DNA of 64,000 nucleotides. It comes from Anaerolineae bacterium. GTDB taxonomy: Bacteria > Chloroflexota > Anaerolineae > Anaerolineales > Villigracilaceae. The notes beneath the pieces are model-generated. The model searched no databases. It had not been told where the DNA came from and saw only the letters and a program-made list of their open reading frames with translations. A program made the translations under genes and the position numbers. Location: contig JAKLPV010000085.1 in the NCBI GenBank assembly GCA_022013685.1, positions 1 to 64,000 of the forward strand, given 5' to 3'. Shown here piece after piece: positions 1 to 64,000 of the stretch (its first letter is position 1; the number at the start of each line of letters is the position of its first letter).

Positions 1-2
1 AA

Positions 3-182
3 AAACGCATTGTGCGTGATTTGCTCAACATACCGGGGCTGGTTGTCTGGCACGAAAATGGGTTACAAATTGACTTGCTAAGCCAAAAGCAATTTTCAGC
101 GGAACTGGCTTTGTGCTTGGAAAGGTACTGTTTTGGCTTCGTAGAGCGATTAGAAACCGCTTCTGTTTGCACTAAAAAATAG
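3..182 (+). CDS. C-terminal end of a truncated CDS, possibly a transposase (family uncertain)
   Basis: Open frame from the window edge: KRIVRDLLNIPGLVVWHENGLQIDLLSQKQFSAELALCLERYCFGF... ending at TAG 180-182. It resembles transposase C-termini only loosely. Confidence 0.3.
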   Translation, partial: KRIVRDLLNIPGLVVWHENGLQIDLLSQKQFSAELALCLERYCFGFVERLETASVCTKK

Positions 183-395
183 AAATACCGTCTGTTTGCG
201 CAAAAATAAGGTGTAAGAAAAAACCAATTCGCTTATTGCATTCGAGAATCATTCGTGCCAAAGGAGGAGGCCGGTTGGAAGAACCAGAAAGATGCACAGA
301 AAGAACACATTCGCCAAACAATAAATATATAATTGAGTCGCCAACGAAACATTTCAATAACCGCAAATTCGATTTCAATTCAGGAGGTTTTGGCC

Positions 396-1703
396 ATGCC
401 CCAGTCGCGTGCAACATCCTTTAACTATGCAGTTGGCATGTTTGGCACATCTATCCCAATCAACATGCTCAAAACGTTTGCGTTTACTTACTACGTACTT
501 GGCATGGGGGTGACAACCCAGCAATGGGCGGCCATGTTGCTAATTTACACAATTATCGATGCTCTTGACAATCCCATTTACGGTTTCCTTTCTGATCGGA
601 CGCGCTCACGCTGGGGGCGCCGACGCCCCTGGTTGGCGATTGGTACTCCACTCCTGATCCTTAGTTTTATTGCCTTTTACAACGCGCCCGATTTTCTTGC
701 AGGCAATTCCATCTTTGCCTATGGTATGCTTTTCTACATCCTGGCCGGGACGCTCGATTCAGTGATTAATGCCAATTACGGCGCATTATTCCCCGAACTG
801 TTCCGCGAAGATTCCAGCCGGGCAAAGACCAACGCTATGCGCCAGGCTTTTCAACTGGTGGCAATGATCATCAGCATTGCCCTTACCCCGATGGTAACCG
901 AAGCGCTGGGCTATGGCCTGACGTCCATCATCTACGGCATCCTGGGTGGGGTGGTTATCCTGTATATGACCTTTACCTGTCGGGAAAAGGAACCTGAACC
1001 CGATGAAGCTAAACCGGGCCTATTAAAGGCGCTTAAGGATCTCTTGACCAATAAGAAATTTTGGATAGCCGGGCTTGCCAATGCTTTTTACAGTGCTGCC
1101 ATGTCGCTGGTGCTTGCTTCGGTAGCATTCTACGTTCAATATGCCCTTGGTCTTTCCAGCGGGCAATCCACATTCCTGCTGGCGGCAGTGCTGTTAGTTG
1201 CAATTGCAGGTGTAAGTCTCTGGGCCTGGCTGATCAGGAAATTTTCGCTGCTACCCATCTGGCGGCTTTCCCTGGCGATTCTGACCGTTACGTTCATCCC
1301 GCTGTATTTTGCTTCGAACCTTGTGATGGCTGTCGCTTTTTCAGCTTTTATCGGCCTAGGCTTCGCGGGCGTCATTACTACCATGGATTTGATTGGCGCC
1401 AAGATCATGGACGAGGATACGCGCAAACACGGCTTGCGGCGGGAGGGGATTATCTCCAGTGCGCTGGGGTTCATGAACCGCCTGAACGGTCTTTTCACCA
1501 GCGTAGCCTATCTCCTGGTTTTTCAGATTTACGGATTCGAGAGCGGCGATAATCCCGGCGCGAACCCGGATGAGGCCGCCCGCTTCCTGATGACGATTGT
1601 CCCGCCGGTACTAATGATGATTAGTTTTGCCATCTCATGGTTCATCAACTTCAATGAAAAACCTGCCGAATCGTCGACACAGGCAGAAGCGGTTATAGAA
1701 TAG
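396..1703 (+). CDS. MFS transporter, glycoside-pentoside-hexuronide (GPH) cation symporter type
   Basis: 12-TM-like hydrophobic protein with DALDNPIYGFLSDRTRSRWGRRRPWL motif; AGGAGG RBS just before ATG 396. Confidence 0.85.
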   Translation: MPQSRATSFNYAVGMFGTSIPINMLKTFAFTYYVLGMGVTTQQWAAMLLIYTIIDALDNPIYGFLSDRTRSRWGRRRPWLAIGTPLLILSFIAFYNAPDFLAGNSIFAYGMLFYILAGTLDSVINANYGALFPELFREDSSRAKTNAMRQAFQLVAMIISIALTPMVTEALGYGLTSIIYGILGGVVILYMTFTCREKEPEPDEAKPGLLKALKDLLTNKKFWIAGLANAFYSAAMSLVLASVAFYVQYALGLSSGQSTFLLAAVLLVAIAGVSLWAWLIRKFSLLPIWRLSLAILTVTFIPLYFASNLVMAVAFSAFIGLGFAGVITTMDLIGAKIMDEDTRKHGLRREGIISSALGFMNRLNGLFTSVAYLLVFQIYGFESGDNPGANPDEAARFLMTIVPPVLMMISFAISWFINFNEKPAESSTQAEAVIE

Positions 1704-1714
1704 GCAGGTGCGCG

Positions 1715-2488
1715 ATGGCACTCCTCCGTCTGGATCACGTCCCCGAGACCGTCAAGGTCACCCATCCCTTATACATTATCATCCCCGACCCCGGGAAAAT
1801 AAGCGCCACACCTGTTGCCAGGCGGAAAGTCTTGTACCTGCTGCACGGCCTGAGCGACGACGCCAGCGCCTGGCAACGATACACTTCCATTGAGACTCTC
1901 GCCGCCGCTTACGGCTTGGTGGTGGTCATGCCTTCAGCCGGTCGCAGTTTCTACACCGACCAGCCCAACGGTCAAAACTATTTTTCTTACCTGACCGATG
2001 AACTGCCGCGTTACCTGGGCGATGTGCTTGGGCTGTCCCCACGCCGGGAAGATACTTTCATCGCCGGGAATTCGATGGGCGGTTACGGCGCATTTAAAGC
2101 GGCTTTGCTCCACCCGGAACGTTATGCCGCGGCGGCCAGTTTTTCGGGTGTGCTGTCTCTCGAAATTCTAAAATTCGCCGATAACCTGCGTCAGCGCGAA
2201 TTTTCTCTGTTGTTCGGTGACCTGAATAAGCTCTCCGGGAGCGAGAACGATCCGGCAATCTGGCTGCAAAATGCTGCCCAAAACCCGTCTGCGCTGCCGC
2301 ATCTTTTCATCAGCGTTGGCCGCCAGGAAGATATTTACGCGCTCAGCGGCCACTTTCACGTCGCTTGCCAGTCGTTGGGGGTGCGCTCTGAATACCACGA
2401 AGAAGATGGCCAACACAACTGGTTCCTGTGGGACAAACATATCCGCCTGTTTCTGAGTTCCATTCTCGGGCCAATCCCCGCTGATTAG
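1715..2488 (+). CDS. Alpha/beta hydrolase esterase (esterase D / tributyrin esterase-like)
   Basis: LLHGLSDD, GNSMGGYGAFKAAL nucleophile elbow and DGQHNWFLWD histidine region. Confidence 0.8.
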   Translation: MALLRLDHVPETVKVTHPLYIIIPDPGKISATPVARRKVLYLLHGLSDDASAWQRYTSIETLAAAYGLVVVMPSAGRSFYTDQPNGQNYFSYLTDELPRYLGDVLGLSPRREDTFIAGNSMGGYGAFKAALLHPERYAAAASFSGVLSLEILKFADNLRQREFSLLFGDLNKLSGSENDPAIWLQNAAQNPSALPHLFISVGRQEDIYALSGHFHVACQSLGVRSEYHEEDGQHNWFLWDKHIRLFLSSILGPIPAD

Positions 2489-2495
2489 GAGAGCC

Positions 2496-3812
2496 ATGGA
2501 CAACCCGCTGCGCATCCAGTATTTTGTCGGTTCCCAACAGGAAGGCCAGTACCTGACCATTCCTTTCGATATGCCGCCCGAAGTTGAGTCATTTTCTCTC
2601 TCTTACCATTATGAACGCCATCATGGGGACGAAACCGGCGTTGCACATGGCAGTTTTACCGCGCGGCAGGAGAGAAACATTATCGATCTGGGATTGATTG
2701 CCCCTGACGGCACACAGGTCGGCGCTTCTGGTTCGGACAAGAGTAGTTTCCAGATCAGCGAGACGTACGCCACACCCGGCTACCGAGCCTGCCGCTTGCT
2801 TCCTGGCGAATGGCGAATTTTGCTCGGCGCCTACAAAGTCGCACCGGAAGGAGTCACTGTCACCTACGAGTTGAACTTTGCCCCCAAGCGCTTACGTCTG
2901 CTCAAAGGCGATTTGCACACTCATACCCTGGCTTCGGATGGCGTCCTGACCCTCAACGAATTGGGGCATCAGGCCCTGCGCCACGGCCTGGATTTCCTGG
3001 TCATCACCGACCATAACCAGACGATTTCAGCCGACGCCCTACCGTGCATCCCCGGGCTGACACTCATCCCCGGAGTTGAGTGGACGCATTACAAGGGCCA
3101 CGCCAATTTCAGCGGTGTGGATCGGCCTTACGACGGCTCGTTCATGGCAAACACACCCGAAGAAGTGCAGGCGCATTTCACCTGCGCGCATGAGCGTGGC
3201 GCGCTCATTACCGTCAATCACCCGTTCGATGAGGGCTGTCCGTTCTTGTTCGATATGAATTCCTTACCCTATGATTGCCTTGAAATCTGGAACGGGCCGA
3301 TGCGCATGTCCAATATCCAGGCCCTTGGGTTCTGGCACAGCCTTCTCGTTGCCGGTCAAAAAGTCCCTATCTGTGGCGGGAGCGATTATCATCGCAGTCA
3401 ACTCTTCCTGTTTCTTGGCGGCCCGACCACCTGCGTCTATTCTCAATCTGCAGGCCCATCCGATATTCTTTCCGCATTGCGGCAAGGACACGCCTACATC
3501 GTCTACGCGCCGGACGGTCCAACGCTGGAATTGACTGCCGGGGACGCCATCCTGGGTCACAGCGTTCGCTTCTCTCAATCCAGGGAAATGCAGATCATGG
3601 TCGGCAATTTGCGCGCCGGCGATATTCTGCAGATTGTTACAGCACAGGGCGGCACCCCGCTTCTGAAAGCTGAAACAAACGGAAATTTTCAGGGACATTT
3701 CACACTGGATGCTCCCGGATTTGCTCGCGTCGAAGTTCTGCGCGAGTTTGTTCCCGGCGTGCCTATGCTTCCGGCGCTGATCTCCAACCCAATTTATTTT
3801 GATGCAGATTGA
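2496..3812 (+). CDS. CehA/McbA-type PHP-domain metallohydrolase
   Basis: GDLHTHTLASDG, ITDHNQ, PGVEWTHYKGHANF, NHPFDEGCPF, GGSDYHRS metal-binding motifs. Confidence 0.8.
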   Translation: MDNPLRIQYFVGSQQEGQYLTIPFDMPPEVESFSLSYHYERHHGDETGVAHGSFTARQERNIIDLGLIAPDGTQVGASGSDKSSFQISETYATPGYRACRLLPGEWRILLGAYKVAPEGVTVTYELNFAPKRLRLLKGDLHTHTLASDGVLTLNELGHQALRHGLDFLVITDHNQTISADALPCIPGLTLIPGVEWTHYKGHANFSGVDRPYDGSFMANTPEEVQAHFTCAHERGALITVNHPFDEGCPFLFDMNSLPYDCLEIWNGPMRMSNIQALGFWHSLLVAGQKVPICGGSDYHRSQLFLFLGGPTTCVYSQSAGPSDILSALRQGHAYIVYAPDGPTLELTAGDAILGHSVRFSQSREMQIMVGNLRAGDILQIVTAQGGTPLLKAETNGNFQGHFTLDAPGFARVEVLREFVPGVPMLPALISNPIYFDAD

Positions 3813-3829
3813 AGAAATGTAGAGACACA

Positions 3830-6800
3830 ATGCAAAAACACATCGAACTGACCCGCCAAAGAGCTCAAAATTTTTCCACAAAACTTACAACCCTTTTCTA
3901 TCCTGTGCGTGAGCCGGTGTCGATTGCGGTTCACCATGCCCCCGGACGGATTCCCTACCGGGATGCCATGCAGGGCGACTACCGCCCGACAAATACAGGC
4001 GAAAAATTTGGCCCGCTCTGGTCCACCCACTGGTTCCGGGTCAATCTTGAAATCCCATCGGGCTGGCAGGGGCGGGAAGTGCACCTGTTGTGGGACTCAT
4101 CCTCCGAGGCCTGCATCTGGCAGGATGGCGTTCCACTACAAGGCCTGACCGGTTCTTTTAACGGTTGGCTGCCTGAGCCCGTCCGCAAAGAACTCTGCAT
4201 TACGAAAGAAGCGCACGGAGGCGAATCATTTGAATTTTATGTTGAAGTAGCCTGTAACGGCTTGTTCGGGTTGGATAACCAGGCCCACAATTTCCATATC
4301 GGCGAATTGGTTCAGGCTGAAATTGCTGTATTTGACCGCGACGTCTGGAACCTTTATTGGGATTTGAAAGTCATCGCCGATATGGCCCTGCACCTGCCTG
4401 CCAATACCCCGCGTTGCGGTCAGGCGCTTGCTGCGGCCAATGAAATGGTCAATACCATCCTGCTGAATGACAAATCCACCTGGCCAGCGGCCCACGCAAT
4501 CGCCGCCCGTTTCTTCTCGGCGCACAATGGCGGCGGCCAGCATAATTTATCTGCCATTGGGCAAGCCCATATCGACACAGCTTGGCTGTGGCCCATTGCC
4601 GAGACAAAACGCAAATGCGTGCGCACCTTTGCCAGCGCCACGCGCTACATGAATGAGTATCCCGAATACCGCTTTGCCTGTTCGCAAGCCCAACAACTTG
4701 AATGGATGAAAGAACAATACCCTGAGCTGTACGCAGGTATCGTTGAGAAAGCGCATGCCGGGCAGTTCATCCCGGTCGGCGGCACCTGGGTCGAACCAGA
4801 TTGCAACATCCCCTCCGGCGAATCGCTGGTGCGCCAGTTCCTGTATGGGCAGCGCTTCTTCGAAGCCGAGTTTGGCCTGCGCTGCCAGGAGTTCTGGAAC
4901 CCGGATGTTTTCGGTTACAGCGGCGCGCTGCCCCAAATCATGAAATTGGCCGGCATCGACTATTTTCTGACTCAAAAACTATCCTGGAACCAGTTCAACA
5001 AGCCTGCCAGCCACACCTTCCTGTGGGAAGGCATTGATGGCTCACGCATCCTGACCCACTTCCCCCCGGCCGACACCTATAACTCGCTGGCCAATGTCGA
5101 GGAAGTGCTGTACAGCGTCAGTAACTTCAAAGACCACGAGCGCGCCAACGAAAGCTACCTGCTCTTCGGCTACGGTGACGGCGGTGGCGGCCCCACACCG
5201 GCCATGCTTGAACAATTGCGCCGCATGGCCGATGTAGACGGCCTGCCGCGCACCCAGATCCGTTCACCACACGAGTTTTTTGCCCGCTGCGCGGCTGACC
5301 TGAAAGACTCGCTGGTCATGGTCGGTGAGTTGTATTTCGAGCTGCATCGCGGCACCTACACTTCGCAGGCGCGGAATAAGAAATTTAACCGCCAATCCGA
5401 GCTTTTATTGCGGGATGTGGAGATGCTCTCTGCGCTGGCACTGGTCACGCGCGGACTCGCCTACCCGGCAAATGCCTTGCAAAAACTATGGAAACTGGTG
5501 CTGACCAACCAGTTCCACGACATCATCCCCGGCTCGTCGATTGGCGAAGTCTATGCGGACTCGACCAAAGACTACGCAGTTGTTTTGGAGCAGGCCGCGG
5601 CCCTCCACGAAAAAGCCCTCCAGGCCCTGACACCTGGTACCTCAGCACCTGAAACTGACAAGATTTTTGTTTTCAACACCCTGGGTTTTCCGCGGACCGA
5701 AGTGGTGGACTTGGGCGGCCGCCTGGGGTTGGTTTCCGCACCCTCGCTTGGTTATGCCATCCAGACTCCGGCGACAACGACTGAAACCGTTTCCGTGACC
5801 GAGACGGAACCCGGCTTTATTCTCGAAAATACTCTCTTGAAGGCCGTCTTTAACCGCCAGGGCGGGCTGACCAGCCTGCTCGACAAATCCGCCCAGCGCG
5901 AAAGCATCGAACCCGGCCAGGCGGGCAACACCTTTGTGCTCTACGAGGATCTGCCTAATGCCTGGGAAGCCTGGGATGTGGATGCCTTTCATTTGGAGAA
6001 AAAGCTGGTCATGGGCGGCGCAAGCTCGGTCAACATTGTCGAATCCGGCCCTCTGCGCGCAGCCATCGCATTTGAATACGTGCTTTCCCCGCACAGCACG
6101 ATCCGGCAGGTTGTTTCGCTGGATGCGCTTTCAGCGCGGCTTGATTTTGCCTGTCAGGTGGATTGGCGCGAAAAGCAAAAATTTCTAAAGGTGGAATTCC
6201 CGCTCAACCTGCGCGCATCCTATGCCACCTATGAAATCCAGTTTGGGCATGTGCAGCGGCCGACACATTTCAACACATCCTACGATATGGCCCGTTTTGA
6301 AGTTCCTGCCCACAAATGGGCGGATCTTTCCGAACCGGATTTTGGCGTGGCGCTGCTGAACGATTGCAAGTACGGTTACGCTGCGCACGGCAACATTCTG
6401 CGGCTGTCACTCTTGCGCGCGCCCACCTACCCCGACCCGCAGGCCGATCAGGGCCGGCACCAATTCCGTTTCGCCCTCTGCCCGCACGCGGGGAATCCGC
6501 AGTCTGCCGGTATAACGGAAGCCGCCTGCTGCTTCAACGTGCCCCTTTTGACGGCAAAATCCGGCGGACAGGACATCCAACAAGCCTTTTTCTCGCTCAA
6601 TCAGCCCGCCGTCCTGCTCGATACCATCAAGAAGGCCGAGGACAGCGAGGCCCTGATCCTGCGCCTGTACGAGGCGCGCGGAACACGGGGCAAGCTGCGC
6701 TTGACGAGTCCGTTGCCTGTCCAGTCGGCCGCGCTGGTAAATTTACTCGAAGACGAGATTTCCCATCTCGACTGGCAGGATGGCGGCGTGGAACTCTCTT

Positions 6801-6841
6801 TCAAGCCTTTTGAAATTATTAGCATGCGTTTGACGCTTTAA
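3830..6841 (+). CDS. Alpha-mannosidase, glycoside hydrolase family 38
   Basis: GH38 signature AIGQAHIDTAWLWPIAETKRK and FWNPDVFGYSGALPQIM; ~1000 aa. Confidence 0.92.
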   Translation: MQKHIELTRQRAQNFSTKLTTLFYPVREPVSIAVHHAPGRIPYRDAMQGDYRPTNTGEKFGPLWSTHWFRVNLEIPSGWQGREVHLLWDSSSEACIWQDGVPLQGLTGSFNGWLPEPVRKELCITKEAHGGESFEFYVEVACNGLFGLDNQAHNFHIGELVQAEIAVFDRDVWNLYWDLKVIADMALHLPANTPRCGQALAAANEMVNTILLNDKSTWPAAHAIAARFFSAHNGGGQHNLSAIGQAHIDTAWLWPIAETKRKCVRTFASATRYMNEYPEYRFACSQAQQLEWMKEQYPELYAGIVEKAHAGQFIPVGGTWVEPDCNIPSGESLVRQFLYGQRFFEAEFGLRCQEFWNPDVFGYSGALPQIMKLAGIDYFLTQKLSWNQFNKPASHTFLWEGIDGSRILTHFPPADTYNSLANVEEVLYSVSNFKDHERANESYLLFGYGDGGGGPTPAMLEQLRRMADVDGLPRTQIRSPHEFFARCAADLKDSLVMVGELYFELHRGTYTSQARNKKFNRQSELLLRDVEMLSALALVTRGLAYPANALQKLWKLVLTNQFHDIIPGSSIGEVYADSTKDYAVVLEQAAALHEKALQALTPGTSAPETDKIFVFNTLGFPRTEVVDLGGRLGLVSAPSLGYAIQTPATTTETVSVTETEPGFILENTLLKAVFNRQGGLTSLLDKSAQRESIEPGQAGNTFVLYEDLPNAWEAWDVDAFHLEKKLVMGGASSVNIVESGPLRAAIAFEYVLSPHSTIRQVVSLDALSARLDFACQVDWREKQKFLKVEFPLNLRASYATYEIQFGHVQRPTHFNTSYDMARFEVPAHKWADLSEPDFGVALLNDCKYGYAAHGNILRLSLLRAPTYPDPQADQGRHQFRFALCPHAGNPQSAGITEAACCFNVPLLTAKSGGQDIQQAFFSLNQPAVLLDTIKKAEDSEALILRLYEARGTRGKLRLTSPLPVQSAALVNLLEDEISHLDWQDGGVELSFKPFEIISMRLTL

Positions 6842-6867
6842 GAATGAAAATAGATTTTGTTCTCGAA

Positions 6868-8205
6868 TCAAGAACGCCATGCGTTGAACTTAATCCCAAA
6901 GCCTTTAGGGGTCATGGATGGGCTGTATGCTTTTTTTAGCTTGTAATTGGCAGGGTCCATTGTAAATTCGGTATAGCGCAGCATGGTCGCCACCACCAGC
7001 ATTATCTGCACTTCTGCAAGCCCTGCGCCCAGACAGGTATGCGGCCCAGCGCCAAATGGGGCAAAAGCGCCGCGTTTCTTGTGCTCGTTGCGCGGCTCGC
7101 GATAACGGTCAATATCGAATTTGTACGGGTCTTTGTAAAATTCGGGCGAAAAATGCGGAGCGGCATTGGCAATCATGAAATGTTCATCTTTTTTGATGAC
7201 ATATCCGCCGTATTCCAGGTCACGGAGCGCCTTGCGCGGCAGCACGCCAGCAATTGGATACAGGCGCAGTGTTTCCTGGGCTACCACATGCAAAGTGTGC
7301 ATGCTGCGGAAAGATTCTGGCGTGGGAACGCCTTCCGCAAAGACCCGATCGGCTTCGGCGCGGGCCTCCGCCAGAATATCGGGATGTTGCAGCAATTCGT
7401 AGAGCATAAAGGAGGAGACATTCGCAACTGTATCCAGCCCGGCAAAATATCCCGCCAGGGTCAGGAACAGCGCCTCATCATGGCTCAAAAAATCGGGGTC
7501 CTGGCTGCTGGTGTCGGCCAGATTATCCAGCAAATTATCTTCATCTATTTCAGGCCGATTTTTCTTGCGCTCTTCAAAAACCAGGCTGGCAAATTCCTTG
7601 GCGCGCTGATGGGCATGCTGATACCTGGCCGACTGGAGCGTGCTGGCCGGCTTGAGATGGCTGACATGTACTTCCAAAAGCATCGTCCACCAGGTCACAA
7701 TATCGTCAAAATATTCGCCCGGCACCCGGTCGTTGCTCAATACACCCAGAATATTGGCCGTGATTTGTTGCATAAAACGGGCTGCCGGAATGCGCTGGCC
7801 CAACTCCTGCTGCTGGATGAGTTCGGTGATCAAGGCAACCACCTGGGGCACGTTCGAGACCAGCGCTTCGCGCGAGAAACTCTTACGCATCAACCGGCGC
7901 ATGCGGGCATGCTCGGGGCCATCGAGCATGGTGATGGTTTTCTTGCCGCCAAAATCTTGCACCACAGGTTCCCAGGTGTCCCAGGCGCTAAAGGCGTCGG
8001 GTTGGGTTCCCATCAGCATATTGATCTCCGGCCCGGCCAGCACTTTAAACTCGTTGCCCAAAGCCCGTACTCGGAAAACCGGCCCGAGTTTGCGATACTG
8101 GGTATAGAAAAAATCCTGGGCATCATTGGATAGCGCCAGGATGGAACCAACAAAGGGCAAGCCCGGGGCCAGCGGGGGTGTATTGGCGGAGGGGGTCGTT
8201 GACAT
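6868..8205 (-). CDS. Cytochrome P450
   Basis: Heme-Cys loop FGAGPHTCLGAGLAEVQ, ETLRLYP (ExxR), AGLDTVAN I-helix. Confidence 0.93.
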   Translation of the reverse strand: MSTTPSANTPPLAPGLPFVGSILALSNDAQDFFYTQYRKLGPVFRVRALGNEFKVLAGPEINMLMGTQPDAFSAWDTWEPVVQDFGGKKTITMLDGPEHARMRRLMRKSFSREALVSNVPQVVALITELIQQQELGQRIPAARFMQQITANILGVLSNDRVPGEYFDDIVTWWTMLLEVHVSHLKPASTLQSARYQHAHQRAKEFASLVFEERKKNRPEIDEDNLLDNLADTSSQDPDFLSHDEALFLTLAGYFAGLDTVANVSSFMLYELLQHPDILAEARAEADRVFAEGVPTPESFRSMHTLHVVAQETLRLYPIAGVLPRKALRDLEYGGYVIKKDEHFMIANAAPHFSPEFYKDPYKFDIDRYREPRNEHKKRGAFAPFGAGPHTCLGAGLAEVQIMLVVATMLRYTEFTMDPANYKLKKAYSPSMTPKGFGIKFNAWRS

Positions 8206-8413
8206 GGATGCACCTCAATCTATTATTAATCAGAGTATTTGGGTGATTATAAGATAGTATTATTGGAGAATGATAAGAAGATTTGTATCAAAGTCAAGGA
8301 AGCGCGCATAGAAAATCTCTCTATGGGCTGCCCAGAGGCGCATCCTGCCAATATTGGGTACAATCAAATCAATGACCCGCCCAGAAGTAATCTTGTCCAC
8401 ATTGGAGAATCAC

Positions 8414-9478
8414 ATGCCCCACCTTTTTGACCCGATCACAATCAAAGGAATCACCCTGCGCAACCGGATCGGCGTTTCGCCGATGTGCATGTACAGCTAC
8501 ACCGATGGCTTTTCGAACGACTGGCAGATCATCCATCTGGGCGCCCGCGCGGCAGGCGGCGCGGGACTGGTGATTGCCGAAGCAACCGCGGTGGAAGCGC
8601 GCGGCCGCATCACGCCGCATGACCTTGGCATCTGGTCTGACGAGCATATCGAAGCGCTGGCCCGCATGACCCGCATGGTCAGGGAAAACGGCGCAATTGC
8701 GGGGATTCAGATCGCCCATGCCGGCAGAAAAGCCAGCACCCAGCGCCCCTGGGATGGCGGAAAGCTGATCCCGCCCGACGCGCCGCTTGGCTGGCAGGTT
8801 GTTGGCCCGAGCCCGGTTGCTTACAATGAAGGATACGGCCTTCCCCACGAACTGAACCTCAGCGAGATCCGCGCGGTGCAAGAATCTTTCAAGGCTGCCG
8901 CCCGGCGCGCGCTGGCTGCCGGGTTTGAATGGCTCGAACTGCATGCCGCGCATGGCTACCTGATCCACAGTTTCTATTCACCCATCTCGAACCAGCGCAC
9001 GGATGAATATGGAGGCAGCTTTGAAAACCGCATCCGCTTTATGCTGGAAACCGTTCGCGCTGTGCGATCTGTCTGGCCCGAACGCCTGCCGCTGACCGCG
9101 CGCATTTCCGGCACCGACTGGGTGGAGGGCGGCTGGACCGTTGACGAGTCGATCGAGCTGGCGTGCCGCTTGAAAGTGGAAGGCCTCGATCTGATCGACT
9201 GCTCTTCCGGCGGCGGCGTTGCCCACGCCACAGTTCCGGTTGGCGCGGGCTATCAAGTTCCCATCTCCGAAGCCGTCCGCCGGGGCGCAGAGATTGCAAC
9301 CGCCGCCGTCGGGTTAATCCCCAGCGCGGCCCAGGCCGACGAGATCATTCGCAATGGCCGGGCAGATGTTGTATTATTAGGCAGGGAGATGCTGCGCGAT
9401 CCCTATTGGGCGTTGCACGCTGCCCAGGCGCTTAAACAACCGGCGCCGATCCCCGCGCAATACCTGCGGGCGTTTTAA
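8414..9478 (+). CDS. NADH:flavin oxidoreductase / old yellow enzyme (YqjM-like)
   Basis: FDPITIKGITLRNRIGVSPMCMYS, QIAHAGRKAS, ELHAAHGYLIHSFYSPISNQRTDEYGGSFENR. Confidence 0.92.
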   Translation: MPHLFDPITIKGITLRNRIGVSPMCMYSYTDGFSNDWQIIHLGARAAGGAGLVIAEATAVEARGRITPHDLGIWSDEHIEALARMTRMVRENGAIAGIQIAHAGRKASTQRPWDGGKLIPPDAPLGWQVVGPSPVAYNEGYGLPHELNLSEIRAVQESFKAAARRALAAGFEWLELHAAHGYLIHSFYSPISNQRTDEYGGSFENRIRFMLETVRAVRSVWPERLPLTARISGTDWVEGGWTVDESIELACRLKVEGLDLIDCSSGGGVAHATVPVGAGYQVPISEAVRRGAEIATAAVGLIPSAAQADEIIRNGRADVVLLGREMLRDPYWALHAAQALKQPAPIPAQYLRAF

Positions 9479-9506
9479 TAGAACTCTTGCGTAAATGCTA
9501 TAACAA

Positions 9507-9610
9507 GTCCTGAGCGGAGCGTCCTTCGACTGCGGGCTACGCAAAATACGCTTCGCCCTCCGCTCAGGACAGCGTCAACTTAAGCAAAAAAGCGTAGTCG
9601 AAGGACGGTT
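9507..9610. repeat. Dispersed intergenic palindromic repeat (family 1)
   Basis: AGTCCTGAGCGGAGCGTCCTTCGACTGCG...CTCCGCTCAGGAC...GTAGTCGAAGGACGG. Confidence 0.8.
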
Positions 9611-9664
9611 GCAAGTGAAATACGATTTATACAAGATGTCTATTGTATGCTGGAGGAATAAACC

Positions 9665-10183
9665 ATGAAACTTACCGGTAAAACCATCGCCATTCTCGTT
9701 GCCCAGGATGTTGAAGACCTGGAATATTACGTGCCCCTGATGCGTCTGCAGGAAGAAGGCGCAACCGTGCTCAGCGCCGGGCTGGATCTGAAGCCCGTCA
9801 AAGGCAAAAACGGGCTGCCCATCACCCCCGATACCACCATCGAATCCCTGAAAGCAGAGGCCTTGTTCGCACTGATCATCCCTGGCGGTTGGGCGCCCGA
9901 CAAACTGCGCCGTTACCCCGTTGTCACCAACCTTGTGCGCCAGATGGACGCCGCCAACAAACCGCTTGGCATCATCTGCCACGGCGGGTTGATCGCCATT
10001 TCGGCCGGGATTGTTAAAGGCCATCGCGCCACCGGTTCGCTTGGCATTAAGGATGACCTGGTCAACGCAGGCGCGACCTGGGTCGACCAACCCGCCTTTC
10101 GTGATGGCAACCAGGTCTGGGGCCGGGTTGTGGCGGATATCCCTGATTTTTGCAGGGAGCTCGTGGCGCTTTTGGCCTCATAA
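9665..10183 (+). CDS. DJ-1/PfpI family (class I glutamine amidotransferase-like)
   Basis: IAILVAQDVEDLEYYVPLMRLQEEGA, LIIPGGWAPDKLRR, IICHGGLIAISAG nucleophile elbow. Confidence 0.9.
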   Translation: MKLTGKTIAILVAQDVEDLEYYVPLMRLQEEGATVLSAGLDLKPVKGKNGLPITPDTTIESLKAEALFALIIPGGWAPDKLRRYPVVTNLVRQMDAANKPLGIICHGGLIAISAGIVKGHRATGSLGIKDDLVNAGATWVDQPAFRDGNQVWGRVVADIPDFCRELVALLAS

Positions 10184-10217
10184 AAAAAATCGGCAAGCTG
10201 CAAAACAAGAAAAAAAA

Positions 10218-10246
10218 GAGCGCCGGGGGATTTTCCCTGGCGCTCT
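10218..10246 (-). terminator. Rho-independent terminator of the GH13 gene
   Basis: GAGCGCC...GGCGCTC hairpin; on the minus strand followed by a run of T (aaaaaaaa on +). Confidence 0.75.
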
Positions 10247-10252
10247 CGGCAT

Positions 10253-11626
10253 TTAGCCGATCTCCAACTTCAGGATTCGCCCCCAGCGGGCGGGCACCGT
10301 TTCGATGCGCAGGCTGCCGGCCTGGACCGGGAAACGCTGATGGTCGTTGAGCACATCCACGGCCTGGGTGAAGTGACCAGGGACGCAGACTTCCACCGAA
10401 ACGGGAGAGTCTGAAGCGTTGAGCAAAACCGCCACGTAGTCGCTCTCGGTGTGGCGGGCAAAGGCGAACTGTTCGGGGGTCACAAAAAGCTGGGTATAGG
10501 CGCCATGCCGCAGGGCCGGGAGCGCCTGACGGGCAGCGGCCAGCCGCGAGATGTCGCCCACAAGCCGCGGGTGGGCTGATCCGCGCTGGAGCAGGCCCAG
10601 GTCAAGATCGGGCCGAAGCGCGGAATCACTCTCAGGCGTGCGCTTCCCTTCCAATCCCCATTCACTGCCGTAATAGATCGATGGCACGCCCGGCATGCTG
10701 AAGAGCAGCAGGTAGAGCGGGTAGAGATGGGAGGTGTTGGTGAGCAGGCTGGCGACCCGGTCGACATCGTGGTTGTCGGCAAAGTTGTAGAGCGGGACGC
10801 CGGGGTAAAGGCCATCCGGGGCAAACTGGCGGTTGAGGGCGTAGGCGATTTCAAAGTAGTTTTTATCAACCAGACTCGAGTAAAGCCCCTTGTAGCACTC
10901 ATAGTTGGTGACCGAATGCAGGGTTTGCGGGTTGGCCCACAGATTGTAATCGCCATGCACGACTTCGCCCATCAGCCAGAAATCGGGGCGGAGCTGGGCG
11001 GTGAAATCGCGCAAGGCGCGCATGAAATCGAAATCGAGACAGTCGGCCACGTCGAGCCGCAGCCCATCGATGTTGAACTCGTTGACCCACATGCGGACGG
11101 CCTCGAACAGGTGGGCGCGCACATCCGGGTGCTTGAGATTCAGGCGCACCAGGCTGTAGTGGCCGCTCCAGGGCTGGTAGCTGAACGGGTCGCCGTAGGG
11201 GCTTCGGGCGTCGAAACGCAGTCCGTCAAACCAGTCTTTGTAAGCGGAGGCTTCGCCGTGCTGTTGAACATCGCGAAAAGCCCAGAAGTCGCGCCCGACA
11301 TGGTTAAAAACACCGTCCAGAATGAGCCGGATGTTGTTGCGGTGCAGCTCCGCCGAAAGCTCCGCCAGCGTCTGACGGTTCCCGAGACGCCGGTCGATCT
11401 CGTAGTAGTTGGCGGTGTCGTAGCCGTGAGCCGTGGACTCGAAGACAGGCCCCAGGTAGAGGGCGTTGACCCCCAGTTTGCGCAGGTGGGGAATCCAGGT
11501 GCGGATCTTGTCGAGGCGGCTGACCGGCGCGCCGGAAAAATCGTTGCGGGCCGGCGCACCGCAAAAGCCAAGCGGGTAGATGTGATAAAAAATGGCGTCG
11601 TGCGCCCAGTGCGGGGAGTGATTCAT
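10253..11626 (-). CDS. Alpha-amylase family glycosidase (GH13)
   Basis: GVFNHVGRDFWAF, DGLRLDVADCLDFDF, MGEVVHGDYN, NFADNHDVDR conserved GH13 regions. Confidence 0.92.
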   Translation of the reverse strand: MNHSPHWAHDAIFYHIYPLGFCGAPARNDFSGAPVSRLDKIRTWIPHLRKLGVNALYLGPVFESTAHGYDTANYYEIDRRLGNRQTLAELSAELHRNNIRLILDGVFNHVGRDFWAFRDVQQHGEASAYKDWFDGLRFDARSPYGDPFSYQPWSGHYSLVRLNLKHPDVRAHLFEAVRMWVNEFNIDGLRLDVADCLDFDFMRALRDFTAQLRPDFWLMGEVVHGDYNLWANPQTLHSVTNYECYKGLYSSLVDKNYFEIAYALNRQFAPDGLYPGVPLYNFADNHDVDRVASLLTNTSHLYPLYLLLFSMPGVPSIYYGSEWGLEGKRTPESDSALRPDLDLGLLQRGSAHPRLVGDISRLAAARQALPALRHGAYTQLFVTPEQFAFARHTESDYVAVLLNASDSPVSVEVCVPGHFTQAVDVLNDHQRFPVQAGSLRIETVPARWGRILKLEIG

Positions 11627-11652
11627 GATCCTGGCTCCGTTTTAAGAATGAT

Positions 11653-11674
11653 ATACATACCGGTAGGTATATAA
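11653..11674. promoter_or_regulatory. Putative TetR-family operator upstream of the GH13 gene
   Basis: Imperfect palindrome ATAC-A-TACCGGTA-G-GTAT between tetR stop and GH13 start. Confidence 0.55.
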
Positions 11675-11692
11675 AATGTGCAAAAAAATATC

Positions 11693-12259
11693 TTACGAGA
11701 AAATTCCATGCATGAACTGATGCACCAGCTTATAAACCAGTTCATCGTTGAATTCGGCATAGCCGTTCAGAGAGAGCATCACATAGGTATTGATCATGCC
11801 CAGGAAAGAGGCCGCGTAGGTGCGCTGGCGTCCTTTCATATTGCCATGGTCTTGGGCCGCGTTGGCAAACAGGGTTTCGATGAGCTGCTGCTGGCGCTCG
11901 TTGAGCGTAAGCGAGGCCTTGAAGGCGTCGCTGTCTGCCGGGGCGAACCACATCGACAGGTAGAAACGGTATAAACGCGGGTTCTGGCCGGCAAAGTTGA
12001 AATACGCCCCAGCCACATCGCGCAGGGACATTGTGACATCACCTTTATAACCGGCCACAGCCTGGAGCGTTTCAAAGAACGGGTCGAAATGCTCGGTCAG
12101 CAGAGTGCTCAACAGTCCGCTTTTACTGCCGAAGTAGTGATAAAGCGTGGGCTTTGTGATGCCCGCCGCCTCGACGATCTCCTGCACACCGACAGCATCG
12201 TAGCCGCGCAGGACGAACATTTCGAGGGCATGATTGAGCAGGTTTTCGCGGTTATTCAT
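11693..12259 (-). CDS. TetR/AcrR family transcriptional regulator
   Basis: NRENLLNHALEMFVLRGYDAVGVQEIVEAAGITKPTLYHYFGSKSGLL HTH. Confidence 0.92.
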   Translation of the reverse strand: MNNRENLLNHALEMFVLRGYDAVGVQEIVEAAGITKPTLYHYFGSKSGLLSTLLTEHFDPFFETLQAVAGYKGDVTMSLRDVAGAYFNFAGQNPRLYRFYLSMWFAPADSDAFKASLTLNERQQQLIETLFANAAQDHGNMKGRQRTYAASFLGMINTYVMLSLNGYAEFNDELVYKLVHQFMHGIFS

Positions 12260-12269
12260 GGCAGGCAGT

Positions 12270-12289
12270 AGTATACCAATCGGTATACT
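12270..12289. promoter_or_regulatory. Putative TetR-family operator (autoregulatory)
   Basis: Palindrome AGTATACC-aatc-GGTATACT immediately upstream of the tetR start. Confidence 0.6.
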
Positions 12290-12899
12290 GGAAGTCAAGT
12301 GAGCCAAAGCCCTACCTGGGTAACAAAACTGCTTGCTTTATAATGTACTGAATTTAAAGGTGTGACCGGGACGTTGCCTGGCGGTGACGGGGGTTAGTGG
12401 TGTGCTCCTTTTCGTACAGTGCTAACAACTGTCCAAACTCTTGCGCAACAAGGGCTAAATAGCCATCAGCCTGCCAGATGGTTGTTCTTCAAGTTTTACT
12501 TCTGGGCATTTTATTGGGCCGGTATTGCAACGCATCCTTTTTTCACGCGCGGGCCTAATTCTGTCTTGTGCATTCTGAAATCAGCCTTGCCTTTGCGCCA
12601 GTCCAGGCCAATCCTTGCATCCGACGGACTCTCATATTTTGGTATTTCACCATAGGTTTCAATATGATAAAAAAATAAAAACCTCTTACTAGGTTTGGTA
12701 ATCTTGGCGATTTTAATCGTTCTACTTGTATTAGGACTTCACGGAAAGGCTGTCTATGTGGACAACCCAGCATCGCCATTAATCCCGATCTTGCTGACAG
12801 ATTCCGATTTTAAGGATGAGTTGATGCTTTATCGCTTGCTTATTTATTAATCGATATAACGCTGGCCCTTGCCCAAATTTTTAAAATAAGGAAAATCAT

Positions 12900-13184
12900 A
12901 TGGATGTCATGGCAGTACTTTTGGGTTTTTTATTTCTGGCGTACAGCGCAAAACTTCTCTATTCTTGGTGGTTGAAACCTAAGGATTCTGCCAATCTTGC
13001 TAGAAAAAAGCGAAAAGAATACCGGGAGGATTTGTTTTTTATGCCACAAACATTGATGTTTGGTTTTTATGATAAGAACCCTAGCTTTGAAATATGGATA
13101 AATAGGCTTGCATCTTTGTTTTTTCTGTTTATATCCATAATGGTGATTTATGTAGGTTTTTTCGGGCCGTTCCATGCAAAATAG
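12900..13184 (+). CDS. Small hypothetical membrane protein
   Basis: 94-aa ORF with N- and C-terminal TM segments; AT-rich context; preceded by aaggaaa-type RBS. Confidence 0.5.
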   Translation: MDVMAVLLGFLFLAYSAKLLYSWWLKPKDSANLARKKRKEYREDLFFMPQTLMFGFYDKNPSFEIWINRLASLFFLFISIMVIYVGFFGPFHAK

Positions 13185-13249
13185 TTTGATGTTTTTTCTT
13201 ATAGCAGGCTTCTTGTATAAGTCCTGCCTGCGCCAGTGCCGCCGGAACA

Positions 13250-13428
13250 GGTGAGCGGAGCATCCTTCGGCAGGCTCAGGAACCATCCTTCGACTGCGGG
13301 CAGCGCAACCCTTCGATAAACTCAGGGCGCTCCGCCTCCGCTCAGGATGGGCACTTTATCTAAAAAAGTGCAGCGGTGTCCTGAGCAGTTGGTCGAGTTT
13401 ATCGAGACCTGTCGAAGGGTCGAAGGAT
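13250..13428. repeat. Dispersed intergenic palindromic repeat cluster (family 1, compound)
   Basis: GTGAGCGGAGCATCCTTCG...CCTTCGACTGCGG...CTCCGCTCAGGATG...GTCCTGAGC...GTCGAAGGGTCGAAGG. Confidence 0.8.
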
Positions 13429-13644
13429 ATTTACAAGCCGACCCTTCACAACTTTTGCAAGATGTCTAATGCCTAGAACTTCGGAGCCGGGCAAAGTCTG
13501 TCTGGTTTTCGTTCAAAACTGGATCGCCAACTTTAAGAACAAATAAAGTACAAAGCCAAGAAGAAAATCAATTCCCGCCAGCGCCTGCTTGTGGTAAAAC
13601 CTTGTTATCGGGCAAAAAATGCCCAATTTAAACCGGAGGAATCC

Positions 13645-14049
13645 ATGCCCAAAATCAACAGCATCAACCATGTCGCCATCGTTGTCGACGATATGGAAAA
13701 ATCCCTGCATTTCTGGCGCGATGCGCTCGGGATCGAACTGCACGAACTGCGCGATGTGCCTGCCGAGGCCAGCCAGGTGGCTTTCCTGCCCGTGGCGGGA
13801 GCGGAAATTGAACTTGTCCACCCGACGACCGAGGATTCTGGCCTGGCCAAGTACCTCGCCAAGCGCGGGCCGGGGATGCACCACGTCTGCCTCGAGGTGG
13901 ATGACATCGATGGCATGATGACCCAACTGCGCGAAAAAGGCATCCGTCTGATCAACGAGCAGCCGCGGACGGCTGCGGATGGCAAGCGCTACGCCTTCAT
14001 CCACCCGGAGAGCACCAGCGGCGTACTGGTCGAACTGTACGAAATATAA
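13645..14049 (+). CDS. mce: Methylmalonyl-CoA epimerase (VOC superfamily)
   Basis: INHVAIVVDDMEKSLHFWRDALGIELHEL, VELVHPTTEDSGLAKYLAKRGPGMHHVCLEVDDI; GGAGG RBS. Confidence 0.88.
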   Translation: MPKINSINHVAIVVDDMEKSLHFWRDALGIELHELRDVPAEASQVAFLPVAGAEIELVHPTTEDSGLAKYLAKRGPGMHHVCLEVDDIDGMMTQLREKGIRLINEQPRTAADGKRYAFIHPESTSGVLVELYEI

Positions 14050-14086
14050 AATTCGGGGCGGAAATCCTTTCCGCCCCGAATTTTAT
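14047..14086. terminator. Bidirectional hairpin terminator
   Basis: TAAAATTCGGGGCGG-AAATCCTTT-CCGCCCCGAATTTTA between convergent genes. Confidence 0.8.
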
Positions 14087-14089
14087 GAC

Positions 14090-14120
14090 TATTCTCTATT
14101 CTCCACTCCCTATTCCCTAA
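14090..14120. repeat. Degenerate heptanucleotide tandem repeat
   Basis: TATTCTC TATTCTC CACTCCC TATTCCC periodicity of 7. Confidence 0.55.
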
Positions 14121-17100
14121 TTTCGAATACACTCCCGCTGCTTGTGCCCTGCACTTCGGGGAAGTAGGTCATCCAGGCGTGGGCGGGCAGGGCGCGATAC
14201 TGGCCCGGCAGGCTGGGGATGAGCGTGTAGGTCAGGACATACGTTCCGGCGGGCAGGTAATCCGAGGTCCACTGGACGTGGTCGCTGTAGATGCGCGGGC
14301 TGTCGAAATACCACCAGCCCCAACCGCTTGCGTAGGGGTCATCGGGCGAGAAGTATTCCACTTCCAGTGCATCCTGCCCCTGTTCGGCGGTTTTCAGCAC
14401 CGGGTTGACGATTTCCGCACCAGCCGGGGCAAAATCTTCCACATTGAGATAATACATATCGTGCGGCAGGCTGATTGTTACGCGCACCGTGATCTTGCCG
14501 ACTGTATCCGGCATCATCTGCCAAGCCTGCACTGGCTGGCAGGGTTCGGTACTGCAATTGTAGTAGGCGCGGCTGATGGCAATCCCCTGGTTGATGGCCG
14601 GGGCGCTTTCTACCGGGCGCAGCACGTTCAGGATGGCGCGGTAATATAGTTTGCCGTTGCCATTTTCACGCAAGATTTTTAACTCATTCGGGTTTTGCGG
14701 ATGCAGGCCGCTCAAAGGCGTGACGTTTGTGACGGTGGTCAGCGCCTGCGGGCTGGCGGCTTGCCCGCGCGCGATCTCGAGGCTGTTGAGCGTTGCGCTG
14801 AACGGGAAGGAAGCGGCGAACTCACCCGTACCGACCAACGCGCTGGATAAAGCCTTCAGCACCCAGGCATTTTGCATCGCGCCGCCCCAAGCACGGGTCG
14901 CAGACCGGCTGGCCGCCAGGTAGCGGATGGCATCTGTCAGCAGCGGCGAAGCCGGGTCGACCCGTCCCAGGGCATGGACGATGACCGCTGTTGTGTAAAC
15001 CGGGCTGCCCGGCTGCTGCCATCCGGCTTCCTGATTTTCCCAGAACGCGCCGCTGGCTGAACGATTGGCCGTTGTCGCCAGGTTGTCGAGCAGGGTGCGG
15101 GCAGGCTGGGCAGAATCCATACCCAGATAGGCCAACGCCAGGTAGGCCTGCCCGAGCGGGCTGAGACGTTCACGAAGTTCAAAGAGCTCATCAATGGGGA
15201 GTGGTTGAGGGGCTGAATCCAGACTGGCTGTTTCAAGGCTGCCCATTGCCTGGCCTGTTGGTGTGCCGTAGTAAGCCAACAGGATGAAGGCTTGTTCATC
15301 CAGCTCAACATCTGGTGTTGTGAAGTCGAATACCATTTGGCTGGCGAGGTATTCCTTGGCGCGCTGGATGGAAAATTCCAGACCAGACGGGCTGTTTTGT
15401 TCAACCAGGCCGAGGGCGTAGGTGACATATGCGCTGATGAACGGGTCGCTGGGATTTTCTCCCCACATGCCGCGCTTGTACCAGTTCCAGCCGCCGTCGC
15501 TGTTCTGTTGGGCGGCCAGTTTGCCGGCCCAATCGATGATGGATCGCTGGCGCTGGGCCAGCTCGGTTGCAGGCGTCCCCGCTTCGCGCAGGGCCGGGAT
15601 GACGGACAGGTTTGCCATCAAGTACGAGGCAATCGCCTCGTTGCTCGAAAAAGCATCCGGCTCGGGCAGGCTCTTGGTGGCATCAAGCAGGTAAGTGCCC
15701 AGCGAGGGGGAAAGTTCAATGGTCAGGTCGCCGCCCAGGGGCATAAAGCTGCGAGGCAGGCTGACGATTTCGGTCTGCATCCCGGCTGCGGGGAGAATGC
15801 CTGCGGTGACAAAGGCCTGCGGCGATGTATAACGCAAAATCGGAATCGAACCATCGGTTGGGCGGGTGGCATCCGTCAAATTTCCGGCCTTGACCGAGAA
15901 AACGAAATCAGCAGATTGGGCGTCTCCGGCGCTGACCCACCACGAGAGTAGCGCGCGGCCATTGGCAGGCAGATCCACTTTTTGGGTGGCGGTCTTGGCA
16001 TCCTCGAGATTCGCGCCGGTTGCCTTCAAGGTGACTTCAGCCTTGAGCGCATTGGCTGTGTTGTTGTTGACGTAGGTCGAGACCCGCGCGCGGTCGCCGA
16101 CGACAAGATAGCGTGGGGTGATCGGGCGCAGCAGCAGTTCCTTGCTGGTGACCAGGTTCAGGCGCGCCTGACCGACTCGTGTCTCATGATCGAGGCCGCG
16201 TGTCTCCACCTGCCAGGTGGTCAGGCTGTCGGGCAGGGTCAGGTCGATTTTGGCAGTACCATCCGCGCCGGTGACGAAGGTTGCCCACAGGGCGGTATCG
16301 GGGAATTCCTCGCGGATGACCGGGGCCATATCGCCGCCTCCGCCGCCCATGCCGCCCTGCATTGGCATAATTCTCTCGGTGTAAACAGCATTGGTCAGGC
16401 CGGTGCGCACGGCCAGCGGCTGAATATCGTAAAAAGCCGGGACGATGTCGGGCGCGTTCGGGTTGGCCAGCGCCAGGGCGGCCAGATCCACCACCGCCAG
16501 CGAGAACTCTCCCTGCACCGGCTGGTCTTTCGAATCTGTCACACGCAGGTCAAACTGGACGTTTTCGCCCGGTCTGGCTTTTTCGGGTGTGGCTTTCAAT
16601 TCCACATTCAGGACGAAATTGAGCGGGTCTACTTCCAGGTTGATGTAACCCTGGCGGAACTGCATTTCCGGCCCGATCAGGGTGACGGAGATATAGGTAT
16701 TGGGGGCGTTCTCGTCGCTGAGCCAGAAATCCATATTTAAACCATCTGCCGGAACATCCACACGTTGCGCAGAAAGGATGGACCCGCGCTCGGTCGTGAC
16801 CAGCGCTGGGGCTGGCTTGTTGAATGGGTTGGGAATGAAAATGCTGGCGGTTTGCCCCGGTTGATATTGGGTTTGGCCCGCCGTCAATTGCAGCCGGTCG
16901 TAAGGGGTCGCCGGCCAGATGGCCTGTCCTTCTCCGCCGACCCAGACCAGGGCCTCGCTTACGTTGCCGTCCACTTCGGCGCGCAGCAAGTATGTGCCAG
17001 GGTCAGGCGGGGTGAAGGCGACTCTTACCAGCCCGTCTGCGGCGGTGGTTGCCTGGCCGTTTTCGACCGTTTCGACCTGGCGCTCATAGCGTGGGGAATA

Positions 17101-19971
17101 GGATGTTTCATCGCCGGGACGCATGGTCCAGGTCACTTTTTGCAGATCCAATTTCAGGGTCTTGTTTGCCACGGGAGTTTTGTCGATCCCCACCGTCGTC
17201 AGAGTCATTTCGAGCGGTTCCCCGGCGCGGCCAACCCATTGCGCCAGGCGGATTCCGGGGTAGGTGGCTGCGGGATGAATCACCACCGATTCGCGGGCGC
17301 TGAGCGGGAATCCGCCGCTTTCGAGAGCCGTTACTTCAAGGGTGAAGCGCGAGGTATTGTCCGGTTCGAGTTCGCCCAGATCGAGGTTGAAAGCGCCGTC
17401 CGGGCCGGTGCGGGCTTGCCCGCTTGCAATTTCGATTCCATAGCTGCTTTGCCACTCACCCAGCCAGTAGGCGGTATACGTTCCGCTCTGGAAACCGGGA
17501 ATGTCGAAATATTCCCTCTCGCGGTACAGCCGCCAGGTGAAGGGCAGATCGCCTGTGGGTGCACCGAAGAAGTAATCGGCACGGACGGTGGCCTGCACCG
17601 CCTGACCCGCCAGCGCATCCTGTGGGGTCATTGCCACCGAAAGATTGATCTCCGGTTTGCGGTAATCGGCCACATCGAAATAGATGGCATGGGTCTGGTT
17701 GCCCCATTTGCCGGGGTTGCCTTTGACTTCGATGCGCCAGCCTCCCGGCGTGGCTGCGTCGGGCAGGCTTAATTGCCCGCTAAATGTTCCATATTCTGAA
17801 AAATTGACCGGTGCGCTTTCGACTTCCCGTCCTTGCACATCGTACAGGCTGACCGTCCAGGGGATGGATTGGGCGATATCGCTGTAACGCCCGTTGAACG
17901 CATGCCGGGCGACCCCGCGAAACGAAACCACGTCTCCGGGGCGGTAGATCGGCCGGTCCGTATAGAGGTAGACTTTCTCATTCTCGGCATCATAGTATTG
18001 GGTTGGAATATCGAAATCCCAGGGCGAAATGCCGTTGTTGAAGTCAGTTGCTGTGAGGCTGAAATGCTGGCTGGCCGGTTCCCTGAGCATGGCATAGTAA
18101 GTCTCGCTGATATCCAGGTCAAGATTGGCTCTCGAACGCCAAAGGCCGTTGACATCGGTCTTTCCGCTGTCGATCACCTGGCCTGTACCATCGTAAACTG
18201 CAACCTCATAAAATTGCTTTGGTTCCCCAGTCATTGAATCTGCCGCCCAGACCAGGGCGCTATCGGCAGCCACCTTCAGGGTCAGGTTGACATTGCTGGA
18301 CAAGATAAACAAGGGCTGGTTGCTGGTATTGAGCTGGCCTGAAGTGATACGCACAAAATACAGACCCGGCCTCAGTGCTGAATTCTTTTCGGTTAGTGGC
18401 ACAGCATATGCGCTCGTCCCGGTGCCGGCAGCGACTGTTTCGCGCCAGGTAGAAACCTCGGCCGGCTGGAAAACCTCGCGAGCCTGGTAATCATTATTTA
18501 ATCTGAAGAAATCTTCGAGCGAGATTTCGCCGATACTGACATCCAGATACGTCAGGTTCGTTACCTGAGCTGACAGGCGCGGGTCTTCAGAGTGCACCAT
18601 GACCACTGGCTGGTAAGGCAGCATCAGGGCGGGCGCGGGCGGATTGCTGCGCAGTTGGAGTGTGTAATCAGCACCCAAACGGCTGCCCCAACGGTCTTGC
18701 AGATCGCCTGAAATCGTTACTGTGTAAAGAAATTCAGGGTCAAAAATGCCATATAGATATAAAACTTCATCGCTGGCTGAAATCCAAAAATTGCTGACCG
18801 GCGGGCTGACCGTCACCAGTTTTTCAAGTTCGTTTGACAAATAGTTCCCGAGCGGGGCGGTCATATGAACGACAACATTCTCATCGTATTTTTTTACGCC
18901 GCCCTCATAAGGTTCGCTGAAAGACACGCCAAATTCAGGATAGGTGATGTAATTGCGCTGGATGCCTGCCTGCAGGCCTTGTCCGCCGCGCGCAAGGGAT
19001 GCGGACGATAGGCCCAGTCTGTACGACGTTGCGCGCAGCAGGCGACCCTCGGGCTTGAATACCATTTCGGTGGCGTTTTCGTTCCACTCAAAGTTTCCGT
19101 TAATCTTGCCGCCCGGGCCTTCGAATTGCAGATCAGCCTCGACGCTGGCCTTATCCATCGGCTGGTTGAAGGTGATCGCAATTTCCGGCTCCCGGCCGAG
19201 CGGAAAATTGTCGTAAGGGATCGCATCTACTACGCGCGGCAGGGAGGTGCGGAAGGACCAATCTGCGGAGGTTTCAAGCCGCAAACCGGCCAGGCTTTGC
19301 AATGCCGGGTTGACCCGCACCGTGTAAGCTGCGCCGCCCTGCAAGGCAGGGTCGGGATGGAAGATGTAGGTGCTGGTGTTGAGCCATTCGCCGCGTCCGC
19401 CTGTTGCCGGTTCGAGGCTGAACCCGGCGGGTAGGTCAGTTTGGTCTGCGCCAAGCGCCACGACTGGCTGGTTAAAGGCCACCACCACCGCCGAATCGGT
19501 GCGGATATCTTCGGCTTCGGCCGCAGGCAAGGTTTGGGTCACGCTCAAGGCCGGAGTAGTGTTAAATGTTATCGACCAGGGTTCGAGCCGGGCCAGGCCG
19601 TTCGCCGCTGTCGCGCCGGGGGCCAGGGTAAAGGTAACGGCTGAGTCCGCTGGGAGCGGCTGGAGTGGGGTAAAGGTCAGGGTCGAGTCATCGATCCAGG
19701 TGTAGATGCCATCCCCCTTATCCATTTTTAACGCCGCTTCGACCGATGCGCGCTGCATCGGCTGGTTGAAGAAGAAGGCGATACCTTGCTGGACGCCGAT
19801 CTGACTTCCGGGGGGCGGGTCGGTTTCGACAATGGCGGGCGGCAGGCTCAGCGGAGTGGCCGTTGGCGTGACGATGAAAGGAATATTTGTCGGCAGGCTG
19901 AAAGTGCACGCCAGCGAGACAACGATGAATAAGGCAATAAAAACAGAAAAAACGCGGCGATTGCGAGACAT
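14110..19971 (-). CDS. Alpha-2-macroglobulin-like family lipoprotein (MG/A2M domains, N-terminal Big_5-like domains)
   Basis: N-terminal lipobox VSLAC; YLYTDRPIYRPGDVVSFRGVAR, EFPDTALWATFVTGADGTAKIDLTLPDSLTTWQVETRGL; ~1950 aa. Confidence 0.88.
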   Translation of the reverse strand: MSRNRRVFSVFIALFIVVSLACTFSLPTNIPFIVTPTATPLSLPPAIVETDPPPGSQIGVQQGIAFFFNQPMQRASVEAALKMDKGDGIYTWIDDSTLTFTPLQPLPADSAVTFTLAPGATAANGLARLEPWSITFNTTPALSVTQTLPAAEAEDIRTDSAVVVAFNQPVVALGADQTDLPAGFSLEPATGGRGEWLNTSTYIFHPDPALQGGAAYTVRVNPALQSLAGLRLETSADWSFRTSLPRVVDAIPYDNFPLGREPEIAITFNQPMDKASVEADLQFEGPGGKINGNFEWNENATEMVFKPEGRLLRATSYRLGLSSASLARGGQGLQAGIQRNYITYPEFGVSFSEPYEGGVKKYDENVVVHMTAPLGNYLSNELEKLVTVSPPVSNFWISASDEVLYLYGIFDPEFLYTVTISGDLQDRWGSRLGADYTLQLRSNPPAPALMLPYQPVVMVHSEDPRLSAQVTNLTYLDVSIGEISLEDFFRLNNDYQAREVFQPAEVSTWRETVAAGTGTSAYAVPLTEKNSALRPGLYFVRITSGQLNTSNQPLFILSSNVNLTLKVAADSALVWAADSMTGEPKQFYEVAVYDGTGQVIDSGKTDVNGLWRSRANLDLDISETYYAMLREPASQHFSLTATDFNNGISPWDFDIPTQYYDAENEKVYLYTDRPIYRPGDVVSFRGVARHAFNGRYSDIAQSIPWTVSLYDVQGREVESAPVNFSEYGTFSGQLSLPDAATPGGWRIEVKGNPGKWGNQTHAIYFDVADYRKPEINLSVAMTPQDALAGQAVQATVRADYFFGAPTGDLPFTWRLYREREYFDIPGFQSGTYTAYWLGEWQSSYGIEIASGQARTGPDGAFNLDLGELEPDNTSRFTLEVTALESGGFPLSARESVVIHPAATYPGIRLAQWVGRAGEPLEMTLTTVGIDKTPVANKTLKLDLQKVTWTMRPGDETSYSPRYERQVETVENGQATTAADGLVRVAFTPPDPGTYLLRAEVDGNVSEALVWVGGEGQAIWPATPYDRLQLTAGQTQYQPGQTASIFIPNPFNKPAPALVTTERGSILSAQRVDVPADGLNMDFWLSDENAPNTYISVTLIGPEMQFRQGYINLEVDPLNFVLNVELKATPEKARPGENVQFDLRVTDSKDQPVQGEFSLAVVDLAALALANPNAPDIVPAFYDIQPLAVRTGLTNAVYTERIMPMQGGMGGGGGDMAPVIREEFPDTALWATFVTGADGTAKIDLTLPDSLTTWQVETRGLDHETRVGQARLNLVTSKELLLRPITPRYLVVGDRARVSTYVNNNTANALKAEVTLKATGANLEDAKTATQKVDLPANGRALLSWWVSAGDAQSADFVFSVKAGNLTDATRPTDGSIPILRYTSPQAFVTAGILPAAGMQTEIVSLPRSFMPLGGDLTIELSPSLGTYLLDATKSLPEPDAFSSNEAIASYLMANLSVIPALREAGTPATELAQRQRSIIDWAGKLAAQQNSDGGWNWYKRGMWGENPSDPFISAYVTYALGLVEQNSPSGLEFSIQRAKEYLASQMVFDFTTPDVELDEQAFILLAYYGTPTGQAMGSLETASLDSAPQPLPIDELFELRERLSPLGQAYLALAYLGMDSAQPARTLLDNLATTANRSASGAFWENQEAGWQQPGSPVYTTAVIVHALGRVDPASPLLTDAIRYLAASRSATRAWGGAMQNAWVLKALSSALVGTGEFAASFPFSATLNSLEIARGQAASPQALTTVTNVTPLSGLHPQNPNELKILRENGNGKLYYRAILNVLRPVESAPAINQGIAISRAYYNCSTEPCQPVQAWQMMPDTVGKITVRVTISLPHDMYYLNVEDFAPAGAEIVNPVLKTAEQGQDALEVEYFSPDDPYASGWGWWYFDSPRIYSDHVQWTSDYLPAGTYVLTYTLIPSLPGQYRALPAHAWMTYFPEVQGTSSGSVFEIRE

Positions 19972-20117
19972 GCTGTTCCTCCTGAACGTAGAACTGATTT
20001 GATTATACTGCTGTAGTCTGTTGGCTTGTACTACAGCAGTATAGGGTCTCCAGGATTTTCCGTGAAGAGTGCCCAAAGAGCCGCAGTATAATCAGGCAAA
20101 CCTTTGTGGAGAAGATG

Positions 20118-20879
20118 ATGAGAATTTTGGTAACCAACGATGATGGTGTGCAGGCTCCCGGTTTGCTGGCGCTGGCGCAAGAAATGCGCAAGCTGGGCGA
20201 TGTCACCGTGCTGGCTCCCGACCGTAATTGGAGCGCCAGCGGGCACGTCAAGACCATGGAGCGCCCGCTGCGGGTGCGTGAAACACATCTGGCCGACGGA
20301 TCTGACGCTTATACCAGTGACGGCGCGCCATCCGATTGCGTGGCGCTGGCTGTCCTGGGGATTCTGGATGAGAAGTATGACCTGGTGGTATCGGGTATTA
20401 ACCCGAATGCCAATATCGGCCACGATGTGACCTATTCAGGCACGGTGACGGCGGCGATGGAAGCTGTTATTTCTGGCATTCCGGGTATTGCGGTTTCGCT
20501 CAATTCTCCACCCGAACATGGCGAGCGCGATTATGGCCCAGCGGCGCGCGCTGCCTTGCGGGTGGCTGAGAAAATCGTTAGCCAGCCCTTGCCTGAAGGT
20601 GTTTTGCTCAATGTTAACGTGCCATACCTGTATGATGATGAGTTCAAAGGCTTCATGGTCACTCGTCAGGGATTGCGCGTTTATAGGGATGCCCTGGTGC
20701 GACGCCAGGACCCGCGCGGCAGGCCCTACTACTGGATCGGCGGCGACTTCCCGACTGGCATTCCCGAAGACGGCACCGATGTCGGTGCGCTGGCGGCGGG
20801 CTACGTCTCGCTGACGCCCCTGCAACTGGATTTGACTGCCCGCGCTGCGCTCGACCCGCTTCGACAGATTGATTGGTAG
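20118..20879 (+). CDS. surE: 5'/3'-nucleotidase SurE
   Basis: MRILVTNDDGVQAPGLLALA, VLAPDRNWSASGH, YTSDGAPSDCVALA, SGINPNANIGHDVTYSGTVTAAME. Confidence 0.95.
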   Translation: MRILVTNDDGVQAPGLLALAQEMRKLGDVTVLAPDRNWSASGHVKTMERPLRVRETHLADGSDAYTSDGAPSDCVALAVLGILDEKYDLVVSGINPNANIGHDVTYSGTVTAAMEAVISGIPGIAVSLNSPPEHGERDYGPAARAALRVAEKIVSQPLPEGVLLNVNVPYLYDDEFKGFMVTRQGLRVYRDALVRRQDPRGRPYYWIGGDFPTGIPEDGTDVGALAAGYVSLTPLQLDLTARAALDPLRQIDW

Positions 20880-20888
20880 GAGGTACCC

Positions 20889-21239
20889 ATGCCCGGATTT
20901 TCTTCCCCGCCCAACCCATCAGTTTTTAATGCCCGCGTCTGGGAAATTGTGCGCCGAATTCCGGCTGGAAAGGTCTTGGCCTACGGACAAGTCGGCGCGC
21001 TCGTTCCTGTTCCAGATGGGATGAGCCTGAAAGATTACGATGCCTTCCGTGCCCGCTGGGTGGGCGGTGCCATGGCAGCCTGCCCAGATGAAGTTCCCTG
21101 GTGGCGAGTGGTCAATGCGCAAGGCAAAATCAGCCCGCGCCCGGGGGCCGAAGAACAGCGTGCCCTGCTTGAAGCCGAGGGCGTTACTTTCGATGAAAAA
21201 AGCCGCATTGATATGGCGCGTTTTGGCTGGAATCCTTGA
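20889..21239 (+). CDS. Alkyltransferase-like protein (MGMT fold lacking the alkyl-acceptor Cys)
   Basis: MGMT-fold sequence with VPWWRVVNAQGKIS in place of PCHRVV. Confidence 0.88.
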   Translation: MPGFSSPPNPSVFNARVWEIVRRIPAGKVLAYGQVGALVPVPDGMSLKDYDAFRARWVGGAMAACPDEVPWWRVVNAQGKISPRPGAEEQRALLEAEGVTFDEKSRIDMARFGWNP

Positions 21240-21325
21240 GCCTCAATAAAATATATACAAAAGACTAACAATATTTTAAGGTTAAAAGTATTGCATTTAA
21301 AAAATGGCTGTAGTATTATATAGAA

Positions 21326-21364
21326 GACAAACGTCAGGGTGCCCCCCTCACCCTGGCGTTTGTC
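21326..21364. terminator. Hairpin terminator
   Basis: GACAAACGTCAGGGTG-CCCCCCT-CACCCTGGCGTTTGTC. Confidence 0.7.
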
Positions 21365-21438
21365 ATTTAAGTTGTGTGGCAAGGGGTTATTGCCAGAAAA
21401 TCATTCGCTTGTTAAAATGAAAAGCGGAGATAAGAATT

Positions 21439-22650
21439 ATGACCACTGAATATAAATCCCCGCGTTGGAATTCCACCACCAAATTGTTGGCCGGCTTCAC
21501 CCTGGTTGCCATTGTTGCTTTTGCGCTGGCAAAATTCCAGGGGATTTTGCCGCCGTTGATCATGACTTTCCTGATGGTCTACCTGCTTTATCCGGTGGCT
21601 AATTTTTTAAAGAAAAAATTACATATCAAATGGGGGTTGGCCGTAGCGCTGGTTTATATCAGCCTTATATTGTTATTCTTGGCGCTGGCGACCATCAGTG
21701 GGTTCGAGCTGGTTTCACAGGTGCAAAGCCTGATCAAGATAGTTGAATCGAGCCTGACTGAATTGCCAGATTTGATCGAACAAATTTCTCACAATACTAT
21801 TGCCCTTGGGCCGCTGGTTTTTGAAATGAGTGCCTTGGACTTGAATAGCCTGAGCGGACAATTGATCGATGGGGCGCGGACAATGCTGGGCCGCACCGGC
21901 GAACTGCTCGGAACAGTAGCCGGCACGGCGCTCAATTCGTTGGCCTGGACAGCCTTTGTATTGTTGATGTCTTTTTTCATCCTTGCTGAGAGCGGTGGAT
22001 TGCCCGGAGGCATTTTGCGCGTTGATGCTTTTGAATACACCGCTGATCTCAACCGGATGAAAAAAGAGCTGACAAACGTGTGGAATGCTTTCCTGCGCGG
22101 GCAAATTATTCTGGTCAGCACAGCGATCATTCTTTATACGGTGGTTCTAAGCATTTTGGGTGTCCGTTACGCCCTTGGGCTGGCTCTGCTGACCGGTGCG
22201 GCGCGTTTTCTCCCTTATGTCGGCCCGGCGATTGCCTGGACGGTAATGGCGCTGGTGGCTTTTTTTCAGGCTTATAAACCGTTTGGCTTGTCTGACGTGG
22301 CTTACACCTTGATCGTTTTGGCTGTGGCCTGGGTGATTGATTCCATCTTTGACAATTTGGTCTCCCCGCGCATCATGGCTGATGCGATTAAGGTACACCC
22401 GGCGGAGGTGTTGGTGGCTGCGATCATTGCCCTCGATTTGCTCGGGGTGCTGGGTGTTGTAATTGCCGCGCCGATGCTGGCTACCCTGCAACTACTTGCC
22501 CGCTATGTCATACGCAAACTATTTGATATTGACCCCTGGGATGGCCTGCTGGACGCGCCGCAGCCCCAACCTTTGCGCGAACAAATCAGCAATTGGTGGA
22601 ATAACTTGCGCACAATATGGCAAAAATTAAGGGAAAAGATTCGTAAATAA
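21439..22650 (+). CDS. AI-2E family transporter
   Basis: ILPPLIMTFLMVYLLYPVANFL, LPYVGPAIAWTVMALVAF, DNLVSPRIMADAIKVHPAEVLVAAIIALDLLGVLGVVIAAPMLA. Confidence 0.9.
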   Translation: MTTEYKSPRWNSTTKLLAGFTLVAIVAFALAKFQGILPPLIMTFLMVYLLYPVANFLKKKLHIKWGLAVALVYISLILLFLALATISGFELVSQVQSLIKIVESSLTELPDLIEQISHNTIALGPLVFEMSALDLNSLSGQLIDGARTMLGRTGELLGTVAGTALNSLAWTAFVLLMSFFILAESGGLPGGILRVDAFEYTADLNRMKKELTNVWNAFLRGQIILVSTAIILYTVVLSILGVRYALGLALLTGAARFLPYVGPAIAWTVMALVAFFQAYKPFGLSDVAYTLIVLAVAWVIDSIFDNLVSPRIMADAIKVHPAEVLVAAIIALDLLGVLGVVIAAPMLATLQLLARYVIRKLFDIDPWDGLLDAPQPQPLREQISNWWNNLRTIWQKLREKIRK

Positions 22651-22697
22651 GTGGTAGACTATTCCATAATAATCAACAATTTGAAAGGAGCGAAATC

Positions 22698-22880
22698 ATG
22701 ACCAAGAATACCGAGCCTATGACCGAAACCCTGGCCGAGACCGAGAACTATCTGGTCTGGAAAGCCGATGAACCCGATGGTGAAACCACCTATCATGTCG
22801 AACTGGGCAACATGACCATCCATTTCTTCAAAGAAGAGTGGGAAGAGTTCCTCGAACTGGCCCGCGCCCTGCAGGCCTAA
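22698..22880 (+). CDS. Small conserved-type hypothetical protein (60 aa)
   Basis: GAAAGGAG RBS, ORF followed directly by a strong terminator. Confidence 0.65.
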   Translation: MTKNTEPMTETLAETENYLVWKADEPDGETTYHVELGNMTIHFFKEEWEEFLELARALQA

Positions 22881-22892
22881 ACCTGCCAGCGC

Positions 22893-22934
22893 AAAAAAAC
22901 GCGTCTCCTGCATTTTGAGGAGACGCGTTTTTTA
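22893..22934. terminator. Bidirectional rho-independent terminator
   Basis: AAAAAACGCGTCTCCT-gcattttg-AGGAGACGCGTTTTTT. Confidence 0.9.
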
Positions 22935-22952
22935 TTTTACAACAGGCCGTTT

Positions 22953-23324
22953 TTAGCGTTTATCGTCTTTGAAGAAGGTTGTCAGGATGACGCTGACGAT
23001 GCTCACGATCAACCCGCCCAGGAATGCAGGCCAGAAGCCATCGACGGTGAAACCTGCGCCAAAATTCAACCCGATCAGGCCGGTCAGCCAGAAGAGGGCG
23101 GTATTTATGACCAGCGTGAACAACCCAAGGGTCAGGATGATCAATGGGCAGGTCAGGAACTTCAGGATGGGGCGCACCAGGGCGTTGAGCAGGCCAAAGA
23201 TGAAGGCCAGGCCAAGATAAGAAACCCAGTTTGTGCCGGGCACAGCCTGAATGCCATCCACAAACGAAACAGCGGCGTACAGCGCTACAGCGTTAATCAA
23301 TAAGCGAATCAAAAATTTGTTCAT
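22953..23324 (-). CDS. Phage holin family / four-TM membrane protein
   Basis: LIRLLINAVALYAAVSFVDGI, FIFGLLNALVRPILKFLTCPLIILTLGLFTLVINTALFWLTG. Confidence 0.85.
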   Translation of the reverse strand: MNKFLIRLLINAVALYAAVSFVDGIQAVPGTNWVSYLGLAFIFGLLNALVRPILKFLTCPLIILTLGLFTLVINTALFWLTGLIGLNFGAGFTVDGFWPAFLGGLIVSIVSVILTTFFKDDKR

Positions 23325-23384
23325 TTTTCTCTCCTTAATCCTTGCAAAGGCAGCAAGTTGACTATTTTGTTATACGGATGGGAA

Positions 23385-24374
23385 TCAATTTGGTTGCTGG
23401 CCGGGAGTTTCCATCCAAAGCAGGGTGCGCTGGGAGGTAAACCCTGCCGCGCGAATGGCATCGTCGGCGGGGCCGGCCGGGTATTCGAGGCGCAGCCCGC
23501 CCAGGTGCGAAAACCTGCGCCGGGCGTACAGCAATAATTCAGACAAGCTTTCGCTATCGGGGCGCGGCGGACAGGCCAGCCAGGTATGCGGCGTTTGCCC
23601 GCCCTGGTAGCGGCAACTGGCCACCCCGCGCAACTGACCGTCGGCTTCGATTGCCCACTGTGAAACCTCTATATCGGCCAGCAGACGATAAAACCCGTCC
23701 CACAGGTAAGGGCCAAAGGAAGACCAGGTTTGTTGTTGGGTATACCAATCCATATCGCTCGGATAGGTGCGTTCCAGCCAGTTACGCTGTGAGTCCCAAT
23801 CGCGAAGCGCGCGCGGGCGGATCTTGAAGGTTGTTTCCGGATTGTTTTTTTGCAAATTGCCTGCGGGTGCGTGCCATTCGGTGCGGCGCATACGCTCTCT
23901 GAAACCGAGGTCACGGTACATGCTGATAGCGCCGGGGTTATCGTCGCGTACGTGCAGCCAAAGAGCGTTGGCGTCTTTTTCGCGGGCGCGCCGCATTGCC
24001 ATCTCGGTAAGAATCCGCCCAATACCGCGGCGACGATAGTCCGGGTGGGTGGCGACGTTGGCGATCAGGTAAATGCGCCTCCCCTGGCGATGAAACGGAA
24101 CCAGGCTGACGTTGCCGACCACTTTCCCATGATCTTCCCAAACAAAACCCGAAAGCGGCAGGGAGATGATGTCCACGACATGCGGGGCCCAGTTGAGGAA
24201 AACATTATCGTGGGCGCGGCGGCGCATCTCGTTCAGGTTTGAGCGCCCACTCGAATCGAGTGTTTCTTTGAAACACAGCTCGATCAGGTCTGCCACAGCG
24301 GGCAAATCGCGTAGTATGTTGAGCGGGCGCATTTGGCCGGGAATTCCCGGCGAGGCGGTCAATGTCAGGTCCAT
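23385..24374 (-). CDS. GNAT family N-acetyltransferase
   Basis: LIANVATHPDYRRRGIGRILTEMAMRRAREKDANALWLHVRDDNPGAISMYRDLGFRE. Confidence 0.9.
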   Translation of the reverse strand: MDLTLTASPGIPGQMRPLNILRDLPAVADLIELCFKETLDSSGRSNLNEMRRRAHDNVFLNWAPHVVDIISLPLSGFVWEDHGKVVGNVSLVPFHRQGRRIYLIANVATHPDYRRRGIGRILTEMAMRRAREKDANALWLHVRDDNPGAISMYRDLGFRERMRRTEWHAPAGNLQKNNPETTFKIRPRALRDWDSQRNWLERTYPSDMDWYTQQQTWSSFGPYLWDGFYRLLADIEVSQWAIEADGQLRGVASCRYQGGQTPHTWLACPPRPDSESLSELLLYARRRFSHLGGLRLEYPAGPADDAIRAAGFTSQRTLLWMETPGQQPN

Positions 24375-24528
24375 TATGATAATTATAATGCTGGGCCAGA
24401 ATCAAGTGTAGAATATACTCATATAGATTTCTTACGCTGTTCTGTGGGTTCGTCAACAGCCCTTTGCTATAATTTGATCCTAAGGCAATTAATTGTTTTG
24501 TTCCGAAAATAGAGAAGGAAAACTGTTT

Positions 24529-26952
24529 ATGATGCGATTTGACCGCTTTACCGAACGCGCCCAGGAAGCCGCCCAGCGCGCGGCGGAAATTATCCAACGT
24601 TACGGCCATAATCAGATCGATACCGAGCACATCCTGCTGGCCCTGATTGAACAACCAGGCGGCGTTATTCCGCAAATCCTTGAAACCTTGAACGTCAACG
24701 CCCAGGCGCTGGCCGACCGTCTGGATGCGACCTTGCGCGCCAGCCCAAAGGCTAATATTTTTGGCGGCGGAGCCGGGCAAATTTTCATTACTCCGCGTGT
24801 CAAACGGATCATTGACCTGGCTAACGAGGAAGCCAACCGCCTCAAAGATGAGTACATTTCGACAGAGCACATCTTCCTGGCGATTTTAACCGAGCGTAAC
24901 ACGCCTGCAGCCCGCATCTTGGAAACAACGGGAATTACCCGTGAGCGGGTTTATGAGGCTATTCAGCAGATGCGCGGCGGACAGCGTGTAACTGACCCAC
25001 AGGCCGAGACGCGCTACCGCACCCTCGAGAAATACTCGCGTGACCTGACCCAGATGGCGCGCGAAGGCAAGCTCGACCCGGTTATTGGCCGCGACAAAGA
25101 GATTTTGCGCCTGATCCAAATCCTTTCACGGCGCACGAAGAATAACCCGGTACTGATTGGCGAGGCCGGGGTGGGAAAGACCGCCATTGTCGAAGGCCTG
25201 GCGCAGAAAATCGAAAGCAACGATGTCCCTGAGATTCTTTCCGGCAAGAAAGTGGTTGCGCTCGATCTAGGCGCAATGATCGCCGGGTCGCGTTTTCGCG
25301 GCGAATTCGAAGAACGCCTGAAGGCGGTCATCGAAGAAGTGCAACGTTCTGAAGGCGACATCATCATGATGATCGATGAGTTGCACACGGTGGTTGGAGC
25401 GGGCGCAGCCCAGGGTGCGATGGATGCCTCGAATATGCTCAAACCGGCACTGGCGCGCGGAGAATTGCAGTGTATTGGCGCGACCACGCTGGATGAGTTC
25501 CACAAGCACATCGAAAAAGACCCTGCCCTGGAACGGCGTTTTGCGCCAATCTATGTAGATGAGCCGAACGTTGAAGACACGATCAAAATGTTGATGGGTC
25601 TGCGTGATCGCTATGAAGCCCATCACAAAGTCCGCTTTTCGGACGATGCCCTGAAAGCGGCGGCCCAACTGGCGGACCGCTACGTGACTGACCGTCACCT
25701 GCCTGATAAAGCCATAGACCTGATAGATGAGGCCGCCGCCAAATTGCGCGTGGCGCTCTATTCCATGCCGCCCGAACTGAAAAGTCTTAAGAATGACATC
25801 GACCGCCTGGCGGCAGAGGAAGAACAGGCTGGCCTGGCACGCGAATATGAACGGGCCGCCCAAAAGAAATCGGAACGCCTGCGCATAGAGGGCGAATACA
25901 AATCCCTGCGCGATCAGTGGGAACGCGAACACCACATCGATGAGGTGGTGGATGTGCAGGATATTGCCGAGGTCGTCAATCAATGGACGGGAATCCCGGT
26001 AACCCAGATGATGGAAACCGAATCGGCCAAACTCCTGCAAATGGAAGAGCGCCTGCACGAGCGCATTATTGGCCAGGAAGAAGCCATCCATGCAATTAGC
26101 GACGCCATCCGTCGGGCGCGCTCCGGGTTGAAAGACCCGTCCCGTCCAATTGGCTCGTTTATCTTCATCGGCCCTTCAGGCGTTGGCAAGACCGAGCTGG
26201 CCAAGGCCCTGGCCTGGTTCATGTTCGATGACGAAGACGCAATGGTACGTATCGACATGAGCGAATATCGTGAGCAGCATACGGCCAGCCGCCTGTTTGG
26301 CGCGCCTCCCGGCTATGTTGGTTACGAGGAAGGCGGACAACTGACTGAGGCCGTGCGCCGCCGCCCCTATCGGGTGGTACTCTTCGACGAGGTGGAAAAA
26401 GCCCACCCCGAAGTGTGGAACTCCTTGCTGCAAATCCTGGATGATGGCCGCCTGACCGATGGGCAAGGCAATGTGGTTGATTTCCGCAACACGGTCATTA
26501 TCATGACATCCAACCTCGGCACGGAATTTGTTCGCAAGAGCGGCGCGCTGGGTTTCCTGCAGCGCACTGACAATGATGATGTGCGCGAATCGCACGAAAA
26601 GATCGAGCGCGCCCTGAAAGGCACCTTCCGGCCCGAATTCCTGAACCGTATCGATGAAATCATCATGTTCTCGCCGCTGACGGTCGAACAGATGGAGTAC
26701 ATCGTCGACTTGCAGATGAATGAAGTCCAGAGTCGGCTGGACGAGTACAAAATCACGGTTACACTCAGCCCAGAAGCGCGCACATGGCTGGCCAAGGAGG
26801 GTTACGACCCGGCCTTTGGTGCACGCCCGCTGCGCAGGGCCATCCAGAAATTTGTTGAAAGTCCGCTTTCGATGGAGCTTCTGGCGGGCAAGTTTACCCA
26901 GGGTGGTTCGGTCAAGGTGGATGTGGCCGATGACAAACTTTTGTTTGGGTAA
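24529..26952 (+). CDS. clpC: ATP-dependent Clp protease ATP-binding subunit ClpC
   Basis: Clp N-domain, two Walker A motifs ([16 protein letters not shown]), [53 protein letters not shown]. Confidence 0.95.
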
Positions 26953-26992
26953 AACACCAGCGGGTATGTAACACGAGTGCTGCTGTAAATAG

Positions 26993-27027
26993 AAAGTGTG
27001 CAAGAGAAAATCTCCTGCACACTTTTT
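26993..27027 (+). terminator. Rho-independent terminator after clpC
   Basis: AAAGTGTGCA-agagaaaatctcc-TGCACACTTTTTT. Confidence 0.75.
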
Positions 27028-27044
27028 TGTTCACTTAACGGTTG

Positions 27045-27199
27045 CTACTCGGAATTCACCTTCCACCAGGTAGCCGCCATACCGACAACGGTCAGCACCG
27101 CCTAGGCCAGGGCCGATTCTGTCCAACTGAATTCGAGCCAGAAGCCCATCACAAAATAAACAGGAAGATGAACAATCCGATCAGAAGGGTGACATTCAT
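27045..27199 (-). pseudogene. Decayed small membrane-protein gene (frameshift plus in-frame TAG)
   Basis: ATG 27199 overlaps the upstream methyltransferase TGA (ATGA). Frame MNVTLLIGLFIFLFIL* continues in another frame as VMGFWLEFSWTESALA*AVLTVVGMAATWWKVNSE*. Confidence 0.5.
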
Positions 27200-28101
27200 G
27201 CCAACGGCTCCCTGAAATCATAGATTCCATCGCGGAAAGCCCAGCGGCGGCCACAGCCGGGGCAATCAAGGTGGTCGCCCCGGTCAGTGAGTGGGTGGGT
27301 GGTACATTCGGGGCATTGGAAACATTCGATGATGTTGTGGCGCAAGATATTATCTTGTGCTACTTGCGCTACGATGGCTTTCACAAACACGCTGGGAGTC
27401 AGTTGCCAGAGTGAACCAGTCGGTTGGACCAGGCCGTCCATGGCGGCCAGCAGGCTGGCAGGCAGGATGCGTTTCAACAGTCCCATCCGAAAGTGTGAAA
27501 CGGTCAATGTTTTTTCGATGCTGAAGCCAAGCTTAACCAGCCACTGGCGGATGGCCCTGGGATGGAAATCGAAGTTGAGCGCAACAAACTCGACCGGTTC
27601 AAGCGTGAACGGACTCCAGGTCTGTTTTCTGAGCCAGTAGCGCAGGATGGCTTTCAGATTGAGTTTGTTGGCAAACTCCAGAATGAAATTTGCGCCGGGG
27701 GCAAGCACGCGCCGCACCTGGGCCAGGGCTTTGGGGGCGTCAGCCATGTGGTGCAGGGCGCGGATCATGGTCGCTCCGTCGAACAGGCTGTCCACAAAGG
27801 GTATTTTGTAAATATCGGCGGCAACGTAAATATAGCGGGCAGAATCGCCCAATCGCGCGCGGGCCTGGGCCAGTTGGGTGCGCGAATAGTCGAGCAGGAC
27901 GATTTGCTCGTAGCCCGCATAGCGAGGCGTATTTCGTCCCGCGCCAGCGCCAAGTTCAAGTAGAAGATGCCCGGAGTCGGGCAGAATCCGCCGCAAGGCG
28001 ATTGCCTCAGCCTGGTCTTCGTAGGCGCGTCCGCCCTGATCCCAGAACGTGGTTTGGTAGTCGGAGCCTTCGTAATCGCAAACCGGAGGGGATTTAGTCA
28101 T
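27196..28101 (-). CDS. SAM-dependent methyltransferase with C-terminal Trm112-like zinc ribbon
   Basis: LLELGAGAGRNTPRY SAM motif; C-terminal CPECTTHPLTDRGDHLDCPGCGRRWAFRDGIYDFR. Confidence 0.85.
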   Translation of the reverse strand: MTKSPPVCDYEGSDYQTTFWDQGGRAYEDQAEAIALRRILPDSGHLLLELGAGAGRNTPRYAGYEQIVLLDYSRTQLAQARARLGDSARYIYVAADIYKIPFVDSLFDGATMIRALHHMADAPKALAQVRRVLAPGANFILEFANKLNLKAILRYWLRKQTWSPFTLEPVEFVALNFDFHPRAIRQWLVKLGFSIEKTLTVSHFRMGLLKRILPASLLAAMDGLVQPTGSLWQLTPSVFVKAIVAQVAQDNILRHNIIECFQCPECTTHPLTDRGDHLDCPGCGRRWAFRDGIYDFREPLA

Positions 28102-29396
28102 TACCTTCCAATCGCCCGATACTTGAAACCCATCGCCCGCACGGTTGCCGGATCGTAGATATTGCGAGCATCCATGATAACCGGGGTCTTGAGCAGGCCC
28201 TTGACCTTTTCGAGGTCAAGTTGTTTGAACTCGTTCCATTCGGTGACAACGATCAGCGCATCGCAGTCCTTCGCCATTTCGTATGGGTTCTTGAACATTT
28301 GCACGGCGGGCAGGAGCAGTGCGGCCACATCCATGGCTACCGGGTCATAACCGCGCACGGTGGCCCCGGCGTTGCTTAGTTCCTGGGCAATATCCATGGA
28401 GGGCGCATCGCGCATATCATCGGTATTGGGTTTGAAGGCCAGGCCGAGCAACCCGATGGTCTTGCCCTTGAGCGCGCCATCCAGCAACTCTTCAGTCCAG
28501 CGCACAATAGCCTTACGGCGGTCGTAGTTGACATCGGTGACCACGTTCAAGATACGCGGATCGAGGCCTTTTTCTTCGGCCATGTAAGCCAGGGCCAGCA
28601 CATCTTTCGGGAAACAGGAACCGCCCCAACCCAGGCCCGCATCGAGGAAGTGGCGGCCAATGCGGGCGTCGTAGCCCATGCCGGCGGCAACTTCTTTGAC
28701 ATCTGCGCCATACGCTTCACAGATCTCGGCGATTTCGTTGATGAACGAGATTTTGGTTGCCAGAAAAGCATTCGATGCGTACTTGATCATTTCAGCGGTG
28801 CGCAGGTCGGTGATGACGATGGGCGCGCGCAAGGGCAGGTGCAGTTGGGCTACCTTATTGGCGGCCTCGCGGTCGAAGGAACCGATCACGTTGCGGTGCG
28901 GTTGCATAAAATCACCAATAGCCGAGCCTTCGCGCAAGAATTCGGGGCAGGAGACAACCGCGAAATCGATCGGTCTGGGCTGTTCGCGCTTGATGATGTC
29001 CGCCACCCAATCGCCGGTACCGATCGGCACGGTCGATTTGTTGATGATGATCAGCGGGGACTTCATGTTCTCGGCGATGGATTTGGCCGCTGCGGCGACA
29101 TACTGCAAATCGGCTTCGCCATTGACTCCGGATGGGGTCCCGACAGCGATAAAGACAAACTCGCTGTTTTTTAGCGCTTCGGCATAATCGGTCGTAAACG
29201 AGAGCCGTCCGGCGTTGACGTTGCGCCGCACCAGTTCTTCCAGCCCCGGTTCGTAAATGGGCATGATGCCCTTTTTGAGATTTTCGACACGTTCGGGGTT
29301 GACATCCAGCGCAACAACCCGGTTGCCCAGGTCTGAAAAGCACGCGCCCGTCACCAGGCCGACGTATCCGACACCAACAACGCAAATTTGCTTCAT
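28101..29396 (-). CDS. ugd: UDP-glucose/GDP-mannose dehydrogenase family (UDP-glucose 6-dehydrogenase)
   Basis: [46 protein letters not shown] active-site Cys, [16 protein letters not shown]. Confidence 0.94.
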
Positions 29397-29481
29397 AATT
29401 TTCCTCTGTTAAATTTAGTATGGAAATGCCAAAAAGGCCCTATTCTAATGCCAGGGTTGAGTAAGTTTTATTGTCGCAAAG

Positions 29482-30240
29482 TTAGAAGATTCCGAAGAAA
29501 CCCATCCCCAGTGCGGTCAATGTGCCAAAAATGAACAAAACAATAGCCAGCGCTGTCACGGTCTGCACACTGCCATGCTCATCTTGCAGGCTCAGGAGCG
29601 GGTAAAGCCCTTCCACGACCAGTTTGGGGCCGCCAAACCAGGTGAAGATCAGGCCGCCGAGCAGGCCGCCAAGATGGCCCCAATTGTCGATGCCGGGTTG
29701 CAAGCCAATGACAAAGTTGATGCCCGCGATGACGAGCACATTTTGCAAAGCTGCGCGCGCCTGGTTGCCAAACAGTTCGCGATGGCGGTACAAGAAAACT
29801 GCCTGCGCGCCAAGCAAGCCAAAGACAGCAGTGGAAGCTCCCAGCGAGGGATTGGGTGAGATCAGAAAAGAAAGCACATTCCCAGCGAAAGCGCCCGCCA
29901 GGTAGAGCAACAGATAACGCCCGTGGCCGAAGAAACGCTCCAGGCCGCTGCCAATCACCACCAGAGCATACATATTAAAACCAATATGCATGATCGAACC
30001 GTGCAGCAGCGCCGGAGTGAAGAGCCGCCACAACTGGCCCTCAACGATAAGCTCGTTGATTTTCATGCCCAGGACAGCAGGAACATCTGTCCCCAACAGC
30101 GCTTCGCTCAACATTTGGGCCAGATAGATCAGAATGGTCAGTCCCAGAATGGTGTAAGTTACATACGGGACACCCTGCGGCATTGCAAGGCGCGCGGACT
30201 GTTGAGGCGGATACCCTTCAGGGGGTTGTTGTTCGTACAT
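29482..30240 (-). CDS. Rhomboid family intramembrane serine protease
   Basis: HIGFNMYALVVIG, LGASTAVFGLLGAQ (Ser), NWGHLGGLLGG (His). Confidence 0.93.
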   Translation of the reverse strand: MYEQQPPEGYPPQQSARLAMPQGVPYVTYTILGLTILIYLAQMLSEALLGTDVPAVLGMKINELIVEGQLWRLFTPALLHGSIMHIGFNMYALVVIGSGLERFFGHGRYLLLYLAGAFAGNVLSFLISPNPSLGASTAVFGLLGAQAVFLYRHRELFGNQARAALQNVLVIAGINFVIGLQPGIDNWGHLGGLLGGLIFTWFGGPKLVVEGLYPLLSLQDEHGSVQTVTALAIVLFIFGTLTALGMGFFGIF

Positions 30241-30857
30241 TAAAGGCTCACATTTCTTTGGCTAACACGGTGATGCTCGGCGGAGATGATTGCGCGAATG
30301 GTATCCACTGTGTCATCAAGAAAAAACTCGTGGTTGATAACCACATAATCGAACTCATCCACCCGCTTTAGTTCCTGGCGGGCAGTGGCAATGCGCAGGC
30401 TGAGGCTCTCAGCAGTTTCGCTTTTGCGGGTTTCCAGACGATGCACCAATTCGTTTGCGTTTTCAGTGGTCAGGAAAACCAGGATGGCATCTGGCGCAAG
30501 TTTGCGAATGGTGGCTGCGCCCTGCACATCGATACGCATGATGACATCCTTGCCGCTGGACAGGGCCTCGCGCACCTGCTGTTTGGGAATGCCCTTATAG
30601 TCGTTGTAAACGATGGCATATTCCAGTAATTCGTCTTCATCGATCATGCGGGCAAATTCTTCTTTTAAAAGAAAGAAATAATCCTGCCCGTGTACTTCAT
30701 TGGCGCGGCGCGGACGGGTGGTGGCTGTGACCACAAAGTGGAAAGGCAGTTCACGCTCTTTCATGCGCTGCAAGACAGTATCCTTGCCGACACCCGAAGG
30801 GCCAGAGACAACAATCAATAACGGTTGGGGATGGAGGACATCGAATTCGTCAGTCAT
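30240..30857 (-). CDS. gmk: Guanylate kinase
   Basis: LIVVSGPSGVGKDTVLQRM, ATTRPRRANEVHGQDYFFL, MRIDVQGAATIRKL. Confidence 0.95.
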   Translation of the reverse strand: MTDEFDVLHPQPLLIVVSGPSGVGKDTVLQRMKERELPFHFVVTATTRPRRANEVHGQDYFFLLKEEFARMIDEDELLEYAIVYNDYKGIPKQQVREALSSGKDVIMRIDVQGAATIRKLAPDAILVFLTTENANELVHRLETRKSETAESLSLRIATARQELKRVDEFDYVVINHEFFLDDTVDTIRAIISAEHHRVSQRNVSL

Positions 30858-30936
30858 CCTGCTATTTTACCGCCAAACTGGCTCTCCTTGCCCCGTAAAA
30901 TAAGACGGACTCCCCCGAGCCTGCCTGCGGCGATTC

Positions 30937-31539
30937 TCAAGCGGTTTCCCGCCTGGTAGTGTTTTTTCGCCAGACCGAAATTGCCAGCGCCAGGAATGCG
31001 ATTCCCAGGGCAAAGCCGCCGAAATCTGAAAGGAAATCGCTCACCAGTTCCCATTGACTGCCAAACAGGTAACCAAGGCCGCCATAAAGGAATATCCAGG
31101 TGGTCTCCCCAAAGAACATATAAATAAAAAATTGCTTGAACGAATAGCCGCTTCCGCCTGCGATCAGGTTGACCGGAACCGCTAGGGCGGTAAACAGGAA
31201 TCTTGAAAGGTAAATTGCTCCCGCAGCCCGATTATTGAAGGTTTCACGAGCCACTCCCCATTGCGGAGATTTTTCCAGCCTTTTGCTTAGTCTGCCGCCC
31301 GCAACGAAACGCCCCATGCCAAAGCCCAGGCTATCTCCCAGCACAACGCCGGCCAGGCCCAGGCTGGCGGTGATACGCCAGTCCATAAATTCCTGACGCG
31401 CAAATGCGCCTGCCGCGACCAACAGCAGGGACGCAGGCACGGGCAACCCTGCTGCGCCAATTAACAGCAAAAAGGCCAGGGCGGGCGCGCCATACGTAAG
31501 GAGCAAAGACAAACCCAGGTCGGTTAGCGACTCGGTCAT
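30937..31539 (-). CDS. DedA family membrane protein
   Basis: LLLVAAGAFARQ, GVVLGDSLGFGMGRFVAG, YLSRFLFTALAVPVNLIAGGSGYSFKQFFIY. Confidence 0.85.
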   Translation of the reverse strand: MTESLTDLGLSLLLTYGAPALAFLLLIGAAGLPVPASLLLVAAGAFARQEFMDWRITASLGLAGVVLGDSLGFGMGRFVAGGRLSKRLEKSPQWGVARETFNNRAAGAIYLSRFLFTALAVPVNLIAGGSGYSFKQFFIYMFFGETTWIFLYGGLGYLFGSQWELVSDFLSDFGGFALGIAFLALAISVWRKNTTRRETA

Positions 31540-31937
31540 GGCGGCGAGGGCGCGTTGGGTGGCTGGGACGGTTTTTTGGGCGCATTTTCCAGGTATTCGG
31601 CCACAGCCTGGCGCACTTGCTCCAAAACATATCCATCGCGGTCGGGGTAATAGCGCCGGTTCAACTCGACAAGGCTGAGTCTTTCATTTTCATCTATTTT
31701 TTTTATTCTCAACCATTCATATAAGTAGTATGGCGGCAGGTGGTAGGCTTTTGAAATATAGGAGAGGGTCATCCAGCCGCGTATGTCTTGCGCGTCGGTG
31801 CGTTCTGGCCGAAATTCTACCTGGCGCATATGTATGAAGGCCCGTGAAACACGCAGGCCAAAAAAGATGACCAGCGTGATTCCCAGGCCGAGCATCAAAA
31901 ACCGCCCCCAATTTCTTGGCAAAGACCATTTATTCAT
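31536..31937 (-). CDS. Hypothetical single-TM protein
   Basis: Overlaps the start of the DedA gene (coupled); N-terminal TM, Pro-rich C-terminus. Confidence 0.6.
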   Translation of the reverse strand: MNKWSLPRNWGRFLMLGLGITLVIFFGLRVSRAFIHMRQVEFRPERTDAQDIRGWMTLSYISKAYHLPPYYLYEWLRIKKIDENERLSLVELNRRYYPDRDGYVLEQVRQAVAEYLENAPKKPSQPPNAPSPP

Positions 31938-31958
31938 AGAGTCAGTATACTGCGGAAT

Positions 31959-32639
31959 TCAGGCCTTTTTCCCTTCGGCCTCGAAGCCGGGAATTTTGAC
32001 GCGCACCTCGGCCCATTTCAGGAAAGCATCCAGTAGGTAGACAATCGCAAGGTAGATAATTGCCACGGTCACATAGGCCCCAATCGGGTTATAAGTGCGG
32101 GCAGCGATGGTCTTGCCCTGGGCCATTAACTCAGGGACAGCGATCAAAAAGACGACCGCGGTCGATTTGAGCAGGGAGACCGGCTCATTGGCCCAGGCCG
32201 GGATGGCCAGCCGCAGGGCCTGGGGCAGGATGATCTCCCAAATTGTCTGCCATTTCGACATGCCGATGGCGCGTCCGGCCATCATCTGGCTGTTGCCGAT
32301 TGCCAGGATCGAGCCGCGCAGGTATTCGGCCTGGTAGGCCCCGGAGTTCAATCCCAGTGCCAGGAAGGCTGACCACTCGCGCGAAAGGGTAATGCCCAGG
32401 CCTGGCAACCCGTAATAGATGAGAAATAATTGCACCAACAAGGGCGTGCCACGAAACAACTCGACATAGCCAACCGCCAGCCCGCGCCAGAAGCGGTTGC
32501 CATAGACGCGCGCCAGGGCGGTCAGCAGTCCCAGCAGTAGCCCGGCGGCCAGGCCCTGAACGGTCAGCAACAGGGTAATGCCCGCGCCTTGCAGGAGATT
32601 TGGCCAAAAGCGGATGAAAAACTCGAGCACGTCGCCCAT
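31959..32639 (-). CDS. Polar amino acid ABC transporter permease
   Basis: HisM-type permease: [70 protein letters not shown]. Confidence 0.93.
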   Translation of the reverse strand: MGDVLEFFIRFWPNLLQGAGITLLLTVQGLAAGLLLGLLTALARVYGNRFWRGLAVGYVELFRGTPLLVQLFLIYYGLPGLGITLSREWSAFLALGLNSGAYQAEYLRGSILAIGNSQMMAGRAIGMSKWQTIWEIILPQALRLAIPAWANEPVSLLKSTAVVFLIAVPELMAQGKTIAARTYNPIGAYVTVAIIYLAIVYLLDAFLKWAEVRVKIPGFEAEGKKA

Positions 32640-33412
32640 TATTTTTCTTCCTTTTTGCCGTACAGTTCCGTGATTTTCCACAAGAATTCACGGGTGCGCT
32701 CATGCTTGGGATGGTAGAACAACTCATCGGGTGCGCCCTGCTCTACGATACTGCCTTTTTCCATGAAGACGATGCGATTGGCGACTTCGCGGGCAAAGCC
32801 CATCTCGTGAGTCACGACCATCATCGTCATGTGTTCGCGGGCCAGGATTTCCATCACGCCCAACACCTCGCCGATCAGTTCCGGGTCGAGGGCCGAAGTT
32901 GGCTCGTCGAAAAGCATCACGCTCGGATCCATCGCCAGTGCCCTGGCAATGCCGACACGCTGCTGCTGCCCGCCCGACAATTGACCGGGATAGTGGTCGG
33001 CGCGGTCGCTCAGGCCGACCCGGTTCAATTCGTAGAGCGCCTTTTCGCGCGCCTGGGCTTTGGGCAGTTTTTTGACCTTGCTCAGCCCAACCATAACATT
33101 ATCGAGCGCGGTCAGGTGGTTAAAGAGCAGGAAGTTTTGGAAGACCATGCCAATCTGCTGGCGGACTTTGTCCTCGTTGGCATCAGTCGCGGTGATTTCT
33201 TTGCCGTTCAGAAAAATTTGGCCGCTATTGACCGGGGTCAGCAGGTTGATGCAGCGCAGCAGCGTGCTTTTACCTGTTCCCGATGGGCCGATAATGACGA
33301 TGGTTTCGCCGCGGTTGACATCCAGCGAAATATCCTGGAAGATGATGTTTTGTCCGTAAATTTTGGTCAGGTTTTTGGCTTGTAGGATGGGAGAGTCCAT
33401 GTGTCGCTCCAA
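32639..33412 (-). CDS. Polar amino acid ABC transporter ATP-binding protein
   Basis: [55 protein letters not shown]. Confidence 0.95.
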
Positions 33413-33423
33413 TGTTTTCGTGG

Positions 33424-34074
33424 TCAGGCCGCCTGGGTGGGCAGTTTGGTTTTTTCGGCCAGGGCGTCCAGGCCGCGATTGACGAGAAAGACCAGCACGA
33501 AGTAGATCAACGCTGCTGCGCCAAAGGCCAGCATTGGCTGCTGGGTGGTGGCGCTCAACTGTTGGGCGCGGCGCAAAATTTCGGGTACGCCCAGGGCATA
33601 AACCAGCGAAGAGTCTTTCAAAACAATCGAGGCTTCATTCGACCAGGGTGGGATGGCAATCCGCAGGGCCTGGGGCAGGATGATGTGCCGAATGGCCTGC
33701 AACCGGCTCATCCCAACGGCGCGCGCGGCAGTCATCTGTCCGCCGCTGATGGAGAGCAAAGCCCCGCGCAAAATTTCCATCTGGTAGGCAGAACTGATGA
33801 TCCCCAGTGAGATCGAACCGGCCCAAAAAGGGGTCAGGTTGACCACATTCCCGGAAAGAATAAAATACAGGATAAAGAGCAGGACAATTGGCGGCACACC
33901 GCGCATCAACAGGCTGTATGCGGCAGAGAGGCGTTTAAGCCAGGGGCCGCCATAGGTGTTGACCAGCGCCAGGCCCAATCCCAAGACCAGACCGGCGGGC
34001 AGGGCCACCAGTGTGACCGCTATCGTAATGGAAACTCCCTGCACGATGTAAGAGAAGAAACTGGTAAGAAGCAT
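33424..34074 (-). CDS. Polar amino acid ABC transporter permease (second)
   Basis: [53 protein letters not shown]. Confidence 0.92.
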
Positions 34075-34092
34075 GGGCCTCCCAAAAGAAAA

Positions 34093-34123
34093 GGCCTGGC
34101 AGGCTAACATAACCTGCCAGGCC
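34093..34123 (-). terminator. Intra-operon terminator/attenuator between substrate-binding and permease genes
   Basis: GGCCTGGCAGG-9 nt-CCTGCCAGGCC perfect 11-bp stem followed on the minus strand by TTTTCTTTT. Confidence 0.75.
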
Positions 34124-34131
34124 GCTCTTGA

Positions 34132-34923
34132 TTACTGACCGAAGTGTTTCAGGGCCAGGGCCTCGATGAAGCCATCATCTTGCAATTGTTTGATGACCTC
34201 GTTGATGGCCTGGGTCAATTCAGCATCGCCTTCAGGCAGGACGATATTGATCGGGCCGCTCGAAACGACACCTTCATAGATGATCTTCAACCCACCCAAT
34301 TGCTGGGCCAGGGCTTTCATCGGAATGGCGTCTGCCATCATGACCTCGATGCGGCCATTTTTCAGGTCGAGCGCGGCCTGATCGGCGCGATCATAGCGGA
34401 AGAGGTTACCTTCGGGCAAGAGACCTTCATCGACCAAGCCTGTTAGCCAGCCATCCTGCGTGGTTCCGGTTTGGACGCCCACTTTGTAAGCGGCGGCATC
34501 TTCGGGGTTCTGAATGCTCCCGGCAAAACCTTCGGCAACGGCAAAGGCATCTTCACCATCGTAATAGGCATCGCTGAAGTCTACGACCTGGTCGCGTTCC
34601 TCCGTGAAATTGAAAGCCGAAATGGAGGCGTCAATTTTGCCTTCCTGTACACCGGCGATCAGGCTGTCGAAGGGCATATCGACCCACTCAACCTTGACGC
34701 CCAGGCGTTTGGCGATCTCTTCCATCAGATCGATATCGAACCCGGCTTTGTTGCCGCTTTCATCCACATATTCGAAAGGCGGATAATCTGCACTTGTGCC
34801 AACTTTGATCACACCGGCTTTCTTGATGTTATCAAGATGACTACCCCCTGTTGCGCCAGCGCAAGCGGCGAGGACAAGGCTCAACACTGCAATCAGGGCA
34901 AACCAAATATACAGGCGTTTCAT
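34132..34923 (-). CDS. Amino acid ABC transporter substrate-binding lipoprotein
   Basis: Lipobox VLAACAG; IKVGTSADYPPFEYVDESGNKAGFDIDLMEEIAKRLGVKVEWVDMPFDSLIAGVQEGKID. Confidence 0.93.
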   Translation of the reverse strand: MKRLYIWFALIAVLSLVLAACAGATGGSHLDNIKKAGVIKVGTSADYPPFEYVDESGNKAGFDIDLMEEIAKRLGVKVEWVDMPFDSLIAGVQEGKIDASISAFNFTEERDQVVDFSDAYYDGEDAFAVAEGFAGSIQNPEDAAAYKVGVQTGTTQDGWLTGLVDEGLLPEGNLFRYDRADQAALDLKNGRIEVMMADAIPMKALAQQLGGLKIIYEGVVSSGPINIVLPEGDAELTQAINEVIKQLQDDGFIEALALKHFGQ

Positions 34924-35197
34924 ACTTCAATCCTTTCTAGGTTGGGGAATCGTTCTGAGAACACAGAACTTTTTTACAATAGCATACCTGGCAGGGCTTT
35001 CACAAGTGTAAAATGTCACACACTGCACGGGTATTTATCAGGATTGGAGAATCAAAAGGGACAGGCAGCTACTTGCCCATCCCTTTGCTCTCATACCGGA
35101 AAGTTTCGGCGCCAGTTTGCGCTGGCGCAAAGCATATTTTGAAAAATCGTTTTTAATAGGATAACCCCGAAATCAACAGGAAAATTTTTATTCCCAC

Positions 35198-35470
35198 TTA
35201 CCAGCTTTTTCTCAGCATCAGCAGCGGCACAAGGATGATCAGGAAGATCAGAATCCCGAGAAAAGTAATCCCATCGCTTTTCGCTGCCTGGGCGATCGTG
35301 CTGGCCATATCCTCATCATCCGCGGCCAGGTCAGGCTCGGGTGTTGGGGTGTCGATTTGAAAAAATGGGGCAGCAGCCTGGAAAGCCATCCCGCTCAAGG
35401 CCAATGCAGTCAATATCAATAAAATGAAAGTGATTTGGAGTTTTTGGGTCATCGTTACAGATTTCACCAA
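35198..35470 (-). CDS. Hypothetical small secreted/membrane protein
   Basis: 90 aa, N-terminal signal-like segment and C-terminal TM followed by RKSW. Confidence 0.5.
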   Translation of the reverse strand: MVKSVTMTQKLQITFILLILTALALSGMAFQAAAPFFQIDTPTPEPDLAADDEDMASTIAQAAKSDGITFLGILIFLIILVPLLMLRKSW

Positions 35471-35594
35471 TTCGGGTGATGAAGTTTCACCCTAGTATAA
35501 CATGTGATAAAGGAGACCTTTCTTATCAATTATTAACTTTGAAAGTATAATTTTCATTAGAGGGTTCATCCACATAAGATGAGAGAGGTGAGTG

Positions 35595-36554
35595 ATGCGC
35601 AAGACAATGCGTTTTTTTGTTCTTATGCTTACGGTTGTTGTTTTTATGCTGGGCGTGGCAGCAGTTTCGGCGGCTAACCTTCCACAATCTGATGATGATA
35701 TCAGCGCTGGAGCGCAACTGTACGATAAGTGGTATGCGCGCCTAAGCGTCAGCGCACCTGAAGGCAACCATCCCCTCTGGGAACGCCAGACCAGCAATAC
35801 CCGATCCGGTGCGGAAACATGGCGTTGCGCCGAGTGCCACGGTTGGGACTACCAGGGCGCAGCAGGCGCATATGGCTCTGGCTCACACTACACTGGCTTC
35901 CCCAGCTTGTTTGTTCTGGCAGGCCGCCTGAGCGAACAGGAAATCATCGACCACCTGAACGGCAAGATCGACCCATTACATGATTTTTCGGGCCTGATGG
36001 ATGATAACAGCCTGCGCCAACTGGCTGTTTTCTTAAAAGAAGGGCTGGTTGATGACAGTGAGATCATCGACCCCGTTTCTTTGAAGGTTCGCAGCGGAAA
36101 CGTTGAAAACGGCAAGAACCGTTTTGAAACTGTTTGCGCTGCCTGTCATGGCGTGGACGGCAAGACCCAGGCCTTACACTCTGACGCTCTTGAGCAAAGC
36201 CTGGGCGATGTTGCCAGCCGTGACCCGTACCGCTTCTTGCATCGCTCACGCTTCGGCGTGGCCGGGGTCGTTATGCCGATTGGCCGCGACCTGGGTTGGA
36301 GTACGGATGACAGCCGGGATGTGCTGGCTTATGTTCAGACCCTGCCGACCACAACGGATAAACCCGTCCCGGCTGGCGCGGGCGCGGATTCTGAGCCGGC
36401 CCCCCAGGTCGGTGGCCCGGCTCCCGGTATCTTTGGTGGCATTGTGACAGGTCTGGGCGTCTTCTTTGGCATGTTTGGGATGAGCATCCTGTTTATCCTC
36501 GGTTTCGTTGCATTCCTGGGCGCAATCGTCTTTATTTTGAGCAAGCGCAAGTAG
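35595..36554 (+). CDS. Diheme cytochrome c, C-terminally membrane anchored
   Basis: Signal peptide, CAECHG and CAACHG heme motifs, C-terminal TM ending LSKRK; precedes act genes. Confidence 0.85.
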   Translation: MRKTMRFFVLMLTVVVFMLGVAAVSAANLPQSDDDISAGAQLYDKWYARLSVSAPEGNHPLWERQTSNTRSGAETWRCAECHGWDYQGAAGAYGSGSHYTGFPSLFVLAGRLSEQEIIDHLNGKIDPLHDFSGLMDDNSLRQLAVFLKEGLVDDSEIIDPVSLKVRSGNVENGKNRFETVCAACHGVDGKTQALHSDALEQSLGDVASRDPYRFLHRSRFGVAGVVMPIGRDLGWSTDDSRDVLAYVQTLPTTTDKPVPAGAGADSEPAPQVGGPAPGIFGGIVTGLGVFFGMFGMSILFILGFVAFLGAIVFILSKRK

Positions 36555-36564
36555 ATTTTCAAGG

Positions 36565-36649
36565 CCCTGAGCGGAGTGCTGAGCGATAGCGAAGCGCGAA
36601 GTCGAAGGGCGGTTTGGGCGGAAAATATCCTTCGACTCCGCTCAGGACA
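36565..36649. repeat. Dispersed intergenic palindromic repeat (family 1)
   Basis: GCCCTGAGCGGAGTG...GTCGAAGGGC...CCTTCGACTCCGCTCAGGAC. Confidence 0.8.
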
Positions 36650-36682
36650 AGTGATTTTGTAACCCCCTCTTTAGGAGAGCGC

Positions 36683-37264
36683 ATGGAGCGAATTTTTGAA
36701 GTTTTGAAAAAGCCCGCCGTCTACTATTCACTGCTGATTGCAGTGTTGGCAGTGGTGGGTGGCGCGGCCTGGGCCGTTTATCAAACCCAGATACCGCCTG
36801 AACAGCCAATCAACTTTCCCCATAATATTCATGTTGGCCTGCAAATGCAATGTCTGTATTGTCACCCCGGCGCATGGCGGCAGGCCTCGGCAGGGCTGCC
36901 CACCCAGGATAAATGCTGGGCCTGCCATCAGCAGTTGAAGAAATACTCCGACCCGGCAGCCATTGTCCCGTTGGAAGAATGGCCGGTTGAACTGCAAAAG
37001 CTGGCGGGTTATGTTGAAAGGAACGAGCCTATTCCCTGGGTTCCGGTGGCGATTGTGCCTGACCATGTCCACTTCAACCATCGCCCTCACATTGCGGCCG
37101 AACTGGCCTGCCAGGATTGTCACGGCGATATGAGCAAGGTAACCGTGGCTGAAAATCCGCAGACCATGAACATGGGCTGGTGCATCACCTGTCACCAGAA
37201 AAAAACAGTTGATGACCCCGAGAAGCGCGAAAAACTGATTTCGTGTGAGACCTGTCACTACTAG
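36683..37264 (+). CDS. actA: Pentaheme cytochrome c, alternative complex III subunit ActA
   Basis: N-terminal TM; five CxxCH motifs (CLYCH, CWACH, CQDCH, CITCH, CETCH); first of the act gene order. Confidence 0.88.
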   Translation: MERIFEVLKKPAVYYSLLIAVLAVVGGAAWAVYQTQIPPEQPINFPHNIHVGLQMQCLYCHPGAWRQASAGLPTQDKCWACHQQLKKYSDPAAIVPLEEWPVELQKLAGYVERNEPIPWVPVAIVPDHVHFNHRPHIAAELACQDCHGDMSKVTVAENPQTMNMGWCITCHQKKTVDDPEKREKLISCETCHY

Positions 37265-37292
37265 GCCTGGCCGAAAGGATGAATAAATAACC

Positions 37293-39437
37293 ATGAGTGA
37301 GAATATTTCCCGGCGCGACTTTATCAAGCTGGCAGGCATCACAGGCGCAACCACAGCGGTTCTAACCGGGTGCGGCCCGGCTTCGCGTTACGTCGTCCGC
37401 GAACCGTACACCAAAATGCCGGAATACAACTACAACGGCCAGAGTACCCACTACGCTACCACCTGCCGCGAATGTTCGGCGGGCTGTGGGCTGGTTGTGC
37501 GCACCATGCAAGGCCGCGCCCTCAAAGTCGAGGGCAACAAGTACCACCCGGCCAACCTGGGCAAAACCTGCGCCCGCGGTCAGGCCGGCTTGCATGGCCT
37601 GTATAACCCTGATCGCATCCAAAAACCGGTGGATAAAAGCGGGACAAATATGGACTGGGAGGCCGCCATCGGCGTGGTGGCCGATACCCTGGGCAAATAC
37701 CAGCCCGATCAGATTGCCTTCCTGACCGGTCTCGCCCCCGACCATCTGTTTGACCTTTTCGGGGAAGTTGCCAAAGCCTTTGGCATCCCCGCTCCGCTGC
37801 GTTATGGCGCGCTCGGGATGTTCGAGGCCCGCGCCACCCTGGGCGAGGCCGCTCGCGCGCTCTTCGGCCAGCCCAACAACCTGTTCTTCGACCTGGCTGA
37901 AGCGGATGTGACTTTTTCCTTCGGCGCGAATTTCCTCGAAACATGGATATCCCCGGTTGCTTACACGCGCGGATTTGCCAAAATGCGCCAGGGAACAGCC
38001 GGAAAACGCGGCTACCTGGTCCATTTTGAGCCGCGCCTTTCGCAGACTGCCGTCAAAGCCGACGAATGGTTTACGATCAAGCCGGGCAGTGAGGGCTTGC
38101 TGGCGCTGGCGCTGGGCAAATTGATCGCCGAACAACAGGGTAAGGTCATTGCCGCCTATGAAAGCGTGGATGTAGTTGCTGCCGCCGAAGCCGCCGGCCT
38201 CGAGCTTGAAACGCTCGAACGTCTGGCGCGCATCTATGGCAACGCCAAACGCGCTCTGGCCATCCCTGGCGGCGCGCCGCTGGCCCAGAGCAACGGCCTG
38301 GACGCGGCCAAAGCCATCCTGTCGTTGAATGCCCTGGCGGGCAACCTGGGTCAGCCCGGCGGCGTCTTCCTGACCCCGGCGGCCCCGGTCAACGATGCTT
38401 ACCACCGTCCGGCCAATGCCAAGGAACTGGCAGTGCTGGTCGAGAAAATGGTCTCCGGCCAGATCAAGGCCCTGTTCGTGCATGGCGTCAACCCGGTCTT
38501 TGAAATCCCGGCCGCGTTGGGCTTTTCTGCCGCGCTCGACAAAGTCGAAACGGTCATTTCTTTTGCTTCCTTCCCCGATGAAACCGCAGCCAAAGCCGAT
38601 TACATCTTCCCCGACCACACTGCCCTCGAATCGTGGGGCTACCAGCGCCTGCCGGGCGGAGCGGGAGAATCGACGCTTTCCGGCTCGCAGCCGGTGGTCG
38701 CACCGTTCTACGACACCCGCGCCACGGCCGATGTCTTGCTGGCTGCCGCCGAACAGGCTGGCAAAGCCCTGCCTTATAAAGATGAAGTTGCTTTTATCCA
38801 GGCCAAGATCGAAAAATTGGTGACTACCGAAGGCGGCTTCCACGCAGCCTCTGAGATCAACACCTTTTGGGCGCAGTTCCAGCAGTTTGGCGGTTGGTGG
38901 ACCAACGATGCCAAATTCGGCAGCCCGACCTCGTCGGTACTGGAGAAGGCCCTCAGCGTGCGCGAAGCTGAATATGAAGGCGAGGGCGAGTTCCACCTTT
39001 TCACCTACGTCTCACCGATTCTGGGCGAAGCCGGCGCGAACAAACCCTGGCTGCAAGAAGTCCCTGACCCTGTTACCACCGTAATGTGGAATTCATGGGT
39101 CGAGATTAATCCCTATACGGCCAAACAACTCGGCCTGCACGATGATGACGTGGTGCGGATTGTCTCGCCCTTCGGTGCGGTCGAAGTTTCCGTATATCTG
39201 TACCCGGCCATCCGTCCGGATGTGATCGCGATGCCCTTCGGGCAGGGTCACACTGCTTATGGCCGCTACGCTGAAGGGCGCGGCGTTAATCCCGCCGATT
39301 TATTCGGTACAAAGACCAACGATGCGGGCGATCTGGCTTATGCCGGAATCAAGGTCAAAATTGAGAAAACCGGCAAAACGCGCCCGCTCTCGCGCCTCGA
39401 AAGCCGGATCGGCGTTTATGGGTTTGAGGAGCACTAA
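37293..39437 (+). CDS. actB1: Molybdopterin-oxidoreductase-like subunit, ActB N-terminal part (B1)
   Basis: TAT-like SRRDFIKLAG; CRECSAGCGLVVRTMQGRALKVEGNKYHPANLGKTCARGQ; followed by separate FeS and NrfD genes. Confidence 0.88.
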   Translation: MSENISRRDFIKLAGITGATTAVLTGCGPASRYVVREPYTKMPEYNYNGQSTHYATTCRECSAGCGLVVRTMQGRALKVEGNKYHPANLGKTCARGQAGLHGLYNPDRIQKPVDKSGTNMDWEAAIGVVADTLGKYQPDQIAFLTGLAPDHLFDLFGEVAKAFGIPAPLRYGALGMFEARATLGEAARALFGQPNNLFFDLAEADVTFSFGANFLETWISPVAYTRGFAKMRQGTAGKRGYLVHFEPRLSQTAVKADEWFTIKPGSEGLLALALGKLIAEQQGKVIAAYESVDVVAAAEAAGLELETLERLARIYGNAKRALAIPGGAPLAQSNGLDAAKAILSLNALAGNLGQPGGVFLTPAAPVNDAYHRPANAKELAVLVEKMVSGQIKALFVHGVNPVFEIPAALGFSAALDKVETVISFASFPDETAAKADYIFPDHTALESWGYQRLPGGAGESTLSGSQPVVAPFYDTRATADVLLAAAEQAGKALPYKDEVAFIQAKIEKLVTTEGGFHAASEINTFWAQFQQFGGWWTNDAKFGSPTSSVLEKALSVREAEYEGEGEFHLFTYVSPILGEAGANKPWLQEVPDPVTTVMWNSWVEINPYTAKQLGLHDDDVVRIVSPFGAVEVSVYLYPAIRPDVIAMPFGQGHTAYGRYAEGRGVNPADLFGTKTNDAGDLAYAGIKVKIEKTGKTRPLSRLESRIGVYGFEEH

Positions 39438-39440
39438 ATC

Positions 39441-40196
39441 ATGGCGAAGAATCATAATATTCCCGAATTTAAGGCCGAGTGGAAAGAAGGCGAGGAAGGC
39501 AAGTGGGGTATGGCCATCGATATGGACATCTGCACCGGCTGTAACGCCTGTGTGGCGGCCTGCGCGATGGAAAATAATATCCCGTTTGTGGGTGAGGAAG
39601 ATGCCGGTTACGGGCGTGGAATGCACTGGATCCGCATCGAGCGTCTGTGGGAAGGCGAATATCCTGAAATTAAGACCGAGTTCCAGCCGGTAATGTGCCA
39701 GCAGTGCGGCAGCGCGCCCTGTGAACCGGTTTGCCCGGTCTTTGCTTCGGTGCATAGCCAGGCCGAAAAACTGAACGTGCAGGTCTACAACCGCTGCATC
39801 GGAACCCGTTACTGCGCCAACAACTGCCCGTATGTCGCGCGCACCTTCAACTCGCGCGATTATGACCGGCCCGAGCCGCTCAACAATCAACTTAATCCGG
39901 ATGTGACCGTCCGTCGCCGGGGTGTGATGGAAAAATGCACCTTCTGCATCCAGCGCATTCACAAAGGGCAAGACCAGGCCAAATCGGAAGGGCGCGATGT
40001 CCATGATGGCGAAGTCCAACCGGCTTGCGCCCAGGCCTGCCCGGCAGATGCGATTGTCTTTGGCCGCATCGACGATCCTGAAAGCCGCGTCAGCAAACTT
40101 GCCAAACAGGGCCGCGGCTATAAAATGTTGGAAGATCTGAACACCCTGCCGTCGGTCACTTATCTCAAGGGAGGCTCGCATGTCCGTAATGGCTAA
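39441..40196 (+). CDS. actB2: 4Fe-4S dicluster ferredoxin subunit, ActB C-terminal part (B2)
   Basis: CTGCNACVAACAMENNIP, CQQCGSAPCEPVCP, CIGTRYCANNCPY, CTFCIQR...CAQACPADAIVFG. Confidence 0.92.
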   Translation: MAKNHNIPEFKAEWKEGEEGKWGMAIDMDICTGCNACVAACAMENNIPFVGEEDAGYGRGMHWIRIERLWEGEYPEIKTEFQPVMCQQCGSAPCEPVCPVFASVHSQAEKLNVQVYNRCIGTRYCANNCPYVARTFNSRDYDRPEPLNNQLNPDVTVRRRGVMEKCTFCIQRIHKGQDQAKSEGRDVHDGEVQPACAQACPADAIVFGRIDDPESRVSKLAKQGRGYKMLEDLNTLPSVTYLKGGSHVRNG

Positions 40197-41631
40197 ACCG
40201 CTTGCGCATGCGCACGGCCACGACAGCGAAGCGCACGACCACGAGGCCGAACTGCGCAAGGAACACCTGTTGCTCGACCCCAAACCGCGCGGCGAAATGA
40301 ACGCGATGGTAATGGATATGATGGGCGGCACATCCTGGAAGTTCTGGGTGGTGGCAGCCATCATGGGCATGCTCGTTTTGTGGGGACTGGTTTACTCGTG
40401 GGGCATGATGATTGCCAACGGCCTCGGGCTGGCAGGTGTCAACCAGCCGGTTTACTGGGGCTTGTTCCTGGTGCACACCGTTTTCTGGATCGGTATCAGT
40501 CACGCCGGGACCTTCGTTTCAGCCCTGCTGCGGGTCTTCAAGGCCGAATTTCGGCGTCCGTTTACCCGCGCCGCTGAATTGATGACGACTTTTTCGCTGG
40601 CGCAGGCTGCGGTCATGATTTTTGCTCACATGGGCCGCGTTTGGCTGGCCTATTGGATGTTTCCCCTGCCGAACCAGCGTCAGATCTGGCCCAATTTCCA
40701 CTCCCCGTTGATGTGGGACTTCCTGGCGATCAACACCTACCTGCTGTCCTCGACCATGTACTTGTTCCTGCCGCTGATCCCCGACCTGGCGATGGCGCGT
40801 GACCGCTCGACCGGCTGGCGCAAGAAGTTGTACAGCATCCTGGCCCTGGGTTGGCGCGGCACTGAAGGCGAGTGGACTCACCTGCGCACGGCGCTCAATA
40901 TCTTTGCCTTTGCGATCCTGCCGATCATGTTCTCGGTCCATACCATCGTTTCGTGGGACTTTGCGGTCGCGATGCGCCCGGGTTGGTCTTCTACCATCTT
41001 TGGCCCATACTTCGTGGTCGGCGCGATCCACTCTGGTGTCGCGGCGGTTGGCATGGTGCTGGTGGTTATTCGTCAGTTCATGAAGAACATGACCTACTTC
41101 ATCCGCCCCGAGCACTTTGATGCGCTCGGCAAATTGATGCTGATCATCTCGATGGCCTGGGCCTACTTCTTCTTCAATGATTTCATGGTGCAGTGGTACG
41201 GCGGCGACAAGTGGACCGATGAACTGCTGCACTTCCACGAGGCCGGAAAATGGGGTTGGATCTGGTTCATGATGTTGATCTGCAACATTGCTGTGCCCTG
41301 GTTGACCCTGTGGAGCAAGACCATTCGCCGCACGCCCTGGGCAATGTTTATCATCGGCCTGCTGATCAATGTCGGCATGTGGGCTGAGCGCTTCATCATT
41401 ATCCCGGTTTCGCTCTCGATTAACCGCATGCCCTTCCGCTGGGGCGATTACGAACCGGGTGTCGAAGTTCCCATTTTCATTGGCTCGGTGGCTTTCTTTA
41501 TCCTGCTTTACATGCTGGCTTCGCGCATTATTCCGCTCGTGCCGGTCTGGGAAGTGCAGGAAGGCCAGATGGCCCATTCCATTCGCAAATACGGTAAAGA
41601 ACCTGTCGTTACCGTCAGCGATTTGGAGTAA
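40180..41631 (+). CDS. actC: NrfD/PsrC-like quinol-interacting membrane subunit ActC
   Basis: Poly-TM protein; VYWGLFLVHTVFWIGISHAGTFVSALLRVF, WRTGTEGEW-type loop, FNDFMVQWYGG. Confidence 0.9.
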   Translation: MSVMAKPLAHAHGHDSEAHDHEAELRKEHLLLDPKPRGEMNAMVMDMMGGTSWKFWVVAAIMGMLVLWGLVYSWGMMIANGLGLAGVNQPVYWGLFLVHTVFWIGISHAGTFVSALLRVFKAEFRRPFTRAAELMTTFSLAQAAVMIFAHMGRVWLAYWMFPLPNQRQIWPNFHSPLMWDFLAINTYLLSSTMYLFLPLIPDLAMARDRSTGWRKKLYSILALGWRGTEGEWTHLRTALNIFAFAILPIMFSVHTIVSWDFAVAMRPGWSSTIFGPYFVVGAIHSGVAAVGMVLVVIRQFMKNMTYFIRPEHFDALGKLMLIISMAWAYFFFNDFMVQWYGGDKWTDELLHFHEAGKWGWIWFMMLICNIAVPWLTLWSKTIRRTPWAMFIIGLLINVGMWAERFIIIPVSLSINRMPFRWGDYEPGVEVPIFIGSVAFFILLYMLASRIIPLVPVWEVQEGQMAHSIRKYGKEPVVTVSDLE

Positions 41632-41640
41632 CGGAGGCCC

Positions 41641-42168
41641 ATGATGACAGAAAAAAATATGCTTTTGGCCCTTTTTGAAGAAGTAAACCGCACGGCCCTG
41701 GCCGTCGATAAGTTGCGCGCGCTGGGCATTGACAACGAACATGTCAATGTGATCTCCGGCACGCCGATCACCGAGGCCATGCTCGGACGGCCTCACCAGT
41801 GGACCAACGTTCCGCGCCTGGCCATGGGTGGCGCGTTGGGTGGAATGCTGATCGGCATTCTGCTTGCCTTCGCCACGCCGGCCCTGTACCCGGTCTACGT
41901 CGGCGGACAGCCGCTCTTCCCTGTACCGCCGAGCATCGTGGTGCTGTTCGAAATGACCATGCTCGGCATTATGTTGAGTACTTTTTTGGGCGTTTTCCTC
42001 GATTCGCGCTTTCCATCCTACAGCCCGAAGGTTTATGTGCCCGAGATCAGTGATGGTTATATTGCCCTGCTGATCGATTGCCCGGCTGAGATGGAAGATG
42101 AAGTGAAAAAAGCCATGACCGAGGTTGGCGCTGAATCGGTTAAATATGCGGAGGTTCAACCGCTATGA
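41641..42168 (+). CDS. actD: DUF3341 membrane subunit ActD
   Basis: LLALFEEVNRTALAVDKLRALGIDNEHVNVISG plus two TM; position after actC. Confidence 0.88.
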   Translation: MMTEKNMLLALFEEVNRTALAVDKLRALGIDNEHVNVISGTPITEAMLGRPHQWTNVPRLAMGGALGGMLIGILLAFATPALYPVYVGGQPLFPVPPSIVVLFEMTMLGIMLSTFLGVFLDSRFPSYSPKVYVPEISDGYIALLIDCPAEMEDEVKKAMTEVGAESVKYAEVQPL

Positions 42169-42677
42169 GCCTGATGACTCGTTTAATTCTTGTGATACTC
42201 GTTGTTGCAACTCTGCTTGGCGGTGTGATGTTGTTTACCTACGACATCATTAAACTGGAATGGGTTTCCTTCATGGAAATCCAACCATCCTACCGCGCCA
42301 TGGACAATCCCCTGGCCGTTGCCGCCAATTCGATTCCCTTCGAGGGCGCGGCCTATATTCCGGGCCAGGGCGCGCCGGTCAACCCGATCGAAGCCGATGA
42401 AGTTTCGGTCGAGCGCGGACGGGTGCTGTTCAGCGTCAACTGCGTCATGTGCCACGGCGCAACCGGCGAAGGCAACGGAATCGTCGGTGGGGCGCTGGTC
42501 AACCCGCCTGCCAATCTGACCGGCGATGTGACCCAGTCTAAATCGGACGGCACGCTCTTCCTGACCATCTCGACTGGCGTTGCTGGCCGCATGCCCGCCC
42601 TCAACGAAAACCTGACTGTGCGCGACCGCTGGGACCTGGTCAACTACATTCGCACGCTTGAGCCTTCCCAGCCTTAG
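42165..42677 (+). CDS. actE: Monoheme cytochrome c, ActE-like
   Basis: N-terminal TM, QPSYRAMDNPLAVAANSIPFEGAAY, VNCVMCHGATGEGNGIVGG. Confidence 0.85.
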   Translation: MSLMTRLILVILVVATLLGGVMLFTYDIIKLEWVSFMEIQPSYRAMDNPLAVAANSIPFEGAAYIPGQGAPVNPIEADEVSVERGRVLFSVNCVMCHGATGEGNGIVGGALVNPPANLTGDVTQSKSDGTLFLTISTGVAGRMPALNENLTVRDRWDLVNYIRTLEPSQP

Positions 42678-42685
42678 GAGACGCA

Positions 42686-43360
42686 ATGAAAGACCAAACC
42701 AAGACGATTATTTTTATCACGATGTTTGGCTTGCCGGTCCTCGTGCTTGCCTTTATTTTCGGGATGTACGCCTTTGGCTGCGCTACGACCGATTCTTGCA
42801 CCGGGATCGAAAAATCGGCTGTCACGCCCATCCCGACCCTGATCGCCGCCACCATGCCCGCCCCCAAAGTGGGGGCCGAGGCCGGGCCGCTGGTGGTCAA
42901 GTGCCAGGTGACCGCTGTCGATTTGATCGGGGCCTGGGTCACGGCTGGCTCGCCGGAAACGGACGCCTTCCAGTTCACCGATCTTAAGGAACAAACCTGC
43001 ACCGCCACCTTCAAGGCTGATGTCCAAAAACTATTTACCGAAGCCAACTTATGGTACAGCGGCGCAGCCGCCTGCACCACCTGTCATTATGCGGACATCG
43101 AAAAAGCGACCATGAACCTCGACATGAGCAGTTACGCGGGTATTATCGCCGGTTCGCAGCGCAAGGACGGCGCACCGAAGGGTAACGACATTCTGGGCGG
43201 CGGCGACTGGGAAACTTCCCTGCTCTACCAGATGGTCTATGCCCCGGATGGGGTCTCCACCATCGGACGCCAGGTCATGCCGCTTGCCCGCCCGGCCAGC
43301 GTCCCGGCGGAAGGGCCGACCATCTTTGCCGGAACCCCGGTCGAGTTGAGCAGCGAGTAG
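42686..43360 (+). CDS. Membrane-anchored monoheme c-type cytochrome-like protein
   Basis: N-terminal TM, CTTCHY heme motif, possible axial Met in QVMPLARPA; last gene before terminator. Confidence 0.75.
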   Translation: MKDQTKTIIFITMFGLPVLVLAFIFGMYAFGCATTDSCTGIEKSAVTPIPTLIAATMPAPKVGAEAGPLVVKCQVTAVDLIGAWVTAGSPETDAFQFTDLKEQTCTATFKADVQKLFTEANLWYSGAAACTTCHYADIEKATMNLDMSSYAGIIAGSQRKDGAPKGNDILGGGDWETSLLYQMVYAPDGVSTIGRQVMPLARPASVPAEGPTIFAGTPVELSSE

Positions 43361-43378
43361 AGCAGGAAACAACATAAA

Positions 43379-43418
43379 ACAAGAGTTCCCCGGCCAAAAC
43401 CGGGGAACTCTTGTTTTA
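43379..43418. terminator. Rho-independent terminator after the act cluster
   Basis: ACAAGAGTTCCCCGG-ccaaaa-CCGGGGAACTCTTGTTTT. Confidence 0.9.
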
Positions 43419-43434
43419 ATTACTCAGCAACTTT

Positions 43435-43830
43435 TTACTCGTCCACTCGTTCGCTTGTGGTTTTTTCATCGTTCTTCTTCGCCCCGCGCTCATGGGTCAG
43501 CACATAGATCAGGATCAGCGCCAGGCCGAAGAACATCGGGATCATGCCGACGATCATCCAGGGGCCGAAGCCGAGTGGGAAGCCGGTGTTGCCGATGAAA
43601 CCGAGCGGCCACATGCCGATCGTCAGGGCCAGGCCGACAGCCGTGATCAGAATGCCCCAGATCAGCGAGCCTTTCCCGTTGCCATTCCCGTTGGACTGCT
43701 GCGGCTTGACCAGTCCCTTTTCAGCCAGGGCCAGGGTTTCCTTGTAGCTCAGAAAGCGCATGAAGGCAAAGAAGCCAAAGACGATCAGAAAGAAGGTGAT
43801 GCCGCCTGCGCAAATGATGAAGATTTCCAT
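43435..43830 (-). CDS. Hypothetical membrane protein (multi-TM)
   Basis: Three TM segments; coupled to the DUF4097 gene on the minus strand. Confidence 0.65.
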   Translation of the reverse strand: MEIFIICAGGITFFLIVFGFFAFMRFLSYKETLALAEKGLVKPQQSNGNGNGKGSLIWGILITAVGLALTIGMWPLGFIGNTGFPLGFGPWMIVGMIPMFFGLALILIYVLTHERGAKKNDEKTTSERVDE

Positions 43831-43842
43831 TAGATTCTCCTT

Positions 43843-45150
43843 TTATTTCAAAATGTTGAGTTCGATATTGCCGTTATTGGTGCTGACGGTCAGCTCCGCG
43901 CCGCCGCCATTGATTTTGCCTTGCCAGTGACTTTCCTCGATCTGACCCTTAACCGTCATCTCGAATTCTGATGTGATGGTACCGAATTCGGTTTGCAGAT
44001 CGAAATCCAGGGTTGATTCTTCTGGCAGCGTCAGGTTGATGCTGCCGTATTCGCTGTCGAAAACATGCGGGCCATCGCCCAGCGAACCCTCGAAGGTGAT
44101 GCCGCCGTTCACGGCGTTCATGGTGGCGGTCACGCCTTCTGCGTTCAATACCTCGATTTCGCCGAACTGCGAATTGATCGCCACTGCGCCGCGGGCACCA
44201 TCCACGAATATTTTGCCGTTCTGCGATTCGAGGGTATAGGCTTCAGCCTCTACATTGTTCAGAGAAATATCGCCGAATTGGCTGGTGACTTTGACTTCGC
44301 CGCGCACGCGCAGCCCCTCGATGGTGATCGATCCATTGTTCGAGTCAACCGTCATCGGGCCGGTTTGCCCGCCGGTCAGTTTGATCGTGCCAAATTGGCT
44401 TTCGAGGGCCAGACCTTTAGAAGCCTGGATGTCCTGGAGCGTCATTTGTCCGCTTTGGGCGGAGATCGAAACCTGGCCGCCTTTCAACCCGCGCACATTG
44501 ATCTCGCCAAACTCAGAGTGCAGGCTGGCGGCCTCCGCCCCGGCATCAAGATTTTCGGCATCGATGCCCCCACTGCTGCTCTCCGCATTCAGCGGGCCGG
44601 TCACATTTTTGACCGTAACCGATCCAAAGCTGGATGTCAGTTTGGTTTCGCCGGTTGTTCCTTGCAGGCCGACATCACCGCTGATGGCGGTTAGATCTAC
44701 GCTGGTCTCGAGCGGCACTTCGATTGTGAAGTTGACACTGCCGCTGCCCGGCCCAATGCTGAAGGCCTGCATCTCAGCCGGTTGGAACATGGATACAGTG
44801 ATCTTGTCGCCGTTCTGCTCGATGGTCACCTTCATCTCGGCCAGGGCTGCTTCCGCGTCTTCCTGGCTTCCGCCCCAGGCGGTTTTATCTGCCGTGATGC
44901 GCACCGCGCTGCCTTCGACCGCTTTGACCGTTACAAAGCCAAAATCATTCGTCACCGTTAACGAAGCCGGCCCCTCGACCTGAAGCGTTTTCTCTTCAGT
45001 CGCCTCTGCCGAGACGGTGCGGTTCTCGAACAGGCGCATCCGCACGCCGCTCTCCTCGATCATCTGCCACCCCTGCATCAGCGCGAAAACGCTTGCGACG
45101 CAGATGCAAATCAGGGCTAAAATCAAAATACCTGCAACAATGTTTTTCAT
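43843..45150 (-). CDS. DUF4097 beta-strand repeat (adhesin-like) protein
   Basis: Repeating short beta units (FGxIxxxxVxGxxxxxSxxGxI) after an N-terminal TM. Confidence 0.82.
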   Translation of the reverse strand: MKNIVAGILILALICICVASVFALMQGWQMIEESGVRMRLFENRTVSAEATEEKTLQVEGPASLTVTNDFGFVTVKAVEGSAVRITADKTAWGGSQEDAEAALAEMKVTIEQNGDKITVSMFQPAEMQAFSIGPGSGSVNFTIEVPLETSVDLTAISGDVGLQGTTGETKLTSSFGSVTVKNVTGPLNAESSSGGIDAENLDAGAEAASLHSEFGEINVRGLKGGQVSISAQSGQMTLQDIQASKGLALESQFGTIKLTGGQTGPMTVDSNNGSITIEGLRVRGEVKVTSQFGDISLNNVEAEAYTLESQNGKIFVDGARGAVAINSQFGEIEVLNAEGVTATMNAVNGGITFEGSLGDGPHVFDSEYGSINLTLPEESTLDFDLQTEFGTITSEFEMTVKGQIEESHWQGKINGGGAELTVSTNNGNIELNILK

Positions 45151-45263
45151 TTCTGTTCCTCCAAAAATAGGGTTCTATAAGGTTTGACAGGCCTGCCGCG
45201 AAAAAGTTTCAAATGAAACTTTTTCCCTTTTCGACCTGTCTAAAGATTGAAGGATGAATTTCT

Positions 45264-45830
45264 GTGGAATTAAGAGAGCGCGAATGGCTAAAACGGGCCA
45301 AAAAAGGAGATGCAGACGCATTCGGCATGCTGGTCACCCTGCATGAACGATTCGTCTATAATCTCGCCTTTCGCACCCTCGGCAACACGGAAGACGCCCA
45401 GGATGTTGTTCAGGATGGTTTCGTGCGCGCCTGGGTGGCCCTGCCGGGTTTTCGCGAAGATTCTGAATTTCGCACCTGGCTCTACCGGATTGTGCTGAAC
45501 CTGTGCTTGAACCGTTTCCCTCGTTTGCGGCGTGACCTGGCCGCTCTGTCGGATGAAGAGCTGGCGGACTCCCCCGAGCCTGCCGCCCACGCCACAGATG
45601 TTTTATCCATGCTCGAAGCGGACGAGGCCCGCAGGTCCTTGCAGCGTGAGATCTCCCGTTTACCCGAGAGTCAACGCCTGTTGGTCACCCTGCGCTATCA
45701 GGACGAACTCTCTTACGAAGAGATCGCCAGCCTGGTTAACCTGCCGCTCGGGACGGTCAAGACCGGCCTGTTCCGCGCCAGGGAACGCCTGCGCCAGGCT
45801 TTATCGGTTTATCAGGAGCAACAAATATGA
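45264..45830 (+). CDS. ECF RNA polymerase sigma factor
   Basis: DAFGMLVTLHERFVYNLAFRTLGNTEDAQDVVQDGFVRAW and sigma4 YEEIASLVNLPLGTVKTGLFRARERLR. Confidence 0.95.
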   Translation: MELREREWLKRAKKGDADAFGMLVTLHERFVYNLAFRTLGNTEDAQDVVQDGFVRAWVALPGFREDSEFRTWLYRIVLNLCLNRFPRLRRDLAALSDEELADSPEPAAHATDVLSMLEADEARRSLQREISRLPESQRLLVTLRYQDELSYEEIASLVNLPLGTVKTGLFRARERLRQALSVYQEQQI

Positions 45831-46198
45831 AAATTGACGAACTCGAACCCATCGAAGATGCCTTGCGCGACCAGCCGCTGGCTGAACTGCCTGCCGGGCT
45901 GCACCGGCGCGTCATGTCGCAGGTTCGCCTAACCCGCCAGCCGCTGCGCTTTCAAATCAGTTGGATCGACCTGGCGGTCAGCCTTTTCTTTGGCCTGATC
46001 CCCGTGCTAGTGGCCTTTGGCTGGAAATCCCTGCCGCGCGAGGCGGGCCTGTACCTGAATTACTACTGGATGGTATTCCAATCGATGAACCTCGAACCGC
46101 TTTTGTGGGTGGGAATCCTGACCGGGCTGCTAAGCCTGGCCCTGATGTTTGCCGCTGTCCTGCGCCTGCTGCTCCAGCCGCCCATGCGGACGCAGTGA
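45827..46198 (+). CDS. Membrane protein, probable anti-sigma partner
   Basis: ATGA overlap with the sigma gene; two TM segments. Confidence 0.6.
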   Translation: MKIDELEPIEDALRDQPLAELPAGLHRRVMSQVRLTRQPLRFQISWIDLAVSLFFGLIPVLVAFGWKSLPREAGLYLNYYWMVFQSMNLEPLLWVGILTGLLSLALMFAAVLRLLLQPPMRTQ

Positions 46199-46217
46199 TA
46201 ACGAGTAAAATGGGGGC

Positions 46218-46838
46218 ATGTCTAAAACGAAATTTTACGTTGTTTGGAAAGGCCGCAAAACCGGAGTCTTTGGCACCTGGGACGAATGCTCAGCCCAGGT
46301 AGCGGGATTCCCCGGCGCGGAGTATAAATCCTTCGCCACCCGCCCAGCCGCCGAGGCCGCTTTCCGCGCCCGCTATGACGATTTCAAAGGCAAGCCGTTT
46401 TCGTCGCAGGGTTGGTTGTTTGCCCCCTCCAAGCCGACTCTGCCCTCCCTGAGTGTGGACGCGGCTTGCAGCGGCGCACCCGGCCCGGTCGAGTATCGTG
46501 GCGTCGAAACGGAAACAGGCCGCGAACTTTTCCGGCTTGGGCCGTATCTCGACGGCACCAACAATGTCGGCGAGTTCCTGGCCCTGGTGCATGCTCTGGC
46601 CTGGTTGGAGAAGAACGCCCAATCCATGCCAATCTACTCGGACAGTGAAACCGCCCTCTCGTGGCTGCGCGCCAAAAAGTGCCGCACCAAACTGGAACGG
46701 ACCTCCAAAAACAAAGAGATCTTCAGCCTGATCGAGCGCGCCGAAGCCTGGCTTGCGGAGCACGGTGTTCAGCACAGCCTGCTCAAATGGGACACGAACG
46801 CCTGGGGCGAGATCCCGGCCGATTTTGGGAGGAAATAG
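46218..46838 (+). CDS. rnhA: Ribonuclease H with N-terminal viroplasmin-like domain
   Basis: [84 protein letters not shown]. Confidence 0.9.
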
Positions 46839-47210
46839 TTGAAGAAATTCCTGCCGCTGGCCTTTTTGGCTTTCATGGTTCTGGTGATTGTCTGGGCCGA
46901 TACCAACACCATGCCGACCTTCGTGCGCCGCATTTACGTTTTCCCGTTTGGCGATAAGATCGGCCACTTCATGATTTATGGCATCTTTGCCTACCTGCTG
47001 ACCTGGGCCATGCCCTTCCGGCGTGTCTCGTTTGGGCGCTTCTCCCTGCCGTTGGGGATTGTGATCGCGGTGGCTTTTGCCACGCTCGAGGAAGCCAGCC
47101 AGTTGTTCGTCGCCCGCCGCACCCCCGATTTTCTCGACCTGTTCAGCGGCTACATCGGCATCTATGCTTCAACCTGGATCCCATGTGCGAAAGAGAATTG
47201 TGAAACATAG
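46839..47210 (+). CDS. VanZ family protein (TTG start)
   Basis: FPFGDKIGHFMIYGIFAYLLTWA, EEASQLFVARRTPDFLDLFSGYIGIY. Confidence 0.8.
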   Translation: MKKFLPLAFLAFMVLVIVWADTNTMPTFVRRIYVFPFGDKIGHFMIYGIFAYLLTWAMPFRRVSFGRFSLPLGIVIAVAFATLEEASQLFVARRTPDFLDLFSGYIGIYASTWIPCAKENCET

Positions 47211-47241
47211 ACGAACAGGTTCCTTTACCCAACCCAATATC

Positions 47242-48513
47242 ATGAGAACCAAAATATCATTCGTGTCTTTCATTCTCTCAATAGCTCTAATTGCTTGCAC
47301 GTCAGAGATAACAGTTGTACCGACAAAAACGGCTGTGCAAGAGACTCTGCTCCCGACCCCTTTAGTCACAGTCGATCAGATACCATTTTCTACGATTACA
47401 CAACAATTCGATTCTTCTTTTGATTGTACTTTCCCTAAAAACAGTCAAAGCATACCTACTTTTTTAAACGGCACGCTCTTGACCATGAACGGCTCCAATA
47501 ATATAGAGTTATACAACCTCAGCACCAATAAAACGATTACTTTAGGCCAAGTGGTAATTGGAACGGGAGTTATTTCCAACCGTCAAAAAGTCGCCTACAT
47601 TGATGGGGACGAGAATCAAGTAAGCGTAGTTTCTTCCAATGGCGAAATTCTTGCTTCGGTTCCTGCCCCAGAAAATTGGGTAGAAATCATTGACTGGCCC
47701 GATAGTGATCATTTAATTATCGGTAATATGCCATATCGCTCTGATGGAGGCTGGTACCCGCCGTCATCCACAATAATTCTCAACATAAAAAACGGGCAAA
47801 GTATCGAAATATTGCCAGAATATCCTGATATTTATAAATACATTTCAGGCCCGCCCCGTATGGGTAATTATTCATATTCATTAACAGCATACGATCCCAC
47901 CCTTAATCGCGTTATTTATCCGGCAGGAACTTCTAAAATTGAATATATGGTGTTATGGGATGTTCAAAAAATGCAAGAGATAACCCGTTTTTATACTTAC
48001 TATCCTTATGGCGAAATAGCGTGGAATACAGATGGAACCCATTTTGTTATCAGTCTCCCGCCTTACTACGAAACTTATTCTGGAGAAACTTACAGGAATG
48101 TATCAGACAATCTGCCATATGTCGGTGGAAATGAAATTTTTCTTGCAAGTCAAGACGGAAAAAGTAAACGCCTAACATTTTGGACAACCAGAAAACAAAC
48201 AACCATACATTCTTTTTCCTGGTCTCCGAATAACCAGTATGTCGCATTTTGGTTAGAAACTGGCGATGAAAAACCTGAATGGCAATTGTCAATATTGGAA
48301 ATTTCTACTGGCGAAATAACAAGCTATTGCATCGAAGATGAAGGTTCATTACAGATTATCTGGAATTCAGATAGTAGCAGCCTGATTAGTACCATTTCAA
48401 AAGACGATTCCATGAACCACGAATCTATATTTATTAACCTTCAAAGCAATGCAGCCATGATATGGTCATTTGAAAATCGGATGGTAGTCGGGTGGTTTGA
48501 ACCCAATCAATGA
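47242..48513 (+). CDS. Lipoprotein with WD40/TolB-like propeller repeats
   Basis: Lipobox ALIACTS; repeated W(N/S)xDxxxF/Y blades; notably AT-rich. Confidence 0.65.
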   Translation: MRTKISFVSFILSIALIACTSEITVVPTKTAVQETLLPTPLVTVDQIPFSTITQQFDSSFDCTFPKNSQSIPTFLNGTLLTMNGSNNIELYNLSTNKTITLGQVVIGTGVISNRQKVAYIDGDENQVSVVSSNGEILASVPAPENWVEIIDWPDSDHLIIGNMPYRSDGGWYPPSSTIILNIKNGQSIEILPEYPDIYKYISGPPRMGNYSYSLTAYDPTLNRVIYPAGTSKIEYMVLWDVQKMQEITRFYTYYPYGEIAWNTDGTHFVISLPPYYETYSGETYRNVSDNLPYVGGNEIFLASQDGKSKRLTFWTTRKQTTIHSFSWSPNNQYVAFWLETGDEKPEWQLSILEISTGEITSYCIEDEGSLQIIWNSDSSSLISTISKDDSMNHESIFINLQSNAAMIWSFENRMVVGWFEPNQ

Positions 48514-48574
48514 AACTAATCTTGCTTGTAGCGAATCGCTATCCACCAAATGTCAGATTACATAAGGACTCATT

Positions 48575-49138
48575 ATGAACACAGCCTTGCTCCTGATCGA
48601 CATCCAAAAAGATTACTTTCCCGGCGGCAAAATGGAATTGGTCGAGCCGCTGGCGGCTGCCAAAAAGGCTTATGCCCTGCTGCAATGCTTCCGTGAGCAT
48701 GGCGGGCATCACATCCATATCCAGCATATCTCGAAGAACCCCAAAGCCACCTTTTTCATCTCCGGTGATCGCGGCACGGATATTCACGACAGCGTCGCCC
48801 ACTTCGAAGGTGAACCGATCGTTTACAAGCACCATCCGAACTCTTTCCGTGAGACGACCCTGCTCGAAACGCTGCGCGAGTGGCGGGTGGAGCGCGTTGT
48901 GATCTGCGGCATGGTGACTCACATGTGCGTCGATGCCACCGTCCGCGCCGCCGCCGACCTGGGGTTTGAAGTCATCCTGGTTTCAGACGCCTGCGCCACC
49001 CGCGATCTGGAGTTTGAGGGTGTGCAGGTTCCCGCCGCGCAGGTCCAGGCGGCTTTCCTGGCTGCGCTCAAATCGTATGCCAGCGTATTGACCATCGAAC
49101 AGGCCATCTCGCGCCTGGGTGGGGAGCAAACTTTTTGA
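48575..49138 (+). CDS. Cysteine hydrolase, isochorismatase family
   Basis: ALLLIDIQKDYFPGG, VVICGMVTHMCVDATVRAAADLGF. Confidence 0.92.
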   Translation: MNTALLLIDIQKDYFPGGKMELVEPLAAAKKAYALLQCFREHGGHHIHIQHISKNPKATFFISGDRGTDIHDSVAHFEGEPIVYKHHPNSFRETTLLETLREWRVERVVICGMVTHMCVDATVRAAADLGFEVILVSDACATRDLEFEGVQVPAAQVQAAFLAALKSYASVLTIEQAISRLGGEQTF

Positions 49139-49157
49139 TGGAAGGAATTTTCAGCGC

Positions 49158-49673
49158 ATGAGCGATTCGTTTGGCTATCTTTCTCCCAGGCTGGAGGTCA
49201 GGGCCGCGCCTGAAAAGGGCGGTTTTGCCGTTTTTGCGCGCGAAACGCTCGCAAAGGATGAGATCCTCTGCGTCTGGACCGGCTGGGTGGCGACTTACGA
49301 GCAGATGATGGCGCTTTCGCCTGCTGAAAAGAGTCACACCGTTCAGATCGACGAAGGCCTTTACCTGGCTTCCTTTAGCCCGGACGAGGAACCCGCCGAC
49401 TACATCAACCACTCCTGCAACCCGAATGCCGGCATCCGCGGCCAGATTTCACTGGTCGCCATGCGCGCCATCGCTGCTGGCGAAGAGATCACCTTCGACT
49501 ACGCCATGGCCGACAGCACCCCCTACGACGAGTTCCCCTGCGCCTGCGGCGCGCCCACCTGCCGCGGACGGGTCAGCGGCGACGACTGGCAGCGGCCCGA
49601 GTTGTGGCAGCGCTATCAGGGTTATTTTTCGGCCTATTTAGAGAAGAGAATTGACTTGGCTCGAAACGCCTGA
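49158..49673 (+). CDS. SET-domain protein (putative lysine methyltransferase) with post-SET cysteines
   Basis: GGFAVFARETLAKDE, DYINHSCNPNAGI, GEEITFDYA, CACGAPTCRG. Confidence 0.85.
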   Translation: MSDSFGYLSPRLEVRAAPEKGGFAVFARETLAKDEILCVWTGWVATYEQMMALSPAEKSHTVQIDEGLYLASFSPDEEPADYINHSCNPNAGIRGQISLVAMRAIAAGEEITFDYAMADSTPYDEFPCACGAPTCRGRVSGDDWQRPELWQRYQGYFSAYLEKRIDLARNA

Positions 49674-49705
49674 AGCAGGCAAAGAACCATACTCTGGAGA
49701 ATCCA

Positions 49706-50146
49706 ATGAACACTTTTCCGCGTGCCAGTAAAACTGCTTTGTTGCGCAAAATTACCAGCCTGGCGCTGATCGTTTTGTTTGTCTCTGTTTCCATTTCCAT
49801 TTGGAAGATGATCCTGGCAAACGGTATGTTGCTGCTCCTGGTATCGGGCACGTTTTTTGCCGTGCTTGCCAGGAACCTTGACCCCCTTTTCGGGAAACCG
49901 GTTTTAAAGCTGGATGAATTTGGTATTTCCCAGGGCGGTTACCTGTGGCCGATGGACAACTGGAAACTTGAATGGAGCGCCATCACCAAAGCGCGCTTGT
50001 TTGGCGGCGCGAATCCCACCCTGATCGTGCTGGATACTCCCCTGGCCACGCGCATGGTGACAGATTTCGAATCTTTCGAGCAGATCGTCCAACTGGTTTG
50101 CACAGAACTCGAAAAACGCGGCTGTCCGATTGAAAAAAATTCATAG
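49706..50146 (+). CDS. Hypothetical membrane protein (PH-like region)
   Basis: Two TM segments then soluble domain; good codon usage. Confidence 0.6.
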   Translation: MNTFPRASKTALLRKITSLALIVLFVSVSISIWKMILANGMLLLLVSGTFFAVLARNLDPLFGKPVLKLDEFGISQGGYLWPMDNWKLEWSAITKARLFGGANPTLIVLDTPLATRMVTDFESFEQIVQLVCTELEKRGCPIEKNS

Positions 50147-50175
50147 GAATGCCCGGAACTTCTTGCCGTGAAAAA

Positions 50176-50224
50176 ACGTGAAGTATGAAACGTAAAACAC
50201 CCTTCACTCATCACGTTTCATTTT
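50176..50224. repeat. Degenerate ~7-mer palindromic array
   Basis: ACGTGAAGTATGAAACGTAAAAC...TTCACTCATCACGTTTCAT; 9-bp inverted repeat ATGAAACGT/ACGTTTCAT. Confidence 0.5.
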
Positions 50225-50316
50225 TTACCCGTACTTTCCGTTTGCGCTGATTTTGACCTTGCCGGTGAGCAGATTTTTGAACCCCTGTTGAAACAAAGTT
50301 GGAAAGGCTCAATAAC

Positions 50317-51702
50317 ATGACAAATGCCCGTATTGACCAATTGGTGCAAGTTCTGAATCAAAAAACATGGCCCAAAACCAATACCATCACTCCCCAGGCG
50401 CGCGAAATGTTCCTGGCCGGCCTGGATGCGGCCAACACCTACAGCGGAAATTTCGACGATCTGCTTGACCCGGTCCAGGGCTTCTTTCAAATTGGCGTGC
50501 TTTCCTATGCCCTGGCCGGCTCCGCCCGCATTCTGAGCCTGGCGGCTTTTATCGGCAACGACCGGTTCGACCCGGATGGCCTGCAAAAAGCCCAGGATTT
50601 GATCCGCACCGCAAACCGATTCTCCCCCGGTCAACCCGAAATCGAGCTGGTCGAGGCCGGGCTGTGGATCAACCTGAAGCAGTATCCAAATGCCCGCCAG
50701 GTCCTTGACCGTATCTCGAAGGCCGATTTTATGAACATCCACCTTTGCCTGGCCGAGATGAGCTACTGGAGCAATTTTGACATCGCCCAGAGCGAAGCCT
50801 GGTTCCGCCGCGCAAACAGCCTCAACGTTTCAGGCGCGCAGCGCGCTATTTTGTTCAATCGCATGGCGCGTCAATATCTGGTGAGTGAGCGCTACGACCA
50901 GGCCATTGACCTTTACTGGAAAACCGCCGAAATGACCCCACAAGATCCCTGGGTCTGGCACAACATGAGCGTCATCTATCTGCGCCAGAACAAACTGGTC
51001 GATTCGTTTTATGCCAATCAAAAAGCGCTCCATCTTATGGATTTTGCCGCCGCCCGCGAAATCCACGATTACCTGCGCCCTCACTTTGGGCTGATTAAAC
51101 AGCTTGAAGACGCCCAGGAGAGTTTGCGGCGCGACCCGCGCCAGGCGGGCCTGTATTTGCGAACAATCGCCGAAATCTATTTTTCGCTTGGGCAAACTCC
51201 GCAAGCCTTGAAAGCGCTCAACGAACTGCTTAAACCCAAGCCCAAAGATGCCGAAATGTATAACCTGCGCGGGCGCTTGTTCAACCGCCTGCAACAGTTC
51301 GATGATGCCATCGCAGATTTTAGCCAGGCGATTAAAATCCAACCCAAAAACCCCGATTATCCTTATAACCGGGGCAACAGCTATTATGCCAAACAGGATT
51401 TTCGCCGCGCCGCCGAAAATTATGGCGAAGCCATCAAATTAAAACCGGATTATGTCGAAGCCTACACCAACCGCGCCGCCTGTTACCGGATGCTCAAAAA
51501 TTTTGACAAAGCCCTGGCCGATTACAACAAAGCCATCAGTTTGCGTCCCAACGACCCGGTCAGCTACATCGACCGCAGCCAGGTCTATCAGCTTTTGAAC
51601 AAAATCCCCCAGGCGCGCAAAGACCTCGAATTTGCCCTGACCCTGCCTGCCCCGAACCGTCAAATTCAGGATGAAATTCACCAGGCGCTCGGCAGGCTAT
51701 AA
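50317..51702 (+). CDS. TPR-repeat protein
   Basis: Multiple TPR motifs in the C-terminal half (FDDAIADFSQAIKIQPKNPDYPYNRGNSYYAKQDFRRAAENYGEAIKLKPDY). Confidence 0.88.
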   Translation: MTNARIDQLVQVLNQKTWPKTNTITPQAREMFLAGLDAANTYSGNFDDLLDPVQGFFQIGVLSYALAGSARILSLAAFIGNDRFDPDGLQKAQDLIRTANRFSPGQPEIELVEAGLWINLKQYPNARQVLDRISKADFMNIHLCLAEMSYWSNFDIAQSEAWFRRANSLNVSGAQRAILFNRMARQYLVSERYDQAIDLYWKTAEMTPQDPWVWHNMSVIYLRQNKLVDSFYANQKALHLMDFAAAREIHDYLRPHFGLIKQLEDAQESLRRDPRQAGLYLRTIAEIYFSLGQTPQALKALNELLKPKPKDAEMYNLRGRLFNRLQQFDDAIADFSQAIKIQPKNPDYPYNRGNSYYAKQDFRRAAENYGEAIKLKPDYVEAYTNRAACYRMLKNFDKALADYNKAISLRPNDPVSYIDRSQVYQLLNKIPQARKDLEFALTLPAPNRQIQDEIHQALGRL

Positions 51703-51738
51703 TCTTGTCCAAAGAATTGTTTGGATATTCGGAGACCC

Positions 51739-52542
51739 ATGTCAAAAATATTTACCCGTACTTTTCGTGTGCGCTGGTCTGAGTTGGACGCCAGCGGGAC
51801 CGTCGCCCCGGCGGCTTATCTGCGTTACCTGGTCGAAACTGCCTACGATTGGGGGGACGCGCTTGGTTTGGGAGCCAAAAACGACCGGCTGCTCGGCCTG
51901 TTCTGGCTGATCCGCGAGACCGAGATCCGCTTTTTGCGCCCACTGCGTCACAACGACGTTTTCGACTTCACCATCTGGATGGTCAACTGGCAGCGGGTGC
52001 GCGGCACGCGCTGTTTCGAGCTGACCCTCAAAGACAGCGGCGAAGTCATCGCCCAGGGCAGCCAGCACATCGTCGCCATGGACGCCCAAACCGGCCGCCC
52101 GGCCAGCCCGCCCGAAGAGAGCATCGACAACTTCCGTCTCGACCAGCCGCGCATCTTCCCGTTCGAACGCTTCCCCAAAGTTGCCGCGCCTGAAAAGCAG
52201 TTCGTCATGCAGCGCCAGGTGGAATGGGGAGATTTGGACGCGCTCGAGCATGTCAACAACGCGATCTACGTCACCTACGCTGAAGAAGCCGCCGCACAGG
52301 ACCTCGCCACCCGCGGCTGGACTCCCGTCAAACTGGCCGAATCCAACTTGACGGTTGCCACGCGCCGCGTCCACATCCAATACCTGTCTCCGGCGGTCTG
52401 GGGCGAAACTCTCGCGATTTCGACCCACTCGCTCTCCGCCAGCGACACCGGCGGGACTCGCTACGTCGGCATGGCCCGCGCCGATGGCTTTCCCGTCTGT
52501 GAATGCATCCTGGACTGGGAACTGGTCGAAAGAAAAAAATGA
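51739..52542 (+). CDS. Acyl-ACP/acyl-CoA thioesterase, double hotdog
   Basis: FRVRWSELDASGTVAPAAYLRYLVETAYDWG and QVEWGDLDALEHVNNAIYVTYAEEAA. Confidence 0.85.
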   Translation: MSKIFTRTFRVRWSELDASGTVAPAAYLRYLVETAYDWGDALGLGAKNDRLLGLFWLIRETEIRFLRPLRHNDVFDFTIWMVNWQRVRGTRCFELTLKDSGEVIAQGSQHIVAMDAQTGRPASPPEESIDNFRLDQPRIFPFERFPKVAAPEKQFVMQRQVEWGDLDALEHVNNAIYVTYAEEAAAQDLATRGWTPVKLAESNLTVATRRVHIQYLSPAVWGETLAISTHSLSASDTGGTRYVGMARADGFPVCECILDWELVERKK

Positions 52543-53792
52543 CCCTAAAAAAAATCGTCGCCATCCTCGGCGGCGGCCCGGCCGGCCTGATGGCCGCCGA
52601 AACGCTGGCCGGGCGCTCAGAGATCGAAATCCATATTTACGAGGCCATGCCTTCGCTTGGACGAAAATTCCTGCGGGCCGGGGTTGGCGGGCTGAACCTG
52701 ACCCACTCCGAACCGCAGGATGCGTTCCTTGCCCGCTACAGCCAGCCCGAGCGCCTCGCGCCGATGCTGCGCGCCTTTGGTCAGGAACAAATGATCGCCT
52801 GGGCCAAAGAGCTCGGCTTTGAAACCTTTACCGGCAGCTCCGGGCGGGTTTTCCCGGTTGGCATGAAAGCCTCGCCCATCCTGCGCGAGTGGCTGAAACG
52901 ATTGACAGATTTGGGGGTGGTTTTTCACACAAATCACAAATGGATTGGCTTTGCGGACTCGAAAGTCTCCCGACTTTCGACACTCCAACATCAGGAAACG
53001 TTGGAGTCCATCGTATTTGATACCCCTGATGGCCCGCAAACCGTCCCGGCAGACGCCGCGCTGCTGGCCCTCGGCGGAGGGAGCTGGCCGAAGCTGGGCT
53101 CGACCGGCGGCTGGATTCCGATTCTCGAAGCCCGGGGCATCCCGGTCGCGCCGCTCAAACCCGCCAACTGCGGCTTCGACGTGGCCTGGACCGAAGTTTT
53201 CAAAACCAAATTCGACGGCGCGCCGCTTAAATCGGTGACACTCACCTTTGGCGAGATTTGCAAACAGGGCGAGTTTATCGTCACAAAAGATGGGGTCGAA
53301 GGCAGCCTGATCTACGCCCTGTCCGCGCTCCTCCGCGACGAGATCGAGCAAAACGGACAGGCGGTCATCCACCTCGACCTGGCTCCCGATTGGACTCAGG
53401 AAAAGCTGATTAACCGGCTGTCCCTGCCGCGCGGCTCACGCTCGATGGGCAGTCACCTCGAAAAAACGGTCGCCATCAAAGGGGTTAAAGCCGGGCTGCT
53501 CTGGGAATTTGTCCCGCGTGAAGACTTCCAATCCCCCGCGAAGTTGGCCGCGGCCATCAAAAACCTGCCCATCCCGCTGACCCGCCCGCGCCCGCTGGCG
53601 GAAGCCATCAGCAGCGCGGGCGGAGTCCGTTTCGAGGCGCTCGATGAGCACCTGATGCTTAAATCCCTGCCGGGTGTCTTTTGCGCCGGGGAAATGCTCG
53701 ACTGGGAAGCGCCGACCGGTGGCTATCTGTTGACCGCTTGCATGTCGACTGCCGTCTGGGCCGCAAGGGGAATACAAACGTACTTGCAGTAA
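52539..53792 (+). CDS. NAD(P)/FAD-dependent flavoprotein (TIGR03862/BaiN-like), carrying an in-frame palindromic insert
   Basis: ILGGGPAGLMAAETLAG, LGRKFLRAGVGGLNLTHSE, GGVRFEALDEHLMLKSLPGVFCAGEMLDWEAPTGGYLLTACMSTA. Confidence 0.92.
   Translation: MTLKKIVAILGGGPAGLMAAETLAGRSEIEIHIYEAMPSLGRKFLRAGVGGLNLTHSEPQDAFLARYSQPERLAPMLRAFGQEQMIAWAKELGFETFTGSSGRVFPVGMKASPILREWLKRLTDLGVVFHTNHKWIGFADSKVSRLSTLQHQETLESIVFDTPDGPQTVPADAALLALGGGSWPKLGSTGGWIPILEARGIPVAPLKPANCGFDVAWTEVFKTKFDGAPLKSVTLTFGEICKQGEFIVTKDGVEGSLIYALSALLRDEIEQNGQAVIHLDLAPDWTQEKLINRLSLPRGSRSMGSHLEKTVAIKGVKAGLLWEFVPREDFQSPAKLAAAIKNLPIPLTRPRPLAEAISSAGGVRFEALDEHLMLKSLPGVFCAGEMLDWEAPTGGYLLTACMSTAVWAARGIQTYLQ
52955..53009. repeat. Structured palindromic element (family 2), copy A, intragenic
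   Basis: GGACT-CGAAAGTC(TCCC)GACTTTCG-acac-TCCAACATCAGGAAACGTTGGA-GTCC. Confidence 0.75.
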
Positions 53793-53809
53793 TCTGAAAA
53801 CTGATATTT

Positions 53810-54670
53810 CTATAACGCGATCAAGCAGATCGCGGCCAGCGCCACCAAAATTCCGGCCATCTGCAAGCGGTTGACGCGCTCTTTGAGCAGCAAACCGGCC
53901 AGCAAGACGGTCATGCCGGGGTAGAGCGAACCCAGCACAGCGGCCACGTCCAGCCGCCCGGTTTGGCTGGCCAGGATGTACAGGCCGTTGGCGGTCACGT
54001 CCAGCACGGCGTTGACTGGCACGATCGACCAGACCGGCCTCGCCAGCCGCAGGGACGGGCGCTTGATCAGGGCATAGACCAACAGCATTAGCATCCCGCC
54101 CAGGCGCGAGCCGACCAGCGGCCACAGGTTGGATTCCTGTCCGGCGCGGTGGATCAGGATAAAGTACAGCCCGAAACCAAACCCCGCCAGGAAGGGCATT
54201 CGCAATTCCTTCCAGCCTTGGATGGTCGGGCGCAGGCTGCCGCTTTCTCCGGCTGAAATGGCCCAGACCGCCGCCAGCGCCAGGAGGAAGCCGAACAGGG
54301 TCAGCCAGTCGGGGAATCCTTCGCTGAAACTGCCAAACGCGACCGGCAGGCTGGCCGCCAGCAGGGCCGAAACGGGCGCGGCGATGCTCATCTGGCCTTC
54401 GGCCATGGCTTTGTAGAGCACGATCAGGCCGATTGTGCCGATCGCCCCGGCCAGCATGGCAAAGCCCCAGCCGGTCAGGCTCATCGACGGTTGGCCGGAG
54501 AGCGTGGCAACGGCAAAAACGCCGAGCATGCCGATCCATTCGGCGTGGAAGACGACCGCCAGGGCATTGGCGGAACGGCGCGAGGCCAATCCGCCGGCAA
54601 AATCGGCGGCGCCCCACGAGATTGCCGCGCCGAGACCGTACAGGATGGGAAGCAGGGAGGTTAGATTCAT
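53810..54670 (-). CDS. EamA/DMT family transporter
   Basis: ALLAASLPVAFGSF, DVTANGLYILASQTGRLDVAAVLGSLYPGMTVLLAGLLLKERVNRLQMAGI. Confidence 0.9.
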   Translation of the reverse strand: MNLTSLLPILYGLGAAISWGAADFAGGLASRRSANALAVVFHAEWIGMLGVFAVATLSGQPSMSLTGWGFAMLAGAIGTIGLIVLYKAMAEGQMSIAAPVSALLAASLPVAFGSFSEGFPDWLTLFGFLLALAAVWAISAGESGSLRPTIQGWKELRMPFLAGFGFGLYFILIHRAGQESNLWPLVGSRLGGMLMLLVYALIKRPSLRLARPVWSIVPVNAVLDVTANGLYILASQTGRLDVAAVLGSLYPGMTVLLAGLLLKERVNRLQMAGILVALAAICLIAL

Positions 54671-54756
54671 GGCGGTTAAAGTAACGTGAGATACTCTCTC
54701 GCGTTACGAACGGGCTGATTGTACTTGAAATTGCCAGGCGGTCAGGGTTAAAACAA

Positions 54757-54784
54757 AACGCCAGGGTTAAAAAATCTTGGCGTT
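54757..54784 (-). terminator. Rho-independent terminator after btuD
   Basis: AACGCCA...TGGCGTT, minus-strand T-rich tail TTTTGTTTT. Confidence 0.75.
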
Positions 54785-54790
54785 AAAAAT

Positions 54791-55558
54791 TTACTTCGGC
54801 AGCACTAGCGGCGTGCCATTGAAGGGATGTTTGACCACCTGCACCGGCCAGCCGTAGACCCGCGAGAGCGTTTCTTCGGTCAGAATCTCGGCGGGTGTGC
54901 CGATAAAGCGCAATTCCCCGTTTTCGAGCAGGGCGATGCGCTCGGCATAGCGCGCGGCCAGGTTCAGGTCGTGCAGGGCGATCAGTACCGTCAGCTCACA
55001 CTCGCGGGCCAGTTTGTAGACCAGCTCCATCAGGGTCATTTGGTGCTGCAGATCGAGGTGACTGGTCGGTTCGTCGAGCAGCAGGATCGGGGTGCACTGC
55101 GCCAGGGCGCGCGCCAGCAAGACGCGCTGCTGTTCGCCGCCGGAAAGTTCTCCGACGCGGCGCTCGGCCAGGGACAGGGCATCGACCCGTTCGAGCGAGT
55201 CGCGGGCGATGCGTTCATCGTCCGCGGAGAGCTGACCGAGAAAGTTCAGGTAGGGGGTGCGGCCAAAGAGAACCGTCTCCAGCGCGGTATAGGCCGGGGG
55301 AAGCTGAATGCCCTGCGGGACGACGGCAATTTGACGGGCGCGCCCGGCGGGGCCGAATCCGCTCATTAAACGGCCAGACAGGCGAATCGTCCCGCTCGAG
55401 ACGGGCAGGACCCCGCTCAGGGCGCGGATCAAGGTCGATTTGCCGGAGCCGTTCGGCCCGACCAGCGCGAGAATCTCCCCTTTTTGCATCCCGAAACTGA
55501 TATTTTTCAGCACAGGCCGCCCATGATAGGCGACGGTCAGGTTTTCAGCTTGAATCAT
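54791..55558 (-). CDS. btuD: Vitamin B12-type ABC transporter ATP-binding protein (BtuD-like)
   Basis: VGPNGSGKSTLIRALSG, LSGGEQQRVLLARALAQ; coupled to BtuC-like permease under a cobalamin riboswitch. Confidence 0.88.
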   Translation of the reverse strand: MIQAENLTVAYHGRPVLKNISFGMQKGEILALVGPNGSGKSTLIRALSGVLPVSSGTIRLSGRLMSGFGPAGRARQIAVVPQGIQLPPAYTALETVLFGRTPYLNFLGQLSADDERIARDSLERVDALSLAERRVGELSGGEQQRVLLARALAQCTPILLLDEPTSHLDLQHQMTLMELVYKLARECELTVLIALHDLNLAARYAERIALLENGELRFIGTPAEILTEETLSRVYGWPVQVVKHPFNGTPLVLPK

Positions 55559-56550
55559 TACCAGGCGCCTCCCAGTTTTGCGCGGCGCAAAATCCACAGG
55601 AAGAAAGGCGCGCCGGCCAGGGCCGTGACGATGCCGAGCGGAAGTTCCTGCGGGGCGATCACAACCCGCGCCAGCACGTCGGCCAGCAGCAGGGCGGCCG
55701 CGCCGCCGATAACGCTGAGCGGCAGGATGCGCCGATAGTCTGCGCCCCACCAGAAGCGCATGATGTGCGGAATGATCAGGCCGACAAAGCCGATGATCCC
55801 GGCAAAGGCGACCGCGGCGGCAGTGGTCAGGGAGGCGGCGACGATGATAATCAGTTTGGCGCGGCGCGTATCCAGGCCGAGTTGGGCGGCCTGCTCATCG
55901 CCGAACTGGAGCAGGTTCAGGGAATGCCCGCTCAGGACCAGGGCCGTCAGGCCAATCGCCAGGAAGGGGATCAGGGCCAGGACGGCGTCCCAGCCGCCGA
56001 GAGTGACCCCGCCCAACAGCCAGCCGAGGGCGCGACGCAGCTCTCCACTTGAGCGCAGCATCAGGAAGGAGGTCAGCGAGGTGGCAAAGGAGGAGATGGC
56101 GACCCCGGCCAGGATCAGGCTGGTGGTCGGGACGCTGCCGCCGACGCGGGCGAAGCTGTAAACCAGCAGGACGGTCAACAGGCCAGCGGCGAAGGCCGCC
56201 AACGGGACTGCCATCAACCCGAGCACGCCATACGGCCACTGGATGGACATTGCCAGGACTGCGCCCAGCCCCGCGCCGGAAGCGACACCGATTAAGTAAG
56301 GGTCGGCCAGCGGGTTGCGGAACAATCCCTGGTAGGCTGCGCCGCTGCCGGAGAGCGCCGCCCCGACCAGCACGATCAGGGCCGTGCGCGGCAGGCGGAT
56401 GTCCCACAGGATGGTATTAAATGTGCCGTTCGCGCCCGAACCGGTCAGCGCCGCCCAAAGTTCGGCGGGCGGGATGAATACCGAACCGATGGCGATGCTC
56501 AGGAGCAAGGCCACGGCGAGGGTGAGGAGGGTCAGCAGGTAAGGGCGCAT
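55558..56550 (-). CDS. btuC: FecCD/BtuC-family ABC transporter permease
   Basis: WDIRLPRTALIVLVGAALSGSGAAYQGLFRNPLADPYLIGVASGAGLGAV; GFVGLIIPHIMR. Confidence 0.92.
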   Translation of the reverse strand: MRPYLLTLLTLAVALLLSIAIGSVFIPPAELWAALTGSGANGTFNTILWDIRLPRTALIVLVGAALSGSGAAYQGLFRNPLADPYLIGVASGAGLGAVLAMSIQWPYGVLGLMAVPLAAFAAGLLTVLLVYSFARVGGSVPTTSLILAGVAISSFATSLTSFLMLRSSGELRRALGWLLGGVTLGGWDAVLALIPFLAIGLTALVLSGHSLNLLQFGDEQAAQLGLDTRRAKLIIIVAASLTTAAAVAFAGIIGFVGLIIPHIMRFWWGADYRRILPLSVIGGAAALLLADVLARVVIAPQELPLGIVTALAGAPFFLWILRRAKLGGAW

Positions 56551-56560
56551 GGCAAGATGG

Positions 56561-56637
56561 TAAATGGTGGATGGTAATTGGTAATTGGGTGTGGGCGAAA
56601 ACAAATCCCAATTACCAATTACTAATCGCCAATTACT
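56561..56637. repeat. Inverted pair of heptanucleotide arrays
   Basis: GGTAAAT GGTGGAT GGTAATT GGTAATT ... CCCAATT ACCAATT ACTAATC GCCAATT. Confidence 0.6.
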
Positions 56638-57589
56638 CAAATAACCCCGGCCTGAGCAGCTTCGCCAGGGCTTCGAGGCCGTCCACCAGGCGCGGGCCGG
56701 GGCGGCTGACCAGGTTGTCGTCGAAGGGGAAAACCTGTCCGTTTTTGACGGCGCTCAGGTTCTCCCAACCGGGACGTTCGGCGACCGATTCGACGGTCAC
56801 ACCCCACATCGAGTCACCCAGGATGATGAACATCGGATCTTCAGCCACGATCTGCTCGATGCTCAACTGCGGGTACGCGTCAAGGTCGGCGGCGATGTTC
56901 TTGCCGCCGGCGCGACCGATCAGCAGGGTGATGAAAGTTCCTTTGCCGGCGGTATAAGGCTGGGCCGGATTGCTGGCGTCGATCTCGTAGAAAACGCTGA
57001 AAACCGAGCTGAGCGGAGCGATCTTCTCATCCACGGCGGCGACGCGCGCTTTGAGCGATTCGACCAGTGCTGCGGCTTCTGTTTCGCGCCCGGTCAGTTG
57101 GGCCACGGTTTCGAGGTTGGTATACATTTCTTCGAGTGTGGTTGGGTTTTTCAGGTAGAAAACCGTCAGGCCCAAATCTTCGAGCGATTTAACCAGTTCG
57201 GAGGGGTTGATCTCAGCCGCCAGCACCAGATCGGGCTGCAGGGCGACGATCGCCTCGAGGTTGTATTCGCCCATCGAGCCGCCGATATCGGGCAGGGACA
57301 GGGCCTCGGCGGGATAGTCCGAGAACAGGTCGCGGCCAACCGTTTGCCCGCCCGCGCCGATCGCGAACAGGATCTCGGTGTTGGAGGGGGCCAGCGAGAC
57401 GACTTTTTGGGCCGGTTCCGCGAGAATGACCTGGCGGCCAAGCCCGTCGGTCAGCGAAACGTTGTTCGATGGCGTGGGCGGAAACAGGGAGGGCGCTTCA
57501 GTGGCCGGGACTGTGGGGGTTACGGCTGGGGTGCAGGCGGCCAGGAGCAGGGTCAATGCCAGTAAGGGAAAAGTGATCTTACGAAACAT
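56633..57589 (-). CDS. btuF: Cobalamin/iron-siderophore-type substrate-binding lipoprotein (BtuF-like)
   Basis: Lipobox LLLAACTP; QKVVSLAPSNTEILFAIGAGGQTVGRDLFSDYPAEALSLPDIGG. Confidence 0.9.
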   Translation of the reverse strand: MFRKITFPLLALTLLLAACTPAVTPTVPATEAPSLFPPTPSNNVSLTDGLGRQVILAEPAQKVVSLAPSNTEILFAIGAGGQTVGRDLFSDYPAEALSLPDIGGSMGEYNLEAIVALQPDLVLAAEINPSELVKSLEDLGLTVFYLKNPTTLEEMYTNLETVAQLTGRETEAAALVESLKARVAAVDEKIAPLSSVFSVFYEIDASNPAQPYTAGKGTFITLLIGRAGGKNIAADLDAYPQLSIEQIVAEDPMFIILGDSMWGVTVESVAERPGWENLSAVKNGQVFPFDDNLVSRPGPRLVDGLEALAKLLRPGLFE

Positions 57590-57751
57590 GGGTGAATTCT
57601 CCTTGGAGATATTGTCTGAAGGGCGAAGGTCAAAACCTTCAATCACAAAGGCCACAAAGTGTCACAAAGGAAAACCAAAATAAATTTTCGGCGTGTTACG
57701 TTGTTACCGTTGTGGAAAGGTTTTTATGTACAGCAAAACACAAATCAAAAT

Positions 57752-57776
57752 CCCCTGCCGCGTCAGCGGTCAGGGG
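57752..57776 (-). terminator. Hairpin downstream of the riboswitch aptamer (putative expression-platform terminator)
   Basis: CCCCTG-CCGC-GTCA-GCGG-t-CAGGGG; minus-strand tail ATTTTGATTTGTGTTTT. Confidence 0.55.
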
Positions 57777-57779
57777 AGG

Positions 57780-57940
57780 TCGGGAGGGCAAGTCTGATGA
57801 AAAATCGCCGTTCCCACCTCCTTTCGCGAGAGAGTGGTACGAAAACGAATAGTGCGGGCGACCTGGCTTGTTCTTTGCAGAACTTACAGTTGCGCGACAG
57901 CGCCGGACTTGCACCGGCTTCGCCGCATCCATTCGTTTAT
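57780..57940 (-). promoter_or_regulatory. Cobalamin (B12) riboswitch
   Basis: Minus strand: gaatggatgcggcgaagCCGGTGCAAGTCCGGCGCTGTCGCGCAACTGTAAgttctgcaaagaacaAGCCAGGTCGCCCGCac, matching the conserved core and B12-box; upstream of btuFCD. Confidence 0.9.
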
Positions 57941-57958
57941 TCAGTTGTGAAAAAGATT

Positions 57959-57979
57959 GTATGCCCGGTCGGGGCATAC
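57959..57979 (-). terminator. Rho-independent terminator of the Yip1-like gene
   Basis: GTATGCCC-ggtcg-GGGCATAC, minus-strand tail AATCTTTTT. Confidence 0.75.
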
Positions 57980-57993
57980 GTCAATAGCTGGGT

Positions 57994-59181
57994 TTAGGGC
58001 ATGCTCGGGAGCATATCGCCGATGACTGGGGCCGCAAACAAACCGATCAGGCACATGACGATAAAGATCAGGATGCCCGGCAAGAAAACCACCATGAGCG
58101 CCCGCGAGGTATCCATGTAATGGGCTGCTTTCAGGGCGCGCACGTTCAAAACAATCGAATAAATACCGATTAAAATTGAAAGGCAGTTAACCAGCGGGAT
58201 GGCGCTGATAACCGTTGAGATCAAGGTCAGCGGGGCAAGGTAAGCGCCGAGCGCATAAACCGTGCGGGTATAAGTACCACCGCCGCCCAGGGCTTTGGCG
58301 ATCAAAAACTGAACTCCGCCATTGATCATTAAACCCAATACCGCCGAAATACAGCTCAGAATTGCTCCTGCTCCCCCAAGGATGACCAGGAACATGGTTT
58401 GATCGACCGTTCCCAGGATTTGTTGAAATTCGGGCTGATTAAGAACTCCGCTGGTCAGCGCTGCAATCGGCAGCAGCAGCCCTGAGATCAAGCCGATATA
58501 GCCCATCCACTCATAGGCGCGGCCCTGGGTGGCATGAGGATCAAGCAGCAGCGCCTGGTATTCGCGCTCGTTGCCATTGGTCAGCGCGGTCAACCAGACG
58601 TCGAAAAAGCTGTAAGATGGGCTGGGCGGCTTGCTCTCAACAGCCGTTACTTCTGGAGACGGTTCGTATTGCCACTCTGTGGTTTTTGGCGCTTGCTGCT
58701 GTTCGATGGCGTCCCAATCGATATTTGAAACAGGTGCTGCTTCATCGTCCCAATCAATGGCAGAAGTAGACTCGCTTTCCCATTGTATGGCCGCGGGCTG
58801 TGACCGGGCGGGTTGGTCGTTCCAATCAAAAGCGGAGTTGCTTTCAGTGTCGTCTGCCTCGGGTTCGGCAAATGTGGCCGGTTTTGAGTTCCAGTCGAAG
58901 GCGGGTTTTGTTTCAACAGGCGCGGGCGGCGGGCTGGAATCAGAGAGCCGCGTGCGCATAATCGCCAGCGCTTTTTCAGCCTGCGGGTTGCCGGGGTTGG
59001 CCTTCAGGCACAACTCCAAGACCTTGACGCGTTTTTCGAGCGTCTCAAGCGTTTCGGCGTACCAAAACCAGGCCGAAACATCCTGCGGATTGCTACGCAA
59101 CAAGGTTTCGAGCATTCCCCGCGCTTCAAGTTTCTGTCCTTGCTTGATCAGGTTGATTGCGTCCTGCAAAATTGTGGCCAT
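57994..59181 (-). CDS. TPR-containing Yip1-family membrane protein
   Basis: N-terminal TPR-like region, DUF/Yip1 TM domain (YTRTVYALGAYLAPLTLISTVISAIPLVNCLSILIGIYSIVLNVRALKAAH). Confidence 0.8.
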   Translation of the reverse strand: MATILQDAINLIKQGQKLEARGMLETLLRSNPQDVSAWFWYAETLETLEKRVKVLELCLKANPGNPQAEKALAIMRTRLSDSSPPPAPVETKPAFDWNSKPATFAEPEADDTESNSAFDWNDQPARSQPAAIQWESESTSAIDWDDEAAPVSNIDWDAIEQQQAPKTTEWQYEPSPEVTAVESKPPSPSYSFFDVWLTALTNGNEREYQALLLDPHATQGRAYEWMGYIGLISGLLLPIAALTSGVLNQPEFQQILGTVDQTMFLVILGGAGAILSCISAVLGLMINGGVQFLIAKALGGGGTYTRTVYALGAYLAPLTLISTVISAIPLVNCLSILIGIYSIVLNVRALKAAHYMDTSRALMVVFLPGILIFIVMCLIGLFAAPVIGDMLPSMP

Positions 59182-59210
59182 CTACCCTCCGATAATCCTG
59201 ATTACACCAA

Positions 59211-60539
59211 TTAAAACACAGAAACCCCATGTTTTAATATCAAAAGCATGAACCAGTACAAAAATCCCGGCAGGCCTTTAGGCGCAAAGAACAGGGTGCG
59301 GGATGTCTTGCCCTCGGGCGTAATGCCGCACTCGAGCCATAACTCGCCCGGCAGGTTGCCCTGCGCCTTGAGCAAAAGAGACTGAGCGTAGTCGAAGCCC
59401 CCCTCAGCCTGTGATACCGTTTCCCAGCCGCTCACAAGCGGAAGTTTTTTGGACCGCAATATCTCCCGATATTGCAGTTTTCCAACGTCGGGAGACGTTG
59501 GAGTCCGCGCCAAAACCCGGTAATCAACCAAGAACCCCTCATGCTTCATGCGCACATGCTCCCGGCCAGAATCCAGCCAGACGCGCTCGATCCGTCGCGG
59601 GTCAAGGTCGGCCAGGGACCGACGCACGGCCTCGGCGTAGTCCAATGGCTCGATCAACGGGAACAGGCGCCGGGCGGTTGGTTCCAGCACCAGGCTGTCG
59701 TTCTGAAGTCCCTCGACGAGCGGAAGCGCGTACGAGAACTCGACGGGAGTCAATTTGTCGATCATAAAAGCCATCACGACCGGCGGAATAAACGGCAGCA
59801 GCAGGGTTTTGCGTTTCAAGCCGCGGATCCGGGCGAATTCTTCCATGACTTCGATGTAGCTGCGCGATTTTTCGCAGCCCAGTTCGATGATTTCGCCGCG
59901 GCATTCGGGTGCGACCAGGGCCGCCAGCAGATATTCGATGATGTCGCTGGTCGCGATCGGCTGCGAGCGGTGCCGCAGCCAGTCTGGTCCGACCATCAAC
60001 GGGAATTGCTCGGCGATAAAGCGGATCATCTCAAAAGAGACGCTGCCCGGCCCGGCGATCACCCCGGCCCGGAACTCTGTGACCGGTACCCCCGCTTCGC
60101 GCAAAGCGACTCCGCTTTCGATGCGTGAGAGCAAGTGCATGGCCAGTTTTTCGCGCGGGTCGGCCAGCCCGCCAACGTAAATGATGTGCTCGACCCCGGC
60201 TTTCTTTGCCGCCCCGGCAAAATTGCGCGCCGATTCAAGGTCGATGCGCTGGTAGCCATGCCCGGCAGCCATGCTGTGGATCAGGTAATAAGCCGTGCTG
60301 ACGCCCTGCATCGCGGCCGACAGGCTTGCGGGGCGGGTCACGTCTCCGGCCACGACCTCAACCTGCGAGAACCAGGCGCGATGACGCAATTTCTGAGGGT
60401 CGCGCGCCAGGCAGCGCACCTGGTATCCGTTTTCGAGCAGGCGTGGGATCAGGCGGCTGGCGATATAGCCGGTTGCTCCGCTAACGAGGACGAGGGGGTT
60501 GGGTGATTTTGTAATTAGGTGATTAGGTGATTTGGTCAA
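59211..60539 (-). CDS. SDR-family NAD(P)-binding protein with shortened DUF2867-like C-terminus, carrying in-frame repeat inserts
   Basis: VLVSGATGYIASRLIPRLLENGYQVRCLARDPQKL; paralogous to 60678-62174. Confidence 0.85.
   Translation of the reverse strand: MTKSPNHLITKSPNPLVLVSGATGYIASRLIPRLLENGYQVRCLARDPQKLRHRAWFSQVEVVAGDVTRPASLSAAMQGVSTAYYLIHSMAAGHGYQRIDLESARNFAGAAKKAGVEHIIYVGGLADPREKLAMHLLSRIESGVALREAGVPVTEFRAGVIAGPGSVSFEMIRFIAEQFPLMVGPDWLRHRSQPIATSDIIEYLLAALVAPECRGEIIELGCEKSRSYIEVMEEFARIRGLKRKTLLLPFIPPVVMAFMIDKLTPVEFSYALPLVEGLQNDSLVLEPTARRLFPLIEPLDYAEAVRRSLADLDPRRIERVWLDSGREHVRMKHEGFLVDYRVLARTPTSPDVGKLQYREILRSKKLPLVSGWETVSQAEGGFDYAQSLLLKAQGNLPGELWLECGITPEGKTSRTLFFAPKGLPGFLYWFMLLILKHGVSVF
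59381..59410. repeat. Family 1 palindrome fragment, intragenic
   Basis: ACTGAGCGTAGTCGAAGCCCCCCTCAGCCT; encodes EGGFDYAQS in frame. Confidence 0.6.
59451..59506. repeat. Structured palindromic element (family 2), copy B, intragenic
   Basis: GGACC-GCAATATC(TCCC)GATATTGC-agttt-TCCAACGTC(GGGA)GACGTTGGA-GTCC. Confidence 0.78.
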
Positions 60540-60540
60540 G
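60505..60540. repeat. Degenerate octanucleotide array overlapping a gene start
   Basis: GTGATTTT GTAATTAG GTGATTAG GTGATTTG; encodes MTKSPNHLITKSPN. Confidence 0.55.
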
Positions 60541-60567
60541 GGAGTACCTGTAAAAAGTGATTATTCA

Positions 60568-60668
60568 AGTCCTGAGCGGAGGGCGTAGCCCGTAGTCGAA
60601 GGGCGGTTGTAGCAAGAAACGTCCTTCGACTGCACTCCTCGCTATCGTTCGTCGCTCCGCTCAGGACT
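60568..60668. repeat. Dispersed intergenic palindromic repeat (family 1)
   Basis: AGTCCTGAGCGGAGGGCG...GTCGAAGGGC...CCTTCGACTGC...GCTCCGCTCAGGACT. Confidence 0.8.
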
Positions 60669-60677
60669 GGATACTGG

Positions 60678-62174
60678 TTACTGTTTACTAATTTCTTCTG
60701 CCCTCTCCACCAATCTGCGCAACATGCCATCGAAGATAAAGCGATGGGCGGGCCACATGGCATACCAGTAAAGATAACCGAACAGTCCGCGTGGGGCGAA
60801 ATAAGCGATCTGGATAAAAAGGTTTTTGCCGTTTTCCTGCGGCAGTATGTCGAATTCTAGCCAGGCCTTGCCGGGCACTTTCATCTCGGCTCGCAGGCGC
60901 ATACAGCGCCCCGGCGTGAGCGATTCGACCCGCCAGAAATCGAGCGATTCTCCGGCGCGCAGATCGTCGGGGTGCCGCCGTCCGCGCCGCAGGCCGACCC
61001 CACCGACAGCTTTGTCCATCCAGCCGCGGATGGCCCAGGCCCAGTCCATGTACATCCAGCCGCGCTCACCGCCGATACCGCTAAAGGAGCGGAAGATGGC
61101 TTCAGGCGAAAGATCGGTCAGCGTCTGACGTTTTTCCATGAACATGCCTTCTTCCAGTTTGAACTGGTAAGGCTGCACGTCGCCTGCGCTGGTGACCAAT
61201 GCGTCACTCCAGGAGGTTTCGATGTCACCGTTCTCGATCTTGACCAAGGCGTAGCGCACGGCAGTCTGGAAGTCGAGTGGCTCGATCTGCGGGAAAAGTT
61301 TGCGAGCCAGGTCGTCATGCACAACACTTTCGATGTGCAGGCCTTCGATCAGCGGCAAAACCGTCTGATACGAGACCGGTGTGACCATGTGTACCCAATA
61401 AGCTGAGAGATGCGGAGCATAGATCGGGGTTGGGATCAGCAAACGTTTGAATCCACGTTCGCGTGAGTAGCCCAGCAGCATGTCCGCGTAGGTCAACTGG
61501 GTTGCGCCGCCGACCTCGATCAGTTTGCCGATGCTTTCAGGGTTTTCAAGCGCAGCGATCAGGTAGCTGAGCGCATCACGGATGGCGATTGGTTGGGCTT
61601 TGGCAAAAAACCAGCTCGGGCAAATGAACACCGGCTGGAGCTCGGCCAGGTAGCGCACCATTTCGAAGAGCGCACTGCCCGAGCCGACGATCATACCGGC
61701 GCGCAGTTCCGTCACAGGCACGCGCCCCTGACGCAGGATGTAGCCCGTTTCGTGGCGCGAACGAAGGTATGACGAGAGTTGGGCGGTTGGGTCAACCAGT
61801 TCGCCCAGGTAGATGATGCGGTCGATGTTGGCCTGGTCGGCGGCGCGGGCGAAGTTGCGGGCGGCGGTCATATCGCGCTCGGCGGTGATCTTTCCGCCCT
61901 GGCGTCCGTGGATCAGGTAATAGGCGGTCGAAACATCCTCCAATGCGGCGGCCAGGCTGGCCGGGTCGAGCGCGTCAGCCTGGACTACTTCCACTTTATC
62001 GAGCCAGGGCCGTCCTTGCAGCCTGGCCGGGTCGCGCACCAGTACCCGCAGTGTGTAGCCGGCTTCGATCAGGCGCGGAATCAAACGTCCGCCGATATAA
62101 CCGGTCGGGCCGGTGACGAGAATTTTCTTGGCTTGGATCATGGCATTCTTTCGTAATTTGGTGACATCAGGCAA
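60678..62174 (-). CDS. SDR-family oxidoreductase with DUF2867 domain
   Basis: ILVTGPTGYIGGRLIPRLIEAGYTLRVLVRDPARL; C-terminal GKAWLEFDILPQENGKNLFIQIAYFAPRGLFGYLYWYAMWPAHRFIF. Confidence 0.9.
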   Translation of the reverse strand: MPDVTKLRKNAMIQAKKILVTGPTGYIGGRLIPRLIEAGYTLRVLVRDPARLQGRPWLDKVEVVQADALDPASLAAALEDVSTAYYLIHGRQGGKITAERDMTAARNFARAADQANIDRIIYLGELVDPTAQLSSYLRSRHETGYILRQGRVPVTELRAGMIVGSGSALFEMVRYLAELQPVFICPSWFFAKAQPIAIRDALSYLIAALENPESIGKLIEVGGATQLTYADMLLGYSRERGFKRLLIPTPIYAPHLSAYWVHMVTPVSYQTVLPLIEGLHIESVVHDDLARKLFPQIEPLDFQTAVRYALVKIENGDIETSWSDALVTSAGDVQPYQFKLEEGMFMEKRQTLTDLSPEAIFRSFSGIGGERGWMYMDWAWAIRGWMDKAVGGVGLRRGRRHPDDLRAGESLDFWRVESLTPGRCMRLRAEMKVPGKAWLEFDILPQENGKNLFIQIAYFAPRGLFGYLYWYAMWPAHRFIFDGMLRRLVERAEEISKQ

Positions 62175-62240
62175 GAATATATCATGATTGGGTGTAGAAT
62201 CGCTTTCAAGCTACTCTCAAAATTCATCATAGGCCATAAC

Positions 62241-63446
62241 ATGAAAAAACTGCAACTACCGCGTAACGTTTGGGTGCTGACCGCAACATCTTTCCTGACT
62301 GACATATCCTCTGAAATGATCGCCAACCTGATGCCGCTCTTCCTGAGCAATGTGCTGGGGGTTGGCACGGCCCTGATCGGCCTGATCGATGGGATCGCCG
62401 AATCGACCGCCAGCCTGATGAAACTGTATTCAGGCGCGCTCTCGGACAAACTCGGCCAGCGCAAATGGCTGACCGTTGCCGGGTATGCCCTTTCGACTTT
62501 TGCCAAGCCGTTTCTGTATTTTGCCAATACCTGGGGATGGGTGTTGGGTGTGCGCTTTGTGGATCGGGTGGGCAAAGGAATTCGCACTGCGCCGCGCGAT
62601 GCCTTGTTGGCGGGCAGTATCGATGAAAAGCAGCGCGGGCTGGCTTTTGGTCTGCACCGTGCGGGGGATACAGCCGGGGCCTTCATTGGACTGGCGATTG
62701 CTGCGCTGGTCATTTATTTCACCCAACAGGGCGCGGCCCAACTGAATCGGGCAACTTTCCAGACGATTGTGCTGATTTCCATCATCCCGGCCCTGCTGGC
62801 AGTCCTGGTGCTGGCTTTTTTTGCGAATGAAGTCAAGGTTGCCAAAAAGTCGAACGTGCCCACCTTCAGTTTTGCAGGGTTTGATAAACGTTTCAAATTG
62901 TTCTTGCTGGCCTCGATTCTGTTTACCCTGGGGAATTCATCCGATTCGTTCATCATCCTGCGCGGCCAGGAACGCGGATTAAACCTGCTGCAAGTGATGG
63001 GCATGCTGCTGACCTTCAATGCAGTCTATACGATACTCTCGGGTCCGCTGGGCGCACTTTCAGACAAACTGGGGCGCCGTAAATTGATTTTTACCGGCTG
63101 GCTGTTTTATGCCCTGGTCTACATCGGATTTTCACTCTCGCAAAGCGGCGCGCACGTTTGGGCTTTGTTCGGCCTGTATGGCGTCTACTATGCCATGACC
63201 GAGGGGGCTGCCAAAGCCTTCGTGGCTGACCTGGTTCCCGATGAAATGCGCGGACGGGCCTATGGCTTGTATCACGCCGCCCTGGCGCTCGCGGCTTTTC
63301 CGGCTTCGCTGATCGCCGGCCTGCTCTGGCAGGGGTTCGGCTCCTGGCCCGGCTTGGGGCCTTCCGCGCCTTTTATTTTTGGGGCGGCCATGTCACTGGC
63401 GGCCTTGGCTGTATTTACAGTACAATCAACCATCCATGAAAATTAG
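62241..63446 (+). CDS. MFS transporter
   Basis: 12-TM MFS; LTDISSEMIANLMPLFLSNVLGVGTALIGLIDG, DRVGKGIRTAPRDALLAGS, GALSDKLGRRKLIFTGW. Confidence 0.9.
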   Translation: MKKLQLPRNVWVLTATSFLTDISSEMIANLMPLFLSNVLGVGTALIGLIDGIAESTASLMKLYSGALSDKLGQRKWLTVAGYALSTFAKPFLYFANTWGWVLGVRFVDRVGKGIRTAPRDALLAGSIDEKQRGLAFGLHRAGDTAGAFIGLAIAALVIYFTQQGAAQLNRATFQTIVLISIIPALLAVLVLAFFANEVKVAKKSNVPTFSFAGFDKRFKLFLLASILFTLGNSSDSFIILRGQERGLNLLQVMGMLLTFNAVYTILSGPLGALSDKLGRRKLIFTGWLFYALVYIGFSLSQSGAHVWALFGLYGVYYAMTEGAAKAFVADLVPDEMRGRAYGLYHAALALAAFPASLIAGLLWQGFGSWPGLGPSAPFIFGAAMSLAALAVFTVQSTIHEN

Positions 63447-64000
63447 CATTCAAAGCCTTGCCAACCTGCCACTATTATGGGTCTGCCTTGCCTTCCTGTC
63501 CGGCATATTGCTCGGAGCGCAGGTACTTTTGCCTGTCAAATTTTGGCTTTTGCTGGCCGCTGTCGGGCTGGCCGCCGGGATACTCTTGCGCCTGCTCAAC
63601 AAGAACGGCGCTATCCTTCTGGCCATCCTGCCCTTTTTCCTGTTTGCGGGCGCGGCGCGTTACCAGTTTGTTCAGCCGAGCGTTACCCCAGAAGACCTGA
63701 TCTATTACAACGACTTTCCACGCACGATCTGGGTCACCGGTTCGCTGGTCGAACCGCCCGATGTGCGCGACACGTACCAGAACCTGCGCGTCAAAGTCCA
63801 CGCCGTCGATTTTGGCGATGGCGATATTGCCATCAGCGGCATGTTGCTCATCCGCAGCCGTTATGAACAAGACTTGCAATACGGTGACTTGATCCGCGCG
63901 CGCGGCGACCTCGAGACTCCCGCCGAGAGCGAGGTTTTTTCTTATCGCGATTATCTCTCCCTGCACGGCATTCACAGCGTCATGCGCGCTGCGCGCGTTA
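63436..64000 (+). CDS. comEC: ComEC/Rec2-family protein, N-terminal part (runs off the window)
   Basis: Own translation from ATG 63436 (overlaps MFS stop): MKISIQSLANLPLLWVCLAFLSGILLGAQ...DYLSLHGIHSVMRAARV, DUF4131-like; open to window end. Confidence 0.75.
   Translation, partial: MKISIQSLANLPLLWVCLAFLSGILLGAQVLLPVKFWLLLAAVGLAAGILLRLLNKNGAILLAILPFFLFAGAARYQFVQPSVTPEDLIYYNDFPRTIWVTGSLVEPPDVRDTYQNLRVKVHAVDFGDGDIAISGMLLIRSRYEQDLQYGDLIRARGDLETPAESEVFSYRDYLSLHGIHSVMRAARV

Follow-up and report, generated by a model that had tools for sequence, protein, structure and literature searches.

REPIN-like hairpin doublets in an Anaerolineae genome, most likely spread by a single-strand DNA transposase found in its relatives

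Closest described systems

The closest described counterparts of the element considered here are the REPINs, which together with the RAYT/TnpAREP transposases constitute the REPtrons of Pseudomonas, Stenotrophomonas, and E. coli. As in those systems, we find short hairpins with a conserved foot, their arrangement as inverted doublets, a RAYT that is bordered by its own repeats and whose profile matches PDB 4ER8, and no target duplication. Unlike in the REPtrons, the foot is GGAG/GGAC (theirs is GT[AG]G), the loop is fixed but the stem sequence differs widely from copy to copy, the RAYT has an NHYH motif and relatives in several uncultured phyla, and the genome under study has lost its RAYT. 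A further parallel is offered by the Rickettsia palindromic elements (RPE) and the CGTC-tagged REPs, which are likewise in-frame palindromes in protein genes, tolerated as extra peptide, and whose doublets encode about 20 aa (PMC3733652); in contrast to these, the tag here is GGAG/GGAC, the phylum is another one, and a cognate RAYT has been found. Unusual non-GTAG structures that lie beside a transposase gene and recur elsewhere in the genome are also known from TnpAY1 class 3 and subclass 2.6 (PMC6006769); class 3, however, combines a CnGA foot with a Y----Q motif, whereas the RAYT described below has Y---NP (class 2, by motifs).

The published feet are GT[AG]G, CGTC, and CnGA (PMC6006769, PMC3733652), and GGAG/GGAC differs from GTAG/GTGG, CGTC, and CnGA. 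We found nothing in the literature that joins these repeats to Anaerolineae. The system is a variant within the RAYT/REPIN systems and not a new kind; where descriptions have relied mainly on GTAG repeats, it contributes GGAG/GGAC as a further foot class, as well as a RAYT clade.

Two in-frame copies and their host genes

A sequence-only reading of the window, a stretch of 64,000 nucleotides from an Anaerolineae genome, had quoted a 56-base element together with a second, related in-frame copy. Both exist: the former lies at 59451-59506 on the minus strand (copy B), and the latter at 52955-53009, within the HI0933-like gene 52503-53792(+) (copy A). The features are listed below, with scores from R1, a covariance model of the single hairpin unit that was built from 26 units.

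52503..53792, plus strand: copy A host gene, HI0933-like flavoprotein, 429 aa (Pfam)
52955..53009, plus strand: copy A, complete doublet with units 52955-52980 (+) and 52984-53009 (-), in frame, encoding ADSKVSRLSTLQHQETLES
59211..60539, minus strand: copy B host gene, NmrA-like NAD(P)-binding protein, 442 aa (Pfam; orthologues)
59451..59506, minus strand: copy B, complete inverted doublet (REPIN-like), in frame, encoding RTPTSPDVGKLQYREILRS (fold, R1 matches, orthologue alignment)
59451..59476, plus strand: copy B unit 2, foot GGAC, stem GCAATATC/GATATTGC, TCCC loop on the plus strand (GGGA on the minus strand); R1 match 36.7 bits
59477..59480, no strand: copy B spacer, between both units (sequence, R1 matches)
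59481..59506, minus strand: copy B unit 1, foot GGAC, 9-bp stem, TCCC loop; R1 match 45.3 bits

Copy B consists of two inverted 26-nt hairpins within the NmrA-like gene. The stem lengths given earlier are corrected to 9 bp for the TCCC-loop hairpin and 9-11 bp for the GGGA-loop hairpin. Within the window, a search with the 26-mer allowing up to 3 mismatches yielded two matches, 59481-59506 and 52984-53009, with 0 expected from shuffles. Folded as single-stranded DNA, both copies stand out from shuffled sequence (z = -7.45 for copy B and -4.94 for copy A). Since the inverted doublet reads alike on both strands, the “orientation” of an element has little meaning. The TCCC and GGGA loops within one element are complementary and, judging from the sequence, might kiss.

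Orthologues confirm that the NmrA-like ORF is a gene, and their alignment places the insert in a hypervariable linker of the protein, after residue ~344. As its site is this variable linker, copy B falls below the threshold of our codon model, yet it is intragenic by orthology. Elsewhere in the window, the gene of a periplasmic binding protein (56633-57655) has an AdoCbl (cobalamin) riboswitch upstream (57806-57948, minus strand; 56.6 bits), the two representing ordinary B12 uptake.

The repeat population

The two copies are not alone in the 5.28-Mb genome of the window (G000; Chloroflexota and, judging by the named relatives of the RAYT described below, probably Anaerolineales), which, like all the genomes compared, is a draft whose genes were called in the present analysis. 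The genome-wide 26-mer search that had been proposed gave 18 matches with up to 3 mismatches, versus 0 for a reversed control, and the R1 search gave more than 100, from which 95 units at 64 loci were retained; a few weak-scoring units are among the latter because each pairs with a strong unit. In the two-unit loci, the units are convergent in 28 of 31 cases, and nearly all of these loci measure 50 to 74 bp overall. Two units and their spacer read GGAG-hairpin-spacer-hairpin-CTCC, and REPINs are built in this way (PMC3116915). In the R1 seed alignment the foot is GGAG or GGAC in nearly every unit, and across units the loop TCTCCNGA is fixed while the stem sequence varies. The base directly outside the foot is C at 56%, T at 33%, and A at 2% of ends, making C or T 89% in all. 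The target-site duplications that the sequence-only reading had suggested looking for did not appear, there being no excess over mismatched flanks in 27 elements, and an Rfam search returned no family match at the element. All six frames are open in only 5 of 31 elements; hence, six-frame openness is not a general property of the elements.

Covariation in the stems

As R1 was built from good hairpins, covariation measured on its matches alone would be biased. We corrected this bias with a search pattern comprising the foot and loop only (GGASTNNNNNNTCTCCNGA), with no selection on the stem, which produced 58 hits versus 0 in a reversed control; the 3' arm is readable in 57 of them. At stem positions 6 to 11 the arms pair in 52 to 57 of the 57 units, where independent columns would give 51 to 98%, and compensatory pair types are found at several stem positions; stem position 5 displays no pairing excess in the same 57 units. 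The feet are GGAG in 46 and GGAC in 11, GGAS being itself part of the search pattern. Because the arms pair across 15 distinct 5'-arm hexamers, it is evidently the fold that is conserved, and neither the stem sequence nor the peptide. The earlier proposal that a folded nucleic acid rather than a peptide is being kept is thus borne out in a test blind to the 3' arm. Such a freely varying stem also means that the recognition rule (foot, loop, and pairing) can be read from sequence alone.

Distribution and sites in related genomes

At E ≤ 0.001, units are found in 22 of 61 genomes, all 22 lying among the 37 genomes of the same family, and in 0 of the 24 genomes from other families of the order. 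Within the family, some genomes have no units at all, and the highest number is at least 126. Nineteen sites of the window's genome could be aligned to its congener (G001). By eye, three of these share a clear element, some carry it in degenerate or rearranged form, it is missing from about four or five, and the remainder hold unrelated sequence; most element sites are, accordingly, not conserved in the congener. At the site matching C94:12110 of the window's genome, the congener has a shared element in which the loop is inverted (TCTCCNGA to TCNGGAGA) and the stem kept, and the copy-B site of another relative (G003, L089) holds a variant element in which the first loop is inverted in the same way, again with the stem kept.

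At 5 of 10 replaced or absent sites, those of copies A and B included, the congener has inverted repeats that rank in the top ~3% of its random windows, a ranking with hand-picked segment ends and with all windows, not intergenic or linker ones, as the control. Such unrelated inverted repeats replacing the elements are a lead and not a proof. Examples of their sequences, at the sites of REPINs C65:19139, C88:21928, and C215:12199 of the window's genome, are GTAGGGGCGACGC...GCGTCGCCCCTAC and GTTGAAGGTTGAA....

A cognate RAYT in relatives

In one family member (G011), a 176-aa ORF is situated between R1 hairpins and passes the NCBIfam model NF047646 (REP-associated tyrosine transposase) with 106.5 bits against a cut-off of 80. 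When the ORF was combined with 18 relatives into a profile, a single PDB sequence matched, namely 4er8, TnpArep (E = 7e-19). The motifs of the ORF are NHYH and Y---NP; in the published table, Y---NP denotes class 2, and NHYH is listed for subclasses 2.3 and 2.8 (PMC6006769). Given its Y---NP motif, this RAYT is predicted to belong to class 2. The sequence-only reading had suspected a REP-type element with an associated RAYT, and this much is upheld by the R1-flanked RAYT of relatives; the part that fails is the window's own genome, where a cognate RAYT is missing.

A scan of 85,462 genomes recovered 38 RAYT relatives. Eleven Chloroflexota loci (L186-L195, L203) have an upstream gene in common and represent one conserved locus; R1 hairpins are near both gene ends in nine of them (L186-L194) and on one side only in L195, and L203 is a truncated RAYT with hairpins 3' and a partial unit at the 5' junction. 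Hairpins of the TGGAGTGC...GCACTCC type flank more distant RAYTs as well, on one side or on both, including those of Latescibacterota, WOR-3, Zixibacteria, Planctomycetota, and Neomarinimicrobiota, an indication that the GGAG foot is a property of the RAYT clade. At about 50 other Y1 loci of the family there are no strong flanking R1 units, the G011 locus being the only exception; in L148, R1 units lie about 2 kb off the Y1 gene.

In some genomes the RAYT sits between two conserved genes, of which one is membrane-protein-like and terminates in CACACACAGCACACAGGGR and the other is a radical SAM gene that includes a PqqD domain. In L186:1085-4933, for instance, the former has a Cys-Ala-rich tail, and the radical SAM/SPASM/PqqD protein gives a sub-cut-off match to rSAM_ACGX among others. 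The conserved neighbors are possibly a modified-peptide system.

Loss of the RAYT from the window's genome

The radical SAM gene of the RAYT locus is present in 25 of the 30 family genomes searched, and among these the RAYT is intact only in G011. The locus in G029 retains the C-terminal third of the RAYT, and that in G002 the last 15 to 17 residues along with one hairpin. In the window's genome and its congener, the membrane-protein-like and radical SAM genes are close together with no RAYT sequence between them; since both flanking genes are present side by side, the absence in the window's genome is not to be put down to an assembly gap. The NF047646 search of that genome found none over the cut-off of 80; it gave only weak hits (contigs C213 and C195), the best at 42.9 bits, with no R1 unit beside them. 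The REPINs of the window's genome are orphans, as the conserved locus is without a RAYT, and present mobility seems unlikely where no RAYT exceeds the family cut-off. Genomes with an intact RAYT, a remnant, or none at this one locus offer a natural series in which to ask what becomes of a REPIN population once its transposase is lost.

The sole Pfam Y1_Tnp protein of the window's genome (L019:250-1893, G000:C20; orthologues L133-L146) was rejected as a mobilizer, its C-terminal Y1 domain being degenerate and devoid of HxH. It has an N-terminal receiver-like region and adjoins a radA-like gene. In its C-terminal (IS200-like) domain, HxH is absent in 15 of 15 aligned sequences, with YLQW or similar instead, and the family thus appears to have conserved a transposase domain that is domesticated and catalytically dead.

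Origin of the elements

Taking these findings together, we propose that copy B is a REPIN that was spread by a RAYT since lost from the window's genome, an explanation to which, as a whole, we give a probability of about 0.86; the single-strand DNA transposase of the relatives most likely spread the element. Copy B would be a non-autonomous mobile element of two inverted REP-like hairpins with GGAG/GGAC feet and TCTCCNGA loops. The RAYT, a member of the HUH/tyrosine single-strand DNA nuclease family, would have read the foot and loop on single-stranded DNA, needing a paired stem of no particular sequence, cut beside the foot, and pasted the doublets elsewhere. Some copies might thereby have been inserted in frame in protein loops or linkers, where they were tolerated, and with the subsequent loss of the RAYT from its conserved locus the orphan copies would now decay and diverge. 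That the RAYT mobilized doublets is deduced from anatomy and association. In Stenotrophomonas maltophilia, TnpAREP is reported to depend on the foot, on a loop base, and on perfect pairing of the stem, with block changes of the stem having a milder effect (PMC8266576); these requirements predict the covariation seen in the stems here. Counting against the proposal are the lack of any RAYT over the family cut-off in the window's own genome, a foot that is neither GTAG nor CGTC, and the fact that G002, with about 100 units, is also without an intact cognate RAYT.

The strong fold with covariation would also fit if the hairpins were conserved RNA elements (attenuators, terminators, or mRNA stabilizers) with a host function and not mobile DNA. 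Known REPs can act in RNA, and most copies are extragenic by the codon model. We nevertheless hold this to be quite improbable: Rfam gave no match at the element, unrelated genes hold in-frame copies that run in either direction, the majority of sites lack conservation in the congener, pointing to lineage-specific sites, a single family spans copy numbers of 0 to at least 126, and the repeats are found on the borders of a RAYT. A conventional MITE, of the kind mobilized by a DDE transposase recognizing terminal inverted repeats, would also be small, non-autonomous, dispersed, and inverted at its ends, but it is scarcely credible here in view of target-site duplications that do not rise above chance, an associated enzyme that is a RAYT, and a variable stem at the ends around a fixed loop, which fits hairpin recognition better than the recognition of duplex terminal repeats. 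The lack of target duplication and the C or T outside the foot fit a single-strand nuclease with a short target preference and not a DDE transposase.

An addition to the RAYT-spread REPIN explanation, which we deem unlikely, is that the sites are exchange hot spots at which palindromes are swapped, the RAYT being one source among several. It draws on the inverted repeats of the congener at half of the replaced or absent sites, including both window copies, and on the variant at the copy-B site in G003; however, independent hits on permissive sites would look alike, the ranking has the hand-chosen ends and all-window control noted above, and other sites are plain absences. Bolder still, and rather doubtful, is the conjecture that a RAYT clade across several little-studied phyla goes with GGAG REPINs whose stems drift while only the foot and loop are kept, and whose sites, in and between genes, serve as points of palindrome exchange between sister species.

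Copies inside genes

The codon model places 14 loci out of 64 in frame in an open gene with a coding signal on both sides, a rough count from a simple model; the in-frame copies comprise A, B, and 13 others by this model. They sit in unrelated genes and in either direction, and most of the 64 loci are outside genes by the same simple model and our own gene calls. In-frame REPs are already known from other bacteria (PMC3733652), and the present copies illustrate one way in which proteins can gain peptide from short mobile DNA. At the RAYT locus itself, the radical SAM ORF, as delimited by mechanical calling, seems to take N-terminal codons from the REPIN 3' of the RAYT (L186:3512-3620, with L187, L188, and L203 alike at the corresponding position).
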